A stretch of DNA of 39,747 nucleotides. Origin: a virus. The notes under the pieces were generated by a model that searched no databases, was not told the origin of the DNA, and saw only the letters and a program-made list of their open reading frames with translations. The stretch lies in IMG/VR virus record IMGVR_UViG_3300034121_000660, positions 1-39,747 of that record; one strand, given 5' to 3'. The position numbers and the translations under genes are program-made. This document shows positions 1 to 39,747 of this stretch, in pieces; within the stretch, counting starts at the first letter, position 1, and each line of letters starts with the position of its first letter.

Positions 1-158
1 GACCGACCGACTAAAACAAACCACAGCCCCGACACAGCGGGGCACTCCTTAATCGATAGCTAAGAGTATGCCAGCCAGCTGTACATTTGTCCAGCACTAA
101 TTTCGCTGGATAGAAAAGGCACTACTTGTGCGGAAGTATTGCGCGAACGCTGTAGAAG

Positions 159-195
159 CTATCCGGCCATTTATCCTGCCATTTTGGCCGGATAG
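159..195. repeat. 11-bp perfect inverted repeat
   Basis: The arms CTATCCGGCCA (159-169) and TGGCCGGATAG (185-195) are exact complements around a 15-nt loop. No U-rich tract follows on either strand, so a simple intrinsic terminator is unlikely. It belongs to the hairpin cluster at the left end of the window. Confidence 0.8.
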
Positions 196-350
196 ACCAC
201 TGACGTTTGTGTCACAAAAAGTGGCGCGTTTTCGCTACTGGGTTTGGACTGACGGCGGCAAACCAACTCTCACTTGGGTGGCTGCACACAATGTTGCAAA
301 AAGGGACACTTTGTGTCCACTTCGTGAGACCTTGCAGCGGCTAGTGTCGC

Positions 351-383
351 CGCAACGCTACACTCGGGTGGTGTAGCGTTGCG
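351..383. repeat. 13-bp perfect inverted repeat
   Basis: The arms CGCAACGCTACAC (351-363) and GTGTAGCGTTGCG (371-383) are exact complements separated by 7 nt. It is the strongest hairpin in the gene-free left end. Neither strand shows a run of T after it, so its role is unknown. Confidence 0.85.
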
Positions 384-518
384 TTCCCGAGCGGGATGTC
401 GCCTATACCCGACATGGCACAAAGCGGGCAAGCGGCGGCTTTTTATACCCGAGCGGGAACGCCGCTTCGGTGAGGCTTTGTGGCAAAGCGTGCGCTTTTG
501 CGCCTCTTTGTTGACGCT

Positions 519-815
519 TTAAGACAGCTTCGCTGCCTCGGCGCGCTTGGTCTCGAGGTCGTCCCACAGCTCCTGCAGGGCGTTCAATTGGCCGGCCGCA
601 TGGGCGAGGAAGCCGGGGTCTTTCGCCGTGGCCATGTTGGACACCAAGAGGACGGCGTCGGCGATTCGGTCCTGCAGGGTGAGCATGATGGCGAGGACGC
701 CGGCGGGGGCTTGGTCGCGGCTGAAGGCTAGGGCGCCGGACATGTCGAAATCTTCGGGTTTTGTGTACATGTCCATGACGACATGTTTGGGGCGTGTACT
801 AATGGTTAGGTGCAT
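519..815 (-). CDS. Hypothetical small helical protein
   Basis: I do not recognise this 98-residue protein. The centre (GVLAIMLTLQDRIADAVLLV) and the C-terminal half look alpha-helical, ending in a charged stretch. A shorter start at the internal ATG giving MDMYTKPEDF (about residue 15) is equally plausible because neither start has a clear SD. It is the last gene of the leftward terminase block, about 30 nt after the zinc-ribbon gene, and is followed by the hairpin-rich gene-free region. No transmembrane segment or signal peptide is evident. Confidence 0.55.
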   Translation of the reverse strand: MHLTISTRPKHVVMDMYTKPEDFDMSGALAFSRDQAPAGVLAIMLTLQDRIADAVLLVSNMATAKDPGFLAHAAGQLNALQELWDDLETKRAEAAKLS

Positions 816-848
816 AGTTTTTGGTTAGTAGTTAAAGTGTGGCTTGAA

Positions 849-1052
849 CTATCGTGCGATTCGTATGCTGCGGAGCAGCTTGTCGGCGTTGACCACAAAC
901 GGTGCGCACTCAAGGCAGCACGGCCCGAGTTGCGGGTCGCGCAGCCATTTAGGCGTGAGCGGTTGCTCGCAGACTTGGCACAAAGGATGGCCGCCGGGGG
1001 CGACCTTCCAGTCGTCCGGTGGCGGGGCTTGGCCGCGGAAGAGCGTGGTCAT
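849..1052 (-). CDS. Small zinc-ribbon-like protein
   Basis: This 67-residue protein has cysteine pairs at residues 25/28 (CQVC) and 45/46/49 (CCLEC), about 20 residues apart, which is the spacing of a zinc ribbon. Its ATG lies one base after the terminase stop codon, so it is probably translationally coupled to the terminase. Small zinc-binding proteins are common next to phage packaging genes, but no function is assigned. The basic C-terminus (KLLRSIRIAR) could bind nucleic acid; that is inference. Confidence 0.6.
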   Translation of the reverse strand: MTTLFRGQAPPPDDWKVAPGGHPLCQVCEQPLTPKWLRDPQLGPCCLECAPFVVNADKLLRSIRIAR

Positions 1053-1053
1053 A

Positions 1054-2706
1054 CTAGTAGCTGCCGCCTCCGCGGGACTTCATGCTGCCGCCGTCGATGA
1101 ACATGGCGTCGCTGAGGCAGATGTAGCGCAGCACGTCGATGGGATCTTTGGTCGGAGCCTTTTTGCCGTCTGCTCCGGTGTAGGTCTGCAAAGCGTAGAT
1201 CGTGTTCTTGCAGTTTTCGCTAATGTACAGGCGCGGCTGGTTGCGGGCGTCTACTGGCAGTTCTGGATTGTATGACAAGGCGTCATTGATCATGCCAACG
1301 CCCTCGTCAATGCTGTCGCCGGGGGTGGCTGTGAAGAACATGTCAAGGGACGCCATTTCATCGATGAGGGTCGTCGGCGCTTCCTTACCAAGGGTCTTGG
1401 AATGCCCATACCGGCTGTCCATCCAGCGCTCAAAGATGGTCTCGCCGGCCTCGACGCGCAGGATCTCATCTTTGTAACGCTGCAAGCCGAAGCCGAAGTC
1501 CTGCATGGCGGGCCCAGGGCGGCCGTCCATGCGCTTGCCGTCTGGGAGCGCCCATTCGCCGGCGTAGCCAACGCCTTCAATGTATTCGGTCTGACTGGGC
1601 CATTCGCGGTAGACGATGGTGCGGCCAGCGTTGTCGAATACGGTCCAGAGCATGAACCAGTTTTTGCCGCTGGCCGGATCAACCCAATGATACTTAGTGC
1701 CGTTCGGTATTTCAGAATGGCGAATGACGTGGACCTTGGGATTGAAGAGCGGGAAGCGGCCGGCGATGGCTTTGGTCGGCACGCCGTAAGCGCGCGTGAG
1801 GATTTTCTCGCGGGTCTCGGACTGCAGCTCGCGCTTCATGCGGGACCATCCGGCCCAGGGGTTGCTCTGCGTGTGGAAGTAGAGGACCGGGCGGCCCTTC
1901 GGATTGATCTGCTCAATGGGCACCTGCTCGTAGCCAACAACCTTGCCCTCGGCGTCCTTGCGCGGCAGCAGCTCGGCGTCAACCTCCTGCACGTTTTTGG
2001 CGCCGTTAAGGTAGTCGGCAACGGTGGGCGACCAGCCCTGGACCGGCGTAAAAGTCACGGCGAGCTTGCCGTTGCGGTCAACTAAGCGGAAGCGAAGGGT
2101 TTCAAGGACATCGAGCGGAACTAATTCATCGCACCAGCAGGCATCAATCTCGCCGCCTTCAATTGTGGAGGGATCTTGGGCGTAATTACGGAAGATGCAG
2201 ACCGCCTGGTTAGGCGCAACGAACTTTGCTTCAGTGAAGCCGCCTTTGACCGAGTAAGTGATGTTTGTGACCTGTCCCTTTCTGGCATTCCTCCACTCTG
2301 GCGGCATGTATTTCCAAATGCGGGGCTGCTGCAATTCGATTGAGTTGGGCGCCGTGGTTTGAAAGCACCAGACGACCGCGCCGGGCTTGCTGTACATCGT
2401 TTTGATGACCTCCTTGGCCGCCCACTCGGTTTTGCCGGACCTGTTTCCGCCCATGACGAGCAATTCGCGGTGTTTTTCCAGCAGCTCGGACGCGCGGCGC
2501 CACACCGGAGGGATAAAGCCATGCCGAAAGGGGTCCGATGCCTCGCGGGCGATCAGCTCCTCGCGCTTTTTGAGGTATTGCCAGCCCTCATCCGCACCGA
2601 GTTCCTGCAGAATGTCGTAATCGACCTGCATGACCGGGTGCGGGGTAGGCGTGAAGCGTTGTGCGTGTGCGTTTTCCAAAATAGTTAGGACGCTGAGCCG
2701 GTGCAC
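1054..2706 (-). CDS. terL: Terminase large subunit
   Basis: This is the ATPase-nuclease that packages DNA into the procapsid. The frame is 550 residues. Walker A is GGNRSGKT (86-93) and Walker B IDACWCDE with the catalytic DE at 193-194. The C-terminal RNase-H-like nuclease domain has candidate metal ligands D343, D430 and D524. The frame opens with GTG; an ATG at codon 26 (MQVDYDILQE, start near 2631) is an equally good start and would give a 525-residue protein. It is part of the leftward operon and lies far from the HTH protein at 10855-11460 that could be its small subunit. Length and motif order are normal for the family. Confidence 0.93.
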   Translation of the reverse strand: MHRLSVLTILENAHAQRFTPTPHPVMQVDYDILQELGADEGWQYLKKREELIAREASDPFRHGFIPPVWRRASELLEKHRELLVMGGNRSGKTEWAAKEVIKTMYSKPGAVVWCFQTTAPNSIELQQPRIWKYMPPEWRNARKGQVTNITYSVKGGFTEAKFVAPNQAVCIFRNYAQDPSTIEGGEIDACWCDELVPLDVLETLRFRLVDRNGKLAVTFTPVQGWSPTVADYLNGAKNVQEVDAELLPRKDAEGKVVGYEQVPIEQINPKGRPVLYFHTQSNPWAGWSRMKRELQSETREKILTRAYGVPTKAIAGRFPLFNPKVHVIRHSEIPNGTKYHWVDPASGKNWFMLWTVFDNAGRTIVYREWPSQTEYIEGVGYAGEWALPDGKRMDGRPGPAMQDFGFGLQRYKDEILRVEAGETIFERWMDSRYGHSKTLGKEAPTTLIDEMASLDMFFTATPGDSIDEGVGMINDALSYNPELPVDARNQPRLYISENCKNTIYALQTYTGADGKKAPTKDPIDVLRYICLSDAMFIDGGSMKSRGGGSY

Positions 2707-2754
2707 TGCGCCGTGCCGGCCCCCTACAGGCCGTTGTTAAGTCGGCTCGGCGTC

Positions 2755-3030
2755 CTAAAGTTGCTTCCCAACGATGTCCATCGTCGGGTTTTCTAAAACT
2801 GTGACCTGGTCCGACCGGAAGTGCCGGATCTTGCCGCCGTCCTCGAGAACTACGGCGAAGATGTCATTCGACAACGGCCCGCCGGACTCAACGTAGAGCA
2901 GGCTGCCGTAGCCGACCGGTGTTTCTACCGGCACGATGCGTTGAAATTCATGGATCATCCCAAAAGTGACGGCGCGGAGGTTGGCTGCAGGCCCCTCCGC
3001 TCGCTCACACCACTTGCTCTCGGCCGCCAC
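2755..3030 (-). CDS. Hypothetical small beta-rich protein
   Basis: This 91-residue protein is not recognised. Its C-terminal two thirds (from MIHEFQRIVP) alternates hydrophobic and polar residues like a small beta-barrel or SH3-like fold: SLLYVES, DIFAVVLEDG and IRHFRSDQVTVL are strand-like. The first 24 residues are less convincing, so the real start may be the internal ATG at about 2958, giving 67 residues. It precedes the terminase in the transcript with a gap of about 50 nt. Confidence 0.55.
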   Translation of the reverse strand: MAAESKWCERAEGPAANLRAVTFGMIHEFQRIVPVETPVGYGSLLYVESGGPLSNDIFAVVLEDGGKIRHFRSDQVTVLENPTMDIVGKQL

Positions 3031-3076
3031 ACCACATAACAGGCCGCTGCAGAGCGTTTGATGCCGTCAGTTAAAT

Positions 3077-3232
3077 TCATCGGCGTGCTTTCTTGGCGGC
3101 CATCTCGGCGCACAGAGCATCGGCCTTTTTCTTGGCCGACTTGGCGACCATATTGGCGCGCAAGCCCTTGAGGCGCATGATCTCGTTATCAATGGCCTCA
3201 ATCTCGGGCGTCATAGTTTTGTATTTTTCCAT
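3077..3232 (-). CDS. Hypothetical 51-residue basic helical protein
   Basis: The frame reads MEKYKTMTPEIEAIDNEIMR and continues to a lysine- and arginine-rich C-terminus (KKARR). The whole chain looks like one long amphipathic, probably coiled-coil, helix. It begins 7 nt after the stop of the preceding membrane-peptide gene, consistent with the compact operon. No family is recognised. A nucleic-acid-binding or accessory role is possible from its charge, but that is inference. Confidence 0.6.
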   Translation of the reverse strand: MEKYKTMTPEIEAIDNEIMRLKGLRANMVAKSAKKKADALCAEMAAKKARR

Positions 3233-3238
3233 ATAAAG

Positions 3239-3394
3239 TCAGGGTTGCACAGTGACGTGCCAAAGGCCGATTTGGGCTAGGGCATAGCCGAGCCATATGA
3301 GGCCGTTCCAGAAGTTGTGGTGGATGAACGCCTGGTCGATGGCCACGGTGAAATACATGAAGCCGACGAGGGCAATGAGGACGGCGCTGGTCAT
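3239..3394 (-). CDS. Small two-helix membrane protein
   Basis: The frame encodes 51 residues with two hydrophobic segments: residues 4-18 (AVLIALVGFMYFTVA) and 29-46 (FWNGLIWLGYALAQIGLW), separated by a polar loop with two histidines. Its ATG overlaps the upstream stop as ATGA, which supports it being real. It is too small to be a classical holin, and it sits in the early operon rather than the lysis cassette. The function is unknown; an inner-membrane location is predicted. Confidence 0.65.
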   Translation of the reverse strand: MTSAVLIALVGFMYFTVAIDQAFIHHNFWNGLIWLGYALAQIGLWHVTVQP

Positions 3395-3648
3395 TTGTCC
3401 CATCCTTCCCGCAGATGGCCGAAGTCCCGCGGCTCAGTAACCTCAATGCCCCCAGTGCCACAGGCGCCGCACCTTCCGATGTGGTAGGTGGCCACGGAGT
3501 TGCCCTCGGGGCGCTTGCCGTGCAGCCGGCCGCACTGGTTGCATATCCAGTCGGGATACTGTTTGGGTTTCTTCATAAAAATTCCGTCCCAGTTGCGGCG
3601 AAAGAGGGTGCCATTCACCGCACGCAGGGTGTCGCCTTTTCCGGCCAT
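3391..3648 (-). CDS. GKGD-motif / zinc-ribbon fusion protein
   Basis: The 85-residue protein joins two pieces usually seen as separate small phage proteins. Residues 1-24 carry the GKGD...R.VN....NWD.IF pattern, and residues 25-85 are a zinc ribbon with C36, C39, C60 and C63 and a C-terminal TEPRDFG motif. The start is ATG at 3648, one base after the stop of the upstream gene; a second ATG at 3576 would give the zinc ribbon alone. The end overlaps the next gene as ATGA. The function is unknown. Family resemblance is from memory, and the fusion is what the frame shows. Confidence 0.6.
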   Translation of the reverse strand: MAGKGDTLRAVNGTLFRRNWDGIFMKKPKQYPDWICNQCGRLHGKRPEGNSVATYHIGRCGACGTGGIEVTEPRDFGHLREGWDK

Positions 3649-3649
3649 G

Positions 3650-3799
3650 CTATCGGCGCGTCTTGGCGGTCTTCGCGGATTGCTTGAATGCCTTGGCGGT
3701 TGGCGCGCCGGCAGATCCGGGTTTGCGCATGCGTTCACCGCTTCCGGCGGCGATGCGGGCCTGCTTGGCATTTATGTTGGCGTATAGTCCTTTTTTCAT
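3650..3799 (-). CDS. Conserved small basic phage protein
   Basis: This 49-residue protein begins MKKGLYANINAKQARIAAGS and continues with GERMRKPG and a lysine-rich tail. The pattern 'KKGLYANI-AK--RI-AGSGE-MR-PG--GAPTA' is widespread in tailed-phage genomes as an uncharacterised small protein. It is strongly basic, so DNA or RNA binding is plausible. The start overlaps the upstream metallopeptidase-like gene (ATGA) and the stop is one base from the next ATG. The longer open frame upstream is not needed. Confidence 0.75.
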   Translation of the reverse strand: MKKGLYANINAKQARIAAGSGERMRKPGSAGAPTAKAFKQSAKTAKTRR

Positions 3800-4167
3800 G
3801 CTGTTGGTTTTGGTTTCTTGTTGAGGCGAAGCCACGCTTCGCGGAAGAGGTAAGACTGGATGTAGGCGCCGGTTTCTTCGTCGTTGCTGACGATGTGGCG
3901 CAAGACGTGGGCCGTGACGTGGTAGAGTTCGTGAACCAGCGAGCCGATGTCGTCTGCGTCCTCGATCCAAACGACGGCGTGCGAGTTGTAGCACATAGCC
4001 CAGGCGGCATCGCCCTCGTCGGGGGCGTTGTCGGGGTCGTTGGGGTCAAGCTGGAGAATCGCCACGCACCGCCGCAGCGCCGTGCTCTGAGGGGTGCCGG
4101 CGAAGAACTCAACGGCGAGGCCGAAAGTCTGTTCGCGCACGGTGAAGCGGCGGGCGGGGCGTTTCAT
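3796..4167 (-). CDS. Putative metallopeptidase-like protein (HExxH)
   Basis: This 123-residue protein carries HELYH in the context DIGSLVHELYHVTAHVLRHI, a zincin-type HExxH signature with a further histidine downstream. The N-terminal part starts MKRPARRFTVREQTFGLAV. Small early phage proteins with this arrangement are known as putative metallopeptidases, with no proven substrate. I chose ATG 4167 because it lies one base after the upstream stop; the open frame extends 21 codons further. Its end overlaps the next gene by ATGA. Activity is inferred only. Confidence 0.65.
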   Translation of the reverse strand: MKRPARRFTVREQTFGLAVEFFAGTPQSTALRRCVAILQLDPNDPDNAPDEGDAAWAMCYNSHAVVWIEDADDIGSLVHELYHVTAHVLRHIVSNDEETGAYIQSYLFREAWLRLNKKPKPTA

Positions 4168-4168
4168 T

Positions 4169-4462
4169 TTATTGCTGGGCGCCAGCCTCGTCGCATTCGG
4201 CCCCGCATGCTGCGTAGCCAGCGATGTCAAGCCAGTTGTCGGCCTTGGCTGCGTGGGACTGCCGGCCGAGCTTCACGCAGATCATCAGCGCGGCGATGTC
4301 GCTTGCGGTGACGACTACGGGGTAGCCGTTGCTGCGAGTGAGGTAGGCTGAGATCATCGCGGCCTGCGTGCCGAAGTCATCGCTAGGCGCACCGTAGCTG
4401 TCATTACGCTCGCCGCACACGGCGGTGGCCGCGGCGGTGAGGATGGTTTGTGCGGTGCGCAT
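4169..4462 (-). CDS. DUF6378-like phage protein
   Basis: This 97-residue protein has the pattern ERNDSYGAPSDDFG, then DIAALMICVKLGR, then DNWLDIAGYAACG. The same three blocks in the same order define small phage proteins of the DUF6378 type, whose function is unknown. The alpha-helical acidic surface resembles small nucleotide-pyrophosphohydrolase-like folds, but no catalytic set is complete. The start ATG overlaps the exonuclease stop as TAATG, which excludes the longer open frame. Confidence 0.7.
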   Translation of the reverse strand: MRTAQTILTAAATAVCGERNDSYGAPSDDFGTQAAMISAYLTRSNGYPVVVTASDIAALMICVKLGRQSHAAKADNWLDIAGYAACGAECDEAGAQQ

Positions 4463-5220
4463 TAGGCTGCTTTCTTGAGGCGCAGATTCGCGTAGTGCAG
4501 GAACAGGCGAGCCTTGAAGTTTTCCCACAGCGGCTCTGCGGAGAAGATCCAGGAAACCTCAAAGTCGTCTGGCGACTCCTTGCCGATGCGCACGATGCCG
4601 CGGCGCTGGACTTTCATGGTCGGCCGGTTTTCGTTCCACAGCTGCTCGTAGCCAGCCAATTGGATCTTGTGCGCCGGCACGATGGCTTTGGATGTCTTCC
4701 AGTCGAGGAGCACAACCTTGCCGTCACGGTCGCGCGCGGGAGCATCGATGGTTCCTCCGAAGAGGTATTCTTCGCTGACCAGCTGGACCTCAGGCTCGAT
4801 GACCTCAAAGCCCTCCTCATCCCACCAAGTGCGGAAGTTGTTGTAGGCAATGGTCGCCTTCTCAACGTCTGCTGGGGAGAACTCCGAGAGGTCGGGCTCA
4901 TGATTGTGCAGAAAACATTCGATCATGAAGTGCGCGACCGTCCCAATATCGGCCGCCTTATCACGGACCTTCCGGTAGTCCTGCCCTTCAGTTCCAAGCT
5001 TCCATGCCCAGTGGATAAGACCGCTGGTGTCCTCACCGATCTTGGCGATAGTGCTGGCACCGGGAACGTCGGTGCCGTCTTTAAGCGGGTACTTCTGGTG
5101 AGCCCGGGTCTTTTCAAGGCGTACGATCTTGCGTCCGTCCTCGGTGAAGCGGTCGGGCTCGGCGGGTTTGACCGCCTTGGCCCTGCGCGTAGTTGCCTTG
5201 CGTGGTGTTTTGGCAGGCAT
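4462..5220 (-). CDS. RecB/Cas4-like PD-(D/E)XK exonuclease
   Basis: This is a predicted Mg-dependent exonuclease for phage recombination or end processing. In 252 residues it shows the RecB-family motifs in order: H97 in GTVAHFMIE, E142/E144, D159 in GGTIDAP, D173 and K175 in LLDWKTSK, and Q187-x3-Y191 in IQLAGYEQ. The N-terminus is basic (KTPRKATTRRAK). The start lies 5 nt after the ssDNA-binding protein gene, and the end overlaps the next gene as TAATG. The neighbours (ssDNA-binding protein, resolvase, helicase) make a recombination/replication role likely. No recombinase (Erf, Beta or RecT) is seen beside it. Confidence 0.82.
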   Translation of the reverse strand: MPAKTPRKATTRRAKAVKPAEPDRFTEDGRKIVRLEKTRAHQKYPLKDGTDVPGASTIAKIGEDTSGLIHWAWKLGTEGQDYRKVRDKAADIGTVAHFMIECFLHNHEPDLSEFSPADVEKATIAYNNFRTWWDEEGFEVIEPEVQLVSEEYLFGGTIDAPARDRDGKVVLLDWKTSKAIVPAHKIQLAGYEQLWNENRPTMKVQRRGIVRIGKESPDDFEVSWIFSAEPLWENFKARLFLHYANLRLKKAA

Positions 5221-5225
5221 GCTGG

Positions 5226-5798
5226 TTACCAGCTGATCTCTTGGTCGTCGGTGCCGGTCTTGGCCGCAGGGGCTGCGGACTCGCTCACGTCAAAGCCGTA
5301 GGCTTGCGCGCTGCCGCCGTCGCCCCAGGTAACGAGGTCAAGGACTTGCACGGCTTTCGGCTGCAGCGTGATGCCGGCGCCAAGGGATGCGGTGTACCAG
5401 CAATAAGGAACGACAGCGACTTTGAGCTTGGACCCGCCGCCGATGTTGTCGGTGATGGGCTGGCCGTCCGAGCCAAAGAGCTTCGGCTGGCGGCTGAAGG
5501 TTTCGCCTTCCTTGTTCTTGCCCATGGCTTTGACTTTGAGCTTGAGCTGGGTAAGGCCGTCGTTGTCTTCCCAAGGTGCGGCGTGCAGCTTGAGCTTGTC
5601 CTTCTTCAACTCGCGCTTCTTGTCGTCAAGGAACTCGGCGAAGATGGCTTCGACTTGCTTGATGAACGGCTCGGCGTCCTCGGAGGACATTTCAAGGTTC
5701 ACTTTGTAGACGCCAATCTCGTCGAACTTGGTGTCGGCGCGATTGAGGCTGGGATAGCGAGCGATGCCCGCGGGTGTGGTTAGGGTTTTTGTTGCCAT
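5226..5798 (-). CDS. T7 gp2.5-like ssDNA-binding protein
   Basis: This 190-residue protein begins with the typical pattern TPAGIARYPSLNRADTKF...GVYKVNL and has a lysine-rich middle (DDKKRELKKDKLKL). It ends in an acidic tail finishing with an aromatic residue (TDDQEISW), the hallmark used by gp2.5-type proteins to contact polymerase and helicase. It likely coats single strands during replication and recombination. The start is ATG after the AC/AT-rich leader CAAATAATACC, with no SD. It sits between the resolvase-like and exonuclease genes. Confidence in the family is good; partner proteins are inferred. Confidence 0.78.
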   Translation of the reverse strand: MATKTLTTPAGIARYPSLNRADTKFDEIGVYKVNLEMSSEDAEPFIKQVEAIFAEFLDDKKRELKKDKLKLHAAPWEDNDGLTQLKLKVKAMGKNKEGETFSRQPKLFGSDGQPITDNIGGGSKLKVAVVPYCWYTASLGAGITLQPKAVQVLDLVTWGDGGSAQAYGFDVSESAAPAAKTGTDDQEISW

Positions 5799-5802
5799 GG
5801 TA

Positions 5803-6168
5803 TTATTTGGTTTGTGGTTGTGGTTGTGTTTGTGTTGGTACTAGAAAATCAGAGCCGCGGAGGATGGTGAGGAAATCGTTAGCGCGCAGGGTGACCAGCC
5901 AGTCCTCGCCGGTGCGCTTGTGGGCAACGACCGGGAAGAGCTTGTCCTTGGCATCGCGGATAGCCTGGGCGAGCCAGTCTTTCACCTTGGTCACTTGGCA
6001 AAATTTTACCTCCCAGTGAATGTCTGGAAGGCAAGGGCAGACGACATCGGGCGAGTCGCCGAGGCCGCTGAACTGCTGGCCGCGGCGAATGCCGGAATCA
6101 CCGAATGCGGAGCGCAATTCATCGCGCCACATGCGTTCTCCGCGGGCTCCTTTCGCGCGGGAGTTCAT
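5803..6168 (-). CDS. Holliday-junction-resolvase-like PD-(D/E)XK nuclease
   Basis: This 121-residue protein starts MNSRAKGARGERMWRDEL. It has the Hjc/VRR-like arrangement E11, D41 in DSPDVV and E53-x-K55 in HWEVKF. The pattern RRGQQFSG---SPDVV-P-LP-IHWEVK is typical of small phage resolvases that cut branched DNA before packaging. The C-terminus is a short Q/T/P repeat (PTQTQPQPQTK). Its ATG overlaps the helicase stop (ATGA), so it is coupled to replication genes. Confidence 0.78.
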   Translation of the reverse strand: MNSRAKGARGERMWRDELRSAFGDSGIRRGQQFSGLGDSPDVVCPCLPDIHWEVKFCQVTKVKDWLAQAIRDAKDKLFPVVAHKRTGEDWLVTLRANDFLTILRGSDFLVPTQTQPQPQTK

Positions 6169-7553
6169 TTGTAAAAGACCTCCTGCATTTGACGCGATGG
6201 TGCGTAGACGGTGTCGGCGGTGTCTGTGGTGCGGTTGCCAAGCGCGGCGTTCTCAAAGCGGGTCAGCCGCGGGCGCCAGACCAAGTTGACCTTGCCAGTG
6301 GCACCGGCCCTATGTTTCGCAATGATCAACTCTGCATCCTGCGGATCGGGCTCAGTTTCTTGGTCGGCGGCGTAGTACGCAGGCCTGTGCAGTAGACAGA
6401 CCAAATCAGCATCCTGCTCAATGCTGCCACTCTCGCGGAGGTCGGACATCTTTGGGCGGTTGTCAACGGCCTTTTCTGCGTTGCGGTTTACCTGGGCGGC
6501 GGCAACGACCGGCACTCCTAGCTCCATGGCCATGGCTTTAAGTCCGCGGGAGACAAAGCCAACTTCGTTCTCGCGGGACTGGGCTCCGGCGTGGCTGACC
6601 AGCTGCAGATAATCAACAAAGATGACCTTCACGCCCCAGCGGCGGACGGCAAGACGTGCGCGGCCGCGGATGTCGAGCATCGTCAGGCCGCCGCGATCGT
6701 CAACGTAGAGGGGTTCCGTGGCGAACTGGTCGGCGGCCTGCACGATGCGGAGCTTGCTGGCGTGGTCGAGGAAGCCATTGCGAACGACCTCAATGTTGGT
6801 CTCCGCGCGGCCGAGGACAACGCGACTGGCCAGCTCGTTGGCGGGCATCTCCAGCGAGAAATACAAAGTCGGGACGCCGCGGCGGGACATGTTTTCGCAG
6901 GCGTTGAGCATCCAGGCGGATTTGCCCATGGCGGGACGGCCAGCCACGATGGTCAGCTGCCCGGGGCGCAGGCCGCCTGTGAGGTAGTCGAAGGACTTAA
7001 AGCCGGTTTCCACGCCGAGTTTGGCCCCGGGCACCATCAACTTCTCAAGCTCCTCCAGCAGGCCGGGCACGATGGCAGACGCGGGGCGCATGCTGTCAGT
7101 GGATTGCCCGAGGGAAAGCGACAAGACGGACTCGCCGGCGTCTTGAAGCACGCTGTCGGCGGGTTGCGACATATCCGATGCGGCGGACTGCAGGCGGCCA
7201 GCGGCGTTCAAGATGGCGCGGCGGGCGTGGAGGTCGCGGAGAGTCTGGACGTGGTACTCGACTGCGGCAGGGCCGCCGGCGGTGTGGGCAACCATGTCGG
7301 TCACTGCTCCGGCGCCGCCGACAAACTCAAGGCGGTCATGGCTGGCGAGGACTTGGGTCACGGCAACGATGTTTGGGACACCGCCGGCTCCGCGGATGTC
7401 GCGGATGACGCCGAAGACCTGCGCGTTGGCGGGCGTGAAAAAAAGGTCAGCGTTGAGACCGGCGATCTCGTCGATCATCCCGGGCTCAGACATGAGGGCA
7501 CCGAGCACGGCAGCTTCGACCTCCGGCGCGTTGGGAACAATTTGCTTTTTCAT
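6165..7553 (-). CDS. dnaB: Replicative DNA helicase, DnaB family
   Basis: This 462-residue protein has both DnaB domains. The N-terminal helical domain (about 1-150) begins APEVEAAVLGALM. The RecA-like motor contains Walker A GRPAMGKS (205-212), SLEM (233-236), the Walker B segment VDYLQL (313-318), the sensor QVNR (354-357) and DLRESGSIEQDAD (371-383). The length is normal. It unwinds the fork and probably needs loading by the initiator encoded at 8991-9833. The start overlaps the stop of a 30-residue membrane-peptide gene (TAATG), and the end overlaps the resolvase gene (ATGA). Confidence 0.95.
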   Translation of the reverse strand: MKKQIVPNAPEVEAAVLGALMSEPGMIDEIAGLNADLFFTPANAQVFGVIRDIRGAGGVPNIVAVTQVLASHDRLEFVGGAGAVTDMVAHTAGGPAAVEYHVQTLRDLHARRAILNAAGRLQSAASDMSQPADSVLQDAGESVLSLSLGQSTDSMRPASAIVPGLLEELEKLMVPGAKLGVETGFKSFDYLTGGLRPGQLTIVAGRPAMGKSAWMLNACENMSRRGVPTLYFSLEMPANELASRVVLGRAETNIEVVRNGFLDHASKLRIVQAADQFATEPLYVDDRGGLTMLDIRGRARLAVRRWGVKVIFVDYLQLVSHAGAQSRENEVGFVSRGLKAMAMELGVPVVAAAQVNRNAEKAVDNRPKMSDLRESGSIEQDADLVCLLHRPAYYAADQETEPDPQDAELIIAKHRAGATGKVNLVWRPRLTRFENAALGNRTTDTADTVYAPSRQMQEVFYK

Positions 7554-7645
7554 TAGGCGGCGCCTCCGTCGTTATTCTCGAGGATAGCTATGACAATCAT
7601 TGCCAGCAGAAGGAGCAGCAGGTATGTCGTGAGCAGTGCGTTCAC
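7553..7645 (-). CDS. 30-residue single-span membrane peptide
   Basis: A GTG start preceded by a well-placed GGAGG (7 nt upstream) gives a peptide beginning MNALLTTYLLLLLLAMIVIA and ending in an acidic tail (LENNDGGAA). It is one hydrophobic helix, probably with the C-terminus in the cytoplasm. The gene overlaps the previous one by about 74 nt in another frame and ends in TAATG with the helicase. Good SD placement and tight coupling argue that it is real. Its role is unknown; it could anchor replication proteins to the membrane, which is speculation. Confidence 0.6.
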   Translation of the reverse strand: MNALLTTYLLLLLLAMIVIAILENNDGGAA

Positions 7646-7787
7646 TTGCGAGCCTCCGTAGTGCGGCTCGACGCTTGAGCCAGCGGTCGCACGCTGCGTC
7701 GACCATGAGAAAACTTTCGTAGGCGTAGGGAGAAATCCATAACTCTGGTGTGGTGATGCGTTCGGGGTTGTCGTCGGTAAATTCCAT
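7572..7787 (-). CDS. Hypothetical protein with AACDRWL motif
   Basis: This 71-residue protein starts MEFTDDNPERITTPELWISP and contains DAACDRWLKRR around residues 30-40. The same AACDRWL heptad occurs in the small protein at 8112-8297, so the two may be distant paralogs or share a partner-binding motif. No SD precedes this ATG. It lies just downstream of paired TGTWGGCA motifs at 7833-7850, which may control it. The C-terminal part overlaps the membrane-peptide gene in another frame and is less certain. Confidence 0.5.
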   Translation of the reverse strand: MEFTDDNPERITTPELWISPYAYESFLMVDAACDRWLKRRAALRRLASERTAHDIPAAPSAGNDCHSYPRE

Positions 7788-7832
7788 GGCACTAGGAGGA
7801 CTGCGTGTGGTGTGCCGCGGTGTGTTTGCATA

Positions 7833-7850
7833 TGTTGGCGAATGTAGGCA
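7833..7850 (+). promoter_or_regulatory. Paired TGTWGGCR operator-like motif
   Basis: TGTTGGCG (7833-7840) and TGTAGGCA (7843-7850) are tandem with a 10-bp period. The same arrangement occurs at 13676-13693 and, inverted, at 13765-13782. This copy lies in the only sizeable gap (7788-7896) of this part of the early operon, upstream of the gene starting at 7787. It may mark an internal promoter or operator. No clear -35/-10 pair is visible. Confidence 0.5.
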
Positions 7851-7896
7851 TTGAAGGCAAGTCTTTTTTGGGGTGCTTAGGAAAAAAAGCCGAGGC

Positions 7897-8115
7897 TTAC
7901 CGGCGGGTTTCCAGTGCTTCCTCAATCGCCTCGCTGGCCTCGTTGGCAATGGCGGTGGACGGCTTGACGCACCTGCGGAGCACGCGGACTAGCCGGAGGT
8001 TGCTTCGCAGCAGCTCGCGGTTCTCGGCGCGCAGGTCGGCGGCGTCAGCGTCCGCCCCGGGTGAGGGGGCGAAGTTGACGGAGCCGACGACAAGGTCAGG
8101 GATCATGGTGGTCAT
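7897..8115 (-). CDS. Hypothetical coiled-coil protein
   Basis: This 72-residue protein has a flexible N-terminus (NFAPSPGADADAAD), then a long charged helix (RAENRELLRSNLRLVRVLRR) and an acidic helix near the end (NEASEAIEEALE). It looks like a small coiled-coil protein, perhaps a dimer. Its ATG overlaps the upstream gene as ATGA. It is not recognised as a known family. Confidence 0.55.
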   Translation of the reverse strand: MTTMIPDLVVGSVNFAPSPGADADAADLRAENRELLRSNLRLVRVLRRCVKPSTAIANEASEAIEEALETRR

Positions 8116-8297
8116 GTGGCGGCCTCCGCGGTGTCGGAGCCTGCGACCGTGGCTTGGTCAAGGAACGGGGAGCCGGTGGGCAGCCCGCGGCTGGCCAGCC
8201 AGCGGTCGCAGGCGGCGTGGATGTCGAGGTGGCCAATGTCGGGGCAGCCCGGCGTGCCGGCTTCGATGGTCTGCGTCTTGCCGTTCATGAGCATCAT
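8112..8297 (-). CDS. Hypothetical protein with AACDRWL motif
   Basis: This 61-residue protein begins MMLMNGKTQTIEAGTPGCPD and carries HAACDRWLASRG in its middle, sharing AACDRWL with the protein at 7572-7787. Several in-frame ATGs lie close together; the first overlaps the upstream stop (ATGATG). No known domain is seen. It lies in a run of small coupled genes between the nuclease and helicase genes. Confidence 0.5.
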   Translation of the reverse strand: MMLMNGKTQTIEAGTPGCPDIGHLDIHAACDRWLASRGLPTGSPFLDQATVAGSDTAEAAT

Positions 8298-8464
8298 GGC
8301 CGGGGCTCCTTGCTGCGGGTCTCTTTCAAGGCAAGTTGAAGAGCCATAACGCTGGAACTGATGTCCGCGAGCAGCTTGTCAACGAGTTTGGCGTTGATAG
8401 TGGGACGGCCGTTCTCGCGGGTGACTGCGGGGGGCTTTTTCTTGGTGGGTGTTTTGGTTTTCAT
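8294..8464 (-). CDS. Hypothetical small basic protein
   Basis: This 56-residue protein begins MKTKTPTKKKPPAVTRENGR: a disordered basic head followed by a helix (LVDKLLADISSSVMALQLAL). I chose ATG 8464, which overlaps the upstream nuclease stop as ATGA, over the ATG 11 codons earlier. The basic head suggests nucleic-acid contact. No family is recognised. Confidence 0.55.
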   Translation of the reverse strand: MKTKTPTKKKPPAVTRENGRPTINAKLVDKLLADISSSVMALQLALKETRSKEPRP

Positions 8465-8994
8465 ATGTGAACAAAAGTACAGTGGGGGGTAGGACATTGG
8501 CTGTCCCAGGCTATAAAGGGTTTTTGATTTGCGGTTAGGGATTCTGCGACCTCGTCTAGAAGGTTCCAGTTGCCCGGCTGGCGGTGGCGGGCAGGGCTGT
8601 AGCGAACCTTCTGCCGGCCGCGGATGTCCTCGAAAGACCAGAAGACGAATTGGTTCCGGTCGGGGAGGTAGGCGGCGAGGATGTCGAAGTCGCCCGCGGC
8701 GTAGGGTCGCTGCGTGGGTCCACGGCCGCGCTTGGTTGGGATGCAGTATTCGCCGCGCTCTAAGCAGGCTGTCTTGACTTGCACGGTCAGTCGCAAGTTG
8801 CCGCGGACCAAAACCCAGTCGGCCGTGTGGTCGTGGCCGAAGGCTTTGAAGATTTCCCAGTCGTAGACGATGCAGCCGGCGATGAAGAGAGCCTCGGTGA
8901 GGTCGCCGCGGCGGCAGTCGGAGAGCTTCCGGGCGGCTGCTTCGGAGACGGGCGCGTTGAGCCCCTCGCAGATGGCGAAGATTGCCTGGGTCAT
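8461..8994 (-). CDS. I-Ssp6803I-like PD-(D/E)XK endonuclease (copy A)
   Basis: This 177-residue protein fits the group-I-intron endonuclease-like PD-(D/E)XK family. Candidate active-site residues are E34, D59 (HTADWVLV), Q72 and K74 (VQVKTA). Their spacing (25, 13, 2) is the one I recall for I-Ssp6803I (E11, D36, Q49, K51). A second block, GDFDILAAYLPD (from residue 101), is shared with the protein at 10186-10701. It is freestanding and no intron is visible. It is coupled on both sides by ATGA overlaps, directly downstream of the initiator gene. Likely a DNA nuclease; the target is unknown. Confidence 0.68.
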   Translation of the reverse strand: MTQAIFAICEGLNAPVSEAAARKLSDCRRGDLTEALFIAGCIVYDWEIFKAFGHDHTADWVLVRGNLRLTVQVKTACLERGEYCIPTKRGRGPTQRPYAAGDFDILAAYLPDRNQFVFWSFEDIRGRQKVRYSPARHRQPGNWNLLDEVAESLTANQKPFIAWDSQCPTPHCTFVHI

Positions 8995-9833
8995 GCGACT
9001 CCTCTCATGCGCTCTTCCTGCAGGGCTTCGAGCGCCATCATGCGCTTCTCAGCCTCCGAGGGCTGCACGGGTCCGGTGCGGGGGATGTGGAGGACTTTTG
9101 CGGTCTCCTTGGGGGCGTCGAGGAACACGCCGCGCCAGCCGTGCTTGACGGATTTGCGGAGGGCTTCGACGGCGGCAACTTCGTTCACGGCGGCCAGATC
9201 GGCAACGATGCGCTGGGCGGCTGTTGGGGTGAGCGGGGCTTTGATCTCTCGTCGGTGTTGCGCGAATTCTGCCCAGGCGTTGGCGAGGCCGGCGCTGTGG
9301 GGCAGGGGAAGGTTGGCGGGATCGAACTTGGCTGGCTTCGGACGCGGAACTGCTACAGGGGAAGAAGAAGGTGGCGAAGGCAACGCAGTTGCCGGAGCTG
9401 GCGCGTCAGCGCTACGTTCTTCCTGTTCTTTATGTTTCTTTATGTTGGGGTCTAAATCTTGGACCACTTGGGTCCAGCGTTTAGACCACTTGGGTCCAGC
9501 ATTTAGACCACTTGGGTCTAAATCTTGGACCGGTCTAAGTTTTAGACCCATCTCGGAAACGCCGGGGATTTTCCAGATCGAAGCCTCGGCGCCGTCGCCG
9601 GCCAGCTTGCGGTGGCCTTTTTCGACCATGACTAGGTGGCCAGCATCGCGGAGTCGCTTGAGGCTGTTGGCGACCGTGGCGCGGCACAGGCGGGTCTTCT
9701 GGCAGAGCTTGCCCCAGGAGCCGAAGCAGTTGCCGTCCTCGTCGGCGAAGTCGGCCAAGGCCAGCAGGACAAGCCGGTCGGAGCCCTCGACGGTGCTGAC
9801 GTACCAGACAAAGTTGGTGGCAGCGACAGACAT
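8991..9833 (-). CDS. Replication initiator, lambda-O-like, HTH domain
   Basis: This 280-residue protein has an N-terminal winged-helix domain (about 10-90: VLLALADFADEDG, then GSWGKLCQKTRLCRATVANS, then RLRDAGHL), as in phage replication initiators and replisome organisers. The middle (about 95-130) is encoded by four 22-bp DNA repeats, followed by a proline/alanine linker and a C-terminal helical domain (AWAEFAQHRREIKAPLTP onward) that may contact the helicase. The layout repeats that of lambda O, whose gene contains the origin. It starts in a TGATG overlap and ends in ATGA with the nuclease gene. No Walker motif is present, so it is not a DnaC-type loader. Confidence 0.75.
   Translation of the reverse strand: MSVAATNFVWYVSTVEGSDRLVLLALADFADEDGNCFGSWGKLCQKTRLCRATVANSLKRLRDAGHLVMVEKGHRKLAGDGAEASIWKIPGVSEMGLKLRPVQDLDPSGLNAGPKWSKRWTQVVQDLDPNIKKHKEQEERSADAPAPATALPSPPSSSPVAVPRPKPAKFDPANLPLPHSAGLANAWAEFAQHRREIKAPLTPTAAQRIVADLAAVNEVAAVEALRKSVKHGWRGVFLDAPKETAKVLHIPRTGPVQPSEAEKRMMALEALQEERMRGVA
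9426..9445 (+). repeat. AT-rich tandem 10-mers (probable unwinding element)
   Basis: TTCTTTATGT is repeated exactly in tandem (9426-9435 and 9436-9445) in an otherwise GC-rich gene. It lies 2 nt from the iteron block, on its downstream side in the direction of initiator transcription. That is the position of the AT-rich unwinding region in the lambda origin. Function is inferred from layout. Confidence 0.6.
9448..9550. repeat. Four 22-bp iterons inside the initiator gene (putative ori)
   Basis: Units begin at 9448, 9470, 9492 and 9514, each opening GGGTC on the plus strand. The first three end in GACCACTT; the fourth runs into an inverted element, GGTCTAA-gt-TTTAGACC, at 9532-9549. Each junction forms a near-palindrome such as TTTAGACC-acttg-GGTCTAAA (9502-9522). 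Because 22 is not a multiple of 3, the copies are read in different frames and encode different peptides, so the DNA itself is conserved, not the protein. This matches initiator-binding iterons in the lambda O gene. Confidence 0.72.
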
Positions 9834-10189
9834 CAGCCGCGCCTCCCAAATTTGTTCCGGTGGGCGCCCTTGGGGCCGTCGAACTCAAGGGTGCCGTCCG
9901 GGCGGACTCTGGCAAAGCGGACCTTGATCCGGTCGTTGGTCCTCCAGTCTTCCTTGGTCTGGACGTAAGTGACGGCGGGGCCATCGAAACCGGGGGGCAG
10001 GATGAAGAGCATCTTAGGGTGGGGGCAGGACTTCACTGAGACGGCCGCGGTGACCTCCTCGCCAACAGCAAAGGGGGCGCCGGTGGGCTTGGGGGCGGTT
10101 TCTTGGGCGGCTGCAGGCGGTGGCCCAGGGGTGGCTTCGGGTTGCCCTCTGAAGGTGTCGGTGGCTTTTTTGATTAGTTCGTTGATCAT
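9833..10189 (-). CDS. Hypothetical protein, proline-rich head and beta-rich tail
   Basis: This 118-residue protein begins with a short helix (MINELIKKATDTF), then a P/A/T-rich linker (about 20-40), then a predicted beta-rich domain (PFAVGEEVTAAVSVKSCPHP to GTLEFDGPKG) with a basic end (HRNKFGRRG). The folded part could be an OB- or SH3-like nucleic-acid binder. It lies between the second PD-(D/E)XK gene and the initiator, joined by ATGA and TGATG overlaps, so a replication accessory role is possible. No family is recognised. Confidence 0.6.
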   Translation of the reverse strand: MINELIKKATDTFRGQPEATPGPPPAAAQETAPKPTGAPFAVGEEVTAAVSVKSCPHPKMLFILPPGFDGPAVTYVQTKEDWRTNDRIKVRFARVRPDGTLEFDGPKGAHRNKFGRRG

Positions 10190-10701
10190 AAGTTGTGCTT
10201 CAGCGCGTCCTCGATGACGTGCCAGTTGTTGAGGGTTGAGAGGTCGCGGAAGCTCACGGTGCCTTGATCGGCCACGTCCCTAAGTAGGTAAAATCGAAAC
10301 GCTTTGGCCGGTGGGACAAAGGCCGCAAGCACATCAAAGTCGCCGATCTTGTATCGCTGGTATTTATCCAACTCGCGCCCATCGTGTTTGGCCTTGGCCA
10401 ATTGGCTCCCGCCGCGGCTCGCAGCAACGTGGACCCTCCATCCGCCTTGGCGAAACGCTGCGCGCTTAACCTGCACGGTTATTGGCCGATAGGGTGGGCG
10501 CCAGATAATGGCATCAGCCTTTTGACTGTGACCAATGGGAACCCATGTGACGTAGCCCTGCTCCCTAGCGGCTGTCAGCATGCACAGCTCTTCGTAGGAG
10601 CCATCGTTGCCCATGGGATCGTGTTCCGGCAGAATTACCGGAACTGTAACCCCCTTGACGTCAAACAGGTATTCGGGCGAGTCTTCGGCGATGGTTAGCA
10701 T
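10186..10701 (-). CDS. I-Ssp6803I-like PD-(D/E)XK endonuclease (copy B)
   Basis: This 171-residue protein is related to the nuclease at 8461-8994. Candidate catalytic residues are E38 (GSYEELCML), D63 (KADAIIW), Q77 and K79 (VQVKRA), and the GDFDVLAAFVPP block starts at residue 120. About 30 extra residues precede the catalytic core compared with copy A. It is the first gene after a 153-nt gap, so a promoter may lie just upstream. Its stop overlaps the next gene (ATGA). Two such paralogs around one initiator gene is unusual. Confidence 0.65.
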   Translation of the reverse strand: MLTIAEDSPEYLFDVKGVTVPVILPEHDPMGNDGSYEELCMLTAAREQGYVTWVPIGHSQKADAIIWRPPYRPITVQVKRAAFRQGGWRVHVAASRGGSQLAKAKHDGRELDKYQRYKIGDFDVLAAFVPPAKAFRFYLLRDVADQGTVSFRDLSTLNNWHVIEDALKHNL

Positions 10702-10815
10702 GGCTTTTTGTGAAAAATTCTGGGAGGCCGAATCGGTGGGGGGTATTGAACAAATTGAGAATGGCCGACCCCCGCCACCCCTGTCCTACAGTAGAATGTG
10801 ATAGATGACTGTGCC

Positions 10816-10821
10816 ATTATA
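10816..10821 (-). promoter_or_regulatory. Possible -10 element (TATAAT) of an internal promoter
   Basis: A perfect TATAAT preceded directly by TG reads on the minus strand in the 153-nt gap between the HTH gene (10855-11460) and nuclease copy B. No good -35 is found at 16-18 bp. The downstream leader (10702-10815) contains a G-rich run and could be transcribed. Weak evidence. Confidence 0.3.
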
Positions 10822-10854
10822 CATGTTCTACATTGTATTGAGTTATAGCGTAAG

Positions 10855-11460
10855 TCACTCATCCTCAAGGGTCCAGTTTTTGGAGTCGTCAGGTTTGGTG
10901 CCAGGTGCGGGCAGTTCGGCAGCCTTTTGAGCGCCGGCCTCGGGACCGCTGACCGGTTGAAACGGTATATCCACCGAATCCTCACGCCTCTTAAGCCCAG
11001 CCACGAACGTCAGCCACTCGTCAGCCGCGGGCGCCATGACGTGCTCGACACGCTGGGTCGCTCCACCGGACAGCAGCTCGGCCTTCTCGCTTGCCACAGC
11101 CGACATGATAACCAATCCGTGATCTTTCATATCCGGCACACGGTCAAGGAGTTCAGCCGTGCCGACCGCTGCTAAAGTCTTCCAATTGTTGGCAGCCGTG
11201 ACGCGCGCCTTGTCGAGCATCTCCGGCCGGTTGCGGATCAGCGCGATCACCGTGTGATAGGACGTATTATAGGCTCGAGCAATGCGCGTGGCGGGCATGC
11301 CAGCGACATGCGCCTCCATGATGGCCAACGCCTTGCCCGGGGGCACATCTTCGCCGGTGTGGCCTTGGACGCTGACCAGTTCCTTGCCCTCGACATCCTT
11401 GATGATCTTGACGCGGTGTCCGCCGGCCTTGGGCTTTGATCTTGTTTTGGGTCTTGCCAT
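10855..11460 (-). CDS. HTH protein, possible terminase small subunit
   Basis: This 201-residue protein has a basic head (MARPKTRSKPKAGGH), then an HTH-like segment (GMPATRIARAYNTSYHTVIA), then a helical region ending in SGGATQRVEHV. The order 'HTH, helical repeat, K-AxLLSG--TQRVE' resembles phage small-terminase-like proteins. Against this, the large subunit is about 8 kb downstream rather than adjacent. It could instead be a transcription regulator. The start is ATG 2 nt after the HNH gene stop. The C-terminus is proline-rich and acidic (NWTLEDE). Confidence 0.55.
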   Translation of the reverse strand: MARPKTRSKPKAGGHRVKIIKDVEGKELVSVQGHTGEDVPPGKALAIMEAHVAGMPATRIARAYNTSYHTVIALIRNRPEMLDKARVTAANNWKTLAAVGTAELLDRVPDMKDHGLVIMSAVASEKAELLSGGATQRVEHVMAPAADEWLTFVAGLKRREDSVDIPFQPVSGPEAGAQKAAELPAPGTKPDDSKNWTLEDE

Positions 11461-11461
11461 A

Positions 11462-12007
11462 TTATTCGTGTCTGGCGAACTCGCCGTGGAGTTGCTCGCG
11501 AAGTTGCTTGGCGTAGGCCGCGGCGTCTTCTAACAGGAGAAAAACCCTGCTGTGAGTTCTTCTGTTATATTTCACATTCGCGCGCCATCTATCGCCCATC
11601 TTGTAAACGCCCTTTACGCCGCTTGAGTTGTTGCGTGAAACGCGTCGATTGTGCTGATTGTTGAGAGCAGAGCATTCGCGCAGATTGCTGGCGCGGTTGT
11701 TTAGCTTGTTGCCGTCAATGTGATCGCAAACAGGGTGCGGCCAGCGGTCGTGATGCAAGGCAAAGGCAACTCGGTGCACCGCCATTTGTGTGCCCTTTAA
11801 TTGAATGTATAAATAGCCAGTAGCAGAAAGGCTGCCGGCAATTTGTCCGACCCGCGCTCGTTGCCCTAATGGCTTCTTCCACCGCAAAACCCCAGTCTCC
11901 GGCTCGTAATCCAAATACTCCCGCAGCTCCTCAATAGTCGGCCGCACCTTGGCCGCTGCAGGCAACTGCTGGCCGCCAAGCTCTGGAACGTGCGCGCAGT
12001 CCTTCAT
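11462..12007 (-). CDS. HNH homing-type endonuclease with AP2 domain
   Basis: This 181-residue protein has an HNH nuclease core with H78 (AVHRVAFALH), DHIDGN (95-100) and SNLREC (108-112), followed by an AP2-like DNA-binding domain (about 126-175: SGVKGVYKMGDRWRANV and FLLLEDAAAYA). The combination is typical of freestanding homing endonucleases in phages. It is not inside an intron here and sits in the operon with an ATGA overlap upstream. It may be a selfish insertion or may help packaging, as some phage HNH proteins do. Confidence 0.88.
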   Translation of the reverse strand: MKDCAHVPELGGQQLPAAAKVRPTIEELREYLDYEPETGVLRWKKPLGQRARVGQIAGSLSATGYLYIQLKGTQMAVHRVAFALHHDRWPHPVCDHIDGNKLNNRASNLRECSALNNQHNRRVSRNNSSGVKGVYKMGDRWRANVKYNRRTHSRVFLLLEDAAAYAKQLREQLHGEFARHE

Positions 12008-12219
12008 CGTAAAATCCTCCCTCTGTGCCGCCTCAACAGCGGCCTCACCGGCTCAATCCCCTGGTCAGTCTCAAAGATATTCAAATGCGGCCCCTTGATC
12101 GCCCGCGCGATCTTCGTCATGCCCATATCCAGCAGCACGCCAGACAGCCAAGGGTCGCGGCTCTGGACATGCCAGATGTCGTCCTCGATCTGCCATGCGC
12201 AGAGCTTGCTAGCTGTCAT
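12004..12219 (-). CDS. Hypothetical small protein
   Basis: This 71-residue protein starts MTASKLCAWQIEDDIWHVQS and ends in a very basic tail (RPLLRRHRGRILR). No family is recognised. I chose ATG 12219, which overlaps the end of the upstream zinc-ribbon gene by 11 nt, over the open frame 20 codons longer. The end overlaps the HNH gene start (ATGA). Confidence 0.55.
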   Translation of the reverse strand: MTASKLCAWQIEDDIWHVQSRDPWLSGVLLDMGMTKIARAIKGPHLNIFETDQGIEPVRPLLRRHRGRILR

Positions 12220-12403
12220 CGGTATGATGCCTGTAGGGGTTGCGCGCCATGCCAGTGATGGAGCTAGTCTTTGACTCAATTAGGTAATCGTAGTTGGGCT
12301 CGTCGCCTCCGCACTGATGGCAATGCTTGCGCGTCTTGAGGACGATGTGACCGCAGTCATTGCAGACCCAGGTCTCCATCTCGCGGTTGACGACCCGGCT
12401 CAT
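12209..12403 (-). CDS. Small zinc-ribbon protein
   Basis: This 64-residue protein has CNDC and CHQCGGDE (CxxC...CxxC) in its first half, forming a rubredoxin-like zinc ribbon, then a polar C-terminus (YRHHTDDS). The ATG overlaps the stop of the HTH gene (TGATG). Zinc ribbons of this size are common accessory proteins of phages; the partner is unknown. Confidence 0.62.
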   Translation of the reverse strand: MSRVVNREMETWVCNDCGHIVLKTRKHCHQCGGDEPNYDYLIESKTSSITGMARNPYRHHTDDS

Positions 12404-12609
12404 CAGGCCAGCCGGTAGCAAGCAAACCTCTTGCCGTTGCGGTTCATCATCCGGCTACGCACGCGGATGCCGGCGTCACGCATCTCCTCGATGCGCGCAG
12501 CGAGGCGCATGCACTTGAAGCGGGTGAAGGCGGACAGCGGGGTGATGCCGCGGCCGGTGCGAAGGTATCGCAGGATGCGGTTGGTCTGGTTCTTGGTATT
12601 GGTGCTCAT
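12403..12609 (-). CDS. Small HTH_39-like DNA-binding protein
   Basis: This 68-residue protein has the pattern ILRYLRTGRGITPLSAFTRF followed by C-MRLAARIEEMRDAGI and a basic wing. That matches the short phage winged-helix family of the PF14090/HTH_39 type. It is expected to bind DNA, perhaps as a regulator or replication accessory. The start overlaps the upstream gene (ATGA). Confidence 0.75.
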   Translation of the reverse strand: MSTNTKNQTNRILRYLRTGRGITPLSAFTRFKCMRLAARIEEMRDAGIRVRSRMMNRNGKRFACYRLA

Positions 12610-12761
12610 GGTTTGGTCTTGTTGGAAATGCGCTGGCAGATGGCCAGCATCGCCTCGGATGGCACCAGTGGGTTGGCGCCGTTGTTGTCCTTGGTGCCGG
12701 CGCGCAGATATTGCTGCACGAGGCGCCAGAAGGATGTGTTGTCGGTGGTCCGTGCGGTCAT
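12606..12761 (-). CDS. Hypothetical 51-residue protein
   Basis: The frame starts MTARTTDNTSFWRLVQQYLR and ends AICQRISNKTKP. It looks like two short helices separated by an NNGANPLVPSE loop. Both ends overlap neighbours as ATGA, which is the best evidence that it is real. No family is recognised. Confidence 0.58.
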   Translation of the reverse strand: MTARTTDNTSFWRLVQQYLRAGTKDNNGANPLVPSEAMLAICQRISNKTKP

Positions 12762-12925
12762 GTGGTTGCCTCCATCAGCTCGGCCTCCTCTTCGACCAAG
12801 CCCTCAAGCACCGGGTCAAAAGGAATGCCAAGCCGGCCGCACGCATCCTCAGCGGCGTTCCAGATGTCAGCTTCGCGCTGCTCGTCGCAGCACCGGTCGT
12901 CCGGGTCTCCGAGTTCGTAGCTCAT
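12758..12925 (-). CDS. Hypothetical small acidic protein
   Basis: This 55-residue protein begins MSYELGDPDDRCCDEQREAD and is strongly acidic throughout (LEGLVEEEAELMEATT). Three cysteines lie at residues 12, 13 and 29. The ATG overlaps the upstream stop (ATGA). A much longer open frame upstream is arginine/serine-rich shadow sequence. Possibly a mimic or antagonist protein given its size and charge, but that is only a guess. Confidence 0.55.
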   Translation of the reverse strand: MSYELGDPDDRCCDEQREADIWNAAEDACGRLGIPFDPVLEGLVEEEAELMEATT

Positions 12926-13062
12926 GGCCGGGCCTCCTCGATCTCGGTCAGCAGCTCGCCACAATGATCGATGAGGTCGTCGGACAATTCGCGAAGCTGG
13001 TCGCGCTGCCAGTAGACGTTGCTGCCGAAAAACGGCGCCCACGCACCTGGGTAATGCTTCAC
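12922..13062 (-). CDS. Hypothetical 46-residue protein, GTG start
   Basis: The frame reads MKHYPGAWAPFFGSNVYWQR then a helical acidic part ending EIEEARP. The start is GTG, overlapping the upstream stop as GTGA, and the end overlaps the next ATG as ATGA. This double coupling supports the gene despite its size. No known family. Confidence 0.55.
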   Translation of the reverse strand: MKHYPGAWAPFFGSNVYWQRDQLRELSDDLIDHCGELLTEIEEARP

Positions 13063-13364
13063 TTGGCACCGCCCTTCCACTGGAAGACGGCCTTGTGCGC
13101 CTCGGACAACGCATCGAACTTATCCTGCGAGTCGTCGCCGAGGTGCGCCGTGTAGAGCAGCTTCTTGACCAGCTCCCGTGCTGCGTTTCGCTCCTTAGCC
13201 AGCCGCAGCAGCGGCGAGTTAAGGCCCGGAGCCTGCTCGGCCAGCTGTATGGCGATGTCCGCGGTCGCCTCGGCAAGCCACTTGGCATCGCCCAGGCATT
13301 CGGCGTCGCCGCACTCGCACAAAGCCTCCGGTGCGTACGGTTGGTCCACGCGCAGGTCGATCAT
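13059..13364 (-). CDS. Hypothetical helical protein
   Basis: This 101-residue protein has a CECGDAECLGD cysteine-containing head (about 16-26), then long helices (AKWLAEATADIAIQLAEQAP and LAKERNAARELVKKLL). It could bind a metal through the three N-terminal cysteines. Start by ATGA overlap with the membrane-peptide gene. Function unknown. Confidence 0.58.
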   Translation of the reverse strand: MIDLRVDQPYAPEALCECGDAECLGDAKWLAEATADIAIQLAEQAPGLNSPLLRLAKERNAARELVKKLLYTAHLGDDSQDKFDALSEAHKAVFQWKGGAK

Positions 13365-13480
13365 CGTCGGCCTCCAATCTTGTTAATGGCATTAAAGGCA
13401 ACGAAGCCGACAACGAGCAGGACAACGAGCGACACGAAGGTCGCATCGGTGAGGTAGGAGAGTGCTTCGAGCGCGCTCAT
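13361..13480 (-). CDS. 39-residue single-span membrane peptide
   Basis: The frame starts MSALEALSYLTDATFVSLVV, continues through a hydrophobic helix (about 14-30) and ends in a basic tail (NKIGGRR). It sits directly after the stop of the AlpA-like gene (TAAATG) and overlaps the next gene (ATGA). A small inner-membrane protein is predicted; the role is unknown. Confidence 0.58.
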   Translation of the reverse strand: MSALEALSYLTDATFVSLVVLLVVGFVAFNAINKIGGRR

Positions 13481-13669
13481 TTAGTTGCCTCCCGTGGTGT
13501 TCGCCGTGATGAACTTGGCGAGTTGAACAGCAGGTATCCGGCGCGTCCGTTGCCCCAAGGCAATGGACGGCAGCCGGCCGTCTAAGACCCATTTGCGGGC
13601 CGTGGCATAGTTCACCTGGAGGGCCGAAGCCGCGTCCCGAATGGTGAGCAGTTGTGGTGTGTTTGTCAT
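13481..13669 (-). CDS. AlpA/excisionase-like HTH_17 DNA-binding protein
   Basis: This 62-residue protein has the helix-turn-helix pattern LLTIRDAASALQVNYATARK, then WVLDGRLPSIALGQRTRRIP, as in MerR-like excisionase/AlpA proteins (HTH_17). It is the first gene of the leftward early operon, next to the divergent control region. It could be the recombination directionality factor for the integrase or a transcription regulator. I chose ATG 13669 because the domain begins there; ATG 13684 is possible. It is a good candidate to bind the 10-bp-spaced repeats upstream; that is inference. Confidence 0.75.
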   Translation of the reverse strand: MTNTPQLLTIRDAASALQVNYATARKWVLDGRLPSIALGQRTRRIPAVQLAKFITANTTGGN

Positions 13670-13675
13670 AGAGAG

Positions 13676-13695
13676 TGTAGGCATCTGTAGGCACA
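13676..13695 (+). promoter_or_regulatory. Operator-like tandem repeat, TGTAGGCA pair
   Basis: TGTAGGCATC and TGTAGGCACA are adjacent 10-bp direct repeats (13676-13685, 13686-13695), 7 nt upstream of the AlpA-like start. One-turn spacing suggests a protein bound repeatedly along one DNA face. Related pairs lie at 13765-13782 and 7833-7850. Confidence 0.6.
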
Positions 13696-13764
13696 CAGGG
13701 CACGACAATGCGCAGGGCAGGGGACTATCAGCGCGAGGTGGGCTTGCATTGATTTCACTCACAA

Positions 13765-13782
13765 TGCCAACAACTGCCAACA
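13765..13782 (-). promoter_or_regulatory. Operator-like tandem repeat, inverted TGTTGGCA pair
   Basis: TGCCAACA occurs at 13765-13772 and 13775-13782, which is TGTTGGCA twice at 10-bp spacing on the minus strand. It faces the pair at 13676-13695 across about 70 bp. Such facing pairs often bracket divergent promoters. Confidence 0.58.
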
Positions 13783-13823
13783 GACGCAAGCACTATTTTT
13801 CGGGCATGGGCAAATGACCCTAG

Positions 13824-13839
13824 TTGACAATTGTCGGCA
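13824..13839. promoter_or_regulatory. TTGACA and palindrome GACAATTGTC
   Basis: A consensus -35 hexamer TTGACA (13824-13829, plus) overlaps the perfect palindrome GACAATTGTC (13826-13835) and a variant repeat TGTCGGCA (13832-13839). It lies 30-35 nt before the rightward start at 13859. No clear -10 follows at 17 bp, so this may be an operator more than a promoter. Confidence 0.35.
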
Positions 13840-13858
13840 AGCGTTGGAGCCTGTTTGC

Positions 13859-14116
13859 ATGAACACAAAAAAACCGAAGCGGCTTGTCAGTTCGCGGAAA
13901 GCCGTCTTCGCCAACATTAGCGACCAGGCACACGCTCGGTTGCAGCGTCGCGCGCCGGCCGCGCACCTGACCTCGGCGAAGTACACCGGAGTTGCCTTGG
14001 AATTCTACATGGACCTCGAAGACGCCTTCGGGGGACCAATGACCGAGCAATTCCGGTCCATGATCCTGCGCAACGTCGGCACTGTGGCCGCCAAGGTCGA
14101 AAAACTGCTCCAGTAA
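13859..14116 (+). CDS. Hypothetical protein, first rightward gene
   Basis: This 85-residue protein begins MNTKKPKRLVSSRKAVFANI with a basic head, then helices (DQAHARLQRRAPAAHLTS and YTGVALEFYMDLEDAF), ending AAKVEKLLQ. It occupies the place of a phage repressor or antirepressor, opposite the AlpA-like gene, and its basic head would suit DNA binding. No classical CI/Cro HTH is evident. I chose the ATG at 13859 because the basic head follows it; the frame opens 15 codons earlier. Confidence 0.6.
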   Translation: MNTKKPKRLVSSRKAVFANISDQAHARLQRRAPAAHLTSAKYTGVALEFYMDLEDAFGGPMTEQFRSMILRNVGTVAAKVEKLLQ

Positions 14117-14145
14117 GTCGCTGGTTTACAGAGAGAAGTAACTAT

Positions 14146-14163
14146 TTTGCATTAGTGTGCAAA
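14146..14163. promoter_or_regulatory. Inverted repeat TTTGCA-6-TGCAAA
   Basis: A perfect 6-bp inverted repeat with a 6-nt spacer in the 113-nt gap between the first and second rightward genes. It adjoins the CAGATGC repeats at 14173-14220 and may be part of the same control site. Confidence 0.45.
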
Positions 14164-14172
14164 TAATGCTTG

Positions 14173-14220
14173 CAGATGCACACAGATGCACTAAAGTGCG
14201 TGCAGATGCCAACAGCATCT
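14173..14220. promoter_or_regulatory. CAGATGC repeats with TGTTGGCATC-type site
   Basis: CAGATGC occurs at 14173, 14183 and 14203, spaced by 10 and 20 bp. The last copy joins AGATGC-caaca-GCATCT (14204-14220), a perfect inverted repeat. Read on the minus strand, it contains TGTTGGCATCTG, the same core as the repeats at 13676-13695 (TGTAGGCATCTG). It therefore probably binds the same regulator. Confidence 0.5.
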
Positions 14221-14229
14221 ACACACCAC

Positions 14230-14463
14230 ATGAAAAACCACACAGCAAAAATCATCGGCAAGTCGAAGTCCGGCGCGCCGATCCGCATCTACCGCAATCA
14301 CCTGATCACCAAAGTCAGCAATGACTACCTGTGCGACCCGGAAATCCGCGGCAGCCAATACAACGTGTACGCAGCCGGAGAGTCACCGGAAACGTCAACG
14401 GCTATCGAAATTGTTTCAACGCTATCGGCGGCCAAGTCTTACATCGACCGAGTCGCAGCTTAA
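14230..14463 (+). CDS. Hypothetical small protein
   Basis: This 77-residue protein begins MKNHTAKIIGKSKSGAPIRI and has a beta-beta-alpha look ending STLSAAKSYIDRVAA. The translation start lies in the sequence ACACCACATGAAA, shared exactly with two later genes and lacking an SD. It and the following three small genes may be related in fold, each having strands followed by a helix near the end, but sequence identity is low. Confidence 0.58.
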   Translation: MKNHTAKIIGKSKSGAPIRIYRNHLITKVSNDYLCDPEIRGSQYNVYAAGESPETSTAIEIVSTLSAAKSYIDRVAA

Positions 14464-14475
14464 CCACCACACCAC

Positions 14476-14664
14476 ATGAAATACACCACACATCGCAGCA
14501 AAGTCCGCAGCAGCATCGCGGTCTTCCACTACACCGGAGATGACTACGTCATTGTCCGCGGCATCGGCGGCACCGAGATCCTCGGTCGCCACAAAACACT
14601 GCGCGAGGCGTCCGAGGCGTGCAGCAAATACAACCAACAACTAGCCAAGGAACTAGGAGCTTAA
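14476..14664 (+). CDS. Hypothetical small basic protein
   Basis: This 62-residue protein begins MKYTTHRSKVRSSIAVFHYT, with strands (SIAVFHY, DYVIVRGI) followed by a helix (LREASEACSKYNQQLAKEL). It is compatible with a small beta-alpha DNA- or RNA-binding fold. It starts within ACACCACATGAAA, 12 nt after the preceding stop. Not recognised. Confidence 0.58.
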   Translation: MKYTTHRSKVRSSIAVFHYTGDDYVIVRGIGGTEILGRHKTLREASEACSKYNQQLAKELGA

Positions 14665-14665
14665 C

Positions 14666-14845
14666 ATGAACACAGGAATCAACCGAGACGGCACCTTTCA
14701 GCCGCAGATCACCATCACGCGCTACAACGGCACGCTTGAGGACCGCTACCGGTGCTACCGCCAAGACGCAAACGACGGCAACGGAGGAGACATCACCCGC
14801 GGCGGCGCGCCACTCAAAACTTTTGAGGAGTGGCTTGATAGCTAA
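14666..14845 (+). CDS. Hypothetical 59-residue protein
   Basis: The frame starts MNTGINRDGTFQPQITITRY and ends KTFEEWLDS. An AGGAG Shine-Dalgarno lies 6 nt before the ATG, unlike the AC-rich leaders of its neighbours. Two strand-like stretches and a short C-terminal helix are predicted. It is followed by a perfect hairpin (14856-14876). No family recognised. Confidence 0.55.
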   Translation: MNTGINRDGTFQPQITITRYNGTLEDRYRCYRQDANDGNGGDITRGGAPLKTFEEWLDS

Positions 14846-14855
14846 CCAAAACAAC

Positions 14856-14876
14856 GCCCGGGTCCAATCCCCGGGC
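14856..14876. terminator. Perfect 7-bp GC hairpin between small genes
   Basis: GCCCGGG (14856-14862) and CCCGGGC (14870-14876) pair around a 7-nt loop. There is no U-tract, so it is not a classic intrinsic terminator. It lies 11 nt after one stop and 14 nt before the next start, so it may attenuate transcription or protect mRNA. Confidence 0.4.
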
Positions 14877-14889
14877 ACCCACACACCAC

Positions 14890-15078
14890 ATGAAACACCT
14901 AACCTTTAAGCTACCCAGAACCGGCGTGGAAGTCCTTGCCGCGCGCCACGACTGGCCCTTGACTTACGCCAACCGGACCCAGGCCGAGCGCAAGGCGAAG
15001 TCGGTCGGCGGCGCCGTTTATCAATCGTACCTGTCACAGCGCAATTTTTATGTTCTGCCACCCGAGGCCGCGTCCTAA
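14890..15078 (+). CDS. Hypothetical small protein
   Basis: This 62-residue protein begins MKHLTFKLPRTGVEVLAARH, with YANRTQAERKAKSVGGAVYQ in the middle. A strand-helix-strand fold is plausible. It starts within the third copy of ACACCACATGAAA. It ends one base before the lipoprotein start. Function unknown. Confidence 0.55.
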   Translation: MKHLTFKLPRTGVEVLAARHDWPLTYANRTQAERKAKSVGGAVYQSYLSQRNFYVLPPEAAS

Positions 15079-15079
15079 T

Positions 15080-15472
15080 ATGCGCTCCATCGCCACCATC
15101 GTCAGATACGCCGCTCCTCTGGCGGTGGTGGTGCTGGCCGGCTGTGCAACAACGCCGGAGCCCAAGCCCTTTGTGCCCACCGCACCCAAAGCTCGAGCCA
15201 TGGCTGTCCACAGCATTCCCACCGGATGCATGGTGATGGTCAACGAAGAGTGGGTCGGCATCACGCCGTGCGTTGTGATGATCCCCGCAGACAGCGACGG
15301 CGGGTTCAAAGGGCCGCTGCTCACCATGATCGACGCCGTGCCGGTCACCGGAGGGCTGAAGTCTACCAAGATCTGGTGGCCCGGTCAGCGGATACCCTCG
15401 AGGACGGTCTTCACGCTGCCCTGGGCGCCGCCGCAGCCGGCGAAGAAGGCGGATCTTATCGTCACACAATGA
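15080..15472 (+). CDS. Lipoprotein with PEGA-like domain
   Basis: This 130-residue protein has a type II signal peptide: basic start (MRSIATIVRYAA), hydrophobic core and lipobox LAGC with the lipidated cysteine at residue 22. A proline-rich linker leads to a PEGA-like segment (VHSIPTGCMVMVNEEWVGIT) seen in envelope-attached proteins. As an envelope lipoprotein expressed next to the integrase rather than with lysis genes, it could alter the lysogen surface or block superinfection. That role is inference. The start is one base after the upstream stop; a 10-codon longer frame is less likely because the signal peptide starts here. Confidence 0.68.
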   Translation: MRSIATIVRYAAPLAVVVLAGCATTPEPKPFVPTAPKARAMAVHSIPTGCMVMVNEEWVGITPCVVMIPADSDGGFKGPLLTMIDAVPVTGGLKSTKIWWPGQRIPSRTVFTLPWAPPQPAKKADLIVTQ

Positions 15473-15636
15473 ATGCACCGAAACAAAAACAACCGGAAAC
15501 CTGTCCGATTTGCGGACAAGAAATCGGCAGCTATCACAGCCGCAAAGCTCTCATTTACGTTGTGCTGGCAACGGTTGGCGCGATGGCCATCCTTGCCGCC
15601 ATCGCCGAATGGCTTGGCCTGCTCACGTTCAAATGA
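15469..15636 (+). CDS. Zinc-finger membrane-anchored small protein
   Basis: This 55-residue protein has CPICG (residues 13-17) in a basic polar head, then one transmembrane helix (about 31-50: IYVVLATVGAMAILAAIAEW) and a short tail. The single CxxC could pair in a dimer. The start overlaps the lipoprotein stop (ATGA), so the two are co-expressed. It is the last rightward gene, meeting the integrase tail to tail 16 nt later. Function unknown. Confidence 0.6.
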   Translation: MNAPKQKQPETCPICGQEIGSYHSRKALIYVVLATVGAMAILAAIAEWLGLLTFK

Positions 15637-15652
15637 CCCTCAATCCGGCAGC

Positions 15653-16786
15653 TCAACCCGCCGGTCTAGGAGCGGGCGCCGCTGGCGATTCAGTAGACCA
15701 GACGCCTGCGATGTCGACCTCGCGGTCATAGACGGCGTACCAGGTCGAGGTGGTGGTCGGGGAGCTGTGGCCGAGCATGTGCTGCGCCACGCTGATCTTG
15801 CCGGTCGCGTTCAAGATATCCGAGCCCGCCTGCCGCCGCAGCTCGTAGGCGGCCGTGCGCCTATCCGGCAGGAACTCCCGGACGAAGGCATTAAAGATCC
15901 GCTCCATGAAGAACTTCCGGCGCCCCGGGGTCTTGCCGTCCACCATAAAGTCCTCCGCGGCGAGCAGCTCCGCGGCCATCCACTCGGGGATGGACATGGC
16001 GCGGCCGCGCTTGCTGCCGGTCTTGAGCGTCACGCCGTCACGCTCGATGACCACCATGACGAACTTCCCGTTGCGCTCCTCGATCCACGCCTTGCGGCAG
16101 AGCGAGCACTCCTTCGGCGTCATGCCGAGATACCGCGTCAAGAGGAACGCCCGCCGGATGGCCGGTGCCCGCTGCTTGCTCGCCCGGTCCATGCCATCAA
16201 GTATGGCCGGAGCAATCCGCTCAAAGGTGGGCGAGGGGGCGCGCATCCCTTTGGTTGTCTTGGCAAACTTCTCCAAGGACTCCGGCAGCGGAAAGCCCTC
16301 CCAGTCCAGTGCGTGGCAGAACACGGCGCGGGCCGACACCAGCACGCCCCTCAGCGTGTAGATGCTGCCCTTCCAGTCGGCTAGATACTTGGCCACCAAG
16401 GCCGGGGTTAGCACACTCAGCGGCTTGGCCCGCACCTGCTCATTAGTTCCGCCCAGCGTGCCGCGGAGCAGACGCAGTAGGCGGTTGACATTGCTGTGCC
16501 GACTAGCAATCTTGCTCACCCTCAAATAATGGTCAATCGCCTCACCAATCGACTTACATGTCGCCCGCTGCTGGTGCGCCTGCAGCGCCGCCAGACCCTC
16601 GCGGCCGGCATCGACCAAGATGCCCTTGGCCTTCTCCTTGGCCATGACCAGGTCGCGCAGGCCGGTCGAGATCCGCAGCCGGCGCCGGGTGTGCGGGTGT
16701 CGGAATTCCAGCTGCCACCGCGGCGAGTCGTTGACCTGATAGAGCTTTCCGGTCAGCCCAGCCGCTTGAATTTTGTGCGTATCCAT
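15653..16786 (-). CDS. int: Tyrosine-recombinase phage integrase
   Basis: The protein is 377 residues from ATG 16786 (a 16-codon longer frame begins with TTG inside the arm repeats). It has an N-terminal arm-binding and SAM-like core region (about 75-190) and a catalytic domain with LKTGSKRGR (Lys 255), YELRRQAGSD (Arg 317), LGHSS (His 340) and Tyr 350 in STWYAV. The box that normally reads G-(L/M)-R-x-x-E appears as LGMTPKE (220-226), with threonine at the usual first-arginine position, and the usual His of HxxR is tyrosine. It lies beside the tRNA-derived attachment site, convergent with the small rightward genes. It would integrate and, with a Xis protein, excise the phage. Confidence 0.88.
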   Translation of the reverse strand: MDTHKIQAAGLTGKLYQVNDSPRWQLEFRHPHTRRRLRISTGLRDLVMAKEKAKGILVDAGREGLAALQAHQQRATCKSIGEAIDHYLRVSKIASRHSNVNRLLRLLRGTLGGTNEQVRAKPLSVLTPALVAKYLADWKGSIYTLRGVLVSARAVFCHALDWEGFPLPESLEKFAKTTKGMRAPSPTFERIAPAILDGMDRASKQRAPAIRRAFLLTRYLGMTPKECSLCRKAWIEERNGKFVMVVIERDGVTLKTGSKRGRAMSIPEWMAAELLAAEDFMVDGKTPGRRKFFMERIFNAFVREFLPDRRTAAYELRRQAGSDILNATGKISVAQHMLGHSSPTTTSTWYAVYDREVDIAGVWSTESPAAPAPRPAG

Positions 16787-16825
16787 ACCGTGACTAATAG
16801 CACGGCGGTCAAACCCTGCCAAGGC

Positions 16826-16860
16826 GTCTGGCAAAAGTTGGCGCAGAGTCTGACAGAAAA
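16826..16860 (+). repeat. Two arm-type integrase-site repeats, left of core
   Basis: GTCTGGCAAAA (16826-16836) and GTCTGACAGAAAA (16848-16860) are direct repeats between the integrase start and the tRNA-like core. The second, with its upstream GGCGCAGA, matches 18 of 21 positions of the repeat at 17005-17024. Direct repeats flanking an attachment core are typical arm-binding sites of tyrosine integrases. Confidence 0.6.
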
Positions 16861-16934
16861 TGGGTCAAACCAAGTGCAATCAGATAGCACTAAATCACAA
16901 GATTTGCTCTGTTCTACAGAGAAAAGAGGGATTC

Positions 16935-16973
16935 GGCTAGGTAGCTCAGTTGGCAGAGCAGAGGACTGAAAAT
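16935..16973 (+). other. attP: 5' half of tRNA-Phe(GAA), attP core candidate
   Basis: The 39 nt run from a GGCTAGG acceptor strand through T8, a complete D-arm (GCTC...GAGC), and an anticodon stem GAGGA with loop CTGAAAA, where GAA is the phenylalanine anticodon. After one more base the sequence leaves tRNA: the 3' anticodon strand should read TCCTC but reads TGCCC, and no T-arm or acceptor 3' strand follows. With the integrase on one side and arm repeats on both, it is best read as the attP identity block. Most tRNA-targeting phages carry the 3' half instead. Confidence 0.7.
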
Positions 16974-17004
16974 GCCCCGACTTACTGTGTAGGATTGCCA
17001 CTCT

Positions 17005-17024
17005 GGCGCGGAGTCTGGCAAAAA
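17005..17024 (+). repeat. Arm-type repeat, right of core
   Basis: This direct repeat contains GTCTGGCAAAAA (17013-17024) and a GGCGCGGA lead, matching 16840-16860 at 18 of 21 positions. It overlaps the U-tract of the late terminator, placing an integrase arm site at the end of the late operon. Confidence 0.58.
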
Positions 17025-17049
17025 GAAAGGGCCAGCCGTGGCTGACCCT
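17019..17049 (-). terminator. Intrinsic terminator of the late operon
   Basis: On the minus strand a stem of GGGTCAGCC / GGCTGGCCC with an AC loop (one mismatch; 17029-17048) is followed by TTTCTTTTT. It comes about 30 nt after the stop of the giant virion gene. This should end leftward late transcription before attP and the integrase. Confidence 0.75.
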
Positions 17050-17077
17050 TAGTCTCCTTCCGGGCGTGCCGGATGAG

Positions 17078-20000
17078 CTATTTTATTCCGAGGTTGCGCA
17101 ATTCCGCGGGCGAAAGAGAAAGCAGCTCAGTGTTGGCGTCTAGGAAGCCGCGGCTAAGCCGAACTCCTCCTCCAGCATCTCCTTGACTCCCTGCACCTGC
17201 GCCAGCGTCACCTTGTCCGGTCCGCCGCTTTCCTCGACCGACAGATCCAGCAGCCGATTTACGACGGCTTCTTGTGTCGGCGACAACTTGTCCAGGGTTT
17301 CCCCGAACACCTTGTCCACCTTGCTCAATAATTTCTCGTAGGCTTTTTGTTCTAAGTTCATCGTTTCCTCTCCATTTCATTAGGGTGATTTCTGGCAGGC
17401 CAGTGCCTTCATCCCACCCAATAGATTTCCAGTATTTCTTTAGGTCTGCAAGTTCCAACTTGCTGTAAAAGGACGGGTCAAACGGGATGTTCCCAGTAGG
17501 CTCAAATCCGTATGACGCATAAAGTTTTGGCAGCATGCCCTTCGGATATTTCTCCGACTTTACCGCAAAGCAATCGAGCGCCGTGACGCCTAGCTGCAGC
17601 GCTTTAATAACCACTGCGTCCGCCATTCCGCCCGTCTTGCGCTCGTTGTTAAGCACTAGCGAAAGCGTCTTCTCGTTAGGGCCGAAGCCAAAGGCCGCGG
17701 GGTCTTGACCGTAGGCAGAAGCGGGGTCGCCCTGCTTAATGCCGAAGAACACCTGAGCGTCAGCGAGCTGGTAAATGGACATGTCGCCGGCCTCAAGTTT
17801 TTCCTGCAGGCTTTTTAGCGTGTAGCGATCAAGGGCCAGCTTCGCCGGCGATGCGTTGAGTGCGTCGATAAATGCCGCCGGTGATACGCCGCCAGCTTTT
17901 ACGGTTTGCTCGGACGACTTCCAGCTGTCGTTCTTGGCGATATTGATCAGCTGCGCATGCCGCGGCGAGCGGAACGACCTGTATGGCGTGCCGGGAATGC
18001 GCGACGCGATGGCGTCAGTGATCTCTTGCACTGGCTTGGCTAGGTCAAAGGCGCGTCGGTCTCCAAGCTCTGGCTTGCCATCAGCGCGACGCTGCGCGTA
18101 GAAGTCGTCGAAAATTGAGTTGATGTTGATGGGGCGCGCAAACCGTCCAATTACCCGGCCCCGCAAACCGTACTGATACGAAGGATGTTTAAGCGTGCCC
18201 TGCTCACCGAGCTTTACCGCGGTAGCCCCGGGCGTCAGCTCGATAGCCAGCACAGCATCACCGATGCGCAGCCCGTCGTATTGGTCGGAGCGCACCTCAT
18301 CTAAAATGCGCTGCACGTTAGGCGCGCCAAGATCCTGCGATTTTTTTGACTCAAGGATTTCAGCAATGCGTGCGCGACTCTTGGCGCCCTGAAACGGCAG
18401 CTTGTTGACGTATTCCATGATGCTCGGCGATTCAATGCCGGGAAAATCTTCAATTTCCCTGCGGATGGAGTTGTCGAGAGTGGCCAAATTTTCCGGCGTG
18501 ATGCGTCCGTCGCGAGCATACGCTGCATTTGTTGCAATCACCGCGGTTGCCGTCTCGGTGTTGCTGACGTGCGCGTTTTTATCCATTGCGGCGACGAGCA
18601 TAATGGCCCCCTCGTTGGCGCGGCGCGCCTTGATGGCCGACACACCAGCACCCTGGTTTGACCACACGTTTGTTTCCTCGCCGACTTTCTCAGCCTGCAG
18701 CAATGGCCACTCAGGTCCGCCGTGCGTCTCAACCGGGACGGCAATCTCGCTTGAGTCAATGCCGCGGTAAATCTTGCCGGCGCTTGTCAGGTCTGCAAAC
18801 GCCGCGAATACCTTGCGGCCCTTGAGATCTTTCAGTGTGATAACAGGAGCGTCCTGCAGTGTTCGCCACACCGCCCCGCCTTCGTCGTTAACCGCCACAT
18901 CGGGCATAAACTGCGCTTGCGCCCGGTACATGCCCTCATGCGTTGTCTCAATGCCTTTCGACTTGTCCCAGAGCCAGTGGTGCATGACGTGCGACCAGAC
19001 CTCTTGGCTAATGCTTGCCCCGCCCGGAACCTCGTCCCGCAAGGCGTTGATTCGTTGGTCAATGCGCCGGAACATCTCTTGGCTAACGCGCCGGTCGCTT
19101 ATTGACTCCTTGACGCTGCGCGCCAGCGTTGCCTTGCGCGTGTTGAGCTTGCCGATGTCGGCTTTGCCGGTCAGCCAGAAGTTGATTTCGACCGCATCAA
19201 TGGTCGGCACGTCGCCGATTCCAAGCAGGTGCGCGATAAATCCCTTCTTGCCCGTCTTGATGCCGCGGAGCTGCTGAACGGCGTCCATCACCTTGCCGGT
19301 GTCCGCGCGGCTGGCGTTTAAGTCGGCCAGCACCTTGTCCATTGTGCGGATGTTGTCAGGGTTGAACGCACCGAGGTTGTTGAAGCGGTCATCCCCGTAT
19401 GCTTTGCGAATGGCGACAAGCTCCTTCCAGTCGTCTGGGCTAAAGCGGCCGGCCTCAAAGTTGTCTAGAGCCTTCTGCCCGGCGTCGGTGCCAAGCCAAT
19501 ACGCCGCGGCCTCCTCAGGACGGATGGCTGCGCGGCCCTTTTTGTCCGCCGTTGTAAAGTCTTTCGATGGGCGGAACCGGACGCCATCCTTGGCCACGTT
19601 GTTGGCAATGACCTCAACGGCCCGGGCGCCAGAACCCTGCGAGGCGATGGTCATGGCATAAGCCTTCATCACGTCGCGCCGGGTCATCTGACCGTTGGCA
19701 AGTTTTTGCCGCTGGTCGGTGATGAATTGCGCGACTGGGCGAAGATACTCAGGAAATCCCCCGACAACCTCCGCAGCAACTTTTGTTGGAATGAATTGCG
19801 AGCGCCTGAGCTGGTCAAGGGTCTCGACGGCGCCTGAACGAGCCTCCGCATCCGGCATCGCCTGCCCACGCCGCGCCCCGCCACGCTCAAGCCCCGGGGG
19901 ATCTTCCAACAGCTCAGACGGCCGGCGCCCGCTATCGTACACCTCGCGGTTATGGCGCGCCGCTGCGGCCCGCGATTCGCTCGGCGTCTCTCCCATGGGA

Positions 20001-23000
20001 TTGTCCATGGTGTCTGAGCCAAAGCGGAAGAAGCCGTCCTCGCTAATGCTGCCGGCGCCGATGGCTAAGAAGTCCGGCCCAAGATCCTCGTTGGTCTCAA
20101 AGTGCGTACGCTTGTTGGTGCTGACCACACGGCCGTCTGCGCCGACAAACGCGGCGCGCCTGGCTCGCTCGTTAAGCGGGATGTCTGCGCGCTCGCCATA
20201 GCCCACATCCGGCATCCCCTGAGCCCCCCGCGGGATCTGCTGGGGCATGCGGTTGTTGTTCTCCTTGTCGTAATCGAAGAAGTAGCCGGTGCGTCCGGTA
20301 GACTTAGCATCGTTGAGCCGGTCCACGCGCCAAGTGCGCAGGCTGCCCTTGGGGTTCAACTCTGCGTAAAGGGGATTGGCCGCGCGCTGGACGGCCGTGC
20401 CGGTGCCAATAAGTCCGTTGAGGATGTCTCGCTTGGCTTGACCAATGGTCGCCTCGCCGGGACGGCCTTCGCGGTGATTGGCCAGCCGAATTTTTAGGTC
20501 AGCCTCGACCTGCTTCATGTCGTTGTTGAAAATGCCGAGTTCGCCCCTGTTGATTGCCTTCATGGTCGCCGCGCGGAAGGCGTTGAGGTCAATAGCCACG
20601 GCCAGCAAATGGTTGGCCTTGGATACCTGCCAGCCGAGCGGCACGGTCTCGCGCTGGATAGCGCGCACGTTGCCCATGTTGGTGATGCGGTAGCGTCCAC
20701 TTGATCCGGTGCCAATGGCGTTGTAGTCGATGTCCCAGCTTCCGCCCTCGGCGCGGCTGGCTTCCATGCCCCGGGCAAACTGGCGGACGTGCTGCGGGAA
20801 CTGCGTGAAGAGGTCAAACTGCGGCGGCAGCACCGGCCCGCCTATCACCTCGCGTCCGTTGACCTTGCGCTTGCCGAATTCGGTTGAGTTAACCGGCACA
20901 AACTTCTTGGCATCGTACAGCGTCTTGATCTGCGCTGCGCGGTTGGCCTCGGCGGCATTGATGATCGGCTGCGGCTTGTAGGCATAGGTGCCGTCCGCTT
21001 TTTGGAACAGGAAGTCATTCTCGAGGACACCGCGGCCCTCGTCCCGCAGCTTGACGTGTGTGCTGCGAGCCATGTCCTGTGGGCGGCTGCTCCGCGCCAG
21101 CTCCACGCCCCGGGGTGTTGCGCTGCCGGCCTCCTCGAGGCCGACCAAGTACTGATCGTAGGCGCGCACATATTCCTTCACACGCTTCTGCATGATGCGG
21201 TCTTGGAAGAGCGGGTTGTCGCGGAAGAGGACAGACGGATTGTCCAGCATCTTGCCGGTGCCGCCGTCCAGCCGCACACCCATCACCTCCAGCACGCGCC
21301 CGCCGGCGGCCAGCATTGACTCGGCCAAGCGTGGAAACGCCCCGTCACGGCGGATGCCGCGGAAGTCAATGGCCGGAGCCTCGCTGGCAAACGTCTCGGC
21401 GATCACCTCGTCGCGCGCCCAGTCCAGGGCGTCCTCGCCGCGCTCAATGCTGCGCTGCGACAGTTCCTCGTAGCGTTCGTTGATCAGCCTTTCGCGCTCG
21501 CTCGGCTCCAGCTTGCGGCCCTTGGCAATGTCTGACGGCGACTTGTTGCCGCTCTCAAGGTCGCGGAACTCCTGCTCAGTGAGCACTTGGGGCAGCTCCC
21601 CGGTTGTTCCGTTTTGAATGTCTCCATCGACCAAGCGGCCGACATACTCGCGGCCGCGGGCCTGCACGCCGTCCGCCCCATACTGCTGGTTGACCAAGTT
21701 GCGCAGATCGTTGCGCGGCTGACCGTCCAAAATGTTGCTGGTCAGGATGGCGTGGCCAATCTCATGCGGCACGATGGCCCCGACACCGCCGGCTGACTTG
21801 CGTGCGTCGAGATTGATGAAGACCCTGGCGCGTCCGTTGGCGTCCTTCTCGAGGAACAGTCCCGCGGCCAACTCGCCGCCGGTCGCCGAGACATCCTTGT
21901 TCATCCGGTATTCGTCCGCCTTGAGAGGAACAAAGTCCACCTTGCCTGCCAGCACGCCCTGCATGGCCGCCATGCGGTCCAGTGAGGCATGCGGCAGCGC
22001 CGAGAGGGCATCCACATTGCCGCCCACCGCATAGACATCGGCCATCATCCGAGCCACGTCTGCGTCCGGTGCCGTGCTCCGGCGACCTATGGCACCGCCG
22101 ACCAGTCCTCCGACACCGCCGAGGGCCATGATGCCGCCGAAGACCTCACCGGCGCGCTCGGCATCCGGCTGCAGGGCCGCAAAGGGGGCTCCGGTGATCC
22201 CGGCCGCCACTGCCCCGCTGGTCACGTCATCAGCTAGGCGCGCCGCTGTGGTCACGCCAGCGCGGTCGGCAAAGCGAGCCACACGGCGCAGTGCCTCGGG
22301 GTTGCCAGCGTCCTGCGCCACCCGCTTGAGTGTGCTATCGGTGCCGTCAACGTAGCCTGTAAAGTATTTGCGGTAGCGCTCAGGGATTGCCGTCATGCGC
22401 GCCAAGTCAGCCGCTGCTTCCGCCCGGGCCGTGCCGATGCCGCCCACACCTGCCTCGCGGATGATGGTCGCCGCACCGCCCGCCGCCGCGCCGGTCCTGC
22501 GGATGATCGCACCGCCGTAGCGCAGCCCCGGCAGCACGCTGCCCAGGGCCGTCACCGCGGCGGTCACATTGCCCCCGCCGCCCGCTGCGTCCGCATAGAC
22601 CGCCGCACCGGCCGCACCGGCGCCTAGTGCCGCCTGCTGCTTGGCCGTCAGTCCGGTAATGTCCTGCACGCGGCTGCTGATACCAAACTCCATCCGCTCG
22701 GCGAGGTCTGCCGTGGCATCCGCCGCACGCTGCACGCCTCGGAGCGGAGCGCCGGCTAGGGTCGCCGTCCGCCGTAGCACACGCAGCTTGCTCAGCGCGC
22801 CCGCACCCAGAGGCACCAAGTTGACCGGGTCGAGGGCCATTGAGCCGATCATCGACAGCGTCTCCGCGGGTTGCTCGTCGGTGATCTGGTAAGCCTCTTT
22901 GCTGGTCGCTGGCGCCGTCACCTTGCTGGCACCCACTTGAAAATCTGTCACTCCTGCGAACTCCTGCTCCAGCGACTTCTCGCGCTGGTAGCGATCATAA

Positions 23001-23743
23001 GCCTTGTCGAAGTCCTCTTCCTCCTCCACCGGCGTTGGCTCCATGGCGTCCGCCTCGCTGGCCGCTGCGGCAATGATGTTGGCGTCCTGCAGCTCATCGC
23101 CGGTCAGCTTGCCTTCCTGCTCAAGACGCTTGGCCAATGCTTGATGCTTCAGCCCGCGCCGCTTCGCCCAGGTCGTGGCGTCATCGACCTTGTTGCCCAC
23201 CCAGTCAAAGAGCTGCACCATGTTGATGCCGGCCTTGCGGATAGTTTCTGCGCCGGTCTGCACGTTGCGCTGCACTTGGTTGACCGGATCGGTCACCATG
23301 CCGACCATGCCGTCGCGGATCTCGCGTCCGGCCTCGGGGATCATGGCGAGCATGCCCGCGGCGCCTTGTCCCACGCCTTCAATAAAACGGCCGACCTCGT
23401 TGTTCTCCTCCGTCCGCCGTGTCCAGTACTGCCGGAACTCCTCCTGCGGCATGATGTAGTCCACGCGGCGGTAGTTTTCCTCCTCGAGCTGGTTCAGCTC
23501 GTAGTCCGTCATCGGCTCCGGCTCCGCGGGAGCTTCGGGCGGTAGGGCAATGCCACGCTCGCGGGCAAACGGCGTGGAGGCCAGCACTGGCAGCGCATCA
23601 AGCTCCCGGTCAGTAAAGCCCTGAGCCGGAGCGGGGGATGCGGCAAGGCGATCTACCAGCCCGGTGGTGATCTCCGGCTGTCCCTGCTGCGCTTCCAATG
23701 CGGCCAGCTCTTTGTCAGTCAGTCCTATCGTACCTGGTACCAT
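17078..23743 (-). CDS. Giant multidomain ejection / polyvalent virion protein
   Basis: This 2221-residue protein is the largest gene. The N-terminal 100 residues hold repeats of the type LTDKELAALE, FTDRELDALP and MTDYELNQLE. Gly/Ala-rich hydrophobic stretches follow (around 370-425 and 545-570), suggesting membrane insertion. A zincin motif HEIGH at 660-664 (IVPHEIGHAI) predicts a protease. The middle has a region HLLGIGDVPTIDAVEINFWL and WSHVMHHWLWDKSKG seen in phage polyvalent and internal virion proteins, and the C-terminal part (LDCFAVKS...LPKLYASYGF) resembles a GNAT-like domain. It probably enters the host with the DNA. The start overlaps the previous gene by 19 nt. The last 90 residues are overprinted by another frame. 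Confidence 0.75.
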   Translation of the reverse strand: MVPGTIGLTDKELAALEAQQGQPEITTGLVDRLAASPAPAQGFTDRELDALPVLASTPFARERGIALPPEAPAEPEPMTDYELNQLEEENYRRVDYIMPQEEFRQYWTRRTEENNEVGRFIEGVGQGAAGMLAMIPEAGREIRDGMVGMVTDPVNQVQRNVQTGAETIRKAGINMVQLFDWVGNKVDDATTWAKRRGLKHQALAKRLEQEGKLTGDELQDANIIAAAASEADAMEPTPVEEEEDFDKAYDRYQREKSLEQEFAGVTDFQVGASKVTAPATSKEAYQITDEQPAETLSMIGSMALDPVNLVPLGAGALSKLRVLRRTATLAGAPLRGVQRAADATADLAERMEFGISSRVQDITGLTAKQQAALGAGAAGAAVYADAAGGGGNVTAAVTALGSVLPGLRYGGAIIRRTGAAAGGAATIIREAGVGGIGTARAEAAADLARMTAIPERYRKYFTGYVDGTDSTLKRVAQDAGNPEALRRVARFADRAGVTTAARLADDVTSGAVAAGITGAPFAALQPDAERAGEVFGGIMALGGVGGLVGGAIGRRSTAPDADVARMMADVYAVGGNVDALSALPHASLDRMAAMQGVLAGKVDFVPLKADEYRMNKDVSATGGELAAGLFLEKDANGRARVFINLDARKSAGGVGAIVPHEIGHAILTSNILDGQPRNDLRNLVNQQYGADGVQARGREYVGRLVDGDIQNGTTGELPQVLTEQEFRDLESGNKSPSDIAKGRKLEPSERERLINERYEELSQRSIERGEDALDWARDEVIAETFASEAPAIDFRGIRRDGAFPRLAESMLAAGGRVLEVMGVRLDGGTGKMLDNPSVLFRDNPLFQDRIMQKRVKEYVRAYDQYLVGLEEAGSATPRGVELARSSRPQDMARSTHVKLRDEGRGVLENDFLFQKADGTYAYKPQPIINAAEANRAAQIKTLYDAKKFVPVNSTEFGKRKVNGREVIGGPVLPPQFDLFTQFPQHVRQFARGMEASRAEGGSWDIDYNAIGTGSSGRYRITNMGNVRAIQRETVPLGWQVSKANHLLAVAIDLNAFRAATMKAINRGELGIFNNDMKQVEADLKIRLANHREGRPGEATIGQAKRDILNGLIGTGTAVQRAANPLYAELNPKGSLRTWRVDRLNDAKSTGRTGYFFDYDKENNNRMPQQIPRGAQGMPDVGYGERADIPLNERARRAAFVGADGRVVSTNKRTHFETNEDLGPDFLAIGAGSISEDGFFRFGSDTMDNPMGETPSESRAAAARHNREVYDSGRRPSELLEDPPGLERGGARRGQAMPDAEARSGAVETLDQLRRSQFIPTKVAAEVVGGFPEYLRPVAQFITDQRQKLANGQMTRRDVMKAYAMTIASQGSGARAVEVIANNVAKDGVRFRPSKDFTTADKKGRAAIRPEEAAAYWLGTDAGQKALDNFEAGRFSPDDWKELVAIRKAYGDDRFNNLGAFNPDNIRTMDKVLADLNASRADTGKVMDAVQQLRGIKTGKKGFIAHLLGIGDVPTIDAVEINFWLTGKADIGKLNTRKATLARSVKESISDRRVSQEMFRRIDQRINALRDEVPGGASISQEVWSHVMHHWLWDKSKGIETTHEGMYRAQAQFMPDVAVNDEGGAVWRTLQDAPVITLKDLKGRKVFAAFADLTSAGKIYRGIDSSEIAVPVETHGGPEWPLLQAEKVGEETNVWSNQGAGVSAIKARRANEGAIMLVAAMDKNAHVSNTETATAVIATNAAYARDGRITPENLATLDNSIRREIEDFPGIESPSIMEYVNKLPFQGAKSRARIAEILESKKSQDLGAPNVQRILDEVRSDQYDGLRIGDAVLAIELTPGATAVKLGEQGTLKHPSYQYGLRGRVIGRFARPININSIFDDFYAQRRADGKPELGDRRAFDLAKPVQEITDAIASRIPGTPYRSFRSPRHAQLINIAKNDSWKSSEQTVKAGGVSPAAFIDALNASPAKLALDRYTLKSLQEKLEAGDMSIYQLADAQVFFGIKQGDPASAYGQDPAAFGFGPNEKTLSLVLNNERKTGGMADAVVIKALQLGVTALDCFAVKSEKYPKGMLPKLYASYGFEPTGNIPFDPSFYSKLELADLKKYWKSIGWDEGTGLPEITLMKWRGNDELRTKSLREIIEQGGQGVRGNPGQVVADTRSRRKSAAGSVGRGKRRTGQGDAGAGAGSQGDAGGGVRLSRGFLDANTELLSLSPAELRNLGIK
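17140..17361 (-). CDS. Overprinted small acidic helical protein
   Basis: This 73-residue protein lies wholly inside the 3' end of the giant gene in another frame. It starts with ATG preceded by AGAGGA, and reads MNLEQKAYEKLLSKVDKVFG, then LSPTQEAVVNRLLDLSVEES, ending EMLEEEFGLAAAS. It looks like a well-formed acidic helical protein. In the same stretch the giant protein is a poor G/A/R/Q-rich linker, suggesting this frame carries the stronger constraint. No family is recognised. It could be a separate virion or chaperone-like protein. Confidence 0.55.
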   Translation of the reverse strand: MNLEQKAYEKLLSKVDKVFGETLDKLSPTQEAVVNRLLDLSVEESGGPDKVTLAQVQGVKEMLEEEFGLAAAS

Positions 23744-24642
23744 CTTGCGTCAGCTCCTTTTTCGTAGGTTGTTCCTGCTACTGTTTTGCGCTGACGCGGG
23801 GCCGCGCTTTGGGCGGCCGGCGTTGATGGGGAATCTTGGGGTTTGATTTTGGTGCTGGCGCGCTCCTTGGCAGAACGCACGATGTTTTGAAACTCGCTGA
23901 CGCCCTGCAAAAAGGACTCCTCGCTCTGCCGGGGGTTCATCCTAGCCATGGCGTCGGTTGCCTTGCGGCCCTCCACCTCGGTGATCTGCCCGCCGCCCTT
24001 GAGTGTTTCAAACGCCTGCAAGAACTGCTGCCCTCCGATCTGGTCAAGCAGCACCTGGAAGTCCGCCGGCGCCGTGCCGGGAACCTTTGGCAGGATGCTG
24101 CTTTTGCCCGTGGCGTATTGCCGCCCGGGGTGAGTTTTGGTCTTTTCCAGCAAGTCATCCATGTAGGACGCCGTATCAAGCGTCTTCTGTATCGACCGCG
24201 CTCGGTTTTCTTCAGCGATGTCCGCCTCAGTCTTCAGCTTGCGCGTCTGCTCCTGCCGCACCGGATCGGCCTGCATCATGGCCGTCTTCTGCTGCTGCTG
24301 CATACGCGACTCCTGCTGCTTGAGTACAAACTGCGCCGCACCTTCCGGCGTGAACTGCACGCCCCGCTTCATCGCCTTGAGCAGCTCTTGCTGCTCCAAT
24401 GGCAGCGCATCAAAGTCCTCGCGGGTCTGCACGTTGAGCGCATTGAAGTCAAAGCCCATGCCGGTCTGCGGCAATGGCTCAGCAGCGACATCGTTGTAGA
24501 CATCGTCCGGCGTTCCGTAGTCCATTCCGCTTACGCCATTCATGTCGTCCATGGCGTCCAGAGGCACGGCCTCCTCGCCGGGTTCTAAGGCTGGGAGGTC
24601 CGGCTCGACCGGCGGGGGCAGTTGGTTGTTGCGTGGGGGCAT
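23725..24642 (-). CDS. Internal virion protein, ejection-type
   Basis: This 305-residue protein has a disordered acidic P-rich head (about 1-60), a Q-rich helix (LKQQESRMQQQQKTAMMQAD) and a conserved block (ADFQVLLDQIGGQQFLQAFE, then LKGGGQITEVEG and MNPRQSEESF) that recurs in phage internal or ejection proteins. It is followed by a basic P/S/A tail. The last 19 nt overlap the giant gene start. Order and composition suggest it is packaged in the capsid and ejected with the giant protein. The role is inferred. Confidence 0.62.
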   Translation of the reverse strand: MPPRNNQLPPPVEPDLPALEPGEEAVPLDAMDDMNGVSGMDYGTPDDVYNDVAAEPLPQTGMGFDFNALNVQTREDFDALPLEQQELLKAMKRGVQFTPEGAAQFVLKQQESRMQQQQKTAMMQADPVRQEQTRKLKTEADIAEENRARSIQKTLDTASYMDDLLEKTKTHPGRQYATGKSSILPKVPGTAPADFQVLLDQIGGQQFLQAFETLKGGGQITEVEGRKATDAMARMNPRQSEESFLQGVSEFQNIVRSAKERASTKIKPQDSPSTPAAQSAAPRQRKTVAGTTYEKGADARWYQVR

Positions 24643-24647
24643 GTTGA

Positions 24648-25139
24648 TTAGTTGGTTGGAACTACGTCCATATTGACTTTTGAGGGGTACGCCATAACGC
24701 GGCCCTGGCCGCCGGCAACCTGAGCTTGCGCTGCAGCTTGATTCCGCAGGTCAGGCATCCGCGCCGACAAGCCCTGCTGCGCTGTGCGCGTCTGGTTGTT
24801 CAGCCCAGCAATCCCGAGCTGCGAAACAGCACCGAGGTTATCGAGGATGCTCATGGACGCCATGCGGCGAGTCCGTGAGTCCATCTTGCCGAGGGCGCCG
24901 TAGGTGCTCTTCATGCCGGGATACATCTCGCCGATGGCGCCGAGGGCTTCGTAGGCTGAATCACCTTGAGATGCCATCTCGCCGGCGTCGCCAAAGGCTC
25001 CGGCCAAACTCACCAGCGACGACCCAATGTCATCCGCCAGCTTCATCTGCGCGTTGGCTCTAGTGTTGGCTGCGCCCACCACGGCGCCTCCTAAAATTCT
25101 CCCACTCTCATCCTCATTACCTGGGTTAAATGCAAACAT
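24648..25139 (-). CDS. Hypothetical virion protein
   Basis: This 163-residue protein is Gly/Ala-rich with a helical middle (ANTRANAQMKLADDIGSSLV) and a C-terminal segment rich in Q and A. It starts with ATG after a clear AAGGAG, 10 nt upstream. It lies between the YkgJ-like gene and the internal virion protein gene with short gaps. The composition resembles internal or core virion proteins of podoviruses. No family is recognised. Confidence 0.58.
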   Translation of the reverse strand: MFAFNPGNEDESGRILGGAVVGAANTRANAQMKLADDIGSSLVSLAGAFGDAGEMASQGDSAYEALGAIGEMYPGMKSTYGALGKMDSRTRRMASMSILDNLGAVSQLGIAGLNNQTRTAQQGLSARMPDLRNQAAAQAQVAGGQGRVMAYPSKVNMDVVPTN

Positions 25140-25154
25140 AGTTTTGTTCTCCTT

Positions 25155-25439
25155 TTATTTAATTCCTGCCGCCGCTCTTGCCTCAAGGCACAGCGTTGAT
25201 CCCGGCACAAACGCGCGGCAGGCATTCGGTCGGTTGTTGTAAATTGAGCAGCCCACCTCGCAGCCGACCTTGCCGGTCAGCGCCACGCATCTGCTGTTGG
25301 TTGTCTTCATTAATGGGTAGTCGTCGCGCAGCATCCATTGCGGGATGCCGACAGCATCGCTTCGGTCTCGTCGCAGGACAGGCCAGGACCACTTGTGAGA
25401 GCAGCATGCCCCACACCGTTGACAGTCGAAGTCTCCCAC
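25155..25439 (-). CDS. YkgJ-like cysteine-cluster protein
   Basis: From a GTG start at 25439 the 94-residue protein has C6, C9, C12 and C13 (CQRCGACC), then CVAL, CEVGCSIYNNRPNACRAF and CLEAR, the pattern of YkgJ-family zinc- or iron-sulfur-binding proteins. The start is uncertain: an ATG at about 25514 would add 25 residues. Either way it overlaps the end of the PAPS-reductase-like frame (about 130 nt with GTG). The two genes are therefore coupled and probably work together, perhaps in a sulfur-transfer or redox step. That joint role is inference. Confidence 0.68.
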   Translation of the reverse strand: MGDFDCQRCGACCSHKWSWPVLRRDRSDAVGIPQWMLRDDYPLMKTTNSRCVALTGKVGCEVGCSIYNNRPNACRAFVPGSTLCLEARAAAGIK

Positions 25440-26263
25440 GTCGGGCGGAACCCCTGCGCCTCGCTCGTCAGGTCCACATAGGGAGCCAGATGAGATATGT
25501 TGTTCGTCTCGCATTGATTCTTTGGGCACCAGACCGTGTCGCCGAGGTGGCGGTTCACGCAGTTCCAGCAGACCGGAAAGTAGTCCGAGTTGGCCGACTT
25601 GTCCTTGCGGTGCTGCCACACGCCGTCCGCCTTCTCGTAGCGGGTCTCGTCGTTGGGCACGCCGGCCGCCTCAAGGTAGTTCCACACGTCAGCATCCGAC
25701 CAGTGGCGCATCGGATAAAACTGTGTCGGCACGCCAGCCTGCACCAAGGCGTCTTGGGCGAGCGGCACTTGGCCCTTGATCAAGTCCACGTCGGCCGACT
25801 TCTGGCCGTGGAACGCACTGTCCCAAGGAAACTCAAACGTCCCGGTCGGCCGGCGCAGGGCGTCCAGACCGCAGAGGTAGCGACCGCTGGCCAGCTCTTC
25901 GGGCTTGGGCTCTTCGGTGCCGAGGCAGAGGGCCAAGGCTTTCTGTCCAAACTGGTAGAGCTTCACAAAGTCAAAGCGCGGGGCGCCGGTCTCGATGTCA
26001 AAGCCGTCCGTCAGCATGTAGTCCAGCGGAGCGTAGTCATACATCTCCAAGTCCCACGCATTGGCCAGCCGGTCGCTGAAGGCGTAGCGGCTGCGGAACC
26101 GGGGCTCGCGCCACTGGATGACCGGCAGCTTGGCTCCGACCTCGTAGCGGATGAGGTGCAGCATCGCCGTGCTGTCCTTGCCGCCCGACCAAAGGACAAC
26201 CGGATTCACGCTGGCATCCAGCCAACGCTCCACCTGCCGACAAGTCTCTTTGATTAGCTCCAT
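25310..26263 (-). CDS. PAPS-reductase-like / PP-loop ATPase
   Basis: This 317-residue protein has the PP-loop SGGKDST (26-32), which binds ATP or an adenylated substrate, and a family block RHWSDADVWNYLEAAGVPND. Cysteines near the C-terminus (CWNCVNRH, WCPKNQC) could hold a metal or accept sulfur. Sequence typical of the family ends near VDLTSEAQGF; the last ~35 residues look like a shadow of the overlapping YkgJ-like gene. It starts in a TAATG overlap with a virion gene, so it is expressed late within the structural operon, an odd place for a metabolic enzyme. The substrate is unknown. Confidence 0.8.
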   Translation of the reverse strand: MELIKETCRQVERWLDASVNPVVLWSGGKDSTAMLHLIRYEVGAKLPVIQWREPRFRSRYAFSDRLANAWDLEMYDYAPLDYMLTDGFDIETGAPRFDFVKLYQFGQKALALCLGTEEPKPEELASGRYLCGLDALRRPTGTFEFPWDSAFHGQKSADVDLIKGQVPLAQDALVQAGVPTQFYPMRHWSDADVWNYLEAAGVPNDETRYEKADGVWQHRKDKSANSDYFPVCWNCVNRHLGDTVWCPKNQCETNNISHLAPYVDLTSEAQGFRPTWETSTVNGVGHAALTSGPGLSCDETEAMLSASRNGCCATTTH

Positions 26264-27099
26264 TAGATTGCGATAGCGCCAATGCCCACGGCCGCGCCCA
26301 CGCCCGAGCCGATCATGCCCATCATGCCGGCCTGACTGGACGCGCCCGCCTGCATGCCCGCACCTTGCAGCGCGGCGTTGTTGTTGAGCACCGAGTTGTA
26401 GCGGTTCATGGCCATATTCGTGTTGAAGGATTCCACGTTGCCCGCCTGTTGCAGCGAACCACCGAAGATGCTGTTCACCTGTCCGGTCGTGGTGGAAAGC
26501 GTCTGCGAGCCCAGCCCAAACGCCGGCCCAATAGCCTGCCGAAACGGATCAAGGTCGCCATAAGCCCCAGCCAATCCAACCCGCCGCTGTCTGCGAGCAA
26601 GGTCCATCTGGTTCACGCCGGCGGCAAACCCACGCCGCTGGTCCTGCCGCGCGGTGCCGTAGGCATCCCGGTTAAGAATCTCAGCCGCGCTGCTACCCAT
26701 CGAGGTGCCAAGCCCGCGCGCCGCAAAGGCCGCCCGAGCTGACTGGGTGGCGTCCCGCATCTGCTCCGGGGAGAGCGAGCGGCCAAGGGCCAGCTCCGAC
26801 TCCGCATCCTGCATGAGCCTCGCCTCGATAGCATTCGGTGTGCTCGCCGCCGTCAGCTCTTCGCCAACCACGCCGCGCGTGCGGGCGAGGTATTCGTTGT
26901 CTAGCTTGCCGGCGAGTTGGTCGGCGGTGTCGAACTGCAGTTTGGTATACTCAGGGTATAACCTTTTGATCATCGCCTCCTGCTCTTCGCTCTGGGCCTT
27001 AGCCACGCGAATGCTCGCGGCGGCCATCTTATCGTAATCAATCGGCGCCGGTGCCGGTGGCAGCGGTTGTGGTGCTGGCATTGAAGGTGATCCACCCAT
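26263..27099 (-). CDS. Internal virion / ejection-type protein
   Basis: This 278-residue protein has a proline-rich head (APQPLPPAPAP), then a long helical part (DYDKMAAASIRVAKAQSEEQ to LSPEQMRDATQSARAAFAAR). A region GLGTSMGSSAAEILNRDAYG, seen in podovirus ejection-type proteins, follows, and the end is Gly/Ala/Met-rich and hydrophobic (GMMGMIGSGVGAAVGIGAIA), possibly membrane-active. The ATG has GGAGG 8 nt upstream. It is followed directly by the PAPS-reductase-like gene (TAATG). Confidence 0.65.
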   Translation of the reverse strand: MGGSPSMPAPQPLPPAPAPIDYDKMAAASIRVAKAQSEEQEAMIKRLYPEYTKLQFDTADQLAGKLDNEYLARTRGVVGEELTAASTPNAIEARLMQDAESELALGRSLSPEQMRDATQSARAAFAARGLGTSMGSSAAEILNRDAYGTARQDQRRGFAAGVNQMDLARRQRRVGLAGAYGDLDPFRQAIGPAFGLGSQTLSTTTGQVNSIFGGSLQQAGNVESFNTNMAMNRYNSVLNNNAALQGAGMQAGASSQAGMMGMIGSGVGAAVGIGAIAI

Positions 27100-27100
27100 A

Positions 27101-27448
27101 TTATTGTCCTCCTACTTTCTTCATTAGTTGTTCCATTGAGTATACTCGCGGCTCAAAGCTCCCCCTGCGGCACCAGGCCACATAGGGGTGCGCATGCGGC
27201 GCCACGCGAAGGCACTCCCGCACGCAGCTTGTGCCAGCAGAGCCAGCAGCCAGAGTGACGAACCAAGTGTTCGGCTCGCCGCTTTCAAATTGTTGCTCCT
27301 CTGCGTTCCACCGGCAGGCTTTGGCCAGCATGAAGCAGCTTGGGCTGTTCCACACATAGCCCGCCGACAAATGCTCGCCGACTGCGTCCCAGAAGTCCTG
27401 CGTGCTGTGGTTGTCCCACCATGCTTTTGCTTTTTGCCATGGGGTCAT
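27101..27448 (-). CDS. Hypothetical protein
   Basis: This 115-residue protein begins MTPWQKAKAWWDNHSTQDFW, then FWDAVGEHLSAGYVWNSPSC, with four cysteines and several tryptophans. It resembles a small globular enzyme-like fold, but no family is recognised. I chose ATG 27448, two bases after the stop of the tail-fibre gene, over the ATG six codons upstream. It sits between the collar-domain fibre and the ejection protein. Confidence 0.58.
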   Translation of the reverse strand: MTPWQKAKAWWDNHSTQDFWDAVGEHLSAGYVWNSPSCFMLAKACRWNAEEQQFESGEPNTWFVTLAAGSAGTSCVRECLRVAPHAHPYVAWCRRGSFEPRVYSMEQLMKKVGGQ

Positions 27449-27450
27449 GC

Positions 27451-28083
27451 CTAAAACTTGATGCAATAGAGCATGGCGATGTTCTTTGGTCGGGTTTCGG
27501 TGCCGCCAGTGGAACCCGTTGTTCGCGCAAGGTCACTTGCTCCGTCCTGTCCGGTTCCTCCAGCTACATTAAACTGTCCATTGCTGACAGCGATTTGGTC
27601 GGTATAGCCGTGCGTGTGACTCTTAAAGGCATCCGCCTGTTTAGCGCCGAACGTCCCTGCCTCCGTGCCGTCGCCGTTGGTTCCGCTGCCGCGCACGAAG
27701 TAGCCGCGTAGATCCGGCAGCGCAAAGGTCGTGCTGCCGTCGCCCGCGCCATAGGTCGTGCTGATGGCGGCGAAGAGCGCGGCGTAGGTGCTGCGGCTTA
27801 CGGCGGTGCCGTCTGCTGCCAGCCAGCCAGCGGGGGCGCTGTTCATGGCGAAAGACATCACCGCTCCCGCCGGAAGAGAGATTGTGGCCGGAAGCGTGAC
27901 CGTCTTGCTGCTCAAGTTCAGCGTTGCGGCAAGTTTTGCGTCCGTCACGTTGGCGTCCAAAATCTTCGCGGTCGTGACCTCGTTGTCAGCGACCACCACA
28001 GTCGGCGCGGCGGTCGTGTTTAGTTTGGCGGGGGTGACGGTCTCGCCTGAGACCCAGTTGTAAGATGCGGTTACTGTTGCCAT
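27451..28083 (-). CDS. Tail fibre with phage tail collar domain
   Basis: This 210-residue protein has an N-terminal virion-attachment part (TASYNWVSGETVTPAKLNTT), a short repeat (NEVTTAKILDANVTDAKLAA), and a tail collar domain (PAGAVMSFAMNSAPAGWLAA to FALPDLRGYFVRG). It ends with the usual SHTHGY and ETRPKNIAMLYCIKF. Such proteins form trimeric fibres or tips that contact the host. It is short, so it may be a tip or adaptor. The leader has no SD (GAACAAAATC before ATG). Directly downstream of the tail nozzle gene. Confidence 0.82.
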   Translation of the reverse strand: MATVTASYNWVSGETVTPAKLNTTAAPTVVVADNEVTTAKILDANVTDAKLAATLNLSSKTVTLPATISLPAGAVMSFAMNSAPAGWLAADGTAVSRSTYAALFAAISTTYGAGDGSTTFALPDLRGYFVRGSGTNGDGTEAGTFGAKQADAFKSHTHGYTDQIAVSNGQFNVAGGTGQDGASDLARTTGSTGGTETRPKNIAMLYCIKF

Positions 28084-28101
28084 GATTTTGTTCTTTAGTT
28101 G

Positions 28102-30480
28102 TTAAGCTGCGTTCCTTGTCTCAGTCGGCGGGTTGGATGGGCCGGCGGCCTCGATGCTGACGTTGCGGATTTCGGGGCGCCGAGACGTGGTCTCAAAGAT
28201 TAACTCTGCGGCGTGCGCCTTGCGGCGGATCGGCTGTTTGAGTGTGTAGTCCTCGCCGACTCCGGTGTCGTTGCTTTGCCCCGGCACCAAGGTGATCTCG
28301 GCGTCGGGGTTGATGAGGTTGGCTTTGACCGTGATACTGCCGTCATCCGGCAAGACAACATCGGCGAGGCTACGGGTGAATCGCTTGCTGCTCATCGTTC
28401 CCATGTTGTAGCGGCGGGTCTTGATCGTGCCGACCACTTGGCCGACATTGCTGCCGCTCGGCTCGTCGTCGGTGCCGTTGTCTTTTTCGTCAAGCAAGTA
28501 GAGCTTGCCGGTGCGGCGGACATTGAAGATGCGGCGGACATCGCTGTAGGTGCCGACGATTAGGTTGTCCACGCCGATGCCGTAGATGTCGCGGCTTTCC
28601 CACTGGTCATTGAGGGCCGACCAAGTGACGACCAGATCGTTGGTGTCGTCGCGCGAGTCCAGCGTCGGGACGGCGAGGATGTAGCGGTTGTTGTGCCAGA
28701 TGCCGAAGGCACGCTGCGCCTTGCTCTGGTCGATGCGCTCAAACAGGTCGGCGACAGGATCACTGAGCGGCTTGGTGTCGCCACGCAATTTCAAGTCAAG
28801 CTGGGTGTCCAAGCGGTAGACACCGGCGTCAGAAAGGAAGAAGACAAAGCGCCCAGCGGTGACGATGCTGTTGCGGGCGCTGCATCCGATCTCGTCGGTG
28901 ACGAGTTCCAGCTTGGCAACCGCCGTGTCGATGGCGAAGTCGCTGCCATTGGTGCTTGGGAATTGCGCCAAGGTGGCCAGCCAGATGCTCTTGCGGCAGA
29001 ACACTAGGGCGCTGCCTTCCACCCAAGGATGCACGGCAACGACAAAGTCACCGCCGCCGGCGCCGGTGCGGAAGCTCTGCCAGAACGGGTCGTAGAGATC
29101 CGCGTCGAGGTAGTCGGAAATGGCGACCTGGTCACGGCCGTCAGGGATGATGAGCCGGTTCTGGATGTAGCTCGCCCAAGCGACTGAGCGCATCTTCTTG
29201 TAGGTCGGCCCTTCAGCGGGCACGCCAGCCGCAGCGCGGACGAAGCTGCCGGTGCCGGTCCAGTAGATTGGGGGTTTGACGCGGCGCAGGCGCAAGCCAG
29301 CAGTGAGGTCGCTGGCCGTGCCGCTCGGAACCTCAATAGTAAATGTGTGGTCGGTCTTGGTGGCGACATCGAACTCATGCCCGTCCAGGGCGGCCGACGA
29401 TCCGGCGGTCAGGCGGATGCGGTTGCCCACGATGTAGCCGTGGCTCTTGCTGAAGATGGTGGCAGTAGTTGAGTTGACCACTGCGCTGACCGGCGTGAGG
29501 GTGTGCGTGCCACTTTGGGTGCCGGAGGTGTTGATGGCCGCCCCGCCGCTGGTCGCGCTGATCTGCAACGTGTCGGTCGCCTTGTTGATGACGTAATACA
29601 CTGTCCCCGCCGTCACGCCGGTCGGCAAGGCGCCGGTCGTGCTGAAAACCACGGCCATGCCATTCTCCAAATTGTGGGCAGTTTTCGTGACCACGGCCGG
29701 CGAGGCGATGGTCATGGTTGCCGCGCCCGCATTAACATCGGTTCCGCGCCCCACTTCGGCAAACGTGCCGGTCAGCGCCGCCTCGCGGAGCACATAAAGC
29801 CGGTCGTAGGCTTGCACCACCGAGACTGTGTCAGTCGGCTCAATGATCTCATCCGGCGAGCTGGGGTAGCCGACCGTGACAACCGTGTCGCCCGCCGGGG
29901 TGTTGCGCCAGAGGTAAGCACTATCGGGTCCACACATGACAACGAACTCGTTGGCATTCTCATAGTTGCGACTGGCGAAGACGCCGGCGCCGAAGATGCC
30001 GCCGCTGTAAGTCGTCTTGACCAGCGGCCCCTTGTTGGCCAGCAGCGTGCCGGTGGCGTTAGCTGTCGGCGTGCCGGTCATGGTGTAAGTAAAGGTCGTG
30101 CCGCTGGGCGAGCTGATCACGAAGTCGCCGTTGTAAAGCGCAGCATCCACGCCGGTCGCCCCACGGATGTTGACTGTAGGCGTGCCGGTGTAGCCGTGCG
30201 CGGCCGTAGTGGTCACGGTGGCGGTCGTCGTGGAGAAGGTGATTGAGGTGATTGCCTTGTCGGCTGCGAGATCAAATGAAAGCGTGAGCGGTTCGTCCGC
30301 CGTCGAGATGGCATCGGCCAGCCGCTTGGCCCCCTTGCGGGTCTGCGCCGTGCCGCGCTCTAGGCGCATGTTGACGCTGTCTTGCAGCATACCGGCGGGC
30401 AAGGTCAGCGGGTTCAGCCGCGAGGCAAAGCCCACGAAACCCATGTCGCCGTCGCGCTGGACTGGTGATTCTAAAGCCAT
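28102..30480 (-). CDS. Tail nozzle-like structural protein
   Basis: This 792-residue protein starts with a conserved block (GDMGFVGFASRLNPLTLPAG, then QDSVNMRLERGTAQTRKGAK) common in large podovirus tail proteins. Beta-rich inserts follow, then a region with many W/Y/D repeats typical of a beta-propeller nozzle, and a C-terminal beta-sandwich. Length and place after the lysis genes and before the fibre fit a gp12/nozzle role at the tail tip. The assignment rests on layout and composition, not catalytic motifs. The start overlaps the amidase stop. Confidence 0.7.
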   Translation of the reverse strand: MALESPVQRDGDMGFVGFASRLNPLTLPAGMLQDSVNMRLERGTAQTRKGAKRLADAISTADEPLTLSFDLAADKAITSITFSTTTATVTTTAAHGYTGTPTVNIRGATGVDAALYNGDFVISSPSGTTFTYTMTGTPTANATGTLLANKGPLVKTTYSGGIFGAGVFASRNYENANEFVVMCGPDSAYLWRNTPAGDTVVTVGYPSSPDEIIEPTDTVSVVQAYDRLYVLREAALTGTFAEVGRGTDVNAGAATMTIASPAVVTKTAHNLENGMAVVFSTTGALPTGVTAGTVYYVINKATDTLQISATSGGAAINTSGTQSGTHTLTPVSAVVNSTTATIFSKSHGYIVGNRIRLTAGSSAALDGHEFDVATKTDHTFTIEVPSGTASDLTAGLRLRRVKPPIYWTGTGSFVRAAAGVPAEGPTYKKMRSVAWASYIQNRLIIPDGRDQVAISDYLDADLYDPFWQSFRTGAGGGDFVVAVHPWVEGSALVFCRKSIWLATLAQFPSTNGSDFAIDTAVAKLELVTDEIGCSARNSIVTAGRFVFFLSDAGVYRLDTQLDLKLRGDTKPLSDPVADLFERIDQSKAQRAFGIWHNNRYILAVPTLDSRDDTNDLVVTWSALNDQWESRDIYGIGVDNLIVGTYSDVRRIFNVRRTGKLYLLDEKDNGTDDEPSGSNVGQVVGTIKTRRYNMGTMSSKRFTRSLADVVLPDDGSITVKANLINPDAEITLVPGQSNDTGVGEDYTLKQPIRRKAHAAELIFETTSRRPEIRNVSIEAAGPSNPPTETRNAA

Positions 30481-31067
30481 TAGTTCAGTGCTGCCTCTAG
30501 CTTGCTGCGGAATCGTTCTGCATCACTGGGGGAAATGTCGGTCTTGCGGGTTGGGGAAACCTGCTGATGGGTGACGACCATGCTCATCGGGATGCCCCAC
30601 TTGCGCAGGCGTGGGGCCAAGTATTCGATGGCGGATGCCATGGCATCGTCGCCCAGCGGGTAGTCGTAGGTGTTGCCCTCCCAAGCCACGCCGAGGGACC
30701 AACTATTAAGGTCAGGGCGCCCCATCCAGTTGCTACGGCCGGCGTGCCAAGCGCGTTCGGTGTCGTTGGCAAACACGGTGCGTCGGCCGTCTCGGGCGAT
30801 AAGAACGTGGTAGGACACCTTAGCTGCCGGGTTGGCGATCCACTCGCAGCCTCCCCGGTAGCTGCCGTCGCTGTGATGTAGCACTACCGCCTCCGGCCGA
30901 ATCGCGTTGCTGCCCTTGTTCGGCGTGTGGACCCTGCGCTCGTCGTAGGTGGTCTTGGGCGGCTCGACGGTGAAGCTCGGACTGGATACGGAGGCAGAGT
31001 TCGGCGAGGCCGGCGCTGGGGAAGCGTCGGACTTTTTGCCAAATAGTCTCAGTAGCCAGCTCCACAT
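30480..31067 (-). CDS. N-acetylmuramoyl-L-alanine amidase (endolysin)
   Basis: This 195-residue Amidase_2-type endolysin cleaves the amide bond of peptidoglycan. A short hydrophobic N-terminus (MWSWLLRLFG) may be a membrane anchor or weak signal. A Ser/Pro linker (about 14-40) leads to the catalytic domain: H64/H65 (VLHHSDG), WHAG (107-110), E130 (VAWEGN), and H167 with D177 (THQQVSPTRKTDISP), which fit zinc ligands and catalytic positions. It follows the holin-like and lipoprotein genes, forming a lysis cassette. Confidence 0.88.
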   Translation of the reverse strand: MWSWLLRLFGKKSDASPAPASPNSASVSSPSFTVEPPKTTYDERRVHTPNKGSNAIRPEAVVLHHSDGSYRGGCEWIANPAAKVSYHVLIARDGRRTVFANDTERAWHAGRSNWMGRPDLNSWSLGVAWEGNTYDYPLGDDAMASAIEYLAPRLRKWGIPMSMVVTHQQVSPTRKTDISPSDAERFRSKLEAALN

Positions 31068-31070
31068 TGG

Positions 31071-31214
31071 TTACTTAGCGAGTCCCTTGGTGCTTGGGGT
31101 CACGGTCACGGTGGCTTGTTGCTTTAGAAAATCGTAGCCCACCGTCACGCAGCCGGGGAGTAGCAGGTAGGCGGCGAAGACCAAGGCAGCGGCAAGGAAT
31201 TTAGCCGCGAGCAT
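31071..31214 (-). CDS. Small lipoprotein, candidate o-spanin
   Basis: This 47-residue peptide starts MLAAKFLAAALVFAAYLLLP with lipobox LPGC and lipidated C22, leaving a mature part of about 26 residues (VTVGYDFLKQQATVTVTPST). Size, lipidation and position between holin-like genes and the endolysin fit an outer-membrane spanin subunit. A matching inner-membrane subunit with a long coiled coil is not obvious, so the role is tentative. It overlaps the upstream gene by 14 nt. Confidence 0.6.
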   Translation of the reverse strand: MLAAKFLAAALVFAAYLLLPGCVTVGYDFLKQQATVTVTPSTKGLAK

Positions 31215-31374
31215 TGTTGTCTTTTGCCACGATCAAGCCCCAGGCGGCGGCCAACGAAGCGGCGATGAGGCCGATGTCGGGGAGGCTGCCGGTGGAGAGA
31301 AATTCTTTGGCTCCTGTGGCGATTGCGATGATGGCGGTTAGCGCGCCGAGTGTAGTTGTTTTCCAGTTTTTCAT
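31201..31374 (-). CDS. Holin-like small membrane protein
   Basis: This 57-residue protein reads MKNWKTTTLGALTAIIAIAT, then a second hydrophobic segment (GLIAASLAAAWGLIVA) and the tail KDNNARG. Two transmembrane helices and the ending AKDNN are frequent in small phage holin-like proteins. It would make holes in the inner membrane to release the amidase. It lies one base after the preceding holin-like gene. Confidence 0.65.
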   Translation of the reverse strand: MKNWKTTTLGALTAIIAIATGAKEFLSTGSLPDIGLIAASLAAAWGLIVAKDNNARG

Positions 31375-31375
31375 A

Positions 31376-31582
31376 TTATTTGTTCTCCCTCTGTTTCTTT
31401 CGCAGGTCGTGGTAGACCGAAAATAAAGTCACAACGCCAATCGCCAACCCAAGCACCAGCCCGCCGATCCGCAGATACAACTCAAACTGGCTCAAAAACG
31501 AAACCGCCACGCTGCCCCCGGTGGCCAGTGTGCCAAGCGCGCCTCGCTCAACAGTCGAAAGATGTTCGTGCAGGAAGCTCAC
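31376..31582 (-). CDS. Second holin-like or lysis-associated membrane protein
   Basis: This 68-residue protein has an amphipathic N-terminus (MSFLHEHLSTVERGALGTLA), one or two hydrophobic helices (about 17-31 and 36-56: RIGGLVLGLAIGVVTLFSVY) and a basic tail (HDLRKKQRENK). It could be a holin, antiholin or short inner-membrane spanin. The start overlaps the upstream gene (ATGA). Confidence 0.6.
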   Translation of the reverse strand: MSFLHEHLSTVERGALGTLATGGSVAVSFLSQFELYLRIGGLVLGLAIGVVTLFSVYHDLRKKQRENK

Positions 31583-31926
31583 GGCATCCCCTCCGGTTCC
31601 GGCGTCAGCGCAGCCAGTTGCTCCGCGCTCAACTGCTCCACGCCCTCAATCCCGCCAGCATCAAACGCAGCGGCGAGGTCGGCTTGCCACAAGCATGTAA
31701 AAGCTACACGGCCATCTGTGAGCGGTTGGCCCGTGATCGTGCCGTCATTCAACGAGGCCGCACGGATGCGCGTCTTGTCGGAATCATCCCAATGACCACC
31801 GATGGTCACGATGCTGCGGGGTCCGTCTGGTAGTGCTTCGCCGTATTGAGCGAGAAGCGCAGGGAAAAGCGTCACCACGGCCTCGGGCGCTACGGCGATG
31901 GTGCGGCTGATGGTTTCGTAGCTCAT
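31579..31926 (-). CDS. Hypothetical protein near lysis genes
   Basis: This 115-residue protein begins MSYETISRTIAVAPEAVVTL, with a possible beta-strand region (GPRSIVTIGGHWDD) and an alanine-rich helical C-terminus ending TPEPEGMP. It lies between the LamG-like tail protein and the holin-like genes, overlapping both (ATGA-type). No family recognised; a small tail-assembly or chaperone protein is possible. Confidence 0.55.
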   Translation of the reverse strand: MSYETISRTIAVAPEAVVTLFPALLAQYGEALPDGPRSIVTIGGHWDDSDKTRIRAASLNDGTITGQPLTDGRVAFTCLWQADLAAAFDAGGIEGVEQLSAEQLAALTPEPEGMP

Positions 31927-32738
31927 GGGAGTCCCAGGCCAGTGCCGAGGGTGGTTTTGTAGAGATCGCGAAATCGTTCTGCGTCATCCAGCGATGGCAG
32001 GGTTTGGCAGATTAGCGCGAACGAAATTGTTCCTGTAAAAGCGGCGAATGTTGTGGGACTGTTGCCCATCATGACCGCTTGCGAGTCGGTCGCGCTGGTG
32101 TTGCCTGCGCCAGAGGAATAAGCCGCTGAAGTTTGTGCTGTCCCGTTTACGACCAACTGCACGCTCCCTGCATTCCAATCGCTCCGGTTTTCAAGGTAAG
32201 TGCGCTGATTGGTTGAATTAGCCGTGCTGCTGACAAAACTGTCTGCATCCAATCGGCGGCCACCGGCAGCAAATTGGTTGCTGCCCACGTTTTTAGTGTT
32301 GATGCTAACGCGACCGCCAGTGCCGCCGCCAATTGAAGCGGTAAGCGTTGTATGCGTTATATCACCGCCAGTGCGGTCGGTATCAATGACTGCTACAACC
32401 GACCATCCTGCGCCTTGGCCGTTATATACGCCAGCGGCGCTCGGCACGTTGATGTGCTTTGTTGAGGCGTCAAACGTCACACCATCAACCCCCCAAGTCG
32501 GCCCATTGGTCAGCGTCCCATTAAAAGTCCCAAGCCCCCCCAGCGAAAACGCCGTGGTCCCACTTCCATAGTTCTGCGAACTCCGCAACGGCCAACACAC
32601 CATGCTATTCCACAACCCCAGATCATTGACCCCCTTGGCAAAGTCGCGGATCTGCTGGCGAGGTGTGGCCGAGGTGATGTTGCAGACATTCAAGTAACCT
32701 TGAACATCCAACTCCCATTTGTTTGGCGAAATGGTCAT
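31923..32738 (-). CDS. LamG/concanavalin-like tail protein
   Basis: This 271-residue protein has a short adaptor head, then a beta-sandwich domain: SLGGLGTFNGTLTNGPTWGV, GVTFDASTKHINVPSAAGVY, then WSVVAVIDTD and VQLVVNG. That is the pattern of LamG/concanavalin-type lectins in phage tails, which bind surface glycans. The end (DDAERFRDLYKTTLGTGLGL) is a short helix. It overlaps the next gene and follows the small protein at 32742 by 3 nt. Host-range role inferred. Confidence 0.72.
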   Translation of the reverse strand: MTISPNKWELDVQGYLNVCNITSATPRQQIRDFAKGVNDLGLWNSMVCWPLRSSQNYGSGTTAFSLGGLGTFNGTLTNGPTWGVDGVTFDASTKHINVPSAAGVYNGQGAGWSVVAVIDTDRTGGDITHTTLTASIGGGTGGRVSINTKNVGSNQFAAGGRRLDADSFVSSTANSTNQRTYLENRSDWNAGSVQLVVNGTAQTSAAYSSGAGNTSATDSQAVMMGNSPTTFAAFTGTISFALICQTLPSLDDAERFRDLYKTTLGTGLGLP

Positions 32739-32741
32739 GGC

Positions 32742-33125
32742 TTAAATGCTTTCTATTGCTGCCCATGCTGCGAGCAGACCGTCACGCAATTCGGTGGGCA
32801 GGGCTTCGCTGCTGAATACAACGGAGCGTGATCCTGCGGCTGCGTGGGCGGTGACGGCTGCGGAGAGCTTGGCGCGTGTGCTGGTGGCGACTTGCGATTC
32901 GATGCCTTCGGCGTCCACGCTTGTCTCGTAGTCAGAGTGTGTGCCGTCTGGCTCAAGAAACACTTGGCCGACACTTTCGCCTTCGACGAGTTGCGCTTGC
33001 AGCCATGCCAGAAGGGTCTGCGCTGTTGTGGCGAGGTCGCCGTCAAGAGGCACGTTGGTTGTGGTAGCGTATGCGCCGGAGTTGGCGTAGCGGGTTAGGT
33101 TGTTTTGTTGGAGGAGGAGCTTCAT
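32742..33125 (-). CDS. Hypothetical tail-associated protein
   Basis: This 127-residue protein begins MKLLLQQNNLTRYANSGAYA and includes VGQVFLEPDGTHSDYETSVD and a C-terminal helical part (PTELRDGLLAAWAAIESI). It looks like a small tail-fibre chaperone or adaptor. The ATG overlaps the fibre gene stop (ATGA), as expected for a fibre partner. No family recognised. Confidence 0.55.
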   Translation of the reverse strand: MKLLLQQNNLTRYANSGAYATTTNVPLDGDLATTAQTLLAWLQAQLVEGESVGQVFLEPDGTHSDYETSVDAEGIESQVATSTRAKLSAAVTAHAAAGSRSVVFSSEALPTELRDGLLAAWAAIESI

Positions 33126-34840
33126 GGAGCGAACATTATAGCGTTGTTAAGGCCGATTATTTCAAAACCGCCGCCAGTGTTGGTCGAAAGACCGATGATT
33201 CCAAAGTTAAGAGAAGTTTGTCCAAGGTCACTATTGACCGCTGGTCCGTTTGTGTAAGAAACGCTTGGTGATGCGGGCTTTTGTAAATTCGATCCAAACG
33301 AGCGCTCCGCGTAGAAAATTTGGCCAGTTCCATTGGTAGAATGGTCGATCCAAACTCCAAACTGGCCATTTGTTGCAGAAGTGGAAATTGTCGTTGCGTT
33401 TGTGGTTAGCACACCCGCCCTGCCTACAATGACTTGCGCGTTGGTTGAGTTTGTCCAATTCAACGCGACAAAGTTTCCGTTGGTTGGCACGTCAAAATCG
33501 GCAGTCCCACCACCAAGAACTAAAAATGCCCGCGTTACATTGTTTGTGGCTATGGACTTAGCCCCAGTAACGACGACATTTATAGGTCTTGCCCATTCAA
33601 TAGAAAGATTTCCCTCGGTCCCGTTCCACGGCCCTAGTCGGTTGACGCGGATGCCTGCAAAAGTGTTGGTTGAGCCGTTGACGATTCGGGTATTTACGCG
33701 GCCGTCAACAATCGGACCCGCGTGGACTGCCGCCCCAGTCCCGCTGGTGTAAGACTGTATAGCGTGCGACAAATTGCGAAAACGGCCCGGTTGCTGCATG
33801 ATGTAGTCAACCATGCGGGTGTCCGTTAGATCCCGAGTCATCAAACTCGACCCACTGCTCGCCGTCTGCGAAGGCGCAGTATTCGCCGTGCCGCCCAAGG
33901 CGACATCGGTCAGATCGCCGCGATTTGCTACGGAGACGTTTGTGGCCCCGGTGGCTACGAGGGTGGCGGATTCGTTTGGCGAAAGGGTAAGGTTTTGCGC
34001 GCCGTCGATAACGATCCCGCCCACGTTGCTGATGGTCACAGCATTGGTCGCTTGGTTGACCAAGTAATAAAACGCGCCCAGGACGCCGTTGGTCACGCTG
34101 CTGATCGCGTTGTTATTGGTCAGGCGGATGACGTTGCCGTTGCTTGGGAGGGTCAGCCGTCCATTGGTCGCTGCGGCGGTTTGCGTGGCGTCCAGAGCCC
34201 ACGTTGACGGTGTAGTGGTGGTGAAGGAGCCGACTGAGAGGGAGCCTGCGATGGAGACGTTGGTGGAGAAAGAAACAGGAACGGGGAAAGCGGCGTTGGT
34301 GCTGCTCCATGTGAAAATGTTGTTGGCCCCTTGTGTCAGTCGGCGCTCTTCCCAATTAAAGAGGAAGTTAAATGTGGGCGATTCCATTTGGTAAAAGTCC
34401 ACGTTGAGCGGATCGCCAGATGTTGCGCCAATCACCAGCGCATCAAATGAGGCGGTGTTTGCTGTGCCAAGGCCAATAGCGGTGGCAGCCGACGCCGCAT
34501 TGGTGGCCGTAAAAACCGCATTGCCCACCGTGGTCCCGCCGAGGTTGGTGCGGGTTTTTGCAACAATGTCTTCATCTGCTACGTCATCAAAGGCTATTGG
34601 GGAATTGAAGACAATTGAATTGCTTTCGCCAGCATTCATTCTTGCATTGAGTGTTAAAAAACTTACCTCATTGTTTGCACCAAGGCCAACAGCCGTAGCC
34701 GCCGCCGCAGCATTGGTCGCCGTAAAAACCGCACGCCCCGTAGCCGTGGAGTCCACGATGTTCACCGAGGTCGGCGGATTGTTGATCTGGCCGTAGGCAT
34801 TGCCAGCGACCAGCAGGAGGATAAAGAGCAGGCGCTTCAT
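33122..34840 (-). CDS. Tail fibre-like protein with Sec-type signal peptide
   Basis: This 572-residue protein starts MKRLLFILLLVAGNAYGQ, a textbook Sec signal with a probable cleavage after NAYG, which is unusual for a virion protein. Two ~33-residue repeats follow (AVFTATNAAAAATAVGLG and AVFTATNAASAATAIGLG; DNA at about 34684-34733 and 34468-34520). The rest is a long beta-rich, N/T/S-rich fibre-like region ending in a compact domain. A GAGGG lies before the start. It may be a fibre, or a secreted or envelope-associated protein captured in the tail operon. Confidence 0.65.
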   Translation of the reverse strand: MKRLLFILLLVAGNAYGQINNPPTSVNIVDSTATGRAVFTATNAAAAATAVGLGANNEVSFLTLNARMNAGESNSIVFNSPIAFDDVADEDIVAKTRTNLGGTTVGNAVFTATNAASAATAIGLGTANTASFDALVIGATSGDPLNVDFYQMESPTFNFLFNWEERRLTQGANNIFTWSSTNAAFPVPVSFSTNVSIAGSLSVGSFTTTTPSTWALDATQTAAATNGRLTLPSNGNVIRLTNNNAISSVTNGVLGAFYYLVNQATNAVTISNVGGIVIDGAQNLTLSPNESATLVATGATNVSVANRGDLTDVALGGTANTAPSQTASSGSSLMTRDLTDTRMVDYIMQQPGRFRNLSHAIQSYTSGTGAAVHAGPIVDGRVNTRIVNGSTNTFAGIRVNRLGPWNGTEGNLSIEWARPINVVVTGAKSIATNNVTRAFLVLGGGTADFDVPTNGNFVALNWTNSTNAQVIVGRAGVLTTNATTISTSATNGQFGVWIDHSTNGTGQIFYAERSFGSNLQKPASPSVSYTNGPAVNSDLGQTSLNFGIIGLSTNTGGGFEIIGLNNAIMFAP

Positions 34841-34841
34841 G

Positions 34842-35159
34842 TTAGATTCCCTCTTTGGCTACGAACTTTTTGGTCGTTGAGCTGCAACGAACGAAAACCT
34901 CTTGCGAAGGAACCCACGCTGCGTTGAAAGTCACGGAGCCGCCCGGCTGCACCTGGATGCCTTCGTCGTCGGTTACTGTTTGCCCAAAGTCGATGCGCAT
35001 GAGCGTGTCGGAGATGTTTTGGAAGACCAGGTATGTCCGGCTGTCGTTGGCGGGCATGACGGACTGCGTGCCGGCGGCCGCCGTGGTGGTGGCTGTGGCG
35101 CTGCTGTGGTCAATGACGATGCCGGTGGATGGTTTGGTTTTTACGTTAGGGAATCCCAT
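34842..35159 (-). CDS. Hypothetical beta-sandwich structural protein
   Basis: This 105-residue protein has Thr/Ala-rich strands (SATATTTAAAGTQSVMPAND), then YLVFQNISDTLMRIDFGQTV and VTFNAAWVPSQEVFVRCSS. It resembles small beta-sandwich decoration or tail-ring proteins. It lies between the tail-adaptor and fibre genes. The leader has no SD. No family recognised. Confidence 0.58.
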   Translation of the reverse strand: MGFPNVKTKPSTGIVIDHSSATATTTAAAGTQSVMPANDSRTYLVFQNISDTLMRIDFGQTVTDDEGIQVQPGGSVTFNAAWVPSQEVFVRCSSTTKKFVAKEGI

Positions 35160-35177
35160 AATGTCTGTAGTTGAGGG

Positions 35178-35798
35178 TTAGTAAGGTGAAGTCTGCGCGG
35201 TCCACCTGCGGACCTGCTTTTGCTGGAAGGTGAATTTCTCGGTCTCCTTGACGAGTGACAGCTCGGCCCTGCCATACATGACCTGCGCTTTGTCGAGCTG
35301 GCCGTCTTCGGTCAGGAGGTCGCCGGTCAAAGAGAATTTGAGGTAGTCAGCGAGGATCTGCGGGACCGTCTGTGCTAGGGCTGTGGCGAGGACGGTGGAA
35401 ATCTCCGTAGAGGGCAGCCGGAAGCGGACATAGACGGTGTCAGGGCAGTCGCTGGGCAACCGGATCTTGTCCAAGTCTAAGCTGAAGGTGATTTCTCTCG
35501 GCGCGGCGTGCGTGTGGGGGTTGTCCTGATAGACGGCAAACACATCCCCGATCTCGGTCTCGCCGGCTTGCGCTAAGTCCAAGTAAATGTCTTCGTCCGC
35601 CCCGGTCTGTGTGGTGCGTTCTTCGGTGCGCGTGAGGTCGGGCCAATCGTAGAACTCCCAGGCATCGCGGAGGTGCGACGAAAGGTTATCCACCATGATG
35701 GTCTTGGTGGTGGTCGGCAGGTTGTCGATGCTGCTGCCGTCCAAGCCGGCGCGGCTGGCGGCGTTGGTGATGATGCTGGAGACGGTGGCGGTTTTCAC
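35178..35798 (-). CDS. Tail tube/adaptor protein (gp11-like), GTG start
   Basis: This 206-residue protein begins with GTG at 35798, with GGAGG 6 nt upstream, and overlaps the previous gene as GTGA. The start MKTATVSSIITNAASRAGLD, the acidic region DAWEFYDWPDLTRTEERTTQ and the C-terminal helix with charged repeats fit tail-tube A/adaptor proteins of podoviruses that connect portal and nozzle. A longer upstream frame is arginine-rich shadow. Function inferred from place and composition. Confidence 0.62.
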   Translation of the reverse strand: MKTATVSSIITNAASRAGLDGSSIDNLPTTTKTIMVDNLSSHLRDAWEFYDWPDLTRTEERTTQTGADEDIYLDLAQAGETEIGDVFAVYQDNPHTHAAPREITFSLDLDKIRLPSDCPDTVYVRFRLPSTEISTVLATALAQTVPQILADYLKFSLTGDLLTEDGQLDKAQVMYGRAELSLVKETEKFTFQQKQVRRWTAQTSPY

Positions 35799-36073
35799 GC
35801 GGCCTCCTTGATGACGATGATCTGCGCGGCCTTGCCGGCGAAGGTGTAGTCGCTGTCGCGGCTGACATTTCCAGCGGATGACCGGACGTAGACGCCGGCT
35901 GCGTGGCGGCTGTAAAGCGGGATGCCGGAGCCAGCCAAGACACGCCAAGCCGAGCCAACAGGCGCCGATCCGTCGAGCGGGAGGTCAGCATAGGTGCCTA
36001 CTTCGCGGGCCAGCGGCGCGGAGGCCGAGGGTGCGCTAGGAGCAAAGCCTCCGGTGAGTGCGTTGTAGGTCAT
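35795..36073 (-). CDS. Hypothetical small structural protein
   Basis: This 92-residue protein has a proline/serine/alanine head (GGFAPSAPSASAPLAR), then strands (GSAWRVLAGSGIPLYSRHAA, VYVRSSAGNVS) and ends AGKAAQIIVIKEAA. Probably a small beta-rich head or tail component. It starts in a TAATG-type overlap and ends by GTGA overlap with the adaptor gene. Not recognised. Confidence 0.55.
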   Translation of the reverse strand: MTYNALTGGFAPSAPSASAPLAREVGTYADLPLDGSAPVGSAWRVLAGSGIPLYSRHAAGVYVRSSAGNVSRDSDYTFAGKAAQIIVIKEAA

Positions 36074-36297
36074 TAGCTGCGGGTTACGGTGGCCAGTGGC
36101 GTGCCGTCCACGGTTGGCGGCTGCGTGGTGTAGGTGAAGGTCACGGTGGCAACTACAGTGCCCGAGGCGCCGCCCTCTCGGTAGGTCACGGTCGCGGCGT
36201 TGTTCGTTGCGCCGTGGTAGGTAAACGCGATGTAATCGTGTTGCGGGATGTTGAGCCCGGCGACATTGCGGACGGCTACGTTGGGGGAAAATGCCAT
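36073..36297 (-). CDS. Hypothetical small beta-rich structural protein
   Basis: This 74-residue protein begins MAFSPNVAVRNVAGLNIPQH and continues through strand-like T/V-rich stretches (GTVVATVTFTYTTQPP). Small beta proteins after the portal gene are often head-completion or decoration proteins. It starts 3 nt after the portal stop. Not recognised. Confidence 0.55.
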   Translation of the reverse strand: MAFSPNVAVRNVAGLNIPQHDYIAFTYHGATNNAATVTYREGGASGTVVATVTFTYTTQPPTVDGTPLATVTRS

Positions 36298-36300
36298 AGG

Positions 36301-38421
36301 TTAAGCCGCCGCTGCTTGCGGGCCTCCTAGTTGTTGGTCCTGCGCCATCTTCTGGAGTGCGGGCTGGGCGCCGGTGCGGCCGATCACGGCGTTTTGCTGC
36401 TGCTGTAATTGGAATTGGAAACCCTGGGCGCGGGCGTCGATCATGCGGCGGAAGATTTCGTCCTGCTGATAACGCTGCTGAACCGCTGGGTTGCTCTGGA
36501 TGATGGTCTGAAGGGTCTGCAAGCGGACCTGCGCGTTCTGGCCTCCTTCTTTCAGTGGCGGCTCGGTGCCGGCGGCGATCTTGGCGAAGGCGCTTTGCTC
36601 GTCTTCCTGCTCGGCGGCCGTGGCGGCTCCGATGTCCTGCACCAGCATGCTCGCCATGTTCGGGTCGATGGCCTGGAACATGTATTTTATGAGGCCAACG
36701 CGGTCGATGACGCCGAATGAATCCATCGGGACGAGGATCTTGGCGAGGTAGTCGAGCTTTGCGCCGAGGGCTTCGGCGTCGAGCATGCGGGCATCGAATT
36801 CCGCAGTGATATCAAATCTTCCGCGTATGTCCTGCGGGCTGGCGTTAAATGGCAGCTGGTTGCCGGTCACCCGGGCGACTTCCTCGGGTGACATATACTG
36901 CTGCGCGAGGGCCATTGTCTGGACAACGCAGAGCTTCATGTCGAGAAGCCAGGTGTCGATCAGCTCTTGGGTGTGCAGCATGGCGAGCTGGGGCGGCACG
37001 CCTTGGGACATGCGGCCGAAGTAATTGTCCACGTCCAGGCGGGTGGCGGCCTCAACTTCAATGGAGCCCTGGCTGACCCGGGGCGGCTCCATGAAGCTGA
37101 CCTCACCTTGGCGGCGCTCGGGGATCTGGACACCAGGGCCAAGGACCAAGTCAAACTTGCCGCGGTTGGCTGGCACGCGCACTGGCGGGAGGACGCTGAG
37201 GCTGGCGGCGTCCACGCGGAAGTCGCGCTGCACCTTGATCTCGTTCTGCGCGGTCATGCAGATCTCTGGGATTCCGCGGGACTCAAGGAGCGGGCGCGTC
37301 GTGCGCTCGCGGGCTAATTCAACGAAAGGATATAAGCCGTGCGCATATGGCATGATCTCATGCACGGCGACCTTGTCCGGGACATGGAAAGACATGATGC
37401 TGCGGGTCACTCGGACGGCGCCGGTCTTCTCGTCAATCTCCTTGCGGTAGACGTGCCAGACTTCAATCATGTCGCGCAGCTGTTCGTAGAGGTACTGGTC
37501 GGTGCGGTGGAGGTTCGCAGTGATACGCCGCATCTCGCCCTTGTGCTTGCTGGTGCGCTCCACCCAGTCCTCGTCCCAGCCCTCAATCATCCCGCGCTCG
37601 CGGAGTTCGACCTCGGTGAGGAGTTCCCGGCGGGCCACGAAGGCGGCGCGCTGCAGGCTGAAGCTCTGGATCGGGAAGATAATGTCCTCAAAGGCTTCCA
37701 AGGCGGTCCACACCGGCTTGTTCTCAAAAATGTAAGGGCTGTCCCACTCAACGATGCCCTTCTCGCGCAGCTCGCGCACCTTGGCCGGCTTGCCGAGTTC
37801 TGGCACGATCTCACCGAGGAGCTGGGCGGCGAGTTCTTCTTGCTCGGGGTCAAGGACGACCTCAATGAGTGCCTGGAGGTTGGCGGCCTGCTCAGGGTCT
37901 TGCTGCGCGGCGGCCTCGAGCATGCCCATGGCGTCATCGATGGTGAAGGTCTTAACCTCGGTGCGCGTGGTGGTCTGCCAGTCGATGGCCATGACGGCCA
38001 ATCCGTAGGTTTCGCGGAACTCGGCGGCGAGGCGGACCTCACGCTGGAGGTCAGAGAGACAATGCTGGAAGAGGAGCCACTTGAGCACAGCCTCGGCGGC
38101 GGTGCGCTTGTCGATGTCCATGCTCTCGACTGGCTGGACCTGCACGCGGGACTTGAAGAACGCAGAGGTCAACATCGCAACGTGGTCGCGGACGATGTTG
38201 TCGCTGAGAAAAATCTTACAGTCGCTTGAACCGTCCCAAGGAAATGGCTGGGCGCCGAGGCTGCCCTTGCGCTTGCGGCCGTCCTCGTTTTGCCCCGGCC
38301 AGATGCAGTAGCGGGTGTTCCAGTTGCGCAACTTCCTCTGGATGTAGGTGCTGGCGTCGCTGTCGGCCTGCTCCACTTCGCCGAGGATTTCTACGATCTT
38401 GTCGCGGTCGATGGGTTTCAA
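36301..38421 (-). CDS. Portal (head-tail connector) protein, TTG start
   Basis: The true start is probably TTG at 38421, forming a TTGA overlap with the preceding stop, giving 706 residues beginning MKPIDRDKIVEILGEVEQAD. The longer ATG frame upstream is arginine-rich shadow. The body shows a typical portal layout: a helical wing/stem region (WLLFQHCLSDLQREVRLAAE), a beta-rich core with PFPWDGSSDCKIFLSDNIVR, and a glutamine-rich C-terminal barrel (QFQLQQQQNAVIG). It forms the ring through which DNA enters. It lies downstream of the capsid gene, in the opposite order from many phages. Confidence 0.78.
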   Translation of the reverse strand: MKPIDRDKIVEILGEVEQADSDASTYIQRKLRNWNTRYCIWPGQNEDGRKRKGSLGAQPFPWDGSSDCKIFLSDNIVRDHVAMLTSAFFKSRVQVQPVESMDIDKRTAAEAVLKWLLFQHCLSDLQREVRLAAEFRETYGLAVMAIDWQTTTRTEVKTFTIDDAMGMLEAAAQQDPEQAANLQALIEVVLDPEQEELAAQLLGEIVPELGKPAKVRELREKGIVEWDSPYIFENKPVWTALEAFEDIIFPIQSFSLQRAAFVARRELLTEVELRERGMIEGWDEDWVERTSKHKGEMRRITANLHRTDQYLYEQLRDMIEVWHVYRKEIDEKTGAVRVTRSIMSFHVPDKVAVHEIMPYAHGLYPFVELARERTTRPLLESRGIPEICMTAQNEIKVQRDFRVDAASLSVLPPVRVPANRGKFDLVLGPGVQIPERRQGEVSFMEPPRVSQGSIEVEAATRLDVDNYFGRMSQGVPPQLAMLHTQELIDTWLLDMKLCVVQTMALAQQYMSPEEVARVTGNQLPFNASPQDIRGRFDITAEFDARMLDAEALGAKLDYLAKILVPMDSFGVIDRVGLIKYMFQAIDPNMASMLVQDIGAATAAEQEDEQSAFAKIAAGTEPPLKEGGQNAQVRLQTLQTIIQSNPAVQQRYQQDEIFRRMIDARAQGFQFQLQQQQNAVIGRTGAQPALQKMAQDQQLGGPQAAAA

Positions 38422-38753
38422 GAGACGAGGATGGTGGTGTTGCGGGGGGTATACTTGACAACCGACTCGGGGTTCTTCTTCTTGAACCAATCGCGGAAAC
38501 CTTTGTCCTGCCAGCAGCCGGGATTTGTGCCGTGCCACGCCCAGTAGCTGTCGGCGTCGATGCTCATCTCGCGGACGCCGATGCCTTCGATGGCGCAATT
38601 CTCAAGGCGGGCGTTGGCCTGGGCAATGCGTTGCTGGCGCGTGGCCGCTAGAACAGCGTCCGCATGCCAGCCTCGCAGCAATTCCTCTTTGACGAGGTGC
38701 TGCATCTCATCGCCTAGGTCGGCGACAAGATCGCTCCAAAGTGTTTCAGCCAT
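38418..38753 (-). CDS. Hypothetical protein before the portal
   Basis: This 111-residue protein is helical in its first half (LWSDLVADLGDEMQHLVKEE, then ATRQQRIAQANARLENCAIE). Its second half has YWAWHGTNPGCWQDKGFRDW, a tryptophan-rich pattern common in small proteins near podovirus portals. The stop overlaps the portal TTG start. Possibly a head-assembly accessory; function unknown. Confidence 0.6.
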   Translation of the reverse strand: MAETLWSDLVADLGDEMQHLVKEELLRGWHADAVLAATRQQRIAQANARLENCAIEGIGVREMSIDADSYWAWHGTNPGCWQDKGFRDWFKKKNPESVVKYTPRNTTILVS

Positions 38754-38765
38754 CCTAACTGCTGC

Positions 38766-38785
38766 CGTCCGCCTTGCAGCGGACG
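38766..38785. repeat. 7-bp hairpin between virion genes
   Basis: CGTCCGC (38766-38772) and GCGGACG (38779-38785) pair around a 6-nt loop, in the 53-nt gap after the gene at 38807-39253. No U-tract follows on the minus strand. It could reduce read-through or mark mRNA processing so that capsid-gene mRNA exceeds portal mRNA; that is inference. Confidence 0.45.
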
Positions 38786-38806
38786 ACAGAGTGTTAAGAC
38801 GTAGTC

Positions 38807-39253
38807 TTAGATCGCGGACAGCTTCGTCACGGCGAGATAGATGTGGATTTCTCCAGCATCAATGTTGCTCAGTGACTTGGCGGTCATGCTCTCAACCAAG
38901 AGGTCAACCGTGTCGGCCGCCGTGTAGGCGAAGGGAACGGTGTTGACGTTGGCGGCGAACAGCACTTCGGTGCCGTTCTCGTTGACCTGCGTAGCCGCGA
39001 TGTATTCATCGGTGTCGGTGCCGTCGCCGACTTGGACCTTGGTGTCGTTGAAGGCGGCGTCGCTCACGTCCTTGAACGCGGTAACGAGCTTGTAGGCAGC
39101 CTTCTCGACGACATCGCCGGCCACAACGCTCAAGAGCGCGATGGTCTGGTCGGCGTCAGCCGTGGTCAGGGTGAGGTCTTCGTGCGTGACGACAGACTTG
39201 TGCGTGAAGCCGGTGGCGGCTTTGGTTTCGGCGGGGAGTTCGTATGTTTTCAT
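38807..39253 (-). CDS. Head decoration-like structural protein
   Basis: This 148-residue protein begins MKTYELPAETKAATGFTHKS and is rich in T, A, V and D in alternating strands (DLTLTTADADQTIALLSVVA, YIAATQVNENGTEVLFAANV). It ends in HIYLAVTKLSAI. It lies 24 nt after the major capsid gene and matches in place and composition small beta-rich head proteins of SU10-type phages. The precise role is not known. Confidence 0.6.
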   Translation of the reverse strand: MKTYELPAETKAATGFTHKSVVTHEDLTLTTADADQTIALLSVVAGDVVEKAAYKLVTAFKDVSDAAFNDTKVQVGDGTDTDEYIAATQVNENGTEVLFAANVNTVPFAYTAADTVDLLVESMTAKSLSNIDAGEIHIYLAVTKLSAI

Positions 39254-39277
39254 TGAATTATATTCTCTGGTTTACGA

Positions 39278-39747
39278 CTAGGAAGTCGCGGCGAACTTGG
39301 CCAAGCCCTTGGGGTTCATGCAGACGAGCGCGGCGATTGCATCGACGAGCGCACGCTTGCCTCCACCCATGTCTTCCAACTCTTGGAAGCGCGGGCGACG
39401 GCCATAACGTAGTTCGATCATGTCAGATGACATGACATAACCGCGGGCCAACTGAACGGCCGAGGCTTGGTCCTTGGCCAAAAACAGCGAAGGAACGATG
39501 TCGAGCACGCCGAAGTCGCCGTGGAAGGAATCGATGGAAGCCACGATCTTCTTGGACTCAGCGGACTGGGTGAAGGTACGGATCGAGAGACCGGCCTTGT
39601 CGTCAGTTCCACCCGCGAAGCGGGTGAAGTTGGTGAAGGCGCGCTTCAGCTCAGGACCGCAGACGAGCATCATGCTGCTCATCGTGCCGGTGACGGTGTA
39701 CATCGACTGCAACACGGCCTGCACTTCGCTTTCGGTGAGGGAAGCGG
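39278..39747 (-). CDS. Major capsid protein, C-terminal part (SU10/DUF5309-like)
   Basis: The reading frame is open to the right edge, so only about the last 155 residues are present. They show the DUF5309/SU10-like pattern: LTESEVQAVLQSMY (continuing from the edge), MMLVCGPELKRAFTNFTRFA, VASIDSFHGDFGVLDIVPSL, then YVMSSDMIELRYGRRPRF and ALVDAIAALVCMNPKGLAKF. This is the HK97-fold shell subunit. The N-terminal arm and any scaffold gene lie beyond the window. The ORF continues upstream of the in-frame GTG at 39724. Confidence 0.82.
   Translation of the reverse strand, partial: ASLTESEVQAVLQSMYTVTGTMSSMMLVCGPELKRAFTNFTRFAGGTDDKAGLSIRTFTQSAESKKIVASIDSFHGDFGVLDIVPSLFLAKDQASAVQLARGYVMSSDMIELRYGRRPRFQELEDMGGGKRALVDAIAALVCMNPKGLAKFAATS

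Follow-up and report, generated by a model that had tools for sequence, protein, structure and literature searches.

A tRNA-Phe 5′ half as the very probable attP core of a temperate Verrucomicrobiota phage

Elements that integrate at tRNA genes carry part of their target, and this part is usually the 3′ one: among 3919 islands in Islander, 3760 hold a 3′ tDNA fragment and 159 a 5′ fragment (PMC4383910). Phages of 3′ polarity, which include mycobacteriophages (PMC10865867), cross over in the anticodon loop, have arm sites and an integrase gene next to attP, and rebuild the tRNA while keeping the native host promoter. In tRNA-dependent lysogeny, described for mycobacteriophage Fionnbharth (PMC10865867), the integrase likewise acts at a tRNA gene, through a core of about 10 bp; the host gene is left unrepaired, and a tRNA encoded by the phage substitutes for it. 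Archaeal pTN3-like integrases use the 5′ half of a tRNA, which after restoration is cut off from its original promoter (PMC5495485, PMC8371274), a situation that is seldom met in bacteria according to a review (PMC8371274).

Here, we analyse a phage DNA window (the whole stretch of 39,747 nucleotides) in which a tRNA-Phe 5′ half lies beside a tyrosine integrase gene. The arrangement resembles the Islander 5′ islands, in which a tyrosine integrase acts at a tRNA gene, the 5′ part comes with the element and displaces a 5′ fragment. It differs from them in that attP is found in free phage records, in a Verrucomicrobiota-associated clade with three tRNA targets that is known from attP forms. In contrast to pTN3, in which attP lies inside the integrase gene, which integration splits, attP is here outside the integrase gene, which points away from the tRNA. 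The window phage shares the anticodon-loop crossover, arm sites, neighbouring integrase gene and rebuilt tRNA proposed below with the 3′-polarity phages, but it has the 5′ half where they carry the 3′ half. Unlike in tRNA-dependent lysogeny, its core measures 38–39 bp and no complete tRNA accompanies it. The 5′ strategy, which a preliminary description of this DNA treated as exceptional, is indeed rare, but it is already documented (PMC4383910, PMC8371274); the window adds to it a clade of bacterial phages with three targets.

Anatomy of the attP site

Positions 16935–16972 read GGCTAGG-TA-GCTC-AGTTGGCA-GAGC-A-GAGGA-CTGAAAA and constitute the 5′ half of tRNA-Phe(GAA), running from the acceptor strand (GGCTAGG) through the D arm and the 5′ anticodon strand (GAGGA) to the 7-nt loop CTGAAAA, which contains the anticodon GAA. 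T16973 matches as well; tRNA likeness then ends, and GCCCCG follows. The features of the site are as follows.

15653–16786, minus strand: tyrosine integrase gene (377 amino acids), start codon (ATG at 16786) adjoining attP
16787–16934, plus strand: integrase-proximal arm, presumed place of the tRNA promoter (from geometry)
16826–16836, plus strand: arm-type repeat GTCTGGCAAAA in the integrase-proximal arm (repeat count against shuffles)
16848–16858, plus strand: arm-type repeat GTCTGACAGAA in the integrase-proximal arm (repeat count against shuffles)
16912–16921, plus strand: motif TTCTACAGAG, probable protein-binding site (comparable sequence in Thr- and Met-type sites, differing in some Phe-type sites)
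16935–16973, plus strand: attP core, tRNA-Phe(GAA) 5′ half plus T16973 (identical in seven Phe-type attP sites)
16966–16972, plus strand: anticodon loop CTGAAAA, predicted 7-bp overlap (crossover) region (from where host-tRNA identity stops in all Phe-, Thr- and Met-type sites)
16974–17026, plus strand: attP distal arm, phage side past the crossover (sequence and comparison of relatives)
17013–17023, plus strand: arm-type repeat GTCTGGCAAAA in the distal arm (repeat count against shuffles)
17027–17050, minus strand: terminator-like hairpin between attP and the leftward gene at its right (scan of the attP region)

The coordinates in the preliminary description, both for the tRNA identity (16935–16973) and for the arm-like repeats flanking it, proved exact, as did the position of the integrase gene, on the minus strand to the left of attP with its start directly beside the site. 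The repeat GTCTGRCARAA occurs three times in the window (16826, 16848 and 17013) and nowhere else in it, against 0.05 copies expected from shuffles; its copies lie on both sides of the core and are putative integrase-binding sites. Across the whole 39.7-kb window, the next best match to the 38-mer core is 23/38. The 34-nt 3′ half of tRNA-Phe is missing from the window (best match 20/34), and a complete tRNA-Phe was looked for with ARAGORN, which found no tRNA in the whole record, a record classed as possibly a fragment.

To the right of attP lies a leftward reading frame of 2221 codons (17078–23743, minus strand), which has no Pfam match at E 0.001 and is probably a large virion protein. Elsewhere in the window, minus-strand replication and recombination genes encode an exonuclease (4465–5220), a Gp2.5-like single-strand binding protein (5229–5798), a DnaB-like helicase (6168–7553) and a replication initiation protein (8994–9833). 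Two further minus-strand genes, 8464–8994 and 10189–10701, both match phrog_5018, a family of unknown function, and the product of the former also matches a PD-(D/E)XK endonuclease model.

The integrase

The integrase matches the PHROG integrase family phrog_1 (E 1.3e-16); its match to Pfam PF00589 (E 7.5e-5) is under the curated cut-off of that family. The attP core falls outside the integrase frame even with the longest possible start, at 16834. Searches with the protein gave no match among phage records and none among PDB sequences, and an AlphaFold model built with 10 sequences had a pLDDT of 51.6, too low for a fold search. In all integrases of the window's clade, the first catalytic arginine is replaced, with LGMTPKE where more distant relatives (G097, G127 and G319) have GLRxxE; the same arginine is missing from IntDOT of Bacteroides. 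The Phe-type phages (L002–L006 and L012) are alike over the integrase gene and attP. Since their similarity ends just past the distal arm (window positions around 17060–17120), the att-int unit looks like a cassette swapped among otherwise unlike phages.

Related attP sites and the probable host

Scans of IMG/VR recovered integrase relatives at 62–100% identity, and the resulting comparison set of 16 attP sites (the window and its IMG/VR relatives) spans three integrase subclades. All 16 hold tRNA 5′ halves, each ending at the anticodon loop and placed directly upstream of the integrase gene. The relatives are all attP forms, in which phage sequence continues past the loop. The target follows integrase identity: tRNA-Phe(GAA) at 90–100%, tRNA-Thr(CGT) at about 70% and tRNA-Met(CAT) at about 64%. 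In the seven listed Phe-type sites the 38 tRNA-Phe bases are invariant, and both arms vary. The overlap is most likely the seven-base loop, because identity stops at its end in all sets. The anticodon loop is a standard crossover place for tyrosine integrases, and the unusual crossover that the preliminary description entertained is not needed.

In four Met-type sites (L020–L023) the D-stem pair 12–23 is altered on both sides, from GCTC/GAGC to GCAC/GTGC; a fifth (L025) keeps GCTC/GAGC. We searched 384 Verrucomicrobiota genomes with a pattern permitting either base at positions 12 and 23. Matching tRNA-Met genes were found in 73 genomes, all with GCTC/GAGC, and the paired change of L020–L023 was not among them. 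This change agrees with selection that keeps the D arm of the phage-borne half functional, though a host outside the sample may carry it too.

A tRNA-Phe pattern search of GTDB genomes found the exact sequence GGCAGAGCAGAGGACTGAAAATCCTC in at least three Verrucomicrobiota-type MAGs (L047, L082 and L091) among the 80 matches listed. The tRNA-Phe genes of these three equal the window block through position 39 (39 bp), and each matching genome has one copy. The phage tRNA-Met halves likewise match Verrucomicrobiota genes exactly. Because both the Phe and the Met halves have exact counterparts there, we infer a host in Verrucomicrobiota.

Model of integration

Taken together, the block is very probably the attP core of a temperate Verrucomicrobiota phage whose tyrosine integrase recombines in the tRNA-Phe anticodon loop with 5′ polarity. 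The phage would carry the tRNA 5′ half on its integrase-proximal arm, and crossover would probably occur in the seven-base anticodon loop. Integration would move the host 5′ half, together with its native promoter, to the far end of the prophage. The 5′ half from the phage would be fused to the remaining 3′ half of the host gene, leaving a restored tRNA beside the integrase gene and transcribed away from it. The model builds on the layout of attP, on the recurrence of this layout in relatives with three targets and on the full junction set in distant relatives; from these we infer the integrated form of the window phage, its exact cut sites and a phage promoter, as well as the host.

Both polarities among distant relatives

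The proposal of a phage-supplied 5′ half finds good support in the comparison, both in every attP site of the set and in integrated distant relatives; for the window phage itself, the search met no integrated member of its integrase clade. The genome search for prophages with this integrase, which the preliminary description had suggested, was run with the integrase and with a 34-mer on GTDB samples and IMG/VR, and it returned only attP forms or distant relatives. These distant relatives, in Verrucomicrobiota genomes, have integrases with 22–28% mutual identity (in one alignment), and the integrases of the integrated examples are only about 25% identical.

Some relatives use the 3′ half, so polarity cannot be assumed from the family alone. 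Two show ordinary 3′ polarity at both ends: G125, in tRNA-Val, with nucleotides 30–77 displaced 40.7 kb away, and G127, in tRNA-Thr-TGT, with nucleotides 31–75 displaced 54.5 kb away. In G097:C45 and G309, tRNA-Lys(CTT) 3′ halves adjoin the integrase gene, and the 3′ layout is also seen in G097:C52, where the tRNA-Thr(CGT) is complete. The 5′ polarity is seen in G319, G457 and G459 (tRNA-Lys-CTT) and in G519 (tRNA-Thr-CGT); both of these tRNAs are thus met in both polarities among family members. A tRNA-Ser site (G152) is arranged as expected for 5′ polarity, but a displaced copy was not found up to the contig end. Two genomes with tRNA fragments in other layouts (G366 and G038) were excluded.

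Whichever the polarity, the tRNA half belongs to the integrase-proximal arm; what changes is solely the orientation of the tRNA with respect to the integrase gene. On an integrase tree labelled by polarity, parsimony gives three changes; the starred branches force only one, the backbone being unresolved. The anticodon stem-loop is nearly palindromic, and a tyrosine integrase may be able to use it in either direction, which would give rise to both polarities.

A junction series at tRNA-Lys(CTT)

The most complete set of 5′-polarity states comes from tRNA-Lys(CTT). At empty sites, a complete tRNA-Lys and the matched portion of a divergently oriented permease gene are 93 (G472), 124 (G476) or 231 bp (G466) apart. 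The attP form (G457:C219) has the 5′ half between the integrase-side arm and the distal arm GGTGGCGTTACCGAAAACGCTAC. In the restored gene (G319 and G459:C188), a complete tRNA adjoins the integrase gene, whose transcription runs away from the tRNA. The displaced half is represented in G456 by a 36/38 copy of nucleotides 1–38, located 108 bp from the same permease and followed by distal-arm-like sequence; the displaced halves in G457:C199 and G459:C265 are followed by the conserved distal arm. The last of these contigs holds the restored tRNA (439–512), an integrase fragment (612–689) and the displaced half (27686–27723) together. In G319, which has a tandem array, a second 5′ half (89100–89137) is followed by another integrase fragment. 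Synteny with G389 places the host permease of G319 near 108 kb; the ancestral host 5′ half was not found in this genome, and the copy at 89.1 kb is part of a tandem element. Pooled across genomes, the series shows a 5′ half of phage origin fused to the 3′ half of the host gene, and the original host 5′ half left next to the host flank.

Insertion at this gene has happened repeatedly in one Verrucomicrobiota family, whose genomes show elements that are intact, arranged in tandem or decayed (G319:C58, G389:C72, G390:C150 and G459:C265); integrase fragments there lie directly upstream of tRNA-Lys(CTT).

The presumed promoter of the restored tRNA

Five tRNA-Lys genes (in G338, G217, G285, G472 and G260b) have a common upstream sequence with a plausible promoter, recognized by eye as TTGATT, a 17-bp spacer and AAAATA. 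Occupied or scarred sites have other upstream sequences, either the integrase-side arm motif TTCAACAGCATT or a near variant of it (G319, G390, G470, G388 and G459) or a degenerate integrase start sequence (G477, G467 and G260a by eye, G390 by tblastn). In G470, G388 and G390, an intact tRNA-Lys follows sequence resembling a phage arm, and the integrase gene is largely or wholly gone. The tRNAs of G470 and G388 are still complete, which makes it probable that the sequence now upstream of them has promoter activity.

For the window phage, just 148 bp (16787–16934) would separate the restored tRNA from the divergent integrase gene upstream. This arm is the presumed place of its promoter because it is the sole phage DNA that would lie between the integrase gene and the restored tRNA after integration. 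The preliminary description had the phage supplying promoter-proximal sequence; this follows from the geometry, but a scan of the attP region recognized no promoter and no sigma-70 consensus. We dropped TTCTACAGAG as a candidate −10 region, given that several Phe-type sites have TTCATCAGAG in its place; similar motifs flanking the core on both sides in one 3′-type relative speak further against it.

Alternative explanations

The overlap of the attP core with a host tRNA gene, of which the phage has only half, would also be seen if integration disrupted tRNA-Phe and a complete tRNA of the phage's own compensated, as in Fionnbharth (PMC10865867). The possibly incomplete record leaves room for such a tRNA elsewhere, but the record holds none, and the core, at 38–39 bp against the roughly 10 bp used in that system, is long enough for rebuilding the tRNA; we regard this explanation as very improbable. 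Still harder to credit is ordinary 3′ polarity, with the record as one end of an integrated prophage and the 5′ half as its displaced remnant. On one side, a displaced 5′ fragment next to phage DNA would look similar; a prophage end would run into host DNA, however, whereas phage sequence with arm-type repeats lies on both sides of the block, and this two-armed layout is kept in 15 other sites.

The invariance of the half among Phe-type phages and the paired changes that preserve the Met-type D stem could also suggest a transcribed tRNA-like element or an infection decoy that is no att core at all. Both observations are equally expected if the half must yield a functional tRNA after integration, and the arm sites and adjacent integrase gene point to recombination, as does the use of a like block as a junction by distant relatives; a decoy role accordingly appears most unlikely. 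An attP core of 5′ polarity remains our preferred reading of the block.

Implications for host tRNA genes

In the usual arrangement, the host tRNA promoter stays in place and the phage repairs only the end of the gene. A temperate phage of the present kind would instead provide the promoter as well as the first half of tRNA-Phe, a presumably essential gene with a single copy in each matching genome, and host translation would consequently depend on prophage DNA. The tRNA-Lys lineage, with its empty, occupied and scarred sites, makes the proposed replacement of a tRNA promoter testable. We tentatively suggest that one Verrucomicrobiota phage integrase family may use the same tRNA anticodon loops in either polarity, that its 5′ members may swap in a phage promoter and that these swaps may persist as scars after the element decays. 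If so, host tRNA promoters would have been repeatedly rewired by phages in Verrucomicrobiota.
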